Below, in pieces: positions 1 to 45,555 of a stretch of 45,555 nucleotides of DNA. The position numbers and the translations under genes were made by a program. The number at the start of each line of letters is the position of its first letter. Position 1 is the first letter of the stretch. The notes beneath the pieces are model-generated. The model saw only the letters and a list, made by a program, of their open reading frames with translations, was not told the origin of the DNA and ran no database searches. This DNA is from Nitrospira sp. (GTDB lineage: Bacteria; Nitrospirota; Nitrospiria; Nitrospirales; Nitrospiraceae), in contig JAHBWT010000027.1 of NCBI GenBank assembly GCA_019636815.1, positions 1 through 45,555 on the forward strand, read 5' to 3'.

Positions 1-1
1 C

Positions 2-835
2 ATCGTTCTCTTTTTCCTGACGGTTTTTACGACGTTGTGGGCTGGAGCCTACCAAGCCTACACCGGGCCGGTTCGTGGCCCGTTGAATTTTCTCCTTTCC
101 ACTCCTGAGGCGCTCTGGCGAGGAATCCCATTTGCCGGTGCCTTGCTCTTTATCCTCACCACGCACGAACTGGGACACTATCTGCTGTCCAAAATTCACC
201 GGGTGCCGGCTTCTCTCCCGCTGTTCATTCCCGGGCCGCCGCATTTCATCGGCACGTTCGGCGCGATCATCCGCATGCGCGGCCCGATCTTAAGCCGTCG
301 CGCGTTGTTCGACATCGGCGTCGCCGGTCCTTTGGCGGGCTTCGCCGTCGCCGTCGTCGTGCTGATCGTCGGACTCAGTCTGTCCACGGTAGTGGATCGA
401 TCGGCCACATATGGCTTGCACCTCGGCGAGCCCTTGCTGCTACAGTTCATGTCCTGGCTGGTCATCGGACCGGTACCGCCGGAGGCCGATGTGGTACTCC
501 ATCCGATCGGCTTTGCGGCCTGGTTTGGACTGTTCGTAACCTCGCTCAATCTCCTTCCCATCGGCCAACTCGATGGCGGCCATGTGGCCTATGCTCTGTG
601 GGGGAAACGGCAGAGAACTATGGCGCTTGCCTTCCTCCCGATCTTGTTGGCCTTGGGCTTCTTCGGCTGGGCGGGTTGGTTTCTCTGGGCCTTCATGGCG
701 GGGCTCTGGGGAGTCGGCCATCCTCCTGTCATGGATCCTGATGTACCATTGGGCCGCAACCGGACGATTGTCGGCTGGATTGCCTTGGCCGTGTTCGCCA
801 TCACGTTTGCGCCGGTTCCCTTTTCCTTCCACTAA
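2..835 (+). CDS. Site-2 protease family (M50) membrane metalloprotease, 5' partial
   Basis: The frame is open from base 2 with no clear start, so the N-terminus lies outside the window; the hydrophobic residues read from base 2 look like part of a transmembrane segment. The zinc-protease motif HELGH is at nt 164-178 and the second metal-ligand motif NLLPIGQLDGGH at nt 551-586. Both sit in hydrophobic segments, which is the signature of intramembrane site-2 proteases (RseP/SpoIVFB/plant EGY-like). Such enzymes cleave transmembrane substrates within the membrane. There is no PDZ domain in the visible part, so it resembles the short EGY/S2P type rather than RseP. The substrate is unknown. A second HEAGH membrane protein follows 82 bp downstream on the same strand. 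A start at the TTG at 35 is possible but would cut a transmembrane helix. Confidence 0.88.
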   Translation: MVLFFLTVFTTLWAGAYQAYTGPVRGPLNFLLSTPEALWRGIPFAGALLFILTTHELGHYLLSKIHRVPASLPLFIPGPPHFIGTFGAIIRMRGPILSRRALFDIGVAGPLAGFAVAVVVLIVGLSLSTVVDRSATYGLHLGEPLLLQFMSWLVIGPVPPEADVVLHPIGFAAWFGLFVTSLNLLPIGQLDGGHVAYALWGKRQRTMALAFLPILLALGFFGWAGWFLWAFMAGLWGVGHPPVMDPDVPLGRNRTIVGWIALAVFAITFAPVPFSFH

Positions 836-917
836 GTGCGTCGCGGATTCTTCTTTTTGGCTAGTCCGTTCTGCTGATTTTCTTGTCCGATTTCTATCAC
901 GACTTTACAGTGTAGAG

Positions 918-1670
918 ATGCTCGCTGCCGATGCGTCCGCCACCAATTGCCCGAAATGCCATGCCGAACGGCTTGATGAGGCGACGGAGTGTGTCCGATG
1001 CGGGATCATCTTCGCCAAGTACCGGCCAGGTATGGCCAGGATTCCAGTCTCACCACCTTCGTCTTCGGGTGCGCACCCTCGGTGGCTCCTGACGGCCAAG
1101 GAGTGGCTGATCGAGTCGGATACAACCGTCGATTCGATGACGTTTTACGGTCGGACTGCCGTGTTCGTGGCCATGGTCTGGTGGGGATGGACATTTATCG
1201 TGACGCCCTTGGAAACGAACTCCACCGGCGAATCGTTTCTCCATCTGATCAATCTGTCCTTTCATGAAGCCGGACATGTGATCTTTATCCCATTCGGTCG
1301 ATTCATGACGATTCTGGGCGGAACTCTTGGCCAGATTCTCATGCCGATGATCTGTCTCGGTACATTCCTGATCAAGACGCGTGATCCGTTCGGAGCTTCG
1401 GTGGCGTTGTGGTGGATGGCGGAGAGTCTCATGGATATCGCTCCTTACATCAACGACGCGCGGGCGCTTGACCTGATGCTCATCGGTGGCGTGACCGGAA
1501 AAGAAACCGATGGACACGACTGGAACAATATCCTAACGATGCTCAACCTGTTGGAGTGGGATCATCGATTGGCTCACCTCACGTATAACATCGGTATCCT
1601 CCTGATGCTCGGCTCGTTCCTCTGGGGCGGTGCCGTCTTGCTGCGTCACTATCGCCGACTCTCTGCATAA
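918..1670 (+). CDS. Zinc-ribbon membrane protein with HEAGH motif (M50-like)
   Basis: This 250-residue protein starts at ATG 918. The same frame is open upstream to 573, but that part overlaps the protease gene in another frame and is not credible. Cys11, Cys14, Cys25 and Cys28 form a CxxC-x10-CxxC zinc ribbon. A transmembrane segment follows at about 80-97, then HEAGH at 116-120 and further hydrophobic segments to the C-terminus, with a terminal helix at about 225-243. HEAGH in a membrane context suggests a zinc-metallopeptidase-like fold. The NxxPxxxLDG second motif of M50 enzymes is not obvious; the nearest acidic candidate is MAESLMDIAPYIND at about 167-180. It is therefore a putative membrane metalloprotease or a non-catalytic relative. 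The function is unknown. Confidence 0.75.
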   Translation: MLAADASATNCPKCHAERLDEATECVRCGIIFAKYRPGMARIPVSPPSSSGAHPRWLLTAKEWLIESDTTVDSMTFYGRTAVFVAMVWWGWTFIVTPLETNSTGESFLHLINLSFHEAGHVIFIPFGRFMTILGGTLGQILMPMICLGTFLIKTRDPFGASVALWWMAESLMDIAPYINDARALDLMLIGGVTGKETDGHDWNNILTMLNLLEWDHRLAHLTYNIGILLMLGSFLWGGAVLLRHYRRLSA

Positions 1671-1795
1671 CGACCTATCCTTGAATCGACCGGAGTCGGA
1701 GATGGATTTTCAGAAACGGCGGGATCTTGCCCGGTGTCGCCGGCCTTACTCCTGGCCAGCATTTGCTCTTGTTGGGATTACTCGTAAGCCTCGAT

Positions 1796-2575
1796 TCACC
1801 GTAACTGGGAGAGAGGAGGTGGAGACCCTTGCATCCAGAGTTGAAGCTGCTCGGCGATGCGTGTGCTGAGTGCTTGGATGGCTTGCTTCTTCGCGTCCTG
1901 CAGAGCGGTACCATCATCAACGAACACTGCCGGTCCAATTACCGTCGATACTCCTTCGACTGTCTGGACGGGGGCGTGCCATTCGGAGTGCACCGTCCAT
2001 AGGCTGCCCGTAGCCATCACGAGCGCGGCGATTTCAGTGCCTGGCGCGAGATAAGCCCCAATCAGGGTCGGATACAGCCAGGCATAGCGGTTGTTGTACC
2101 GATCGATCGCCCCGGCGCCATCGACGATCAACACTGCGTCGGCTCCGTACCGGGCGCCGGCTTGCCTGATCCCATCACTATTCCCTGCCTGAACGGTTGA
2201 ATCCATCAACACAAAGATGTCTGTGAGTTGCTCCTGATCACGCAATGGGGCCAGGCCATGGAGAAGCTGTTCTCTATCCGCGGTGAGCCATTCGATTTTT
2301 CTCAGAGACTGGCGGTTCGGGAAATCATGATTCGTAAAAAAGACCCCGAGCCGAAACGGTGAGGAGAGGGCGGAGTTCTGGTTTGACGGAGCGTGGAGAT
2401 CTCCACCCGAGGTAGGAGAAGAGTGGAGGACTTCAGCCATCGCGGATCGATCGAAGCCCTGGCTACCTGCACACCCGACAGAGAGTGCCAAGCTCAGCAC
2501 TATCATCAGCATGAGCAGCTGAGCCATGCGTGCTGATAGCTTATGCGTGCTAGGAATCGAATCGTTAGAATTCAC
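1796..2575 (-). CDS. Hypothetical lipoprotein
   Basis: 259 residues. A charged N-terminus is followed by a hydrophobic stretch (about 18-34) ending in LSVGC with Cys35, a plausible lipobox for lipidation and anchoring. The mature part has an alpha/beta look, with strands such as LGVFFTN, DIFVLMDS and DAVLIVDGAG, and a segment YAWLYPTLIGAYLAPGTEI. This arrangement is common in uncharacterised envelope lipoproteins. I recognise no enzymatic motif. It is convergent with the preceding gene (stop codons 125 bp apart) and 26 bp downstream of the other exported protein on the same strand, so the two may be co-transcribed. Confidence 0.65.
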   Translation of the reverse strand: MNSNDSIPSTHKLSARMAQLLMLMIVLSLALSVGCAGSQGFDRSAMAEVLHSSPTSGGDLHAPSNQNSALSSPFRLGVFFTNHDFPNRQSLRKIEWLTADREQLLHGLAPLRDQEQLTDIFVLMDSTVQAGNSDGIRQAGARYGADAVLIVDGAGAIDRYNNRYAWLYPTLIGAYLAPGTEIAALVMATGSLWTVHSEWHAPVQTVEGVSTVIGPAVFVDDGTALQDAKKQAIQALSTRIAEQLQLWMQGSPPPLSQLR

Positions 2576-2601
2576 CGTCGCTACCGTAGAACGTTTGGGT
2601 A

Positions 2602-3087
2602 CTACTCAAGCAGAGGGAGGATACGGTCGGCAATAGCTTGAACGACACCTTCCTCATCTGTCACCACTTTTAGCCCTTTGAAGCTCAGATAGTATCCTCC
2701 GTGGCTCGGCGCTTGGATCGTCGCACTGACTTCGATGCGATCTCCGTCTTCGATGTCGGGGTCTCGGACCAGGGGTCTGCCGCAAATGCCCAATACGGCA
2801 ACCGGAATCGTCGTCTCGTCTTCTTCTAGGCGAAACAAGTACGCACCGTAACAGCGATCACCATTGGGAACTGTGTAGGGAGCAAGCGGCTGCACATCCC
2901 GAGCCGTACCGCGCATGGTGACGTGCCGGAGATGATAGACGCGCGCTTCTTCGAGTATTTTCTGGATGCTGATCGGTTCTTCCGCCCACACGAGCGACGG
3001 TGTGCCTGTTCCGGTAAGGGTGAGCAGGACACCCGTGAGCGGAGCGATTAGCTGGCTCCATGTCAGCATATGGACGCATTCTATCAT
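2602..3087 (-). CDS. Hypothetical exported protein, possible OB-fold
   Basis: 161 residues with an N-terminal signal peptide (hydrophobic about 8-33, cleavage plausible after VWA). The mature domain of about 125 residues begins with a helix (ISIQKILEEARVY). It continues with strands such as HVTMRGTARDVQPL, CYGAYLFRLEED, TIPVAVLGIC, DRIEVSATIQ and YYLSFKGLKVV. The pattern fits a small periplasmic OB-fold (tRNA_anti-like/BOF type), but this is inferred from strand spacing only. Two cysteines in the mature part could form a disulfide. An AAAGGAA lies just before the ATG at 3087. It probably precedes the lipoprotein in a two-gene unit. Confidence 0.6.
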   Translation of the reverse strand: MIECVHMLTWSQLIAPLTGVLLTLTGTGTPSLVWAEEPISIQKILEEARVYHLRHVTMRGTARDVQPLAPYTVPNGDRCYGAYLFRLEEDETTIPVAVLGICGRPLVRDPDIEDGDRIEVSATIQAPSHGGYYLSFKGLKVVTDEEGVVQAIADRILPLLE

Positions 3088-3173
3088 TTCCTTTGCGTGG
3101 TCCCCTAGTTACTTTCTCTTCCCACGCATGGCCGCTATAATCCTCCGTCTTCTAGTTGCGGAGGATTACGCGT

Positions 3174-4541
3174 ATGAAAAATGAGCGGCATCTTCGGAGG
3201 TTCATCTCTGAGTCACGATCGAAATTTGAAGATCTCTTGGGGCAGATGGTGGAAGTGCCGTCGATCAGTATGGACTCATCCCGGAAGGACGACATTCGGC
3301 ACATGGCAGACTTGGCGGCGCAGTATCTGATAGGGATGGGTGCCCAAGCGCAGGTCGTCGAGACCGGTGGGTATCCCCTCGTCTCTGGTGGTTGGACAAC
3401 AGGGGCTGAGTATCCGACCGTCACCATCTACAACCATCTGGATGTGCAACCTGCGCAAGAGCCGGAATGGAAGCATCCTCCATTCACGTTTGGGAATAAG
3501 CACGGCATTTATCAGGGCCGAGGCGCCACCGACGACAAGGGGCCGGCTCTGACAGCTCTGTTCGGTGCGCGATATGCCATTGAGCAAGGCGTACCGATCA
3601 ATATCCGGTTTTTGTGGGAACTGGAAGAAGAGATTGGAAGCCCCCATTTTAAAGCAGGGCTTCGAGACCGCAGCGCTGTTCCACGACCGGACTCAGTTAT
3701 CGTCTCGGACACGATTTGGATTTCCAGGGGGCGACCTGCCGTGCCATACGGTTTGCGCGGGTTGCTCGGCGCACGGCTGACGCTCCGAACCGGAGAGAAA
3801 GATGCGCACTCGGGTGTGACCGGAGGGGCCGCCCGGAATCCACTGGCTGAATTGATGGAAGTTGCAAACACGTGTCTTGATGCGAGAACCGGTCGCGTGA
3901 AGATCCCAGGCTTTTGTGACGATGTGGTCGAGCCCACCAAAGAAGAGATCAAGAGTTTCCTCAAGTCCGGTTTCCAGATCAAGCATTTCAAAAATGCGTA
4001 TGGGTTTCGATCTCTTCGCGTGCAAAATCCAGTTGATGTCATGCGTCGGATCTGGGCATCTCCAACCTTTGAAATTCATGGCTTAACTGGAGGGTATCAA
4101 GGACAAGGGATCAAGACGGTGGTGCCCGGTCATGCCGAGCTCAAGGTCAGCATGCGGCTTGTTCCGAACCAAATGCCCGAGCGGATATTTGCTCAGTTGA
4201 AGAAGCATGTCGCCAAGGTGAACCCAAACGTGAAGGTGGAACGAGAAGGCATGCTTCACCCGTTCAGAGGCAATTTTAATGGGCCCTATGTGGAGTGCGT
4301 GAAGCGCGCCATAAGAGCAGGATTCGCTAGAGATCCCGCCTTCGTGCGAGAAGGGGGATCGATTGGTGCGGTCGTGACGATGCAGAACGCGTGGAAGGTC
4401 CCGATTCTCTTCATGGGCTTGAGCTTGCCGGAACATGGGTATCACGCTCCCAACGAATACTATGATTGGGGCCAAGCCTCAGGTGGAATGAAGGCCTTTG
4501 CTCAGTACTTCTCGGAGCTGGCAAGGGTGGGGAAAAAATAA
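3174..4541 (+). CDS. M20 family metallopeptidase (dipeptidase-like)
   Basis: 455 residues, starting at ATG 3174 with GGAGG at 3160-3164; the frame extends upstream to a TTG at 3156, but the Shine-Dalgarno sequence favours 3174. Metal-ligand motifs of the M20 family are in order: HLDVQPAQEPEW (first His/Asp), GRGATDDKGP (bridging Asp), WELEEEIGS (Glu pair) and the C-terminal LPEHGYHAPNEYYDW. A lid/dimerisation domain sits between, starting around DAHSGVTGGAARNP. The family hydrolyses dipeptides or acylated amino acids in the cytoplasm with two zinc ions. Length and motifs match the CNDP/PepV-like dipeptidase branch. No signal peptide is visible. Substrate specificity cannot be read from the sequence. 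Confidence 0.9.
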   Translation: MKNERHLRRFISESRSKFEDLLGQMVEVPSISMDSSRKDDIRHMADLAAQYLIGMGAQAQVVETGGYPLVSGGWTTGAEYPTVTIYNHLDVQPAQEPEWKHPPFTFGNKHGIYQGRGATDDKGPALTALFGARYAIEQGVPINIRFLWELEEEIGSPHFKAGLRDRSAVPRPDSVIVSDTIWISRGRPAVPYGLRGLLGARLTLRTGEKDAHSGVTGGAARNPLAELMEVANTCLDARTGRVKIPGFCDDVVEPTKEEIKSFLKSGFQIKHFKNAYGFRSLRVQNPVDVMRRIWASPTFEIHGLTGGYQGQGIKTVVPGHAELKVSMRLVPNQMPERIFAQLKKHVAKVNPNVKVEREGMLHPFRGNFNGPYVECVKRAIRAGFARDPAFVREGGSIGAVVTMQNAWKVPILFMGLSLPEHGYHAPNEYYDWGQASGGMKAFAQYFSELARVGKK

Positions 4542-4822
4542 AACTCCGGTGGTGGTCATCAGTCTAAACGCCCACCTAAGAGGCAATTCTTGAACATTGC
4601 TTCACAAAAATTGGTTGACCGTGTCGTTTATCATACAACTCCTGGTTTCAGCATCTCGGTCCTAAACAAGTGACAGTTCATAAGTAATTGTAAATTAATG
4701 TAATGTTAATTCATGAACATTTAGATATGGGCATAGATGTTGCTCAAGGAACCATCAAGAAGCCAGGAGTAATGTTGTGTAAAGTTGATTGTGGATGGGT
4801 TCTTGAGTATCCTGACCTTCTC
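4542..4822 (+). other. AT-rich intergenic stretch upstream of cutA
   Basis: About 280 bp, clearly richer in A/T than its neighbours. It contains a TTGACC at 4615-4620 that could be a -35 element, but no well-spaced -10 follows. The cutA frame is open back to an ATG at 4703, yet that extension has no ribosome-binding site and no similarity I recognise. No RNA gene or hairpin was seen. Confidence 0.4.
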
Positions 4823-5152
4823 ATGAAGGCTGAACCGATCAATGTGGTTGTTGTTATGGTCACAACTTCCAACCAAGATGAGGCGGCTAAGATTGCCGAG
4901 CACGTGGTAAGGGCTCGGCTAGCGGCCTGTGCATCAACCATTCCCACGGTGCGTTCGATCTATTGGTGGGAAGGTAAGATCATGAATGATCAAGAATCGC
5001 TCGTGTTGATCAAAACGACCTCTGACAAATATGCTTCGCTTCAGGAAACAGTGCAAAAGCTTCATTCCTATAAGATTCCGGAAATAATGGCGATTCCGGT
5101 AACCCAAGGGTTTCCACTGTATCTTGAGTGGGTGAATCGGGAGATGTCCTAG
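4823..5152 (+). CDS. cutA: CutA1 divalent-cation tolerance protein
   Basis: 109 residues from ATG 4823, matching the usual CutA length of 105-115. The family core is present: INVVVVMVTTSNQDEAAKIA, RLAACASTIPTVRSIYWWEG, SLVLIKTTSDKYASLQE and the C-terminal HSYKIPEIMAIPV. CutA forms very stable trimers with a ferredoxin-like fold and has been linked to copper and divalent metal tolerance, although its biochemical role is unsettled. An alternative start at ATG 4703 would add 40 residues unlike the family. The start is uncertain because neither candidate has a strong Shine-Dalgarno sequence. Confidence 0.88.
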   Translation: MKAEPINVVVVMVTTSNQDEAAKIAEHVVRARLAACASTIPTVRSIYWWEGKIMNDQESLVLIKTTSDKYASLQETVQKLHSYKIPEIMAIPVTQGFPLYLEWVNREMS

Positions 5153-5280
5153 ATAATGCGGTTGAAACGGCTTGGCGAAAACACTATCTTACGATTGACT
5201 ACAAAGAGTGAGAGTAGGTAATTTGCTGGACTGAATAATGAAGAATGGTCAGCTTATGAGTGGTGACGGGGGCGATAGAT

Positions 5281-6306
5281 ATGGCTCAAACGACTAGTCA
5301 AGATGGCGGTTCCTACACGATTGTAATCTTTAGAGGGTCCACCGCGAAGCCCGTTCGCTTCAGTTTTTCGAGAAAACTCCTGCGTCGTTTGCTGGTCTGT
5401 ATTGGGCTGGTCGTAGTGGCCGATCTCCTTGTCGTATCCCATTATGTCGTGCGAACTGGAGAAGTCTGGGAGTTGGCCTCTTTCCGCAATGAGGCAATGA
5501 GTGCCCGTGAGCAGACTGCGGCTTTCTCCACCGCCATCAATGATCTGAAGAAACGCATTGGAGTTATGAATGAGGTCAATCAAAGACTCCGGGTCATGCT
5601 GGGCATAGAGGTCCCGAAGTCTGGCGATATGGTGAACGGACGAGGTGGTGAGGAGCTGCCCCTTCCTGAAGAAGAGACCACGTCTACTGAAGACAGAAGC
5701 CGTGTGGTGGACTCAAATTCCAGCAGTTCTAAAGAAGGGACGGCGGGTGTCGGCCAACGCTCATCTGTTGTTGATATTGACATGTCCAAGAACAGTGCTG
5801 ATGCGGTCGCTGCTGTTAAGGAAGGCATAGACTGGCTTGAGAGGGCAGCAACCGCACAAGAGCGCCTCCTGAGCGAGTTGTCAGAGGCGGCCGAGCAGCG
5901 CTCGACCCGATGGGCCTCGACGCCCTCTATTTGGCCGGTCAAAGGTTGGGTGACGTCGGGGTTTGGCCCTCGAATGTCCCCGTTCACTGAAAAACCTGCT
6001 TGGCACGATGGGTTGGACATCGGGGCTGCGCCAAACACTCCGGTCCGTGCGCCGGCCAAAGGAAGGATTACCTACGCCGGATACGATCCTAAGCTTGGCC
6101 ACAATGTTCGTGTGGACCATGGATATGGAGTCGAGACGATTTACGGGCACTTGGCGAAAGCTCTTGTGAAGGAAGGCCAGAGAGTTGAACGAGGTGATGT
6201 CATTGCGCTTGTCGGAAGTTCAGGGCTAGCCACAGGTCCTCACCTGCACTATATGGTCAAAGTAAACGGCCAAGCGCTTGACCCGACCAAATACATCTTG
6301 GAGTAA
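5281..6306 (+). CDS. M23 family (LytM) metallopeptidase, membrane-anchored
   Basis: 341 residues from ATG 5281, preceded by GGGGG; an in-frame GTG at 5260 is the alternative. A basic segment (FSRKLLRR) precedes one transmembrane helix, then a coiled-coil-prone stretch with heptad-like leucines. A low-complexity Ser/Glu linker and a second helical stretch follow before the LytM domain, which occupies about the last 125 residues. The zinc ligands are visible as HxxxD (His codon at 6004) and HxH (6241-6249). This arrangement resembles NlpD/MepM/DipM-type factors that cut, or activate enzymes cutting, peptidoglycan crosslinks in the periplasm. With all ligands present it may be active rather than a pure activator. 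Confidence 0.9.
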   Translation: MAQTTSQDGGSYTIVIFRGSTAKPVRFSFSRKLLRRLLVCIGLVVVADLLVVSHYVVRTGEVWELASFRNEAMSAREQTAAFSTAINDLKKRIGVMNEVNQRLRVMLGIEVPKSGDMVNGRGGEELPLPEEETTSTEDRSRVVDSNSSSSKEGTAGVGQRSSVVDIDMSKNSADAVAAVKEGIDWLERAATAQERLLSELSEAAEQRSTRWASTPSIWPVKGWVTSGFGPRMSPFTEKPAWHDGLDIGAAPNTPVRAPAKGRITYAGYDPKLGHNVRVDHGYGVETIYGHLAKALVKEGQRVERGDVIALVGSSGLATGPHLHYMVKVNGQALDPTKYILE

Positions 6307-6435
6307 TCGTTCGTTAGTGTTTTAAGATTTCTTGAATGGACAGAGCAAAGCAGTCGCCTCCCGAATGCCACGCCGATCCTCGCAAAACGTCCTGTTTCTT
6401 GGTGACTCAACTCAATAGACCGCAAAGATACTCCC

Positions 6436-8118
6436 TTGACCGACCTCGAGATAGCGCAGTCCGTTAATTCACTCCCCATCATCGATATCGGTTCTCAGCT
6501 TGGATTTCATGCTGAGGAACTCACTCTCTATGGTCGAGATAAGGCGAAGGTCTCGCTCAAGACATTGGATCGATTCAGAGATACGTCAAAAGGGCGATAT
6601 ATTCTAGTCACTGCGATCAACCCCACACCCTTAGGAGAAGGAAAGACTACGACATCCATTGGCCTCGCGATGGGGCTCTCGCGGTTAGGCTATCGGACCG
6701 CGCTTACCCTAAGACAGCCTTCCCTGGGACCCGTATTCGGCATGAAGGGTGGAGGAACCGGCGGAGGGCGTGCCCAAGTTGTTCCGATGGAGGATATCAA
6801 TCTTCATCTAACCGGGGATGCCTACGCAGTAGCTGCGAGCCATAATCTTCTCTCTGCGTTTCTCGATAACCATTTATTCCACGGAAACGCACTGTCGATC
6901 GATCCGGAACAGATCACGTGGCCTCGAGCGCTGAACATGAATGATCGGGCCCTTCGGGAGATCGTACTTGGGGAAGGCACTGGCGGACGACGAGGACAAT
7001 TCGTCATTACGGAGGCTTCAGAGGTCATGGCTGTGCTGGCGCTGGCGAAGGACCATCTTGATCTACAGAATAGGCTCGGCCGGATACTCGTGGGACTTAC
7101 GAAGTCTGGCAGTCCGGTCACGGCTGAACAGCTTCACTGTGTAGGGTCGATGGCCGCGCTCCTGAAGGACAGCCTCATGCCGAATCTGGTTCAAACGCTC
7201 GAAGGCACCCCCGTGCTCGTTCATACGGGACCATTCGGCAATATCGCGCACGGTAACTGTTCGATCGTCTCTGATGCGATTGCGCTGCGATGTGCCGACT
7301 TCGTCGTAACAGAGGCGGGCTTCGGCAGCGATCTGGGGGCCGAGAAGTTTTTTAACATCAAGTGTCGTGCATCAGGGTTCATCCCGGCCGTAGCAGTGGT
7401 GGTGGCCACGTTACGAGCGCTGAAGCTTCATGGCGGCGGAGGGATCGCCAAAGCCGGGGCTGCGCTGCCATTGAGTTTGACCGGGCCGAATCGGGAGGCG
7501 TTGTCGAAGGGAATCGCCAATTTGCAACAGCACATCGCCAATGTCCTGGCGCATGGAGTACCGGCAGTGGTCGCGGTCAACGCCTTTAAGGATGACCCTC
7601 AAGACGAATTGGATTGGGTTCGGGAGCAGTCGCTGAAGATGGGAGCCGTAGATGCCGCAGTCTCAACTCATTGGGCAGACGGGGGGGAAGGGGCCGAACA
7701 GTTGGCAGCGGCGGTGGCTAAGGCTTCTGAAAAACAGGCTGACTTCAAACATCTGTATGACCTATCTTGGCCGATCAGAAAGAAGATTCAGACCATTGCC
7801 ACTCGCATGTATGGAGCGGCAGCGGTCCGCTTTGAACCGGAGGCCGAACATCAAATAGATACCGCAGAAACCTTGGGATTCGGGAGGCTACCTGTTTGCA
7901 TGGCCAAGACTCCACTGTCACTGTCTCACGATCCCACGCTTAAAGGAAGACCGACCGGGTTTACAGTACCGATCCGGGAGCTACGGATTTTGGCTGGAGC
8001 CGGGTTCCTCACGGCAGTCTGTTCCGGGATTCAGCTGATGCCGGGGTTGCCTAAAAACCCAGCCGGAGAACGAATTGGCATTGAACCGACGAGTGGGAAA
8101 ATCGTAGGGCTTTCGTGA
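6436..8118 (+). CDS. fhs: Formate--tetrahydrofolate ligase
   Basis: 560 residues, the family's typical length. The enzyme makes 10-formyl-THF from formate, THF and ATP, feeding purine and one-carbon metabolism. The N-terminus (DLEIAQSVNSLPIIDI) and the P-loop PTPLGEGKTTTSIGLA are characteristic. So are the stretches RQPSLGPVFGMKGGGTGGG, DINLHLTGD and the C-terminal RELRILAGAGF. I chose the TTG at 6436 because the family N-terminus begins there; no ATG lies nearby in frame and no strong Shine-Dalgarno sequence is seen. It is convergent with hflC, whose stop is only 4 bp away, and no separate terminator is evident. Confidence 0.96.
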   Translation: MTDLEIAQSVNSLPIIDIGSQLGFHAEELTLYGRDKAKVSLKTLDRFRDTSKGRYILVTAINPTPLGEGKTTTSIGLAMGLSRLGYRTALTLRQPSLGPVFGMKGGGTGGGRAQVVPMEDINLHLTGDAYAVAASHNLLSAFLDNHLFHGNALSIDPEQITWPRALNMNDRALREIVLGEGTGGRRGQFVITEASEVMAVLALAKDHLDLQNRLGRILVGLTKSGSPVTAEQLHCVGSMAALLKDSLMPNLVQTLEGTPVLVHTGPFGNIAHGNCSIVSDAIALRCADFVVTEAGFGSDLGAEKFFNIKCRASGFIPAVAVVVATLRALKLHGGGGIAKAGAALPLSLTGPNREALSKGIANLQQHIANVLAHGVPAVVAVNAFKDDPQDELDWVREQSLKMGAVDAAVSTHWADGGEGAEQLAAAVAKASEKQADFKHLYDLSWPIRKKIQTIATRMYGAAAVRFEPEAEHQIDTAETLGFGRLPVCMAKTPLSLSHDPTLKGRPTGFTVPIRELRILAGAGFLTAVCSGIQLMPGLPKNPAGERIGIEPTSGKIVGLS

Positions 8119-8122
8119 AGCG

Positions 8123-8983
8123 TCACCGTTGCTTCAGGTATCGAAAGAATTCTGAATCCGGACTCATGACCAAGGTCGATCCATCTTTGAACACGCTTTT
8201 ATAGGCGTCCATCGAACGGGTAAATTCGAAGAACCGCGGATCCTGTCTGTAGGCATCAGCATAGACCCGAAATGCTTTGGCATCGCCGCTTCCGCGAAGT
8301 TCTTCCGATTCCTTGTAGGCTTGGGCGAGGATAATCTCACGGTCTTTTTCGGCTTCCGATCGAATTTTTTGTGCTTCCTCCGCGCCTTCCGCGCGATACT
8401 GCTTGGCCTGCCGCTCCCGCTCCGCCTGCATGCGTGCGAATACGGCTTTCTCGTTCTGTTCCGGTAGATCGGCTCGTTTGATTCGAACATCCTGAATCTC
8501 AAGACCGTAGACGGAGGCCTTTTCATTGGAGCGTTCGGTCACGACCCGCATAATGTCGGCGCGCGTGCTTGAGACGATCTCGATTAATTCATGTCGGCCC
8601 AATTCCACGCGAAGCTCTGAATAGATAATATCGTGGAGTCGTTGGAGGGCGCCGCGTTGACTCTGGAACGCTTGATAAACTCTCAGCGGATCAGTGATCC
8701 GCCATTTGGCGAAGTTATCCAGCAACAGCGTCTTCTTGTCCTGTGTAATGACATCCTGCGCACTCGACTCGTAGTCCAATAAGCGCTTCTCGAAGTACGT
8801 CACTTCCTGCACGAACGGAATTTTTAGGTACAGCCCTGGTTCGGTGATCGTCCGAACAGGCTTCCCAAGTTGCACGACGATGGCCGTCTGGATCACGTCG
8901 ACCACGAAGACAGGCGATGCGCCGAGCACGAACAACCCGATGATCACAGCCAGAAGCGTGATGACCAAGCCTTGCTTCGTCAT
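8123..8983 (-). CDS. hflC: HflC, SPFH-domain modulator of FtsH
   Basis: 286 residues. One N-terminal transmembrane helix (about 6-24) precedes an SPFH/prohibitin domain (QLGKPVRTITEPGLYLKIPF). A long charged helical segment then includes ARMQAERERQAKQYRAEGAE, and the C-terminus has the stretch MSPDSEFFRYL, typical of HflC. With HflK it forms a large membrane cage around FtsH that regulates membrane-protein degradation. Its start overlaps the hflK stop by 4 bp (ATGA), indicating translational coupling. Confidence 0.95.
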   Translation of the reverse strand: MTKQGLVITLLAVIIGLFVLGASPVFVVDVIQTAIVVQLGKPVRTITEPGLYLKIPFVQEVTYFEKRLLDYESSAQDVITQDKKTLLLDNFAKWRITDPLRVYQAFQSQRGALQRLHDIIYSELRVELGRHELIEIVSSTRADIMRVVTERSNEKASVYGLEIQDVRIKRADLPEQNEKAVFARMQAERERQAKQYRAEGAEEAQKIRSEAEKDREIILAQAYKESEELRGSGDAKAFRVYADAYRQDPRFFEFTRSMDAYKSVFKDGSTLVMSPDSEFFRYLKQR

Positions 8984-10101
8984 GGTCTCAGACTCCTCGG
9001 CTTGGTGATGGGGGGAAGAGACGGCTCTGAGGGGGATTCCTCGACCTCCGGTTGCGGTGCGGGTTTGGGCATCGTCCTCGAGAGTCGATCCAAGGGAAGA
9101 TATGGAAGTACGCGCTCTCCGCCTTTGCCGTCGATGATGATCTTCTCCACATTCGGGAGGATCTCCTCCAACGTTTCAATGTAAATCCGCTTACTAATGA
9201 CGTCCTTGGCTTGCTGATACTCCTTCAACGTGGCCAGGAAACGATTGGTCTCTCCTTGCGCGCGATTAACTCGTGCTTGCGCAAAACCTTTCGCCCGGTT
9301 CACCCGTTCTGCAGCTTCACCTTTTGCCTTGGGGATGATGTCGTTTCGGTACCCTTGTGCTTGATTGATGAGCTTTTCCCGATCTTCTTTGGCGTTTGTG
9401 ACATCTTTGAAGGCGGCGGCGACCGCTTCCGGAGGAACGACATCTTGCAGTTGCACGGCGGCAACCTGCACGCCGGATCGGTACTGATCGAGGATCGCCT
9501 GAAGCAAGGTCATCGTGCCCTGCTGAATCTCTGATTTTCCGGTGGTCAGGGCCTCGTCGATCTTGCTTTTGCCGACCACTTCCCGCATCGAGGCTTCGGC
9601 CGCCTTGCTGATGGTCTCATGGATGTCAGCTACGTTGAATAAGAACTCGCGGGCTTCTTTGATTTTGTATTGAACAATGAATTCGATCGCGAGGATGTTC
9701 ATATCGCCGGTCAGCATCAGGGCTTCCTGAGGCACCATCTGCTGGCGACCCTGTTGGGTCGTGCGGAAGCCGACTTCCACGCGATAGAGTTTGGCGACTT
9801 TCGGCTGAAGGACGGTTTCGACGAAGGGGATTTTGAAGTGCGGTCCAGGTTCCACGGCGCGGACAGGCACACCGAACCGTTTCACCACCCCTTCTTCATC
9901 GGGCGCAACGATAAACACGCTCTGCCAAACCAGTAGGATCATCAGAACGGCAAAGATGATATTCCGGGCGCCTCCTGAAGGTAGAAGACTCTTCAATCCG
10001 CCCGATGGGAAGAGATCTTTAAGTTGAGCCTGAGCTTGCTTGAGTGCCTCCTCAAGCGGATCAGACTTTTTACTCCACGGATCTTTTGGGTCCCAGACCA
10101 T
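8980..10101 (-). CDS. hflK: HflK, SPFH-domain modulator of FtsH
   Basis: 373 residues. A cytoplasmic N-terminal stretch (WDPKDPWSKKSDPLEEALKQ), typical of HflK, is followed by a transmembrane helix at about 48-66 and the SPFH domain starting PDEEGVVKRFG. The long helical part includes GYRNDIIPKAKGEAAERVNR. The tail is proline-rich (PKPAPQPEVEESPSEP). It is the first gene of a two-gene hflKC unit. The ATG at 10101 has no strong Shine-Dalgarno sequence. The upstream 100 bp includes a short inverted repeat (CCTTA...TAAGG, 10158-10173). Confidence 0.95.
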   Translation of the reverse strand: MVWDPKDPWSKKSDPLEEALKQAQAQLKDLFPSGGLKSLLPSGGARNIIFAVLMILLVWQSVFIVAPDEEGVVKRFGVPVRAVEPGPHFKIPFVETVLQPKVAKLYRVEVGFRTTQQGRQQMVPQEALMLTGDMNILAIEFIVQYKIKEAREFLFNVADIHETISKAAEASMREVVGKSKIDEALTTGKSEIQQGTMTLLQAILDQYRSGVQVAAVQLQDVVPPEAVAAAFKDVTNAKEDREKLINQAQGYRNDIIPKAKGEAAERVNRAKGFAQARVNRAQGETNRFLATLKEYQQAKDVISKRIYIETLEEILPNVEKIIIDGKGGERVLPYLPLDRLSRTMPKPAPQPEVEESPSEPSLPPITKPRSLRP

Positions 10102-10200
10102 TTAGTAGTATTAGTGTGTGAGCTTTGTTTTTATCAGTGACTGAAGACGAGGCGGTACCTTAACAGACTAAGGCTTCAGGAGCAAGTAAGAACATCGCCA

Positions 10201-10536
10201 TCACTTTATATTTTTGACGATTTCGCGTTCCAACTCTGAAATGCGGTTCTCCAGACGTGGAATTATTTCAACCAGTCTTTCTGTAGAAGCTTGTTTAGTC
10301 TGGAGTTGAGGTGATACTGCTGGATATGAGTTGGTGGGTGGAACAGACAACTCCTGAATCTTTTCTGTAAGAGCGTTATTCGCTCGTTCGAGTTCTAACA
10401 GTCTCTTCTTAAGATCGGTGATGACGTAGCTGGAAACACAAGATGAGCATGTTTGGCCGTTTCGGTGGGATGGATATCCTGCGTTCAGTGTGCCGCCGAT
10501 ACTCATGAACGAGCTGGTGCAACCAATCCACCACAT
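10201..10536 (-). CDS. Small hypothetical coiled-coil protein
   Basis: 111 residues, not recognised. The N-terminal third contains a CSSC pair (TCSSCVSS). The rest has two leucine-rich heptad stretches (DLKKRLLELERANNALTEK and IIPRLENRISELEREIV) separated by a Pro/Ser/Gln linker, so a dimeric coiled coil is likely. It lies 40 bp downstream of pstB on the same strand and may be transcribed with the ars-pst run, but its codon use looks more A/T-rich than pstB. No signal peptide is convincing. Confidence 0.45.
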   Translation of the reverse strand: MWWIGCTSSFMSIGGTLNAGYPSHRNGQTCSSCVSSYVITDLKKRLLELERANNALTEKIQELSVPPTNSYPAVSPQLQTKQASTERLVEIIPRLENRISELEREIVKNIK

Positions 10537-10576
10537 CAGTGATCAGCCGATTACATGCTTTGGTTAACAATATCGT

Positions 10577-11416
10577 CTATCCCCTCATCCCGCTGACATA
10601 GGCGGCGGTCAGCGGGTCATGAGGCTCCTCAAATATCTGTTTGGCAATCCCAGCCTCGATCAACCGTCCCACCCCGTTTTGCACCCAAAAGAAGGCAGCG
10701 TCGTCCGCGATGCGTCGAGCCTGAGCGAGGTTATGAGTGACGATTAGGATGGTGTAGCGCCCTCGCAGGCTGACGATGAGATCCTCAACCACGCCGCTTG
10801 AGAGCGGATCGAGGGCGCTGCATGGCTCATCCATCAACAATACTTCCGGGGCAAGAGCCAAGGATCTGGCGATACAAAGACGCTGTTGTTGGCCGCCGGA
10901 CAAGGCCAACGCCGGCGAGTCCAATCGATCCTTGACCTCCTCCCAGAGGCCGACGTCCCGCAGGGTCGCCTCAATCGTTTGCGCGATCTGTCTTCGATCC
11001 CTTACACCGTGCTCGCGAAGAGGAAACTCAAGGTTTTTCCGGATCGACAGAGGAAAGGGGTTCGGTTTCTGGAAGATCATACCAATGCGTCGGCGAAGTT
11101 GGATCACATCAAGACCTGGTGCCAACACATCAAGCGTCTCGATCGTGATCCGCCCTGAGACACGACATCCTGCAATCAGATCGGTCAAGCGGTTCAAACA
11201 GGTGAGGAAGCTGGTCTTTCCGCATCCAGAAGGCCCTACGAGCGCGGTGATGCATCCCTTGTTGATGGACAAGGTCACATCCTGAAACGCCGGCTTTCCT
11301 CTGTAGTGCAAACTGAGCTGGTCGACCTCCACAAAGGGTTGGCGCTCACAACGGCCGAACCGATCTCCAGCGGGATGGTGAAGGTGCGACACGGTGATAG
11401 GTTCAAGCGGCGTCAT
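10577..11416 (-). CDS. pstB: Phosphate ABC transporter ATP-binding protein PstB
   Basis: 279 residues from ATG 11416. The open frame continues upstream to 11887, but that region is antisense-phase noise within pstA. It shows Walker A GPSGCGKTS, the Q-loop in IGMIFQKPNPFPLSI (the FQKPNPFP signature is specific to PstB), the ABC signature LSGGQQQRL, Walker B VLLMDEPCSALDP and the H-loop VTHN. The ATG overlaps the pstA stop by 4 bp. It powers uptake of phosphate through PstA and PstC. The N-terminal extension of about 30 residues before the ABC core is somewhat longer than usual. Confidence 0.95.
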   Translation of the reverse strand: MTPLEPITVSHLHHPAGDRFGRCERQPFVEVDQLSLHYRGKPAFQDVTLSINKGCITALVGPSGCGKTSFLTCLNRLTDLIAGCRVSGRITIETLDVLAPGLDVIQLRRRIGMIFQKPNPFPLSIRKNLEFPLREHGVRDRRQIAQTIEATLRDVGLWEEVKDRLDSPALALSGGQQQRLCIARSLALAPEVLLMDEPCSALDPLSSGVVEDLIVSLRGRYTILIVTHNLAQARRIADDAAFFWVQNGVGRLIEAGIAKQIFEEPHDPLTAAYVSGMRG

Positions 11417-12276
11417 ACCGTCACGATCTTTCGGTGGAGGCTGTGGGTGGCCAGCCAGGATGCGGTACCGTTGATGATGAGCAGCATGATGACTAAGACG
11501 AGCGCTGAGGCGTAGGCATTGGCATCGCCGCCGGAGACATTCATGGACAGATCGAAGATGTGAATGGATAGTGCACGACCAGAATCGAGTAGCGATTCCG
11601 GCATCCGATCCACATAGCCGCTGGTGAAGATGAGCGCAGCGGTCTCCGCAATGGCTCGGCCGACCCCAAGAACCAGGCCAACCAAGAGTCCAGGCACGGC
11701 TGCCGGCAGCAAGAGGTGAACAAGCGTCGCGGTACGCGACAGTCCCAGTGCGGCGGCAGAAAGGCGATAATTGTCTGGCACGGCGCGAAACCCTTCCTCG
11801 GTGGAGCGGATCAAAATCGGCAACACCATACAGGCGAGGGTCAGTCCGCCGGAAAGGATCGAAAACCCGAGTCCCAGAGTCTTGCAAAAGAAGGCATTGC
11901 CAAAGAGCCCAAACACGATCGAGGGCACGCCAGCGAGGACGTCGAGGCTACGACGGGTCAAACGTCCAAACAGATTTGTATCCGATGTGAACTCGGCCAA
12001 CAGCACGGCGGTGCCGACACCGAGGGGTAGAGAGACGGCAAGGCAGACGCCTAAGATTAACCCCGTCGAGACGAGAATCGGACCGATTCCGCCTCGACGA
12101 CCGGCGTTCTCCGGGGGGGCTGTGAGAAATGTCCAGGAAATATGGCTCAACCCGTGCCAGATGATATCTCCCAGGAGCCAGCAGAACGTGACGGTCACGA
12201 GAACCGCAGCTCCCCAGACGGACGCGAAGGCAAGCCATTCACGGAGATTCCATGATTGATTTGGAGTCTCAATCAT
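11413..12276 (-). CDS. pstA: Phosphate ABC transporter permease PstA
   Basis: 287 residues from ATG 12276, preceded by GGGAG; the frame extends to 12324, but that would overlap pstC more deeply. Six membrane segments are expected, and hydrophobic stretches are seen around 19-40, 65-95, 115-135, 140-160, 195-220 and 260-280. The permease coupling motif is EEGFRAVPDNYRLSAAALGL. The start of the second half of the conserved region is VLAGVPSIVFGLFG, typical of PstA. It pairs with PstC as the membrane channel for phosphate. Confidence 0.93.
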   Translation of the reverse strand: MIETPNQSWNLREWLAFASVWGAAVLVTVTFCWLLGDIIWHGLSHISWTFLTAPPENAGRRGGIGPILVSTGLILGVCLAVSLPLGVGTAVLLAEFTSDTNLFGRLTRRSLDVLAGVPSIVFGLFGNAFFCKTLGLGFSILSGGLTLACMVLPILIRSTEEGFRAVPDNYRLSAAALGLSRTATLVHLLLPAAVPGLLVGLVLGVGRAIAETAALIFTSGYVDRMPESLLDSGRALSIHIFDLSMNVSGGDANAYASALVLVIMLLIINGTASWLATHSLHRKIVTV

Positions 12277-13147
12277 AAATTCTCCCACGACTGATCCATT
12301 CCGCAGAGACGATAAGCGCCACAATCATGGCCATCAGGACGAGTCCACTGACGAACAGCGCAGCGCGATGGTCGCCGAGTGCGTAGGCCATTTCCAGGGC
12401 GATGTTGGCGGTAAGCGTGCGGACCGGGTCGAAGAGGCTGGAAGGCGTTTGGACCACATTCCCACAGACCATCAAGATCGCCATTGTCTCGCCGATGGCA
12501 CGGCCGGTTTCCAGGATCACGCCGGTGAACAACCCCGACTTGGCCGCCGGAAACACAACCCTGCGGATCATCGCCCATCGCGGAAGTCCCAATGCGGCGG
12601 CCCCACGCAAGTAATGTTGAGGCACATGGGCAAGACTGGCATCGGCCATCAACGCGATAGTGGGGAGGATCATGATGGTGAGGATCAGAATGCCGGCCAG
12701 CAAGCTGGGGCCGGGCGGGTGGACCTCCCCGATCAACGGAACCAGCACGACGAGCCCCCAGAATCCGTAAACCACGGAGGGAATGCCTGCGAGCAGTTCG
12801 ATCAAGCGACGGTAGGGTCCGGCCAGGGCCGGTGGCGCATAGTAATGGCAAAAGATCGCTGACAGAATCCCCAACGGCGTTGCGATCAGCACGGAGCCGG
12901 CCATCGCGAACAGCGTACCCCACAACATCGGCGCAAGATTGTACAAGCCTTCAGCGGGGTGCCAGGAGGAATCGGTAAAGAACCGGACGAGACCGATGTG
13001 CTGGAGAGCGGGCAGCGCCTCGAGCACCAAGAAAACCATGATCAGCAGCGCAATCGTGCCGGCCATCATTGCGGTGCCCCACAGGAACCAAGACAGAAGG
13101 TGATCAGTCGCCCAACGGGACGAAGTATTGCTGTTTGATGATGTCAT
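12269..13147 (-). CDS. pstC: Phosphate ABC transporter permease PstC
   Basis: 292 residues with an N-terminal transmembrane helix (about 20-45) and the PstC-type periplasmic segment FFTDSSWHPAEGLYNLAPML. It continues with IELLAGIPSVVYGFWGL and the coupling loop ADASLAHVPQHYLRGAAALGL. The gene overlaps the pstS 3' end by 44 bp and pstA by 8 bp, so the four pst genes are tightly coupled. No phoU is present in the window. Confidence 0.93.
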   Translation of the reverse strand: MTSSNSNTSSRWATDHLLSWFLWGTAMMAGTIALLIMVFLVLEALPALQHIGLVRFFTDSSWHPAEGLYNLAPMLWGTLFAMAGSVLIATPLGILSAIFCHYYAPPALAGPYRRLIELLAGIPSVVYGFWGLVVLVPLIGEVHPPGPSLLAGILILTIMILPTIALMADASLAHVPQHYLRGAAALGLPRWAMIRRVVFPAAKSGLFTGVILETGRAIGETMAILMVCGNVVQTPSSLFDPVRTLTANIALEMAYALGDHRAALFVSGLVLMAMIVALIVSAEWISRGRIYD

Positions 13148-13958
13148 GAACTGCCTTGGACTGTGCGAAGTCTATGAAGGCCTTGGCCAATCCGATCGGT
13201 GGAGTTCGGGTGACGATGTATAACGGACGGGAAAGAGGGAAAGTTCCGTTCTGCACCGTCTTGGTGGAAGCGGCAACTCCTCCGACAGAGAGCAGCTTAA
13301 TCGGCACCCCTTGCGATTCATCATATTCAGCGGTCCCGATGGAGACATATCCGATCGCGCTGCGATTGCCGGCTACGGTCTTGACGCCTTGTTCGTTGTC
13401 GCCGATTACCACCTGAGCTTTGATGTCCCTATTGTTCAGCTTGAAGTGCTGGAGGAAGACTTCCAATGTCGACCGGCCTTCCGCTTTGTTCACGACGGTA
13501 ATGGCCGCATCCTTTCCTCCGACTTGTTTCCAGTTGGTGACCGTCCCGGTATAGATGGCGATGACCTGCTCGTCGGTGATGGTCTGGACCGGATTCTCTT
13601 TGTGAAGAATGATACCAACGCCGTCGCGCGCCACCGGAAACGCGTGCAGATCCTTCTCCTCGTCTTTTATCGCGCGCGAGACCATGCCGATATCGGCCAA
13701 TCCTTGACGAGCGTCCGCGACGCCGCGCGAGGACCCTCCGGTCTGCACGTCGATCCGCACACCGGGATGCAAAGATTCAAACCGCTTCCCAATCTCAGAA
13801 ACGATAGGGGCAATTGTGCTCGACCCGCTGATCACGAGCTTTCCTGTCAGTTGGTCGGCGGCCGATCCTGGGAGCGGCTGCAGGGCAGCCACCCAGTACA
13901 GGGCCAGGAACAGCAGTTGCTTGAGGACGATCAGGTACAGGGAAGGCCATGGCCTCAT
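13104..13958 (-). CDS. pstS: Phosphate-type ABC transporter substrate-binding protein PstS
   Basis: 284 residues. The signal peptide (hydrophobic about 9-32, cleavage near GSAA) is followed by the ligand-binding fold. LVISGSSTIAPIVSEIGKRF and QTGGSSRGVADARQG carry the Ser/Gly-rich oxyanion loops, and RDGVGIILHKENPV and YTGTVTNWKQVGG are family landmarks. It belongs to the PBP-like PstS branch (GSST type), not the E. coli type. It follows arsS by 35 bp on the same strand, which places phosphate/arsenate discrimination under the arsenic regulator's likely control. Whether it binds phosphate, arsenate or both cannot be read from the sequence. Confidence 0.92.
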   Translation of the reverse strand: MRPWPSLYLIVLKQLLFLALYWVAALQPLPGSAADQLTGKLVISGSSTIAPIVSEIGKRFESLHPGVRIDVQTGGSSRGVADARQGLADIGMVSRAIKDEEKDLHAFPVARDGVGIILHKENPVQTITDEQVIAIYTGTVTNWKQVGGKDAAITVVNKAEGRSTLEVFLQHFKLNNRDIKAQVVIGDNEQGVKTVAGNRSAIGYVSIGTAEYDESQGVPIKLLSVGGVAASTKTVQNGTFPLSRPLYIVTRTPPIGLAKAFIDFAQSKAVHDIIKQQYFVPLGD

Positions 13959-13993
13959 GTAGATATCTCAATATGAAAATCGCGCGAACTCGC

Positions 13994-15043
13994 TCATGCG
14001 ATGGCTCCGCCGCAGGATGAGCCGGAACCGGCCGTGCAGCCATAACAATGGTTGCGGGTTACGATCCGGCGATGGTGAAGCCGAGTTGGGTCGAAGTCAC
14101 GGATATGCGACGGGGCTCCATGGTCGACCTGTAGGTCGAGCATCTGGTTGAAATCGCAATCGTACAGTCTCCCGTCCCAGCCGACCGACAGGGTAGAGCG
14201 ACACATCACACCGGCCGCCGCCTCGGGATTGAACGCGTTGGTGAGGCGCGTCATGTACTGATCATAATTGCCGCTTTCGATAAGGAACTCCAGGAACCGA
14301 CTGATCGGCATATTGGTGATCGTGTAGAGCCGGTTGAACTCAATGCCGTGCTTGGTGTGCAGTTCTTTCTTGAATTGGGCTTCAATGGCCTCTTGCCGAG
14401 GAGGCAGGAACGCGCCGACGGGATTATAGACCAGGTTCAAGACCAAGCCGCTGCCTGGTCGTCCGTAGTCGAGGCGGTTCAAGAGACGCAGCGCCTCTAT
14501 CGATTTCTCGAAGATTCCATCACCACGTTGGGCATCGGTCTGGCCGGCGCGATACGACGGGAGCGACGCAATTATCTCGACTCGATGGGTCGCGAGGAAT
14601 TCTGCAAGCTCTCCCTGTGAGGGAAGCAGCAACACGGACAGATTGCAACGATCCATCACATGGCGACCGAGTTCTCGCGCTCGTTCAACCAGCCAGCGAA
14701 AATTGGGGTTCAATTCCGGTGCGCCACCGGTGATGTCGACCGTCGGAATATCGGAGTTGGCCAGAGCAGTGACGCACTGTTCCGCCGTTTCTCGCGACAT
14801 GATCTCCGTACGATCGGGGCCGGCATCGACATGGCAGTGACGACAGGTCTGATTGCAAAGCTTGCCGACATTGATCTGGAATACCGTGATCCCAGTGGCA
14901 TGCAGAGGATGCAAGCCGACTCGATCCAGTTGTGCCTCAAAGGGGAGGTGGGAGACGGATTGTTCCAATACTTTGAGTTGCTCGGAGGAGGAGGCAAGGG
15001 GGTTATGTCGTCCCAGCAAGGTCAACGGCATGGCTATGCTCAC
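13994..15043 (-). CDS. arsS: Arsenosugar biosynthesis radical SAM protein ArsS
   Basis: 349 residues. The radical-SAM cluster motif CNQTCRHC (Cys63, 67, 70) is followed by DITGGAPELNPNFRWLVE. The C-terminal DUF3641-type domain carries further cysteines (MCRSTLSVGWDGRLYDCDFN and NHCYGCTAGSGSSCGG), likely ligands of auxiliary clusters. ArsS acts after ArsM, adding the 5'-deoxyadenosyl group to dimethylarsinous acid in arsenosugar formation. The start is GTG at 15043; an ATG at 15031 is the alternative. It lies 31 bp after arsR in the arsM-arsR-arsS-pst run. Confidence 0.93.
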   Translation of the reverse strand: MSIAMPLTLLGRHNPLASSSEQLKVLEQSVSHLPFEAQLDRVGLHPLHATGITVFQINVGKLCNQTCRHCHVDAGPDRTEIMSRETAEQCVTALANSDIPTVDITGGAPELNPNFRWLVERARELGRHVMDRCNLSVLLLPSQGELAEFLATHRVEIIASLPSYRAGQTDAQRGDGIFEKSIEALRLLNRLDYGRPGSGLVLNLVYNPVGAFLPPRQEAIEAQFKKELHTKHGIEFNRLYTITNMPISRFLEFLIESGNYDQYMTRLTNAFNPEAAAGVMCRSTLSVGWDGRLYDCDFNQMLDLQVDHGAPSHIRDFDPTRLHHRRIVTRNHCYGCTAGSGSSCGGAIA

Positions 15044-15074
15044 ACCACCATCGGCAACATCGGATGAACCTTAT

Positions 15075-15452
15075 TCACGAATGAATCATATGCAGCGCGC
15101 GAGACTTGGCCGTCGCCAACACCCACTCGGGAAACCGCAGTTCACAGCATCCGAAGTTGAGGGCCTTTCCCTGTCGATTGGCCAACACCCGCCGTACGAT
15201 CGGTGCGATCCGATAGCAGACCTGCTTCCCGTCCCGTATGCCTTCTACCACACCGGACTCCCGCAGAATGCGGAGGTGGTGCGACACGTGTGGTTGCGGG
15301 AAGCCTAATTCGCGTACCAGGTCTGACACACATTTCTCTTCGGCAAGCAGCGATTTCAGGATCCGCAGCCTGGTTTCATCTGCCAGAGCTTTCAGCACCA
15401 TCGCGCATTCGCGCGGGCTCAGGACATCGCCTTCCGGTGCGAGCTTCTTCAA
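15075..15452 (-). CDS. arsR: ArsR-family winged-helix repressor
   Basis: 125 residues starting at TTG 15452. The choice is supported by GGAGG six bases upstream and by a 4-bp TTGA overlap with the arsM stop. The winged-helix core is MVLKALADETRLRILKSLL, CVSDLVRELGFPQPHVSHHL and ESGVVEGIRDGKQVCYRI. Instead of the classic CVCDL metalloid site it has a single cysteine in the third helix (Cys41), plus vicinal Cys102-Cys103 near the C-terminus and Cys16 and Cys79. The As(III) site is therefore probably non-classical. It likely represses arsM and the downstream genes; a candidate operator lies ahead of arsM. Confidence 0.9.
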   Translation of the reverse strand: MKKLAPEGDVLSPRECAMVLKALADETRLRILKSLLAEEKCVSDLVRELGFPQPHVSHHLRILRESGVVEGIRDGKQVCYRIAPIVRRVLANRQGKALNFGCCELRFPEWVLATAKSRALHMIHS

Positions 15453-16636
15453 CAGCAGCCTCCGTCAGGTGAACAGGTCACGGCTTCGCCGCTCACGCCT
15501 TCACCGGCTCGATTCAAAATCACGAAATGAGGTCGGTAGCCGTCGCTGTTCAATACCGCCACTGTCTTGGAGCAGATTTCCAGCGGCTCTCCTCGGCGAT
15601 AGATATGGTGATCGTCATCGGCCGCTTCAATGAACGGGCCAGCCAGCAACGCATAGTGGCCTTGCCACGTGCAGGGAGTATGGGCCGGTACGACGGAAGT
15701 CCAGCGTGGATCGTTGCTGTCGATCTCAACAGGCTCTGTAGTCAGGAGAAAGTGTTCGGTGAAAGGAGGGGTGCCCAGCAACTGCGCCTCTTCCGACGTG
15801 ACGACTTGCGGAATGCCACGCTGGTAGACAGTCCCTCGTTCGTTCACAAGTCGGCTGAAAGGGCCGCGCAAGGTGGCGGATCGGAACGAGGAGAAGGTCG
15901 CTGCTGAAGGAAGTTTGTAACCGGTCAACGTCACGGAAAAGAAATGGAGGCCGTCGATCATGCGCCAGGGAGAAAACTTGACCAGATGGATACCGAGAAA
16001 ACCGGCTGCCGTCATGCCGTTCATGTACTCGGTAAGCGTCAGGGCACCGGATAAACAATCTCCCCATTTTTGAGTATCGTGGACGAGGTATTGTGGCACG
16101 GTTTGGTCCGACACGATGTCGGAGATCGTGAACCGTCCGCCGGGCTTGGCGACTCGGTACATTTCGCGAAACACCTTCCGTTTGTCCGGTGCCAGATTGA
16201 TCACACAATTCGAGATGATGAGATCGATCGTACCCTGGTCGACCGGCAGCGCATCGGCTAACCCTTTGCGGAATTCCACGTTCGATACCGGGTAGCCGAG
16301 ATTCGCAGCCACGACCGGTGTGTTCTTGCGGGCGATCTCCAACATTGTGTCGGTCATGTCGATTCCAATCACGCGGCCTGCGGGGCCGACGAGACGAGAC
16401 GCTTCAAAACAGTCGATGCCGCCGCCCGACCCGATGTCCAAAACCGTTTCGCCGGCCTGCACTGTCTTGAGCCCGGCCGGGGTCCCGCAACCATAGGAAA
16501 TCTTCAGCACCTCTTCAGGAATGAAGGTTTTGAGGTGTTTCATGTCATAGCTTGTGGGGCAACACATCTGCTCGCCGGTGTTAGCGGCTTTCGCATAGCG
16601 ATCGCTGACTTTTTGCGTGATTTCATCAATCGGCAT
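15449..16636 (-). CDS. arsM: Arsenite S-adenosylmethionine methyltransferase ArsM, long form
   Basis: 395 residues from ATG 16636, preceded by GAGG; an ATG at 16648 is the alternative. SAM motif I is VLDIGSGGGID (65-75), followed by GIDMTDTML and the ADALPVDQGTIDLIISNCVI region. Cysteines at 50, 144 and 194 match the arsenic-binding set of the family (GCGTP, SNCVINL, WGDCLSGAL), and CC at 25-26 adds a vicinal pair. About 145 residues follow the methyltransferase core and end in CSPDGGCC, making it close in length to long eukaryotic-type ArsMs rather than the roughly 280-residue bacterial ones. It methylates As(III) to mono- and dimethyl species, supplying ArsS. It is the first gene of the run. 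Confidence 0.93.
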   Translation of the reverse strand: MPIDEITQKVSDRYAKAANTGEQMCCPTSYDMKHLKTFIPEEVLKISYGCGTPAGLKTVQAGETVLDIGSGGGIDCFEASRLVGPAGRVIGIDMTDTMLEIARKNTPVVAANLGYPVSNVEFRKGLADALPVDQGTIDLIISNCVINLAPDKRKVFREMYRVAKPGGRFTISDIVSDQTVPQYLVHDTQKWGDCLSGALTLTEYMNGMTAAGFLGIHLVKFSPWRMIDGLHFFSVTLTGYKLPSAATFSSFRSATLRGPFSRLVNERGTVYQRGIPQVVTSEEAQLLGTPPFTEHFLLTTEPVEIDSNDPRWTSVVPAHTPCTWQGHYALLAGPFIEAADDDHHIYRRGEPLEICSKTVAVLNSDGYRPHFVILNRAGEGVSGEAVTCSPDGGCC

Positions 16637-16680
16637 GACCGGCCTCATAGTGGTCCGACGAAAATATGGAACTCGCTCTA

Positions 16681-16699
16681 TGTACCAATCCTAGGTACA
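16681..16699. promoter_or_regulatory. Candidate ArsR operator upstream of arsM
   Basis: An inverted repeat, TGTACC (16681-16686) and GGTACA (16694-16699), with a 7-base spacer, centred about 54 bp upstream of the arsM start. ArsR dimers bind such short inverted repeats near the promoter of the gene they repress. The assignment rests on position and symmetry only. No second copy was seen in the 197-bp gap before the next gene. Confidence 0.45.
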
Positions 16700-16845
16700 C
16701 CGGGTCAATTGGAGTTTTCCGAAGCAGTAGGGGCGGTGGAGTCGCAAGGCAATCAGATCGACAACTGTTCGTATTGAAAGAGGTCGGTTCATGACCTCAA
16801 TTCTTACAGCTGATCTTGCACGGTTGCATAAGGGTCTTACCATGT

Positions 16846-19800
16846 CTACAGTCGATCCAGATCGATCACAGTCAAATATGACGCAAAGAGGTTGTGCTGC
16901 CGTCGCCAGCGCAGATTGGGGTTGCGATTCAGGGCGAGAAAGGTCCGGTTAATGGTATCCGGCAGGTTGAAGGAAAACGATGTGAGCGGTACACCGCCGA
17001 GGAGATGCAGGTCGAGCGCGGCTTCCAGTAACGACAGCGTCGCGTCGTCCACTTCGGTGCCGCTGAGTTTGCGGTAGGCAGCCGCGTCGGCCAACCCCTC
17101 TTCAAGATGCTTGACGGCATGCGGCACCCGTCCGAGCTGTATCGCCGAATAGGCCATGTGATGCGAGGCGGCCGACGCTTCTTGTAAATAGGTCTCCATC
17201 CCGCGGTCACGCCACAGCGAGCGCAGCGCGTGTCGCCGTGTCTCGAAACTCGCAAAGGCTGCTTCGTGATCGCCGTTCCCGCGGTGCGCCTGAGCCAAGA
17301 GGCCGGCGACGATCGGCCAATAGTCGGCTTTGGTCAACCGGACGGCTACGGCGCCGGCCGGCTCCGTACGGCGCATCGGCTCATCGCTTTCCAACAGCCG
17401 CCGGGCTTGAGTCAGTGCCTCGATCGCTTCGGGGTACCGTTCCAGTGCCAATGCCGACGCGCCCAGGCCCATTGAGGCCTTCAAGCGTTCCACTAGACTT
17501 TCTCCGGCGGTCGCCGACACCAACGCCGTATAATCCTCGAGCGCGTTGTCATACCGTCGACCGACATAATGATAGAACGCCGCGCGATCGAGCACGAGGG
17601 TGCGGTAGCCGGACAAGGCTTCGTGGCGCGACACCAGGGCGAGGGCGTTCTCGATATTCGCAGCAGCCTCGGCATAGTGACCGCGATGGTATTGGCTCCG
17701 CGCGTCGGATAGCCGGAACGACAACTCCGAACCAGGATTCAGAAACGGCAGGCGTTCCCGCTCTTCAAAATGCAGCAGCGCCAGATGGTGGTTGCCCAAG
17801 GCCGCTTGCAGCAGACCAAGCTCGTGCAAGAGCGCGGCTTTCCGCCGGATGTTGCGCGGCGACAGATCGAGAGCCAGGTAATATCGGCTGTGTGCGAGCA
17901 TCGCCATCCGTTTGTCGCCGCTATGATGAAATTCTCGGTGCGCCAGGTATCCATACAGATGATGCACTTCCGGGCTGCGCGGCAAGGCGATCAAGGCCGG
18001 AGCGAGAATCTTTATGTCCTTCTCGACCTCGGCGCGGTGCCGTCCGATGTCGGTCAGCTCGGCGAGTCGTTGTCCACGTAAATACGCCTGCACGAATGCG
18101 AGCTCGGGCGCCTCCGGCTGATCCGCAAACCGGCCGGTATAGGCGGCGAGCAGTGTCTGCCAGGATTCGCCCGCGCGGAGCTTGGCTTCCAGATATCCTT
18201 CATGGGCTTCCAGAGAGCGGTCCTGCCGGATCACTTCGTCGAATAAGCCGGCCGCCGAATCCAGACGACCCGCGGCGAGCTCCACATAGGCCCGTTCCAG
18301 GACAATATCGGCCAACACCGCGTCGGCATGCTTGCGCTCGGGATGACCGGACGGGACGGCTGCCGACCACAGTTTTCCCATCTCGTATGACAACTGCTCA
18401 TAGTCGTCGTGCGCGGCGAAATCGATGGCTCGCAGCAGGACGGCGCGGCGGCGGTCGTAGCTCTCGGTCTCGGGAAGCAGTCTGAACAACCGGTCCTTGA
18501 TCGACTCCTGGGTCTCGGGAGTGGTGTCCAAGACGATGCGTTCTGCCTCGAGCAACAACGCGAGCTCGCTGCCGGGAGGAACATCGCGCAAGCGGGATGC
18601 GATCAGCAGTGCGTGTTCGGAACGGGAGCGGCCCGCCAGCAGCTGGCGTCGATAGGCGTCGGCATATTGCAGCCGGTCCCGCTCGGACAATCCGGCATGA
18701 GTCGATAGCCGGCGGTAGAAGCGGAGCAACCGCTCGCGCTCGTCGAGGAGACGCAGAAATTTCTCCTGCTGCAGGGCCACCACCTTGAGTGTCAGCGCGT
18801 CGTTCAGTTGAGTCATGTCCGCGGCATCGGCGATGCGCAGGGCGTGATCCTTGTCGCCCAGCACATCGACGATCTCACTTACGACCAGCGTGACCAACAG
18901 CTTGAGATCCGGCGGATACTGCTGGATGAGCCCGTTGAGTCGCGCTTGCCTCTCCGCTTGCCGTTTCGCGAACTCGGGACTAACCTTTCCATGCGGGAGG
19001 CGTTGCTCTTCCCGGCGGAAGTTCACCAGCTCCAACAGCACGGAGGCCCATTGCGAGACCACGCCCTGTGGGGCATCGAGCCGCTGGAGTTGGTGCAAGT
19101 GGTATTCGGCCGATTCATACTCGTGTAAGCTTAGATGTTCGACCACGATGCGTCGCAGGACCCCGATTCTTCGCTCGGGCTCACTGAACTCCGGCAACAG
19201 CCGCTTGAACAACAGTAATCGCTGCCAGGGATCGCGTTCGACCGGAATTTCCGCTTCGATTCGTTCAGCGGACCATTCGCGTGGCACCAGCCCTGTCGGC
19301 GGCAGGGAATAGATCTGCAAGTACCCGCCCCGCGCGCACGTCGCGATCAGCCGGTTTCCGGCCGGCGCCGGGTATTGGCAATTGTGGCGACCGCTGGTCA
19401 GTTGCTCATAGGAGCCTTTTTCGATCGGGAGCTGTCGATCACCGTCGAAACGCGCGCGGAACAGAATGCCGTTATCGTTCCCGTCGATAAGGCCGTCGAA
19501 ATTGGTGTCGTTGAGAAACTGCGTGAAATACACGTAGTGTCCGTCAGGAGAAAATGCCGGGAACCCACTCGTCCCCGGCATATCGGGAACGTACTGCTGG
19601 ACGGGATCCTGTTCATCCAACCGATGGAGGACGAACCCCGGCGCAGCCTGCGTCATGAACCCGAAGCGCCGGTCCGGGTTCTGCTCAAAACGAACGTAGA
19701 CCAGCCACCGTCCGTCCGGAGAGATGGCTGGGGAGGCGATGTTCTGCCGAAGCAACAGTTCGCCCGGTTCGCCGCGGGTCTGGCCGGTCGACAGTTTTCG

Positions 19801-20286
19801 CAGCTCGCGCGTTTCGAGGAGGCTGGAACGCAGCAGCGCTCCGACGTGCCGTCCATCGGGGAACCAGAAAAGATCGAGGGCTTCCGTTCCTTCCTTGGTC
19901 AGGCAGCGGCGCTTCCGTTGTTGCAACTGAAAGAGACAAACATCTCCGCCGGCGTTCTCTTGGTAGGAAATATAGAGGAGAGAGGTGCCGTCAGGGCTCA
20001 GGCGCGGATGACTTACGTCGGCGTTGTCGTCGAACACCAGCTCCGGCGCGTTGAGCACGAGATGCTGGCGATGGAGTTCCGCAGTCGAATTGGCCTTGCT
20101 GACGTAAAACAACATCACCTGATCGCTGGCCAGTTGCCCCTGATAGTGATCGAATCGGCCGGCGGTCAACCCGGTCAACGATTCGAGTCGATCCGGCTCG
20201 CGTCCGTCCTCGGCAGACGACAGCGAGGAGAGGGCGAGGCACAAACCCCAACTCAGGAAGAACATTCGTGCGGCGATGCTCAACAT
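16846..20286 (-). CDS. TolB-like beta-propeller / TPR-repeat exported protein
   Basis: 1146 residues with a signal peptide (hydrophobic about 8-24, cleavage near SSA). Residues about 30-330 hold TolB/PD40-type propeller blades, with repeated patterns such as HPRLSPDGTSLLYIS, SPAISPDGRWLVYVRF and FPAFSPDGHYVYFT. One blade carries a calcium-loop-like DTNFDGLIDGNDNG. From about 370 to the end the protein is all-helical with TPR-like units (for example HYAEAAANIENALALVSRHE, RYDNALEDYTALV and RYPEAIEALTQARRLLES). It is presumably periplasmic or outer-membrane-associated and mediates protein contacts. It is the last gene of a three-gene minus-strand unit and overlaps the preceding lipoprotein gene by 7 bp. 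Specific function unknown. Confidence 0.8.
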   Translation of the reverse strand: MLSIAARMFFLSWGLCLALSSLSSAEDGREPDRLESLTGLTAGRFDHYQGQLASDQVMLFYVSKANSTAELHRQHLVLNAPELVFDDNADVSHPRLSPDGTSLLYISYQENAGGDVCLFQLQQRKRRCLTKEGTEALDLFWFPDGRHVGALLRSSLLETRELRKLSTGQTRGEPGELLLRQNIASPAISPDGRWLVYVRFEQNPDRRFGFMTQAAPGFVLHRLDEQDPVQQYVPDMPGTSGFPAFSPDGHYVYFTQFLNDTNFDGLIDGNDNGILFRARFDGDRQLPIEKGSYEQLTSGRHNCQYPAPAGNRLIATCARGGYLQIYSLPPTGLVPREWSAERIEAEIPVERDPWQRLLLFKRLLPEFSEPERRIGVLRRIVVEHLSLHEYESAEYHLHQLQRLDAPQGVVSQWASVLLELVNFRREEQRLPHGKVSPEFAKRQAERQARLNGLIQQYPPDLKLLVTLVVSEIVDVLGDKDHALRIADAADMTQLNDALTLKVVALQQEKFLRLLDERERLLRFYRRLSTHAGLSERDRLQYADAYRRQLLAGRSRSEHALLIASRLRDVPPGSELALLLEAERIVLDTTPETQESIKDRLFRLLPETESYDRRRAVLLRAIDFAAHDDYEQLSYEMGKLWSAAVPSGHPERKHADAVLADIVLERAYVELAAGRLDSAAGLFDEVIRQDRSLEAHEGYLEAKLRAGESWQTLLAAYTGRFADQPEAPELAFVQAYLRGQRLAELTDIGRHRAEVEKDIKILAPALIALPRSPEVHHLYGYLAHREFHHSGDKRMAMLAHSRYYLALDLSPRNIRRKAALLHELGLLQAALGNHHLALLHFEERERLPFLNPGSELSFRLSDARSQYHRGHYAEAAANIENALALVSRHEALSGYRTLVLDRAAFYHYVGRRYDNALEDYTALVSATAGESLVERLKASMGLGASALALERYPEAIEALTQARRLLESDEPMRRTEPAGAVAVRLTKADYWPIVAGLLAQAHRGNGDHEAAFASFETRRHALRSLWRDRGMETYLQEASAASHHMAYSAIQLGRVPHAVKHLEEGLADAAAYRKLSGTEVDDATLSLLEAALDLHLLGGVPLTSFSFNLPDTINRTFLALNRNPNLRWRRQHNLFASYLTVIDLDRL

Positions 20287-20933
20287 GCCTTGATGCTCCA
20301 GAGACCTTCATCATCCTGAATCTGCCCGCCGCATGGCACGGTCGCGAGGTGGCGTTGTCGCCACAGCTGGCGGATCGTCTCCTGCCGCTCGGCGGGTTTC
20401 CGCTCGTACAGGTACCGCCAGAGCTGCTTCCGGCTACGGTTCACGCGCTGAATGGCGGCGCTGGTACGAATAGCCGGCTGGTCTCTGGAGCAGGTTTCGG
20501 GTGTTTCGATCAACAGACCGGAGCGCGCCTCGCCGATGCAGCGTCTGACCAGCAGATTGTCCAAATAATCCAGTTCGCTCAGAGGCAGTTGTTGGAGCTG
20601 AACCAGTTGACCCAGGGCATCATGACCGAGATCCACACCGGCCTCTTCCAACCGACCTCGCGTGAAGGGCACGCCTTTCGGAACGATGGCGGCCTCGCGC
20701 AATGCATTGGCCAACGGCAACAGCTCACCGCTGGCTTGTTCTTCCAGCACGGTTTTCCGATCGAGCATCACGACGTCCGGCGCACTGATACAGGCGCTGA
20801 GCAGCAACGCCGTCGCCGCAACGATCCCGCCCCGGCCGATCGAGGCCCTGTGTCGAACTGCGTGTAGAATCATTCTGGTCCTTTTCATCAGAGGTCTATG
20901 AAAGGCCGCGAAGGTCTGGTTCGCGGCGGTCAT
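20280..20933 (-). CDS. Hypothetical lipoprotein of the AsmA-like operon
   Basis: 217 residues from ATG 20933, which overlaps the upstream AsmA-like stop as ATGA; internal ATGs at 20888 and 20873 would give a more standard signal length. The hydrophobic stretch IVAATALLLSAC is a good lipobox. The mature N-terminal part (VVMLDRKTVLEEQASGELLPL) resembles the start of small envelope lipoproteins that accompany AsmA-like proteins such as E. coli YdbH (partners YnbE/YdbL); this is a contextual comparison, not a firm homology. Several cysteines are present (RRCIGEA, PETCSRD, TVPCGGQ). The C-terminal part is Arg/Gln-rich. Confidence 0.65.
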   Translation of the reverse strand: MTAANQTFAAFHRPLMKRTRMILHAVRHRASIGRGGIVAATALLLSACISAPDVVMLDRKTVLEEQASGELLPLANALREAAIVPKGVPFTRGRLEEAGVDLGHDALGQLVQLQQLPLSELDYLDNLLVRRCIGEARSGLLIETPETCSRDQPAIRTSAAIQRVNRSRKQLWRYLYERKPAERQETIRQLWRQRHLATVPCGGQIQDDEGLWSIKAC

Positions 20934-23900
20934 GATGCCTTTCGGTTCCGGGAGGCAATCCACAACGGGTTCAACAACGGCTCGATATGCCTGGTCATGA
21001 ACGGGCCCAGCGCAATGCCGCGGATTTCGTCGATTGTCAGCAGTTCTCCGATCCCGGCCAGGTCGACTTTCAATGCGGCCAACCCTTGGGACATTTCCAT
21101 TCTGGCGAACTTGGGATAGCCGAGGGCCAACGCGAACCGCAGGCGATTGAGCCCGGTATCCTCGCGAAACGGGTCGAGTAAGTCCAGCATGTCTTCCACG
21201 TGTTGGCGAGTCAGGCGCAGGATCTGAATCCGCCCGTCGAGTTCAAGCCTGGCCGGCACGAACGTGAACGCAAGGTTGCCGTCAAGCCGCTGTCGGCTTG
21301 TGCCGATCCGCACTCCCGTGACGTTGCCGCGGAACTTGATCTGCTCGGCGCCAGGAGCGTAATCGAAGATCACCTGACCGGAAATGGTGCCCTCGTCCTT
21401 TTGAATTCTCAGTTTGTTCAGTGCGAACACGTTGTTCTTTACGTGCAGGCTTCCGATAATGGGTCCCATCGTGCGCTCCTGCCAGCGGAGCCGGTCGATC
21501 TTAAAGACGCTCTGATTGGCAAGAAACGGCTGGGCGTCCTGGTACCGGTTTGTGGAGAAATGATTCCGTTCCGAGTCATGGATCACCGAAAGCCCGTCGT
21601 CGGCATCCCACTCGACGGTCTCATCGAGCTGAATTCGGCCGCTCATGGCTTCGATGGACAATCCGGAGTGGGGGACGTTCACACTCACGTCGTCCATCTC
21701 CACAGCCGCGGCAATGTTGAACAACGTGCCGTCACTGGAATAGACCGTCAACGGTGCGGTCACCAAGCCCCGGCCTTGAAAGACCCCCGACGGTTGGCTC
21801 AATTCCCGCAGGGACTGCGTTAGCTGGCCGGTCAACGTCAGCTCGCGCAGCGATTGTCTGGACGTTCCGGAAGAAGGCGGTGTGCCGGCTCGGTTCAGGG
21901 ACTTGTTCAACGTGATGTGCGTGCCGCCGCCTTTGTTATGAAGGGTGAAATCGTCGAGGACGAACGTTTCCAACCGGCTGAGATGAGCCCGGCCGCTGAT
22001 CGTGACGTCGGAGATCGGATAGAAAGGGAGATAATTTTGCCGGACATTCTGCAAGGCCCAGGTCATGTGCAGTTCCACGTCGCCGTCCACCGGGTTTGAG
22101 TCGGCGCTGAAATCGAAGTGTTGCGTCACGGCGACGACGTGGATATCGCTGCCGCTGTGGATGATCTTCAAGCGAGGGGCTTTCAAATTGGCACTGCCGG
22201 TGAGGCGGCCTGCGCGCTGCGATCCGGATATGTGCAGTGAGCACTGGGGGAGGTCCACCGCTGTGGTTCCGTCGTCAACGGCGACGCCGTGAGCTTCGAG
22301 GGTGATTGATTGATCGGCGGCCAAGCTGTTCAACGGACCGTCCGTCAACGCCGGCGCCTTCTGGTTGTCCCGCATCACGAGCAGGCCGTGTATGCGGCCC
22401 TGTTGTTCGAGCGACCCGGTGAAGCGCGACCAATCGATCGGGTACTGTTCCCGGACATGCTTCGGAATCCAGGCGTTCAGGACCGTCGCGCGGTCGATCG
22501 CGACGCGGCTCCGATGTGTCAACCAACCGGACGAGGGGTCGAAGGTCGCTTGGATCGACAGCGCGACGGCGGGACCCATCCTGAAATCCGCGCGGGTGTG
22601 CATCGCCGCCTCGGTGTACTTGGCCACTGCGGCCAAGCGGGGGTTGGTGTCCACCGGTTGGCCGTTGAGCCGCGCGCGTCCGAGATCGATCTCCACCGCG
22701 AGTTTGTGCGACGCGTCGAGACCGGTATGTTCGGCGCGCAGTTCGATCAGAGCAGATTCAAGCGCTAGGCCGGGACGATGCATCTTGAAGTGGGAGAGCG
22801 TCGCCGCAACTGTATGGACGAGTTCGAGTTTGCCGGTTCGGCCGAGGTTCCGGTAACGGCCGGACACAGAGGCTTCCATGCCGGCGCGCTCCAGTCTGAT
22901 CCCATGGGATTCCATGTCTGGAAGCCATTTGGCGAGTGCGTCCAGTTTAGCGATCTTGACGATCAGATCGGTCCCGGCGTCATCATCCTTCGCCCAGGCG
23001 GTTGCCGAGATGTCCAGCTTATCGACAAGACCGGTAAGGGTTACCCGTCCGGAAACCGGCAGAGGGGAATCGCGCCGCTCGAAATCAGTCAATTCCCAGC
23101 GGAATCCTGTCTGCGTTGCCGCTCTCTGCAGCAGGCCTTGAGGATCGCCGATGTGGACGGCCGCGGAACGAATCGTGCCGGAAGCAGAGGATGGTGTTTG
23201 CCCATCAAGCGGCCACTCGTGACTTTCGAAACTGACCGTTGGGTGTGCAATGCTGACGATCTGTCCGTCACGGTTCCGGTAAGTCACGTGTTTGGCCGGT
23301 GCACTCAGCAGAAAATCGGCCCCATTGTCGGGATCGATGCTGCCATGCAGGTCGAGCGAGACCTGTTCCACTGCCAGAGACGGTCCACCCGGCTGCTGCC
23401 AGCGGACTTCATCGGCTCGTCCGGCCACTTCGACCCTGATCGTCCGCTCATGGTCGGGATCCATTGTGAACCGGCCGTTCACCTCCAGATCCTTCCCGTC
23501 CCAATCGGGGAGAAAACCGGTCTTGAGTTTCAATAACGGATCGAGTCGAGCATGGCCGCTGCCCAGCAGTTTCGGAATTGCCGAGTGATCCGCAAACTCG
23601 GCCGTGAACCCGGCCGACAGGGTTCCCTGCAGGAGGTCGAGCCGTGTCACCGCCAACCTGGTCGTTGCGCTCTCCGGGACGAATTCAGCAGTCCCTTGAA
23701 TATCGACGATGCGCCCATGTAATTCCAACGATGGATCGATCGTCTGTTTGAGTAGGCTGGCGACGGCTGAGAATTCAGCCGAACGGCTGGCGGATAGATT
23801 GAAAGTGACCACCGCCTGTAGTTCTGCCGCGGAGCTATTGTGGTGTGCACTGTCGTGAATCGTCAGCCGGGTGGGCTCCTCATCAGCGGGCGACCTCAGT

Positions 23901-24555
23901 GTCACCTTGGCAGCGGAGTCGCCTGGTATGAGTCGGCCTTCCGCCATTAGTCTGAGACCGTCTAACTCGAGTCGGCGCACGCGGTCGCCCTTTGCATCGA
24001 GCTCGGTACGAGTCCAGCCAGACCGGCAATGGAGCATCGATGGATGCTGATGGGAAGGGGTACCCATTCCAGCTGAGCCACTTTCGAAAGCGGCTCGTGC
24101 GATTCGAGTTTCGGTTGATCTTGGTTGCCGAACAGATCCCATGTGTAGGGCCCACCCTCTTGGACGACGTCGTGCAGACGGAGGGATCCGGCATCAATCT
24201 GTTCGACCGCTATCTCCTTCCGCAGTAAAGCCCTGATCGACCAGCGGACGGACAAACGGTCCATTTCGAACATCAGTGGCACATGATGTCGGTGGATGTC
24301 CGGCGAACTGATCCTCAGGCCTTCAATCTGCAGCTGACCGGACAGCGGGGCCAGATCGAGTCGCCGGTAATCGATGGCGATGCCGTTGGGTAACGATATG
24401 TACGAATTGAGAGTCTGTTTGAAATAGGGTTGATTGAGTTGCGCCAACAACACCTGATAGCCCGCCGTCGACCCCAGAACAAGCACGGCACCGGCCGCGA
24501 GAAACCACAACAGTCTTCGCTTTGAGGCCGATGGCTGAGGAGGCTCGCCCTTCAT
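20930..24555 (-). pseudogene. AsmA/YdbH-like large envelope protein, frameshifted
   Basis: Two reading frames together encode one protein of about 1200 residues. The first runs from ATG 24555 to about 24016 (cytoplasmic N-terminus, one transmembrane helix at about 14-32, then AsmA-type FKQTLNSYISLPNGIAIDYR). The second continues in another frame from about 24015 to the stop at 20930. Homology-like text crosses at IHRCSIAGLAG / RTELDAKGDRVRRLELDGL, so a single base appears missing near 24005-24022. The C-terminal quarter (QVIFDYAPGAEQIKFRGNV, DLAGIGELLTIDEIRGIALG) looks like the YdbH/AsmA group. These bridge-like proteins have been linked to phospholipid transport to the outer membrane. Either the gene is recently inactivated or the base is a sequencing error; the long downstream frame is otherwise intact. 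Confidence 0.75.
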
Positions 24556-25275
24556 GAGGTAACGTGCCCGTTTTTATAGACGATCACAAGAGGGAAGCCG
24601 CTTTCTTCATCCTACAGGCAGGCCTTCGTTTCCCATTCGGCTGGCATCGCCAGCACGGGATTCGTCTCCGATCCGCGGCGGGAGGTGTCGAATCGCTGGT
24701 GGGCAAGATTACTCGATATGGAAGAGGTCCCCTTCGGCTTACCTCTCTGCCATCATGGCCAAGATAAACAGCTTGTCGATGACTCCAGGTGGCTTTCGAG
24801 CGCCTGGCCGTATGTGAGATCGCCATCGATCCGGACATCTCTTTGAAGGCGCACGAAGGTATTCCCATCCCGTGGCGGCGCGTGTCTTCCAACGAGGTGA
24901 CGATTCGTCGGAGCATCCGGTGTTCGGAAGGCCAGTCGGGTCTCTCCATGTCCGATAATCGTGTTGCCTTGCTAAGGTCCAGGATGATTTGTTTGTGAAC
25001 GGAGGCCAATCAGGAGAACGATGATCACGAGGAGGGTTTCATCGGCTATCTCCTTTCGATGTAACGGCATCGTGAAGCTAGGTGTCTGTAACCTGGGCTC
25101 ACAGGATCTTTGGATGTTGCAATGGCGGGACTGATGATCGAGACTCGATCGACTCTCACCCGGGGCCAGCCATCCGGCATGATCGTCCGGCGTCACGGTG
25201 GCTCCAATGCCGAAGGGCAAAGGCGCGTGGAGCCCCACGGGCGATACACAGCCTGGTCAGCGGTCACTCAGCAGT
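24556..25275. other. 720-bp gap with no recognisable gene
   Basis: Several open frames exist on both strands, but none has a convincing start and family. On the minus strand a start-less frame (about 24955 down to 24776) reads as plausible protein (for example RLQRDVRIDGDLTYGQALES). Further upstream, AAAGGAG is followed by an ATG whose frame stops after five codons, while a neighbouring frame there encodes a hydrophobic LLVIIVLLIGL. This is compatible with a decayed small membrane-protein gene. I regard it as gene debris. Confidence 0.35.
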
Positions 25276-25446
25276 TCAGAAGACTTTCCGCAGAGCCTCC
25301 AGCAACATCAGGTCGAAGTTCAGACGGTATAAACTGAGTTGCAGAGCTTCGAACGTATCGCCTTGCGCCCAGTGCTCAGGAAAGTTCGATAGATAGCCCA
25401 GCCACTGCTTTTCATCGTCTAGATAGCAATATTTGATCGCCTTCAT
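25276..25446 (-). CDS. Small HicB-like protein (56 aa)
   Basis: 56 residues, starting at ATG 25446 with GAGAGG just upstream. The sequence (YCYLDDEKQWLGYLSNFPEH followed by a TFEALQLSLYRL helix) has the beta-beta-beta-alpha start of HicB antitoxins. It has no C-terminal DNA-binding extension. The pattern is shared with the next gene (KYILWQDDNGWRGYLEGYPE ... SFEELQVKLWQL), so the two are probably diverged paralogues. No HicA-type partner is visible. It could be an orphan HicB-fold protein or a remnant. Confidence 0.6.
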   Translation of the reverse strand: MKAIKYCYLDDEKQWLGYLSNFPEHWAQGDTFEALQLSLYRLNFDLMLLEALRKVF

Positions 25447-25616
25447 CAGGGCCTCTCTCGGCTATGGAAGCAAACCCAGAGTTTTTAGCCATAGGTAAAT
25501 TCGAACACACGATTGCCGTATGGTCAAGGAACCACGGGAAACCAATCCCATGGCCGATTCGTGGTGGTTATCGAGGGTGGTGGTGGGAACAAATCAAGAG
25601 CTGAAGGCGGTTGCTC

Positions 25617-25904
25617 TTAGCACTTGCTGATTATCGAGAAGATAAGCTGCTCGACACGTGCCCGGCGTTCGACATGGGCGCGAGACATCGTAGGGGTGTG
25701 GCTGTGGTGCTGATCATTTTCTCCAGTGTGATGGTGGTCTTGTTCTCGTTCTGGCGATTGACCGGAGAGCTCTTGGTGTAGTTGCCAGAGCTTGACCTGG
25801 AGTTCTTCGAACGACTCCCCTTGGACTTCATACTCGGGATAGCCTTCCAGGTAGCCGCGCCAGCCGTTGTCGTCTTGCCAGAGGATGTATTTAGAGGAGC
25901 GCAT
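25617..25904 (-). CDS. Small HicB-like protein with His-rich tail (95 aa)
   Basis: 95 residues from ATG 25904; a TTG at 25907 precedes it directly. Residues about 5-48 form a HicB-like domain (KYILWQDDNGWRGYLEGYPE, then SFEELQVKLWQLHQELSG). The tail is rich in His, Glu and Arg (EREQDHHHTGENDQHHSHTP) and could bind metal, though that is speculative. It has no ribbon-helix-helix and no adjacent toxin. Its 5' end overlaps the open frame of the broken metE on the opposite strand. Confidence 0.6.
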   Translation of the reverse strand: MRSSKYILWQDDNGWRGYLEGYPEYEVQGESFEELQVKLWQLHQELSGQSPEREQDHHHTGENDQHHSHTPTMSRAHVERRARVEQLIFSIISKC

Positions 25905-27081
25905 CAAGGAAAGTATAGCCGGACATTTTATATACGCAAGGAAAGAACGGAAACAAAAATTAGGGGATTGCGATCAAAAACAACTCGAGAAAGCGGAAAG
26001 GTTAAGTCTGCACTATCTGCAGAAGGCGCTCGAATCATTTTGGTCGGCCAAGAGCACGGCGGTCGATCTGCACTACATCGCTGCCGAGCTGCGAATGCGA
26101 AATTGGTCTACCATGAAACAGGCTGGCATCGACCACATCCCGGTGGGGGATTTTTCGCTTTATGATCACATGCTGGACATGGCCGTGGCCGTCGGCGCCG
26201 TGCCGGAACGGTATCAAGGCGTACAGGATCCCCTCGTCAGATACTTCGCCATGGCTCGTGGTCTTCAGGACCGTGAGGCTGGCATCGATGTGCCAGCATT
26301 GGAGATGACGAAGTGGTTCGATACGAACTATCACTATATTGTTCCTGAGCTTGATCCTGACAAGCGGTTTGCGCTCAATGCGTCGAAACTCTTATCCGAA
26401 ATCGATGAAGCACGACGGGTCCTCGGCATCGATCCTCGACCAGTCATCCCCGGCCCCGTCACATTTCTGCTCCTGTCAAAAATGGCAGGTGGAGAGAAGG
26501 GCACTGCCACGCTCGATCTCCTCGACAACTTGCTTCCGGTTTATAAGCAGCTGCTCACCGGGCTGGCTAAGCGGCGGGTGGGATGGGTTCAACTCGACGA
26601 GCCCTGCCTCACCCTCGAGCTGGATGACTGTGCCAGATCTGCGTATCGGCTGGCTCTGGCACGTCTGACGACCCTCGAGGATCGCCCGCGCCTCATGCTG
26701 ACGACCTACTTCGGAGCGCTTCAGGACAACCTCGCCATCGCCGTCGGATCTCGTTGTGACGCCTTGCATGTCGATCTCGTGCGTGCCCCCGAACAACTCG
26801 ATGTGGTGCTCAAGGCGATTCGATCCCCGATGCGGCTCTCTCTTGGAATCGTCGACGGGCGAAATGTCTGGCGCACCGATCTCGATGCGGCCCATGCCAT
26901 CGTGCGGCGGGCCGTGCTGGCGTTGGGACGGGACTCTGTCATGATCGCGCCATCGTGCTCGTTCCTCCACGTGCCGGTTGACTTGGCCGGCGAACAGAAG
27001 ATCGACGAAGAACTCAAGAGCTGGCTGGCGTTCGCGGCACAAAAGCTTGACGAGCTTCGCAAGAGTACGACGCCTTCCTGA
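25867..27081 (+). pseudogene. metE: metE, N-terminal fragment (cobalamin-independent methionine synthase)
   Basis: The frame matches MetE from about nt 26017 onward: LQKALESFWSAKST, KQAGIDHIPVGDFSLYDHML, AEMTKWF-like LEMTKWFDTNYHYIVPEL, WVQLDEPCLTLEL, LHVDLVRAPE, GRNVWRTDLDAAH and the end [13 protein letters not shown]. The first 20 or so residues of the family (the LGFPRIG region) are not readable in this frame, so the 5' end is also degraded or replaced. The reading frame then runs out of MetE at about 27060 and stops at 27081. About 100 residues expected next (linker and first part of the catalytic barrel) are absent; the catalytic half resumes in another frame at 27066. An active enzyme is unlikely. 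Confidence 0.85.
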
Positions 27082-27977
27082 AGAAAGAGACTCGCCTGTG
27101 CGTCGAGAAACAGGAAGCGATCGGGCTCGATGTGCTCGTTCACGGGGAGTTTGAGCGTAACGATATGGTGGAGTACTTCGGCGAACAGCTTGATGGGTTT
27201 GCGTTTACCGAACACGGCTGGGTGCAAAGTTATGGATCGCGTTGCGTGAAACCACCGATCATTTTTGGAGACGTGTCGCGGCCGCGTGCCATGACCGTGG
27301 AATGGTCGACCTATGCCCAAACACTGACGAAGCGCCCGATGAAAGGTATGCTTACGGGGCCGGTGACCATCCTCCAGTGGTCGTTCGTCCGCGACGATCA
27401 ACTACGCCAGGAGACCTGTTTCCAGATCGCCCTGGCGCTTCGCGACGAGGTGATCGATTTGGAGCGGGCGGGCATCGCGATGATCCAGGTGGACGAGCCG
27501 GCGATTCGCGAAGGGCTTCCCCTTCGCCACCAGGAGTGGAAGACCTATCTGCGCTGGGCGGTGGACGCCTTCAAACTGGCCACGAGCGGGGTTCAGGATG
27601 AGGCCCAAATCCACACCCACATGTGTTATTCGGAGTTCGGGGACATCCTGGAGGCCATCGCTGAGATGGATGCCGACGTGATCTCCATTGAAACCTCGCG
27701 GTCAAAGATGGAGCTGCTGGCCGATTTCGCCCGCTTCCACTATCCGAACGCCATCGGGCCTGGCGTCTACGATATTCACTCGCCCCGTGTCCCGACCAAA
27801 CAGGAGATGACCAATCTTCTCCTCCGTGCCGGAGACGTTCTCTCCACTGAGCAGTTGTGGGTGAATCCCGATTGCGGGCTCAAGACGCGCGGATGGCCGG
27901 AAGTTGAGGCGGCACTGGTTAATATGGTTGAGGCGGCAAAATCGGCTCGACACCACTTTGCCGGTGTGACGTCATGA
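27066..27977 (+). pseudogene. metE: metE, C-terminal catalytic fragment
   Basis: The frame is open from about 27066 ([20 protein letters not shown]) to 27977, with a possible internal start at 27132. It covers the catalytic C-terminal barrel: [66 protein letters not shown]. The zinc ligands are intact: HTHMCYSEF (His, Cys), ISIETSRS (Glu) and [11 protein letters not shown] (Cys). The substrate-binding IGSFPQT region of the barrel start is missing. The preserved ligands suggest recent decay or a sequence/assembly gap. The stop overlaps the next gene's ATG (ATGA), so both once formed one transcription unit. Confidence 0.85.
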
Positions 27978-29167
27978 GCGTTTCGTCTCATGAGAAACAG
28001 CATCACGTTCAGATGAACAAGGGAATGATCGAAACGGATGTGGCCATTGTCGGCGCAGGCGGCGGGGGTGCCGTCTTAGCCCTGGCATTGGCAAAGCAAA
28101 ACATTCACACGGTGGTCGTGGATCAGGCAGTCAGTCCACCCAACAGTTTGCGGGGAGAAATTCTCCAACCGAACGGGCAGCATGTCCTTGACCGCCTGGG
28201 CGTCTTATCGTCATTGCCGGCCGATGCCACGCTGCCCGTGCGGCATTTTCATTTTTGCCGGGCCGGGGGCATGCGTCTCTGCAGCATCGATTATGGCGAC
28301 TTGCCGGCCCCGTACAACCGTGCCATCGTGACACTTCACTACGGAACCTCTTTCATAGGACTCATCCTCGAGGACGATCGGATTGTTGGATTATCGATGA
28401 AAGGCCGGGATGGCCCAGCCACGATCCGTGCGAAGGTTGTCGTCGGCGCCGACGGGGCGTTTTCGAAAGTGCGTGAAGCTCTCAAGATCCCCGTCGATCT
28501 GCATCTCTATCGTGATGGATATCTGGTTGCGTTACTGGAGTCGGACGATCAGATATCGGAATCGTTCTACTACGTTTTATACATGATTCCCAAAGATTTG
28601 ATGGAAGCCGTGAAGCAGCATGGTATCCCTGCGCTCCAGCAGACATGGAGCCGGATCGCACCGCCGTTTACCCGGCTCTTTCGGAATCTGCATGATTGGA
28701 GTCAGGTCGCGTATCTGCCGACGGGGCGGGTGCGCACGCCGAGATGGGTGGCAAATGGAGCCGTCCTGATCGGTGATGCCGCCCATGCCATGAATCCCCA
28801 TGCCTCGCAGGGGCGCATGCAGGCGATGGTCGATGCCATGGCGCTGTCCGATCTCTTGCCAAGTTGTCTCGCCGACCAGGACTATTCAGCCGCCAGATTG
28901 AGTGCCTTTGAACGTGCCAGGCGACCGCAAGTGACCATGCTGCAACACTTGACCGATCAACAAGTGTTTTATTGGAATACGGGGAATCCGGTGGTGGCCT
29001 TCATCCGCGATCGTGTGTTTCAGACACTCGATCGAAACGCACGGCTGCGTGATCAGGTCCTATCGACGACGGCGGGGTTGCGAACCGTGTCGCCATTTAG
29101 CGGGATCGATCGGGTGATTGCGGCGTGGTTATTTCCCGATATCCGGTCGCACGAACGATCTCAATAG
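27974..29167 (+). CDS. FAD-dependent monooxygenase/oxidoreductase (UbiH/PHBH fold)
   Basis: 397 residues. The ATG at 27974 overlaps the metE stop; an ATG at 28013 is an alternative. The dinucleotide-binding motif is [18 protein letters not shown], the GD motif is [16 protein letters not shown], and the second FAD motif is [20 protein letters not shown]. These mark the class A flavoprotein monooxygenases, which hydroxylate aromatic or quinone substrates or act as related reductases. Two stretches look short for the fold: after NRAIVTL, directly before HYGTSF, and after SESFYY, directly before VLYMIPKDL. This suggests small in-frame deletions. It may be non-functional. Substrate unknown. Confidence 0.8.
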
Positions 29168-29292
29168 TCGATCTCGTCATGAGAGCTTACTCTGGAATAA
29201 CGTCCCATGACACCGGAAGAAGCGCGTGACTCTGCATTGCGGCGTGTCGACGAGTGCGCGAGGAGGGTTTCTGCCGATGGAGATCCCCCGCG

Positions 29293-29472
29293 ATGACCGA
29301 CCTTACTGAAGTGATCAGAGCATTCATGCGTGACAATCCGTCCGTAACCAATCCGGCATTGATCCTTCATGGCATTCTGGAAGCACACCCAGATCTGAGA
29401 GAGGGAAAGGAAATAGATCTGGATATTATTGGTTTATTTGTTCAGTGCTGCGAACGGGAGCCGCCGCGATGA
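29293..29472 (+). CDS. Small hypothetical protein (59 aa)
   Basis: 59 residues from ATG 29293, with GGAG about ten bases upstream. The sequence is protein-like (AFMRDNPSVTNPALILHGIL, then EIDLDIIGLFVQCCEREPPR) and mostly helical. I recognise no family. Its stop overlaps the ATG of an 18-codon frame at 29469. It sits between the FAD enzyme and the antisense methyltransferase and may be a remnant of a larger locus. Confidence 0.4.
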   Translation: MTDLTEVIRAFMRDNPSVTNPALILHGILEAHPDLREGKEIDLDIIGLFVQCCEREPPR

Positions 29473-29525
29473 AACACTTTGACGCCGACAATGACGACAT
29501 CATAGTCGGCATTCTGGGGAGCTAG
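29469..29525 (+). pseudogene. 18-codon frame, possible truncated gene start
   Basis: ATG 29469 overlaps the preceding small gene's TGA, as in coupled genes. It encodes KHFDADNDDIIVGILGS after the initiator and then stops, 15 bp before the methyltransferase 3' end on the other strand. It could be the stump of a gene cut by arrival of the methyltransferase, or chance. Confidence 0.2.
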
Positions 29526-29539
29526 AGCATCAGTGGCAT

Positions 29540-30538
29540 TCATGATCGTACAAGCCTGTCATCCATCTGCATAGACAACATCTCACTCGTAGGGACATTG
29601 GCACGCACTGCCCGAAACATGCCAAAGCGACACAGCCCTGTCCCAAATGCCAGACGCATTAACAGGAACGTGGGCACTTCCCGCAATGATTTCATCAACC
29701 CAATCATGCCAAACCGAACAATCCCTGCTGGGCGGACGATTCCCTGCCAGATCGAATCGAGCCATGAGGGTACGGTTTCGGCAGTCCAATCCGCTGTGGT
29801 GACTTCACCCGCCACCAGTCCAGTTGCCTCCAGTAATTCTGAAAACTCTTCAATGCTGGCAAATGCCGGATGAGACCACTGATCCAGCAGTTGCCGCATC
29901 ACTGGCTTTTCCCAAACATTGAGTGGCACCTGGCGATCGTCCCGCTGATTCCAATCGGCAACAATCAGAATTCCCCCCGGTTTCAGAACGCGCAATAGCT
30001 CTCTCGCAAATTGTGCCTTATCGGGCATGTGCGGTCCTGCCTCGACCGACCAGACCACATCAAAACTGGCATCGGGGAACGAAAGCGCCAGCGCATCATC
30101 GACCTGAAAGCGGGCATTCACCTCCGGGGAGGTCAGTTCTTGAGCACGTCTGACTTGCTGAGGGCTGAGGGTGATTCCGGTGACAGCAAAGCCATAATCC
30201 CGCGCCAGAATGCGACTGCTGCCGCCAATGCCACAGCCTACATCTAAAACCGCCGTACCGGAAGGAAGCTTGTCCAACCCACCCCACTTCACCATTTCAT
30301 GCACAAAGTCCGACTTGGCTTTGCGAAAATCCTTTTTGCGAGGCGGAGAGCCATAGTGTCCCAGATGTATATGTTCGCCCCAGTAGAACTCTAGAATGCC
30401 GTCATTCGTCCAGTCATCATAGGAATTGGCGACAGAATCGGCAGACTGATATTTGCGGGGAAATAGCAAATACAGCGCTAATCCGATCAGTAGTAAGACC
30501 AGGAGAAGGACGATCGCCACTATGAAAATGTTCATCAT
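29540..30538 (-). CDS. Membrane-anchored methyltransferase, MPBQ/MSBQ methyltransferase-like
   Basis: 332 residues from ATG 30538 (or the adjacent ATG 30535), with no Shine-Dalgarno sequence. The frame is open to 30622, but that extension looks non-coding. An N-terminal transmembrane helix (about 3-25) is followed by YQSADSVANSYDDWTNDGIL, EFYWGEHIHLGHYG and SAM motif I VLDVGCGIGGSSRILARDYG. Then come VWSVEAGPHMPDKAQFAREL and NVWEKPVMRQLLDQWSHPAF. From memory this is strikingly close, almost residue for residue, to cyanobacterial 2-methyl-6-phytylbenzoquinol methyltransferase (Synechocystis sll0418), which methylates tocopherol and plastoquinone precursors. Horizontal transfer from a phototroph is likely. 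The substrate here may be another membrane quinone. Confidence 0.85.
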   Translation of the reverse strand: MMNIFIVAIVLLLVLLLIGLALYLLFPRKYQSADSVANSYDDWTNDGILEFYWGEHIHLGHYGSPPRKKDFRKAKSDFVHEMVKWGGLDKLPSGTAVLDVGCGIGGSSRILARDYGFAVTGITLSPQQVRRAQELTSPEVNARFQVDDALALSFPDASFDVVWSVEAGPHMPDKAQFARELLRVLKPGGILIVADWNQRDDRQVPLNVWEKPVMRQLLDQWSHPAFASIEEFSELLEATGLVAGEVTTADWTAETVPSWLDSIWQGIVRPAGIVRFGMIGLMKSLREVPTFLLMRLAFGTGLCRFGMFRAVRANVPTSEMLSMQMDDRLVRS

Positions 30539-30720
30539 ATCGAATGTCTGAATGAACGTGATTTCGTTAACATGTATGAACAATACAAGAAAGTGACACG
30601 AGTAACCTAGGGAACAACTCACTCCCGCTCTATTGATGTGCCAACAGAGGCGAAAAGTGGCGTAGATTAGCCTCGGAAACGCTGCTCAGTCAAGGCGAAG
30701 GGTATTGGAATTTCAGGTGA

Positions 30721-30789
30721 CGCCCGATGAAGGGTATGCTCACGGGCCCGGTCACTATTCTCCAGTGGTCGTTCGTCCGCGACGATCAA
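30721..30789 (+). pseudogene. 69-bp relic of a second metE
   Basis: It aligns without gaps to 27333-27401 inside the metE C-terminal fragment, with 63 of 69 bases identical. All six differences fall at third codon positions and are synonymous, so both encode the 23 residues beginning [14 protein letters not shown]. No further metE sequence is seen on either side. The relic therefore derives from another metE copy that had been under purifying selection. It lies directly upstream of the promoter for the cobalamin-riboswitch transcript. Confidence 0.85.
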
Positions 30790-30816
30790 TGATGCACGAC
30801 CCGAATTGGGCCATTC

Positions 30817-30843
30817 TTGACATCGATGCCATTCAACTATAGA
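30817..30843 (+). promoter_or_regulatory. Sigma-70-type promoter for the riboswitch-nrdAB transcript
   Basis: TTGACA (30817-30822) and TATAGA (30838-30843) with a 15-base spacer. The expected start is near 30850, just before the first riboswitch stem at 30853. The perfect -35 and the position make it credible; the spacer is slightly short. Confidence 0.6.
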
Positions 30844-30852
30844 CTCCCGCCC

Positions 30853-31036
30853 GTGCTGGTTCACTGATCTCATTTCAGTGAGCAAAAGGGAACCCGGTGC
30901 GAATCCGGGGCTGCCCCGCAGCGGTAAGCGAGAACGATTCCACAAGCAAGGCACTGGTCGTTCAGGCCGGGAAGCCGTGGAAGTTAGGAAGTCGGCGACA
31001 GCCGAAGCGCTCGCAAGCCCGAAGACCTGCCAGCAC
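30853..31036 (+). ncRNA. Cobalamin (B12) riboswitch
   Basis: Closing stem P1 pairs GTGCTGG (30853-30859) with CCAGCAC (31030-31036). A local hairpin TCACTGA/TCAGTGA follows (30861-30881). The conserved core AAAAGGGAACCCGGTG, GAATCCGGGGCTGCCCC and GCAGCGGTAA lies at about 30884-30928. The B12 box AAGCCCGAAGACCTGCC lies near the end (31016-31031). All match the adenosylcobalamin riboswitch consensus. It precedes nrdA by 270 bp, so B12 sufficiency is expected to reduce class I ribonucleotide reductase. Confidence 0.93.
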
Positions 31037-31258
31037 CCGGTGACGGGGAGACAACCGTAGCCGGTTCGACCTGGAAGCCTCGAGGGAGGACCGTAGGTCT
31101 GAGCTGGTTCGGAGTGTATTCCTTCCTTCCGTTCTTGGTTCACGACCAACTCTTCCCAACAGTGTGCTGTGATCGCCCGCGGGGGTGATGGTCGGTCCGA
31201 GCGCCACGCTGACTTTATCTTACGCGTCTCGGCTGGCAATGCCTTCTCGCGGGATCTC

Positions 31259-31279
31259 CGCAAAGGGTGACCCTTTGCG
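31259..31279 (+). promoter_or_regulatory. Hairpin before the nrdA ribosome-binding site
   Basis: CGCAAAGGG (31259-31267) and CCCTTTGCG (31271-31279) form a perfect 9-bp stem with a TGA loop. It ends about 12 bases before the nrdA Shine-Dalgarno sequence GAGGAGG (31293-31299). There is no T-run, so it is not an intrinsic terminator. It may be part of the riboswitch expression platform acting on translation. The 220 bp between the aptamer and this hairpin hold no gene. Confidence 0.4.
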
Positions 31280-31305
31280 CAACCCCATGAGCGAGGAGGA
31301 TAGTT

Positions 31306-33801
31306 ATGGCCAGTGAACCAGCCGAGAGCATCGACACTTCTACCGTCGCGTCTGAAACGTTCCCTTCCGAAGACCATACGGCCGATGACGATTCCTCCCA
31401 ACATACGATGCAGGTGAGAAAACGCAACGGCTCGACGGAACCGGTCGACGTCATGAAGATCGTTCGCGCCGTGGATCGGTGTTGCGCCGGTCTCTCAGCC
31501 ATCGATCCGCTTCGAGTCGCGACCAAGACCATCAGCGGGCTCTATAACGGGGCGACGACGCGTGAGCTTGACCGGCTTTCGATTCAAACGGCCGCCGCCT
31601 TGATCATAGAAGAGCCTCAGTATGCGAAGCTTGCCGCGCGTTTGCTGGCGACCTACATCGACAAGGAGGTCGAGAACCAAGAAATCCACGCGTTCTCCCA
31701 GTCTATCGCTGCGGGGTATCGCCTGGGATTGGTGAATGATCGTCTTCAAGATTTCGTTGTGCAGAATAGCCGCAAGTTGAACGATGCGGTGGACTCGAAG
31801 CGAGACCAGGAGTTCGAGTATTTCGGCTTGCGCACGGTCTACGACCGCTATCTGCTCAAACATCCGGTAACCAGACAAGTCATTGAAACGCCCCAGCAGT
31901 TCTTTCTCCGCATCGCCTGTGCCCTTGCCGAGACTGTCATGGATGCGGTCGAACTCTATCGCCTGCTCTCATCGCTCGAGTATCTGCCGAGCTCACCGAC
32001 GCTCTTCAACGCTGGAACGCGGCATGAGCAACTGTCGAGCTGCTTCCTGCTCGATTCACCGGACGATCATCTGGCGCACATCTACCAACGGTATACAGAC
32101 GTCGCCATGCTGTCGAAATTCTCAGGTGGAATCGGGCTCGCTTACCATCGCGTCCGGTCACGCGGCTCTCTCATCGAAAGCACGAATGGGCATTCGAGCG
32201 GGATCATCCCTTGGCTGAAGACTCTCGATGCGTCGGTCGCCGCGGTCAATCAGGGAGGGAAACGCAAGGGTGCCTGCTGTGTCTACCTGGAACCGTGGCA
32301 CGCCGACATCGAGGAATTCCTGGAGCTGCGTAACAATACAGGTGACGAAGCCAGCCGGACGCACAACTTGAACCTGGCCAATTGGATTCCTGACCTCTTC
32401 ATGAGACGCGTGGAGGCGGACGGCGAGTGGAGCCTGTTCGATCCCAAGACAGTTCCTGAGCTGCCGGATCTCTACGGAGAGGAATTCGAACGGGCTTATG
32501 CGCAGGCGGAGCAGGCCGGCCTCGCGGCAAAAACCCTCAAGGCTCGTGAGCTGTACGCGCGGATGATGCGCACGCTCGCGCAGACCGGCAACGGCTGGAT
32601 GACGTTCAAGGACAAGTCCAACCGCGCCTGCAACCAAACCGCCTTGCCTGGGCGGACGGTCCATCTTTCCAACCTCTGTACCGAAATCCTCGAAGTGACA
32701 TCGCGGGACGAAACAGCTGTCTGCAACCTCGGCTCGATCAATCTCGCGCGCCACACGGTGATCGAATCCGATGGCACCGTATCGTTCGACTTTGACAAGC
32801 TCGCGCGAACCGTGCGGACCGCCGTTCATCAACTCGATCGGGTGATCGATCTCAACCACTATCCCCTCGCCGCGGCAAGAGCGTCGAATCACCGGTGGCG
32901 GCCGGTCGGCCTCGGACTGATGGGTCTTCAAGATTTATTCTTCCAGATGCACGTGCCCTTCGATGCCCCGGATGCGCGTGCTCTCTCGGCGCGGATCGTC
33001 GAGGATATCTACTTCCATGCGCTGTCGGTATCGGTGGACTTGGCGATCACGAAGGGACGCCATCCGGCATTCGAAGAAACGAGGGCCGCACGCGGCGAGC
33101 TGCAGTTCGACGCCTGGGGTATCGCACCGAAGGATCAGGAGCGATGGGAAACCATTCGGACACGGATCCTGGCGCACGGGCTGCGGAACGCACTGCTCGT
33201 GGCGATTGCGCCCACCGCGACGATCGCCTCGATCGCCGGGTGCTATGAATGTATCGAGCCTCAAGTCTCCAATCTGTTCAAGCGTGAAACCCTCTCCGGC
33301 GACTTTCTTCAAGTGAACCGCTATCTTGTGGCTGACCTCAAGAAACTTGGTCTCTGGACAGATGAGACGCGTGCACGCCTGAAAATCGCCGAGGGGTCGG
33401 TGCAGGGTCTTGATGAGCTGCCTGCCGATCTTTGCGCCATCTATAGGACCGTGTGGGAGATTCCCATGCGCTCCCTCATCGACATGGCAGCCGACCGTGG
33501 CGCGTTCATCGACCAGAGCCAATCGCTCAATCTGTTCATTGAAAATCCCAACATCGGACAATTGTCGAGCATGTACTTCTATGCATGGAAGAAGGGGTTG
33601 AAAACGACCTATTACCTGCGCTCTCGCCCTGCGACCCGCATCGCGAAAGCGACGGTCGATTCCGCCCCGCAGAGCGCGTCACAAAGCGGCGCCCGCGCCT
33701 CCGCCGATTCCGAATGGACACTCCCCCCGCCGCGCGAAGGAGGAACGGACGCCGTGACCTGTTCACTTGAAAATCCAGGGACCTGCGAGGCCTGCCAATG
33801 A
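31306..33801 (+). CDS. nrdA: Class I ribonucleoside-diphosphate reductase, alpha subunit
   Basis: 831 residues from ATG 31306, with GAGGAGG just upstream. An ATP-cone (about 33-125, beginning VRKRNGSTEPVD) gives dATP/ATP allosteric control of activity. The catalytic barrel has the redox cysteines in SSCFLLD (Cys codon 32041) and CNLGSINLA (Cys codon 32722), and the active-site NLCTEI (Cys codon 32677). The C-terminal tyrosine pair is in KKGLKTTYYLR. The tail ends in CEACQ, the thiol pair that re-reduces the active site. It converts NDPs to dNDPs using a radical from NrdB. It is controlled by the upstream B12 riboswitch, suggesting use when a B12-dependent class II enzyme cannot work; no class II gene lies in this window. 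Confidence 0.96.
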   Translation: MASEPAESIDTSTVASETFPSEDHTADDDSSQHTMQVRKRNGSTEPVDVMKIVRAVDRCCAGLSAIDPLRVATKTISGLYNGATTRELDRLSIQTAAALIIEEPQYAKLAARLLATYIDKEVENQEIHAFSQSIAAGYRLGLVNDRLQDFVVQNSRKLNDAVDSKRDQEFEYFGLRTVYDRYLLKHPVTRQVIETPQQFFLRIACALAETVMDAVELYRLLSSLEYLPSSPTLFNAGTRHEQLSSCFLLDSPDDHLAHIYQRYTDVAMLSKFSGGIGLAYHRVRSRGSLIESTNGHSSGIIPWLKTLDASVAAVNQGGKRKGACCVYLEPWHADIEEFLELRNNTGDEASRTHNLNLANWIPDLFMRRVEADGEWSLFDPKTVPELPDLYGEEFERAYAQAEQAGLAAKTLKARELYARMMRTLAQTGNGWMTFKDKSNRACNQTALPGRTVHLSNLCTEILEVTSRDETAVCNLGSINLARHTVIESDGTVSFDFDKLARTVRTAVHQLDRVIDLNHYPLAAARASNHRWRPVGLGLMGLQDLFFQMHVPFDAPDARALSARIVEDIYFHALSVSVDLAITKGRHPAFEETRAARGELQFDAWGIAPKDQERWETIRTRILAHGLRNALLVAIAPTATIASIAGCYECIEPQVSNLFKRETLSGDFLQVNRYLVADLKKLGLWTDETRARLKIAEGSVQGLDELPADLCAIYRTVWEIPMRSLIDMAADRGAFIDQSQSLNLFIENPNIGQLSSMYFYAWKKGLKTTYYLRSRPATRIAKATVDSAPQSASQSGARASADSEWTLPPPREGGTDAVTCSLENPGTCEACQ

Positions 33802-34820
33802 GCCATGTCCAACGGCCCGCGCGACTCCTTGATCCCGGCATGTGTCTGACGCTGCGTCCCATGGCCTACCCAGTGTTCTTCGAGATGTATCGTTTAGCTA
33901 TTAAGAATACCTGGACTGTGGAAGAGGTGGATTTCTCCACCGACGTGGGTGACCTACGCACGAAGATGAGCCCTGCCGAGCGTCATCTCGTGCAACGCCT
34001 CGTGGCCTTTTTCGCCACCGGCGACTCCATCGTGTCGAACAACCTCGTGCTCAACCTATACAAACATATCAACGCACCTGAAGCGCGGATGTACTTATCG
34101 CGCCAGCTCTATGAGGAAGCCCTGCATGTCCAGTTCTATTTGACGTTGCTCGATACTTACGTGCCGGACCCAGATGAACGGTTCTCGGCCTTCGCCGCTG
34201 TGGAAACCATTCCGTCAATCCGCCGGAAAGCGGACTTCTGTTTTACATGGATGGACTCCCTTCAACGGCTCGATGCGCTGGATTCGCGCGAAAAGCGAAG
34301 TCGGTTCTTGCACAATCTTGTATGCTTCGCCGCTTGTATCGAAGGGCTCTTCTTCTTTGCCGCGTTCGCGTATGTGTATTTCCTGCGCTCGCGCGGGCTG
34401 TTGCATGGACTTGCGAACGGGACCAATTGGGTGTTTCGCGACGAAAGCGCCCACATGGCGTTTGCCTTTGAAGTTATGAAGCAGGTGAGGCGCGAAGAGC
34501 CGGATCTGTTCGACAAGGCCTTCGAGGCCAACGTCATGCTGATGATGGACGACGCCGTCGCATGCGAGAGTATGTTTGCGGAGGATTTGCTCGGGGGCGG
34601 GGTGGCTGGACTCTCGCTGCGCGATATGCGGCAGTACCTGGAGTTTGTGGCGGACCAACGGCTGACGACTCTTGGTCTCCCGAGACGGTATGGGGCGAAG
34701 AATCCGTTCGCATTTATGGACCTCCAGGATGTCCAGGAAGTCGCCAACTTCTTCGAGCGGCGCGTATCCGCGTACCAGGTGGGGGTGACAGGAGAAGTCG
34801 CCTTTGACGCGGCATTTTGA
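33798..34820 (+). CDS. nrdB: Class I ribonucleoside-diphosphate reductase, beta subunit
   Basis: 340 residues; the ATG overlaps the nrdA stop (ATGA). The dimetal ligands inferred by pattern are Asp49 (FSTD), Glu107 and His110 (EEALH), Glu182 (CIEGL), and Glu216 and His219 (RDESAH). Position His110+4 is Tyr114 (HVQFY), the expected radical tyrosine. It is therefore not the Phe-substituted subclass Ic, although the surrounding sequence (GDSIVSNNLVLNLYKHI, NAPEARMYL) recalls the Chlamydia group. NrdB makes the radical delivered to NrdA. The C-terminus (GVTGEVAFDAAF) provides the tail that docks on alpha. Confidence 0.95.
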   Translation: MSHVQRPARLLDPGMCLTLRPMAYPVFFEMYRLAIKNTWTVEEVDFSTDVGDLRTKMSPAERHLVQRLVAFFATGDSIVSNNLVLNLYKHINAPEARMYLSRQLYEEALHVQFYLTLLDTYVPDPDERFSAFAAVETIPSIRRKADFCFTWMDSLQRLDALDSREKRSRFLHNLVCFAACIEGLFFFAAFAYVYFLRSRGLLHGLANGTNWVFRDESAHMAFAFEVMKQVRREEPDLFDKAFEANVMLMMDDAVACESMFAEDLLGGGVAGLSLRDMRQYLEFVADQRLTTLGLPRRYGAKNPFAFMDLQDVQEVANFFERRVSAYQVGVTGEVAFDAAF

Positions 34821-35059
34821 AAAGCCGGATTACCATTTCACGATGAGTGTACAGGTGGTCTTACTCGCGAGGCCCTTCGCCTAACCCGCTTTGCAGTCTC
34901 ATTGCATCTTCACATCCTGTTGACTGCGCTGACTTTCCGATGGATAGGCCTGTCAATTTGTCGCGAAAAAGTCGACAAGAACGACATTCACGGTTACATT
35001 CCGAAACAGACCGTTGAAATTCCAATGTGATACCTCAATCGACTGCAGGGAGGAGGCGA

Positions 35060-35584
35060 ATGATGATGCCAACCCACGCATCGGCGGATGAACAGTTGAA
35101 GGACCAGGCGATCAGACTAGCGCTGTCGGGAGACACGATCGGCGCGCGAGAAACGGTCAGCGGGGTGAGCGACAGGCGATACCTCAGAGATGTCTGGCAA
35201 ATGATGCTCTTCATCGAATCGGAGCGGGGGAATGTACAGGCCGTGAAAGATACGATCGTGTCATGCCCCGATCGGTCGTTGTTGGCGAGTCACTTCTATC
35301 TTGAGCTTCCTCAAGTGTTCGTCAAGGCCGGGGATCGGTCCGGGGCGATCGAGATCGCCAAGGCGATGGGCGAGGCCGGCACGTTACCGCTCATCGGCGT
35401 TGCCGCCCATCTCGCGCAGGATGGGGATGTTGCTGGAGTACGGGAAGCGCTCTCTCATCTTGACGATGAAGAATTGAGAACCATGATTCTGCGCAAGGTG
35501 AGCAGCCTCCAGCCGAAGGGCGAGCGACTCGACACGCGGGGCCTGAAGACGAACCAAGGGGCTTCCGATACGCTGGCCGCGTGA
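35060..35584 (+). CDS. Hypothetical helical-repeat protein
   Basis: 174 residues. Three consecutive ATGs (35060, 35063, 35066) follow AGGAGG at 35051-35056; the second or third has the best spacing. The frame extends back to 35027 without support. The sequence has short helical repeats of about 30 residues (DQAIRLALSGDTIGARETVS, DRSGAIEIAKAMGEAGTLPL, GDVAGVREALSHLDDEELRT), similar in style to TPR-like or pentatricopeptide-like units. No signal peptide. Function unknown. It lies alone between nrdB and recQ. Confidence 0.65.
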   Translation: MMMPTHASADEQLKDQAIRLALSGDTIGARETVSGVSDRRYLRDVWQMMLFIESERGNVQAVKDTIVSCPDRSLLASHFYLELPQVFVKAGDRSGAIEIAKAMGEAGTLPLIGVAAHLAQDGDVAGVREALSHLDDEELRTMILRKVSSLQPKGERLDTRGLKTNQGASDTLAA

Positions 35585-35795
35585 CGGCTCTTCCATCGAA
35601 TCCCTCTTGTTCCAATCGCCGCCGATGCCTGTCCGCTCACAACACCGCCCGAAGGGGTAGCACAGCTGCCAACAGCTGTGTATGGCTTGAACGTTGATCT
35701 CGCCCCTCGGGTCGCTCGACTTACCGAGGGCCGGTCGTCTATACTTCGTTCGCGTCGATTTCTATCGCCATCTCTCCGTCTAGTTCAGTTCCTCT

Positions 35796-37658
35796 GTGGA
35801 TGCTCTGACTCGACAACTCAAGGAACGATTCGGGTTTGCTGCGTTTCGGCACGGCCAGGAGGACGTCATTCGCGCCGTGTTGGCCGGCCGCGATGCCATG
35901 GCGGTCATGCCGACGGGGCAGGGGAAATCGCTCTGCTATCAATTGCCGGCGACTCTTCTCCCAGGGTTGACGCTGGTAATTTCTCCGCTCATCGCGTTGA
36001 TGCAAGATCAAGTGACGGCCATGAGGCAGCGCAAGATTGCCGCCGCGGCGTTTCACTCCGGCCTTGCCGCGCTGGAAAAGAGTCGCGTGATGCAAGATCT
36101 CCGGCAGCGGCGAGTTCAGCTGCTTTACCTGGCGCCGGAACGGATGCAGCATGAAGGGTTTCTCCGGCTGTTGCGTTCCCTCTGGGTCTCGTTGCTGGTG
36201 GTCGACGAAGCGCATTGCATTTCCCAGTGGGGCCATGATTTCAGGCCCGACTACCTCAAGATCGGCCGCCTGCGTCAGGAACTTACGAATCCTCCCTGTT
36301 TGGCCTTGACGGCCACGGCCACGACTCGCGTGCAAAGCGATATCTGCCAACGGCTCTCGCTTCGAGACCCTTTCCAGCTCGTCGCAGGTTTTCGTCGGGC
36401 TAACCTAGCCTTCTCCGTTCATCGTTGCGAGTTTCGCCAAGACAAACTGGCCACGCTGGGACGCTTAGTTCGCGAGGTGGGAAAGGGCACGATCCTGGTC
36501 TATTGCGCGACTCGCCGAGCCGTGGAGGAGGTGGCTGCATGGTTGGGGCAATCTCACGCCTCAGCTGGCTATTACCATGCCGGTCTCTCGGACGAGGAAC
36601 GCCGACTCGTGCATGACGATTTTCGGCGAGGGTCCCTGCGAATTTTAGTCGCCACGAATGCCTTCGGCATGGGCATCGATAAGTCGGATGTCCGATTGGT
36701 CGTCCATTTCGACGTGCCAGGAAGTCTCGAAGCCTACTATCAGGAGGCCGGGCGCGCTGGCCGCGACGGGCGCCGCGCCGCCTGTGCGTTGCTGTTCCAT
36801 GAACGTGATGTGGCCACGCAAGAATACTTCATCGAGCAGGCGTCAAAAGATCCCGATGGCGGTGATCGGGCTGGGCGAATGAAGACGCTGCTTCACGAAA
36901 TGCTGGGATATGTCTCGGCGTCGACGTGCCGGCAACTCGCTATTCTCGAGTACTTCAGCGACGAAGCCGAGCGGGCGTTGGGTTTCTGCGGCCTGTGTGA
37001 TCGCTGTGTCGCGCCGGTTCTGCAACCGAGCAGGACGGGTTCTCGGGAAACGGCCGTTTCCGCGCGAGAAGTTTTGGAAACCGTTTCTTGGAGTGGAGGA
37101 AGGTTCGGCCTGAATCGAATCGTCGACATCCTCCGTGGAAGTCGTTCGAAAGCGTTGCTGGCCTGCGGCGCGGAGGACTCCCCGACCTACGGAATTTGTC
37201 GTGCGCAGGCGAAACCGTCTGTCACCGCGCGTGTGAAGGGCCTCATCGATTCAGGGTATCTTCAGGTCGAAGGTACGGAGTATCCCACGCTCGAGGTCAC
37301 GCGCAAGGGACGAGAGGTTCTGCAAGGCATCAGCGAGGCGGTGTTGGAACAAGTAGAAGGCCAACAGTTCGCTGGGTCGGTGCTGAAGCCGCGTCGCTCA
37401 TCTGCCGCCCTAGAGGGTATCCCTGAGACGATGCCGCCGGATCGACAGCTGGTTGAACGGCTCAGACAACTCCGCTCTGAACTGGCCGAGGAAGAGGGTG
37501 TCGCGCCGTTCCTCATTTTCCATGACACAACGTTGAAGGCTATCGCCGTTTCCAAACCGGGGACGACCGAGGCTCTGCTAGAGGTTCCAGGCATCGGCGA
37601 GAGGAAAGCGGAACGATACGGGCGGCGAGTGTTGGCTGTGGTCAATGGAGACGAATAG
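35796..37658 (+). CDS. recQ: ATP-dependent DNA helicase RecQ
   Basis: 620 residues, starting at GTG 35796. Helicase motifs: FRHGQEDVIRAVL (Q/0 motif), PTGQGKSLCYQLP (Walker A), VVDEAHCISQWGHDFRPDY (DEAH plus the RecQ aromatic loop), ALTATATTRV (III) and QEAGRAGRDGR (VI). A zinc-binding region with CRQLAILEYF and FCGLCDRC follows, then the RQC winged helix (TARVKGLIDSGYLQVEG) and a C-terminal HRDC domain (about 545-618, ending GIGERKAERYGRRVL). RecQ unwinds branched DNA 3'-5' in recombination and fork repair. A perfect hairpin follows the stop codon. Confidence 0.95.
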   Translation: MDALTRQLKERFGFAAFRHGQEDVIRAVLAGRDAMAVMPTGQGKSLCYQLPATLLPGLTLVISPLIALMQDQVTAMRQRKIAAAAFHSGLAALEKSRVMQDLRQRRVQLLYLAPERMQHEGFLRLLRSLWVSLLVVDEAHCISQWGHDFRPDYLKIGRLRQELTNPPCLALTATATTRVQSDICQRLSLRDPFQLVAGFRRANLAFSVHRCEFRQDKLATLGRLVREVGKGTILVYCATRRAVEEVAAWLGQSHASAGYYHAGLSDEERRLVHDDFRRGSLRILVATNAFGMGIDKSDVRLVVHFDVPGSLEAYYQEAGRAGRDGRRAACALLFHERDVATQEYFIEQASKDPDGGDRAGRMKTLLHEMLGYVSASTCRQLAILEYFSDEAERALGFCGLCDRCVAPVLQPSRTGSRETAVSAREVLETVSWSGGRFGLNRIVDILRGSRSKALLACGAEDSPTYGICRAQAKPSVTARVKGLIDSGYLQVEGTEYPTLEVTRKGREVLQGISEAVLEQVEGQQFAGSVLKPRRSSAALEGIPETMPPDRQLVERLRQLRSELAEEEGVAPFLIFHDTTLKAIAVSKPGTTEALLEVPGIGERKAERYGRRVLAVVNGDE

Positions 37659-37717
37659 ACTTGTGAAAAGATGGATCGCTGTACACCTGTGACCTTGTTG
37701 GCGTGGGCATCACGTTA

Positions 37718-37754
37718 GGCCCGGTGCGGCGGTTAGGTACCGCCGCACCGGGCC
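37718..37754 (+). terminator. Perfect 16-bp hairpin after recQ
   Basis: GGCCCGGTGCGGCGGT (37718-37733) pairs fully with ACCGCCGCACCGGGCC (37739-37754) around a 5-base loop. It is followed by CTTTGCT, a weak T-run. It lies 60 bp after recQ and is likely its terminator or an mRNA-stabilising stem. Confidence 0.75.
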
Positions 37755-37772
37755 CTTTGCTACACTGCGCGC

Positions 37773-37810
37773 ATCAAGGTGTTGGATCTAGCGGCATCCA
37801 ACACCCTGAT
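37773..37810 (-). terminator. Imperfect 15-bp hairpin after the convergent lipoprotein gene
   Basis: ATCAAGGTGTTGGAT (37773-37787) pairs with ATCCAACACCCTGAT (37796-37810) with one mismatch and an 8-base loop. It begins 8 bp after the stop of the minus-strand gene ending at 37818. There is no strong T-run on the minus strand. It is probably the terminator for that gene. Confidence 0.5.
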
Positions 37811-37817
37811 CACAGGA

Positions 37818-39788
37818 TCATGACTCGGGGCACGTGCTCACTGGTGTCCCAATCGGATTCCGCTGCTCCTCCGAGAGCTCATCGCAGAATGCTTTCGGCA
37901 GCTTCTGCACCCACCCATTATAGACATTGGGAACAGGCAACAGGCCCTGTCCGCCCATGCCGGCGTTTGCCGCGATAGGATCATCGCTCGGTGCCGCGCC
38001 GTCCGCCAGCACAACCCAACCGGCAATCTCCGCATCATCGGCGTTGCCGTCACCGTTTGGATCGTAATCCAGGACGATCAAACGATTGGAAAACTTGCTG
38101 GTGACATAGGCGTAGTACCCGCCACCCTTCTTGGCCCCGAAGTTCACACCATGACAGCCGGGATCACAAGCTACCATATTGACCAGCGTGTCGGTCTTGG
38201 CATCAATGATTGTGATCGTTCCGGTCAAGGTGTTCCCCGTAATGATAAATTTCCCATCTGGGCTCACCGGAGTCTGGATCGGCAGGCCACCGATGGGTCC
38301 GCCGGTAGGCCCCGTAAGTGGATTATAGTTTTGGAGCAAATTGATGTCCTTGATCTTATCCCCGGTTGCCATATCGATCACGGAAATACTGTGGCCCAGG
38401 TAGTTGGACACATAGTACTTTGTCGAGTCTGGGTTGATTCCTGCCGCGATCGGCAAGGTGCCGGTGGCAGGTTTCGATTTGATCTTGTCAGTGATGAAAT
38501 CCCAGAATGTGGAGTCATTCGTATTGGAGTTGGGGGTCACCATTGTCTCGCCATCGTGGCCCATCCAATGGGCGTGCGGCTGTGCCTGCTTGTCCCCTGG
38601 GTTTTGCACCAGAATATTGCGGTTGATGCTCAGGGTCCCATCAGCGGCCTTGTTTAGTTCGACGACCGAATTTCCACCATTCAGTCCCACGTGTACCTGC
38701 TCGTTATTGACTCTGGTCATCACGTGGGCTGGATCCTCGCCGAGCACGATCTCCTGCAGGAGTGCGCCGTCCTCGCGATTATGGACATAGAGGCTACGAC
38801 CATGCCACTCGGTGTTATAGATCTGCTTCTGATCGTGGCTGGCCCACAGGTTGTGGGCGTTATTCATCTTCTGGGCAGGCAAAGCGATCTTGCGCGTGAC
38901 CTTCCATGTCGCGGCATCGACCACCGTCACTGTGCTGGGATAAGCCTCTCCTTTTGTCGCGCTCACCTCATACTGTGTGTCCACCCATACTTCGCCGATT
39001 CCTTCGGTGGCTGGATTCTGAACGGCTGGGATGAGCTCGCCATCAAATGCACCTTGAAGTGCTGCATTGAGGTCTGGAACGACTGCGCCGCCAGTGACGC
39101 GAACGGGTACTGGAGGATAGGTCGGCTTATATGCTTCTCCATCCTTGGTATAGTCTTTCCAGTTTGTTGGGTTGGTGACCACGAAGAACGCACGCAACAG
39201 CCTGAGCCCAAGGTCTGAATTGCTGGGGAAGGCATTAGTGGCAGTTGCCGGTTGACGAACATCATCCGTATGAGTCACGCCAAAGAGATGGAGGTTCTCA
39301 CCGATATCAAGCCCCTCGGTGTCCGAATCATCGACGATCACACCGGCCAACATATAGGGGTGCAGCTTGCACACGAACACATGGAGACCCGGAGTGTTCA
39401 AGGTCACTTCATGGTCGTCTTTGTTCGCTTTGTCCTGATCGATACGTTCCACCTCAGTCGCATCGGCCGGCCAAATCAGGCTCGTGACGGTATGGAAACT
39501 CTCCACACGGGACGGACCATTCGCCCCATTCGGGCCATGTATCGACTTGGTTTGAAGAAATGCCACCTTGTCGCCAGGCTTGACGATAGCTAGCGAACGG
39601 GTACCGGCAACTGGAGCGCCGGTATCGAACCACCGACCCGCTTCGTCCGTCACGTCAAACGTGACGGACGAAGCGGGGATGGGCGATGATACAGGACCAG
39701 CACTGGCCGGCACGGGATCGTCGCTCGAACAACCGGCTACTCCAGCCGCGAGGCACAGAGCAGCCCCGAAACTAAGATACCTCTTCAT
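37818..39788 (-). CDS. Lipoprotein with predicted cupredoxin domain and YVTN-type beta-propeller
   Basis: 656 residues from ATG 39788, with AAGGAGA upstream; the frame is open to 39836 but unsupported there. A signal and lipobox (LAAGVAGC, Cys20) are followed by a domain of about 130 residues. This has ESFHTVTSLIWP and VFVCKLHPYMLAGVIV, a His ... Cys-x2-His-x2-Met pattern expected for a type-1-like copper site. From about 230 on, repeated blades (TVTVVDAATWKVTRKI, HSISVIDMATGDKIKDI, TITIIDAKTDTLVNMV) form a YVTN-like propeller, with CDPGCHGVNFG in a late blade. It is presumably an extracytoplasmic surface protein, possibly redox-active or metal-binding. The role is inferred; no characterised homologue is recalled. 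Confidence 0.75.
   Translation of the reverse strand: MKRYLSFGAALCLAAGVAGCSSDDPVPASAGPVSSPIPASSVTFDVTDEAGRWFDTGAPVAGTRSLAIVKPGDKVAFLQTKSIHGPNGANGPSRVESFHTVTSLIWPADATEVERIDQDKANKDDHEVTLNTPGLHVFVCKLHPYMLAGVIVDDSDTEGLDIGENLHLFGVTHTDDVRQPATATNAFPSNSDLGLRLLRAFFVVTNPTNWKDYTKDGEAYKPTYPPVPVRVTGGAVVPDLNAALQGAFDGELIPAVQNPATEGIGEVWVDTQYEVSATKGEAYPSTVTVVDAATWKVTRKIALPAQKMNNAHNLWASHDQKQIYNTEWHGRSLYVHNREDGALLQEIVLGEDPAHVMTRVNNEQVHVGLNGGNSVVELNKAADGTLSINRNILVQNPGDKQAQPHAHWMGHDGETMVTPNSNTNDSTFWDFITDKIKSKPATGTLPIAAGINPDSTKYYVSNYLGHSISVIDMATGDKIKDINLLQNYNPLTGPTGGPIGGLPIQTPVSPDGKFIITGNTLTGTITIIDAKTDTLVNMVACDPGCHGVNFGAKKGGGYYAYVTSKFSNRLIVLDYDPNGDGNADDAEIAGWVVLADGAAPSDDPIAANAGMGGQGLLPVPNVYNGWVQKLPKAFCDELSEEQRNPIGTPVSTCPES
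39637..39677. repeat. Perfect 19-bp inverted repeat with 3-bp loop inside a coding sequence
   Basis: Left arm 39637-39655 (begins CCCGCTTCGTCCG), loop CAA 39656-39658, right arm 39659-39677 (ends GGACGAAGCGGG). All 19 pairs match. It lies about 110 bp into the lipoprotein gene, just after the signal peptide, and encodes PASSVTFDVTDEAG. Such a long perfect stem is unusual in coding DNA and would form a strong hairpin in the mRNA. Confidence 0.9.
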
Positions 39789-39836
39789 CGAAGTCTCCTT
39801 TTTGTGATGAAAGAATGAAACCAGAAACCGCACCAC

Positions 39837-40231
39837 TACACCTCTCTATCTGAATTAGTTAGACTCACGGGGCGAGAAGGAATTTTCTCAAGGTGCCGAG
39901 CCGCTAGGGAGCCGCGATATTAATGCCATCAATTGACACCTGTCAACTTAATATACTTAGGTATAAAAACAGTATCGCTAGCATTTTTTACGACTCCCCT
40001 GCACGGTCTGGTACTCAAACGCTTCGTCATGGTGAGCAAACCTCGTGCCCGTATTACAATTGCTCACCCCTGAAAGTTTCTTCCAAGAATAACAGTCTCT
40101 TCTGCATTCATAGTGCGCGATCTCTTTTTCCGTTGTATCGAATTGGATTCAGTAACTGAATCGAATCTGATACGATGAGAATTGAGTGGCAAGTGGGTGG
40201 TTGTTGTCTTCTCTGGCGCTTAGAGGAGGTT
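39837..40231. other. Gene-poor A/T-rich gap
   Basis: About 395 bp, richer in A/T than its surroundings. It should hold the promoter of the minus-strand cupredoxin/propeller lipoprotein. Two open frames on the plus strand lack ribosome-binding sites and look random. No RNA gene was recognised. Confidence 0.4.
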
Positions 40232-40369
40232 ATGTATCAGCACGGATGGTACGAGGACGCTGGGAGATCGATCATCCTGGTCGATGTTCGGATAGAGTGC
40301 AAAGGTTGTAGGAGTCTTGGCGTGACCGCATCACAGGGGAGTAAAGCCAGGCTCTCGCTTGCATTTTAG
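40232..40369 (+). CDS. Possible 45-aa CxxC miniprotein
   Basis: ATG 40232 follows an excellent Shine-Dalgarno sequence (AGAGGAGG at 40222-40229). It encodes 45 residues with one CxxC (RIECKGCRSLG) after a charged N-terminus (YQHGWYEDAGRSIIL). I recognise no family, and coding quality cannot be judged at this length. It is convergent with the zinc-ribbon gene that follows. Confidence 0.35.
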   Translation: MYQHGWYEDAGRSIILVDVRIECKGCRSLGVTASQGSKARLSLAF

Positions 40370-40402
40370 GACGAAAGAGGCGGTATCTTACTTCGTTCGC
40401 CG

Positions 40403-40624
40403 CTACGCCGCCTGGGCCGGTGTCGCTGACCGTTTTGCCAACCGTGACGTGAGCCGCTTGGCTCTCTGAGCACGCCGGGTCTCGCGGTGATAGTGGATCG
40501 CTGGGTCTACGATATTGCCGCAGGCCAGACATCGCAGAGCCTGCATCCACATCGGCAGGTAACTTTCCTTCATATCCAGCAAATGATCGACGACCATCAG
40601 ACCGCTGCATTTCGTACATTTCAT
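40403..40624 (-). CDS. Small zinc-ribbon protein
   Basis: 73 residues from ATG 40624, with AAGGAGGG upstream. Two CxxC pairs (Cys3/Cys6 and Cys32/Cys35) enclose a short insert (VVDHLLDMKESYLPMWMQAL), forming a treble-clef or rubredoxin-like zinc ribbon. The C-terminal 30 residues are basic (RETRRAQRAKRLTSRLAK), which suggests nucleic-acid or ribosome contact, but this is inference. Function unknown. Confidence 0.75.
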   Translation of the reverse strand: MKCTKCSGLMVVDHLLDMKESYLPMWMQALRCLACGNIVDPAIHYHRETRRAQRAKRLTSRLAKRSATPAQAA

Positions 40625-40949
40625 TGGAGTCCCTCCTTGGTATTCAGTCGAGCAGTTCTGCTCGCCTTCGTAGATTTACTGGTTCCCATACGCAATGATG
40701 ATGCCACGGGGGACGCTGTTCCAATGCGTCACTGATTACGCTTGAGAGAAGTGCGACTTGGGATGCTTCCTGAGGTCCGATCGTTGGCTACGGCCGCATG
40801 GATTCACCGCTGGACGTATCTCAAGTGATACGCCAAAGAGACAAAATGATACAATGCCCGGAATCGCCATACGAGGGAAAATGAGTTTGAGAAGAACAGG
40901 TAAACCTATGCCTAGCGATGATGCACAGTGGGAATGCAGTTAGCCATCG
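40625..40949. other. Intergenic region upstream of the DUF2868 gene
   Basis: 325 bp. It contains a possible -10 (TACAAT within ATGATACAATG, about 40846-40856) but no matching -35. An 11-codon frame, ATG to TAG, ends at 40943 six bases before the DUF2868 start and could be a leader peptide, though nothing else supports that. No RNA gene was seen. Confidence 0.3.
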
Positions 40950-42446
40950 ATGACGCTTACCCAGCTTGCCAAGGTGCTCCTGGTTCAGGCCTGTGAGGAA
41001 CATGATTCCGACCACAAGTTTATCTTGCGGTACGAACGGGAGCCGCCCCGCCATGGAAACGATCCGCGAGAACGAGAAGCCGCGGAAGATCCCGCGCATG
41101 CCGGAGAAGCGTGGGTCATCGAGCGAGCCGACCAGATCTCCAGTCGACTGACACAGAAACATCCTGCGCTCACCTCGGCGTTCGCCGTACTACGCATCAA
41201 GATGCCGCTCACGCTGCTCATCGGCTGTGCCGTGGTGGGGGGATTTCTCGCCGATCCTATTGGGCCTGCGGGTCACATTAACCTCCTTAATTTTCCTCTC
41301 CTGACACTCCTCCTTTGGAATGCGGTCGCCTATGTCGGGTTGCTCTACAACATGATCCTCCCTCGATCGGCACGCGATCGGTCGCAGCCGGGCTTGCCGG
41401 GTCTGGTGGAATGGCTCTGGGGACTTGGCGTGAAGGGACGGCTCAACAGACTTCGGTCTGACCGTACACAGAGTCTCGACGAAGCCCAATGGATCGCCGC
41501 ATCGCTTGCCTCCTACACGGGGCGCTTGCTTCACAATGTTCGAGATCTGTTGATCACCCATGCCCGTAGCTTGCTTCATGTGGCTGCGGCCGCGTTGGCG
41601 ATCGGGGTGATAGCCGGGCTCTATCTGCGCGGCTTCAGTTTTCTGTACAAGGCGGGATGGGACAGCACGTTCATGGAGGCTGAGGGAGTCCACACCTTTC
41701 TCTCTATCCTGTTCGCTCCGGCGAGCTGGCTCCTGGGAACTCCGATCCCTGGCGTGGAAGCCGTCGCCGATCTTCGCGGCACGGCCAAGGCCAGTGCGGC
41801 GATCTGGATTCATTTCTGGGCGGTGACGACGGTGTTGTTCATTATCCTGCCTCGAACGGTGCTTGCTGCAGAGGCATGGATGCGCAAGACCCGCATGGCC
41901 GATGCGATGCGCCTGCCGAGCGACGAACCGTACTTTCGGCGTCTGTTGAATCCCCACCGAGGAAAGGGACTGTTGGTGGAGGTGCTGGCCTATAGTCATC
42001 GTGTGAAGGAGGCGGACGATCGGCTCATGGCGTTTCTCAGCGACGCCTTCGGCACTCTGGCGGACATTCATGTCGGGAATTCGGTTCAATATGGCGAACG
42101 CCCTCCACACGTTCCGGTCGACTCCGATCGAGATCTGTGCGCCGTCGCGCTGTTCAACGTGGCCCAGGCTCCTGAGGAGACACACAGCGAATTCTTGGAG
42201 GAGTTGAAAGCGACGATCCAAGGGAGAGGACGACCGAATATGCTGCTGGTCCTCTTGGATTGCGGAGCCTATGCGCAAATCAACCACGAGAAGCGCCTGA
42301 GGGAACGGTGTCAGGCTTGGACTACATTGGTGAAAGAGTGCGGCCTTCAAGCCCTGACATACCAAGATCCTTCCCGACCGCTGGATGAGGAGCTCCAATC
42401 TTTGCCCGACTGTTTGTGGCCGGGCGATTTTCGGGGGACACGGTGA
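40950..42446 (+). CDS. DUF2868 membrane protein
   Basis: 498 residues. An N-terminal soluble part (MTLTQLAKVLLVQACEEHDS, YEREPPRHGN) precedes membrane segments at about 90-108, 114-138, 206-228 and 283-305. A C-terminal cytosolic domain of about 190 residues contains SHRVKEADDRLMAFLSDAFG and a segment MLLVLLDCGAYAQ. I recall this as DUF2868, a family usually encoded next to a DUF3482 GTPase, as here. The gene ends in a GTGA overlap with the next start. The pair probably works as one membrane complex. Its biological role is not established. Confidence 0.8.
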   Translation: MTLTQLAKVLLVQACEEHDSDHKFILRYEREPPRHGNDPREREAAEDPAHAGEAWVIERADQISSRLTQKHPALTSAFAVLRIKMPLTLLIGCAVVGGFLADPIGPAGHINLLNFPLLTLLLWNAVAYVGLLYNMILPRSARDRSQPGLPGLVEWLWGLGVKGRLNRLRSDRTQSLDEAQWIAASLASYTGRLLHNVRDLLITHARSLLHVAAAALAIGVIAGLYLRGFSFLYKAGWDSTFMEAEGVHTFLSILFAPASWLLGTPIPGVEAVADLRGTAKASAAIWIHFWAVTTVLFIILPRTVLAAEAWMRKTRMADAMRLPSDEPYFRRLLNPHRGKGLLVEVLAYSHRVKEADDRLMAFLSDAFGTLADIHVGNSVQYGERPPHVPVDSDRDLCAVALFNVAQAPEETHSEFLEELKATIQGRGRPNMLLVLLDCGAYAQINHEKRLRERCQAWTTLVKECGLQALTYQDPSRPLDEELQSLPDCLWPGDFRGTR

Positions 42447-43939
42447 GCGCCAAGAAATCTCAGATCGCCCTCTCTTTGATTTCCCATACGAATATCGGGA
42501 AGACCACTCTGGCCAGAACGCTGCTTCGAAAAGACGTCGGTCTTGTCGCCGATCGAGCCCACGTGACCCTCGAAAATCAAAAGTACACGGTGCTGGAAAC
42601 GGAAGCGGGGGAGTCCCTGCAACTCTGGGACACCCCCGGTTTTCCCAACTGCCAGAAGATCCTCTCGCGGGTACAGGGGGCCAAGAACCCGATCCTTCGG
42701 ATCTTGACGGACGTGTGGGACCGATTTCGTGATCGGCCGTCCTGGTGTGCCCAGCAGGCTGTGTTGAACGTCCGGCAAGAAGCGGACGTCGTGCTCTATC
42801 TGGTGAATGCGACCGAAGAACCGACCATGGCCGGGTACATCGCTCCGGAGCTGCAACTCCTCGAATGGATCGGAAAACCTGTCATCGTCCTCTTGAACCA
42901 AACCGGCCCGCCCAAGGACCGTCACGAACAGCAGCGTCTTGAACAGCCATGGAAGGACTACTTCGTTCCCTATGGCTTCGTCAGGGGAGTGTACAGCCTT
43001 GATGCGTTCAGTCGCTGTTGGGTCCAGGAAGGTATTCTCTTCGAATCCATTCAATTGCTCCTCTCTCCGGACGACCGCCAACTCATGACCCGGCTGTTTT
43101 CCGCCTGGCAGAAGGCCAATCTCACCTTGTTCCATTCGGCCATGGAGCAGTGGGCCATATTGGCGGCGCGAGCCGCGAGCGCTGGGGTGATGACCAAGGG
43201 TGATGGTTCGCCGATGGACGCGCAGAAACAACAGGCCGTCGATGTGCTCTTGAGGAATTTGGTGAACGAGGTCGGCGCGACGACCAGAACGGTCATTGCG
43301 CTGCACGGCCTGGAAGGGGATGCGATCGGCGTGATCCAGGCCAGAATGGAACACGTTGAAGTCCAACGAGGCGCGCAGGGTCTGGATGAAGCGACCCTCA
43401 GCGGTACCGCGATCGGCGGGATCGGCGGAGCCTTGACCAGTGGAGCCTATGCCGGACTCCATTTGGATGCGGCGACGGGTGGAGTCAGCATGGGTCTGTT
43501 CACAGTCGCTGGGGCGGTGGTCGGAGGCGTCCTCGGCTTTCTCGGGGGAGAGGCGTGGGCGGAGCGGAAGGTCAGTCACACCCAGACCCCGGTCACGTGG
43601 TCGGATGACTATCTGGACTTGCTGGTCCAAGACGTCATCATCCGGTATCTGGCTATCGCCCATTTCGGTCGAGGACAGGGACAGTACATGGCGGATCCAG
43701 AAAATCCCACGTTCTGGGTCGAGAAGGTGAAGAGCTCGGTATCCAAACACCGCGCCACTCTGCACCAACAATGGACACGTCTGCGCGGGCAAGGTCCCGT
43801 TCCCCAAGCAGAGGAGAATCCGAAGCAAGTCACAGCGCTGCTGACCTCCATCACGCTTGAATTGCTCTGGAGCACCTATCCCGCCTCCAAACAGTTCCTG
43901 GACCGCCCTGACGCTTGCTCTCGGTTGACAGGCCTTTGA
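42443..43939 (+). CDS. DUF3482-domain GTPase
   Basis: 498 residues from GTG 42443, overlapping the upstream stop; the frame is open to 42416. The G domain has ISHTNIGKTTLARTL (P-loop with Ser in place of the first Gly), a possible switch RAHVT, LWDTPGF (DxPG) and VLLNQTG in the NKxD position, so base specificity may be altered. A helical middle part follows. A glycine-rich hydrophobic stretch (GTAIGGIGGALTSGAYAG ... AGAVVGGVLGFLGG) probably inserts in or touches the membrane. The C-terminus is the DUF3482 region. It is translationally coupled to the DUF2868 gene. Family function is unknown. Confidence 0.8.
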   Translation: MSAKKSQIALSLISHTNIGKTTLARTLLRKDVGLVADRAHVTLENQKYTVLETEAGESLQLWDTPGFPNCQKILSRVQGAKNPILRILTDVWDRFRDRPSWCAQQAVLNVRQEADVVLYLVNATEEPTMAGYIAPELQLLEWIGKPVIVLLNQTGPPKDRHEQQRLEQPWKDYFVPYGFVRGVYSLDAFSRCWVQEGILFESIQLLLSPDDRQLMTRLFSAWQKANLTLFHSAMEQWAILAARAASAGVMTKGDGSPMDAQKQQAVDVLLRNLVNEVGATTRTVIALHGLEGDAIGVIQARMEHVEVQRGAQGLDEATLSGTAIGGIGGALTSGAYAGLHLDAATGGVSMGLFTVAGAVVGGVLGFLGGEAWAERKVSHTQTPVTWSDDYLDLLVQDVIIRYLAIAHFGRGQGQYMADPENPTFWVEKVKSSVSKHRATLHQQWTRLRGQGPVPQAEENPKQVTALLTSITLELLWSTYPASKQFLDRPDACSRLTGL

Positions 43940-43962
43940 TCCACACGCGAGAATCAAATTCT

Positions 43963-45207
43963 ATGTCATCCAACGAAATCCATGTGGTTGGCCAGCCAGC
44001 CATGGCCGAGCAGCAACAGGACGACGAACCCACCTTCCCGCCATACATGGGGCCGGCATTCTTGTCGTATGGGTTCAGACCGTTCTTCCTCGGTGCGGCC
44101 TTGTTCACCGGTTTGGCTGTCCTTGCCTGGGTTGCTCTGTTCGCAGGCAAGGTATCGATGGACTTCCTCTATTCTCCGCGTGAGTGGCATGTCCATGAGA
44201 TGCTGTTCGGGTACTTGCCGGCCTTGATAGCGGGGTTCTTGCTGACTGCCATGCCAAATTGGACGGACCGGATGCCTTTGAGGGGGGCACCGCTCCTACT
44301 GCTTTTCCTGCTGTGGCTCGGGGGGCGGCTCCTCATGGCATTCCCGTGGGTAGGGGCGACGACAGCCGCCGTCATCGATGGGGCCTTCCTGGTGATCTTG
44401 GCTGTCTATGTCTGGCGGGAGATTGCTGCAGCAGGTAGTTGGGATCGAACACCGATCGGGGTCTTGGTCGGCTTGTATGCCTGCGCCAATATCCTCTTCC
44501 ATCTCTCTGCATTGAGCGGTTCGCCGACGGACTTCCCTGAACGCTTCGCGTTGTCGGTCATGACGCTGATGTTGACCATTATCGGTGGACGGCTTGCGCC
44601 CACATTTGCTCGAGAGTACCTGGCTGATCGGAACATCTCTCCGTTGCCCGACATATTTTCTCGAGTCGATGGTGTTGCAATTGCTCTGGTATTACTGGGG
44701 GTTGTGGCGTGGAATCTCCAGCCGGAGAGTCTCTGGGCTGGAACTCTGCTGATTGTGGGTGGGATCGCGAGTCTGATCCGATGGCTACGCTGGGGAGGGT
44801 GGCGAACTTGGCGTGAGCCATTGGTATTGATCCTCCATATCGGGTACGCCTGGATCGGGATGTTCTTAGTCGCCCTTGGAGCGTCGATTCTTGGGGTCGG
44901 ATTTACACCTGAAAATGCGGTTCATCTGCTGACCACCGGAGCGATGGGTACGATGACGCTGGCGGTGATGACTCGCGCGAGCTTGGGCCACACCGGACGA
45001 CCTCGGCACGCTGATCGACTGACCGTGATGATCTACCTGCTGGTCAACCTTGGCGCGCTCTTGCGGATCTTCGCACCGAATTCTGATACACTCACGGTCC
45101 TCACTCATACGATACTCGGTCTCTCCGCACTCAGCTGGAGCGGGGCGTATCTGCTGTTCGCGCTTGTCTATGGTCCATTTCTTGTCCGTCCCAGTCTCGA
45201 TGAATAG
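43963..45207 (+). CDS. NnrS family membrane protein
   Basis: 414 residues from ATG 43963, 23 bp after the GTPase stop. About 12 transmembrane segments are expected. Family landmarks are SYGFRPFFLGAALF, the EWHVHEMLFGYLPALIAGFL segment, WLGGRLLM, TIIGGRLAPTFAREYL and AVHLLTTGAMGTMTLAVMTR with RASLGHTGR. Conserved histidines (WHVHE, HLLTTG, LGHTGR) are thought to bind heme or copper. NnrS proteins are linked to nitric-oxide stress tolerance in denitrifiers, fitting an organism exposed to reactive nitrogen. Membership is confident; the exact activity is unsettled. Confidence 0.9.
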   Translation: MSSNEIHVVGQPAMAEQQQDDEPTFPPYMGPAFLSYGFRPFFLGAALFTGLAVLAWVALFAGKVSMDFLYSPREWHVHEMLFGYLPALIAGFLLTAMPNWTDRMPLRGAPLLLLFLLWLGGRLLMAFPWVGATTAAVIDGAFLVILAVYVWREIAAAGSWDRTPIGVLVGLYACANILFHLSALSGSPTDFPERFALSVMTLMLTIIGGRLAPTFAREYLADRNISPLPDIFSRVDGVAIALVLLGVVAWNLQPESLWAGTLLIVGGIASLIRWLRWGGWRTWREPLVLILHIGYAWIGMFLVALGASILGVGFTPENAVHLLTTGAMGTMTLAVMTRASLGHTGRPRHADRLTVMIYLLVNLGALLRIFAPNSDTLTVLTHTILGLSALSWSGAYLLFALVYGPFLVRPSLDE

Positions 45208-45273
45208 AGGCCGTGTAGAGACTGCGATGGGCAGTCCTTGTTCGGGAAATTAGGCCGGGGAGGTGGCATCCCA

Positions 45274-45302
45274 TTGACCTGTGCGGTATTATGAGTATCT
45301 AT
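45274..45302 (+). promoter_or_regulatory. Candidate promoter of ssrA
   Basis: TTGACC (45274-45279) with ATCTAT (45297-45302) 17 bases downstream. Transcription would begin about 60 bp before the mature tmRNA 5' end, requiring 5' processing. An inverted repeat AGGTTCAGG/CCTGAACCT (45314-45322 and 45353-45361) lies in that leader. Confidence 0.4.
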
Positions 45303-45370
45303 GATGAAGGCTGAGGTTCAGGCTAAGTACAAAAGCCGGACTTCACCTTCAACCTGAACCTTCACAGAAA

Positions 45371-45555
45371 GGGGGCGACCGGTTTCGACGGGGATACTGA
45401 AGTCACTGTCGCATGTCGAGCTCTCGGGAACTCGTAAAAGTCCGAGAAAATGCAACTGCCAATCAAGAACTGGCACTCGCAGCCTAATTTAGGCTGAGAC
45501 GTCGTTCCATCTGAGGCCCGCGGGGGTGGAATGGCGTGATGCAGCGGGCTGGTCC
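45371..45555 (+). ncRNA. ssrA: Transfer-messenger RNA (tmRNA), 3' partial
   Basis: It begins with the tRNA-like 5' end GGGGGCGACCGGTTTCGACG, diagnostic of one-piece tmRNA. The resume codon is GCA at 45452, and the tag frame runs to TAA at 45485-45487, encoding ATANQELALAA. The ALAA end is the ClpXP/ClpAP degradation signal. The window stops inside the pseudoknot region, so the 3' tRNA-like half with CCA is outside. tmRNA with SmpB rescues stalled ribosomes. Confidence 0.95.

Follow-up and report, generated by a model that had tools for sequence, protein, structure and literature searches.

A cyanobacterial-type quinol methyltransferase of Nitrospira and its vitamin B12-linked gene neighbourhood

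The methyltransferase gene and its neighbours

The window analysed here, a stretch of 45,555 bases, forms an entire contig (C64) of a genome of 4.0 Mb that is 95% complete and belongs to Nitrospira, as the earlier note on this DNA had presumed at the level of the phylum. An intact open reading frame at 29540-30538 on the minus strand, which starts with ATG ATG, encodes a 332-residue quinol C-methyltransferase of the sll0418 type (MPBQ/MSBQ family) with an N-terminal membrane helix. On the plus strand at 27974-29167 lies a gene for a UbiH/PHBH-type FAD monooxygenase, which was likely transferred together with the methyltransferase gene. The other genes around them are also on the plus strand and are linked to vitamin B12. 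A cobalamin (B12) riboswitch (RF00174, 123 bits) is located at 30840-31048, upstream of nrdA (31306-33801), which encodes the large subunit of the B12-independent class I ribonucleotide reductase; nrdB, for the small subunit, follows at 33798-34820. Both genes were assigned from sequence and synteny. A degenerate metE, for the B12-independent methionine synthase, occupies 25867-27977 as two open reading frames in which profile positions of about 349-472 are missing. We also noticed a partial tmRNA gene at 45371-45555 that is cut by the end of the contig.

The hydrophobic N-terminal stretch of the methyltransferase, IFIVAIVLLLVLLLIGLALYLLF, agrees with the membrane helix described in the earlier note, and the SAM-binding motif was found to be DVGCGIGGSS. 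The protein matches the Pfam family Methyltransf_11 (7.5e-24). None of the curated NCBIfam models listed for it scored over the cut-off and the MpqE model (NF052510) is absent from the best 25 families listed. Its dN/dS of 0.10-0.24 indicates that the protein is under purifying selection. The gene is predicted to encode a SAM-dependent quinol ring C-methyltransferase of the cyanobacterial MPBQ/MSBQ (sll0418) family, and the identification made earlier is borne out by full-length homology and by placement among the cyanobacterial members. The N-terminal helix and the SAM motif are the same as in the Synechocystis sll0418 family, and identity to the nearest cyanobacterial copies reaches 84-88%. 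To describe the protein as matching Synechocystis sll0418 "almost exactly" was too strong, as the identity is about 73% to a close but uncertified version of the sll0418 sequence, which itself has a 96% match in a cyanobacterial chromosome of 3.7 Mb (G142). A total of 115 positions are invariant across the Nitrospira and cyanobacterial proteins, and comparison with the cyanobacterial copies gave no Nitrospira-specific residues that would tell substrates apart.

No Shine-Dalgarno-like stretch was found upstream of the start codon (TTCAGACATTCGAT), as had been noted before. Its absence had been taken to fit a cyanobacterial donor, which is a weak clue because many Nitrospira copies share this same upstream sequence. 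About 150 bp upstream travels with the gene, and the outer flanks differ.

Relatives and cyanobacterial origin

The closest homologues of the methyltransferase are found in many Nitrospira metagenome-assembled genomes (MAGs), with identities of 85-94%. Cyanobacterial proteins come next, led by Symploca, Oculatellaceae Prado106 and Phormidium LEGE 05292 (83-88%, with Symploca and Prado106 the best at 84-88%), and other cyanobacteria follow at about 67-83%. The gene was observed in 40 of 79 Nitrospira genomes, single-contig ones included, and no close copy occurs in 24 genomes that represent other families within the order. Plasmid matches are cyanobacterial only, and no match was obtained in viral contigs or phage records.

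In the phylogeny, the copies from Nitrospira group in a single clade (SH-aLRT 96-98) beside Symploca and Prado106, within a supported cyanobacterial group under midpoint rooting, and the cyanobacterial origin proposed in the earlier note therefore gains the support of the tree that it had called for. Distant methyltransferases of the Nitrospirales were used as an outgroup, where the branches were too long (AU p 0.81, with a poor free search) for the root to be fixed. The direction of transfer therefore rests on the midpoint root, the depth of diversity, the patchy distribution and GC3. The Symploca copies have a median identity of 82-85% to Nitrospira as against 77-79% to the median cyanobacterium. 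At 0.57, the GC3 of the methyltransferase gene is below that of seven other genes in the window (0.64-0.73). HIP1 sites (GCGATCGC), considered as a mark of the donor, are absent from the methyltransferase gene. The transfer almost certainly ran from cyanobacteria to Nitrospira, and it would have been a single gain from a filamentous cyanobacterium.

Two records deserve comment. A locus labelled as uncultured Nitrosospira (L028) carries a Nitrospira-type methyltransferase with glutathione peroxidase, and is probably mislabelled, misnamed or from a mixed bin. Prado106 (G059) has two copies (L026 and L104), one of them riboswitch-linked and close to Nitrospira and the other from another clade, which hints at two paralogous cyanobacterial lines or a mixed bin.

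Movement within Nitrospira, vitamin B12 and the radical-SAM gene

Between the window and a second Nitrospira genome (G017), dS was 0.20 for the methyltransferase and 0.24 for the FAD monooxygenase, as against 1.42 for mpqE, 1.27 for uvrA, 0.98 for nrdA, 0.83 for nrdB and 1.06 for metE. Values to relatives were 0.19-0.24 for the monooxygenase and 0.18-0.20 for the methyltransferase. These matched low values indicate that the two genes most likely moved together, and recently, between Nitrospira species. The UbiH-like enzyme is also the probable partner of the methyltransferase; the earlier note had suggested this of the nearby FAD enzyme, and the matched dS (0.24 and 0.20) supports it. A homologue of the monooxygenase is present in 57 of 59 Nitrospira genomes, with or without the radical-SAM gene described below, and is only 22% identical to the hydroxylase of the cyanobacterial operon.

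At about 20 loci, the methyltransferase gene has a glutathione peroxidase gene about 20 bp downstream, in the same orientation and with matching dS (for example at 7018-7500 of L013). This pairing forms the largest Nitrospira group and suggests a link to oxidative stress. Other arrangements were seen in single lineages. Six loci of one Nitrospira lineage (L011, L024, L027, L037, L175 and L177) have a CruF-like carotenoid gene and an epimerase gene upstream and nrdAB-metE downstream. In Nitrospira RSF6 (L036 5824-6885), the first approximately 60 codons of MpqE are joined in frame to methyltransferase residues 39-330, which represents either a fusion or a misjoin. Nitrospira RBC069 has a guanidine-I riboswitch near the methyltransferase gene on the opposite strand (L033 5022-5143), and Nitrospira UBC2 has a cobalamin riboswitch (L010 5511-5681) that is divergent to the methyltransferase gene and faces an NRPS-like gene.

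The gene that comes after mpqE in most genomes encodes a radical-SAM protein of about 541 residues. The best NCBIfam model for this protein is NF045585 (Slr0320) at 447 bits, which is below the cut-off of 775, and the protein has a radical-SAM domain, a weakly matching B12-binding domain and a CPYDCSFC motif. In Synechocystis, the slr0320 mutant shows slowed electron transfer from QA to QB, and Slr0320 has been suggested, without proof, to be a plastoquinone methylase (PMC8065906). The radical-SAM gene is missing from otherwise intact mpqE-usp junctions in five genomes (G007, G008, G149, G158 and G159), is replaced or broken in G017 and G147, and was also not found in G179 and G183.

In both G017 and G147, the methyltransferase gene and the genome's own mpqE are arranged tail to tail. 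The order in G017 is mpqE, methyltransferase (reverse), cobalamin riboswitch, nrdA, nrdB, metE, FAD monooxygenase, radical-SAM remnant and usp; the cluster was inserted into the radical-SAM gene and a remnant of 76 codons was left behind. In G149, the riboswitch is followed by nrdA, nrdB and metE, with the methyltransferase gene at the far end and tail to tail with metE. The nrdAB and metE genes encode standard B12-independent isozymes. A cobalamin riboswitch is thus placed ahead of nrdA in the window as well as in G017 and G149, and in two or three Nitrospira lineages the methyltransferase gene adjoins such a riboswitch-nrdAB-metE cluster and the radical-SAM gene has been lost. The metE of the window lacks about 125 middle codons and has an altered N-terminus, in contrast to the intact genes in the G017 and G149 clusters. 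A fragment of metE of 68 bp, which lies upstream of the methyltransferase gene at 30721-30788 on the plus strand and is 91% identical to the metE of the window, is common to the window, G017, L009 and L021 and represents the scar of an old rearrangement.

Within the window, no cobalamin riboswitch was found upstream of the methyltransferase gene on its own strand; the one that precedes nrdA is divergent from it. In cyanobacteria, such a riboswitch was found upstream of the methyltransferase gene on the same strand at 15 of 31 informative chromosomal loci, sometimes with metE between them. Among the ten cyanobacterial loci tested in the clade that holds the Nitrospira copies, seven have the upstream riboswitch. 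On two Picosynechococcus plasmids, the riboswitch is followed consecutively by metE, the methyltransferase gene and the gene for a UbiH-like hydroxylase. The methyltransferase gene therefore shares its neighbourhood with B12-riboswitch-controlled metE and nrdAB in cyanobacteria and in several Nitrospira, and the logic of replacing a B12 enzyme would be alike. A literature search, which had the methyl-plastoquinone pathway paper outside its scope, turned up no link between cobalamin riboswitches and the methylation of plastoquinone and no listing of a quinone methyltransferase among B12-riboswitch-controlled isozymes.

The methyltransferase gene was present in 8 of the 9 genomes with radical-SAM loss and in 32 of the 68 others (Fisher p 0.03, uncorrected for descent). 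This count includes G008, where the methyltransferase gene is a fragment at a contig end, and leaves out G155 and G157, which are poor assemblies with no mpqE match over the cut-off. A first tally over 59 genomes had placed the methyltransferase in 5 of the 10 genomes without a radical-SAM match and gave no apparent association. The association is thus a post-hoc result that was seen only after contig-end fragments and intact mpqE-usp junctions had been inspected. The independent losses number only two or three, too few for a phylogeny-corrected test, and we consider the tie between radical-SAM loss and the methyltransferase to be suggestive. One MAG of 90% completeness (G159) has neither gene, and a single-contig genome (G162) has mpqE and the radical-SAM gene and no methyltransferase. 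The exchange is not strict since the genome of the window and about 31 others carry both genes.

A possible role in methyl-plastoquinone synthesis

Methyl-plastoquinones are the only quinones of Nitrospira inopinata and N. moscoviensis (Bale 2025, PMC12324825). Of 59 genomes, 55 have an MpqE match that scores above the cut-off of the model, and the mpqE of the window's genome is located on contig C87. The earlier note had proposed a genome search for hpd and tocopherol cyclase; neither HPPD over the cut-off nor tocopherol cyclase was found in any of 39 genomes, that of the window included. The known quinone, the presence of mpqE and the lack of HPPD and cyclase together point to the native methyl-plastoquinone precursor, and we infer that a benzoquinol of this kind is most likely the substrate. 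Compared with the sll0418 family at large, the Nitrospira enzyme thus differs in its host, which is not phototrophic and has neither HPPD nor tocopherol cyclase, and probably in acting on a methyl-plastoquinone precursor. Of the two substrates offered in the earlier note, a native quinone is the better supported and a recently gained lipid is not favoured; the description "recently gained" does hold within Nitrospira, where the dS of the methyltransferase is 0.2 as against 0.8-1.4 for neighbouring and core genes. The methyltransferase and MpqE, which is UbiE-like, are both SAM-dependent methyltransferases and are adjacent in G017 and G147. However, they belong to different families, each genome has its own mpqE, and the window protein is not MpqE.

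The account that we favour, by a modest margin over even odds, is that Nitrospira acquired from cyanobacteria a B12-free sll0418-type enzyme which serves as an alternative to the radical-SAM/B12 protein in methyl-plastoquinone synthesis. The donor version was most likely part of a B12-independent gene set. In Nitrospira, the methyltransferase would most likely methylate the precursor ring without B12, probably with the neighbouring UbiH-like FAD enzyme as its partner, and the slr0320-like protein encoded beside mpqE would perform the same or an overlapping ring-methylation step with B12. The methyltransferase and Slr0320 (NF045585) would thus have a common role in quinone ring methylation, although they are unrelated in family and chemistry and Slr0320 is B12-dependent judging from its domains. 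We infer not only the substrate but also the ring position that is methylated and the identity of the radical-SAM protein as the methylase that is replaced. Several points weigh against this account: the two genes coexist in many genomes, independent losses are few, the riboswitch of the window faces away from the methyltransferase gene, the largest Nitrospira group has glutathione peroxidase as the paired gene instead, and the monooxygenase resembles the cyanobacterial operon hydroxylase at only 22% identity.

Another reading, which we consider unlikely but the most serious of the alternatives, is that the methyltransferase adds to native quinone methylation, tuning the number or proportion of ring methyl groups and the redox potential, with radical-SAM loss being unrelated. 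Differently methylated quinones do differ in potential (PMC12324825), and both genes occur together in about 32 genomes. However, radical-SAM loss falls in lineages that bear the methyltransferase, and in G017 the radical-SAM gene is broken by the cluster inserted into it. It is less probable still that the FAD monooxygenase, as an oxygen-dependent hydroxylase, replaces the oxygen-independent radical-SAM protein and that the methyltransferase accompanies it to carry out a different step. Certain B12 radical-SAM enzymes, BchE among them, introduce oxygen, and the monooxygenase is UbiH-like and moved together with the methyltransferase. Against this, its homologue occurs in 57 of the 59 genomes regardless of the radical-SAM gene, and in the G149 lineage, from which the radical-SAM gene has been lost, the methyltransferase is present with no monooxygenase beside it.

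That the enzyme makes an antioxidant chromanol or a tocopherol-like lipid is very improbable. The Synechocystis enzyme works in tocopherol synthesis (PMC5159609), and the same-strand pairing at the approximately 20 loci is with a gene of a lipid-peroxide enzyme family, but the lack of HPPD over the cut-off and of tocopherol cyclase in the 39 genomes speaks against it, and a role in tocopherol synthesis itself was rejected on these two counts. Cyanobacterial contamination of the MAG, which the earlier note wished to see checked and which the high identity to cyanobacterial proteins might suggest, has a negligible probability because the gene occurs in independent Nitrospira genomes (40 of 79, including single-contig ones) on contigs that carry Nitrospira genes.

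Returning to the replacement of a B12-dependent methylase, a broader form of this account, to which we give about even chances, holds that quinone ring methylation is carried out by interchangeable B12-dependent (slr0320-type) and B12-independent (sll0418-type) enzymes which are under cobalamin riboswitch control in cyanobacteria, and that the B12-free form was passed to the methyl-plastoquinone synthesis of Nitrospira. The earlier note was right at its core but understated the meaning of the gene, and the connection to vitamin B12 was missed. A single methyltransferase transfer is ordinary; this case is notable for its combination with B12-regulated gene sets in the two phyla and with the loss of the radical-SAM gene next to mpqE.

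Nitrospira are major nitrifiers, and methyl-plastoquinone is the sole quinone in the two species analysed. The ring-methylation steps of its synthesis are unsettled in the literature consulted, and there are now three concrete candidates for them: the methyltransferase, the FAD enzyme and the radical-SAM gene next to mpqE. If the account is true, a likely function would be available for Slr0320, which is needed for the growth of Synechocystis under high light, and the supply of vitamin B12 would have a direct influence on how respiratory quinones are made in nitrifiers and cyanobacteria. About half of nitrifying Nitrospira species have the cyanobacteria-derived enzyme, and the evidence suggests that it allows their unusual respiratory quinone to be made without vitamin B12.
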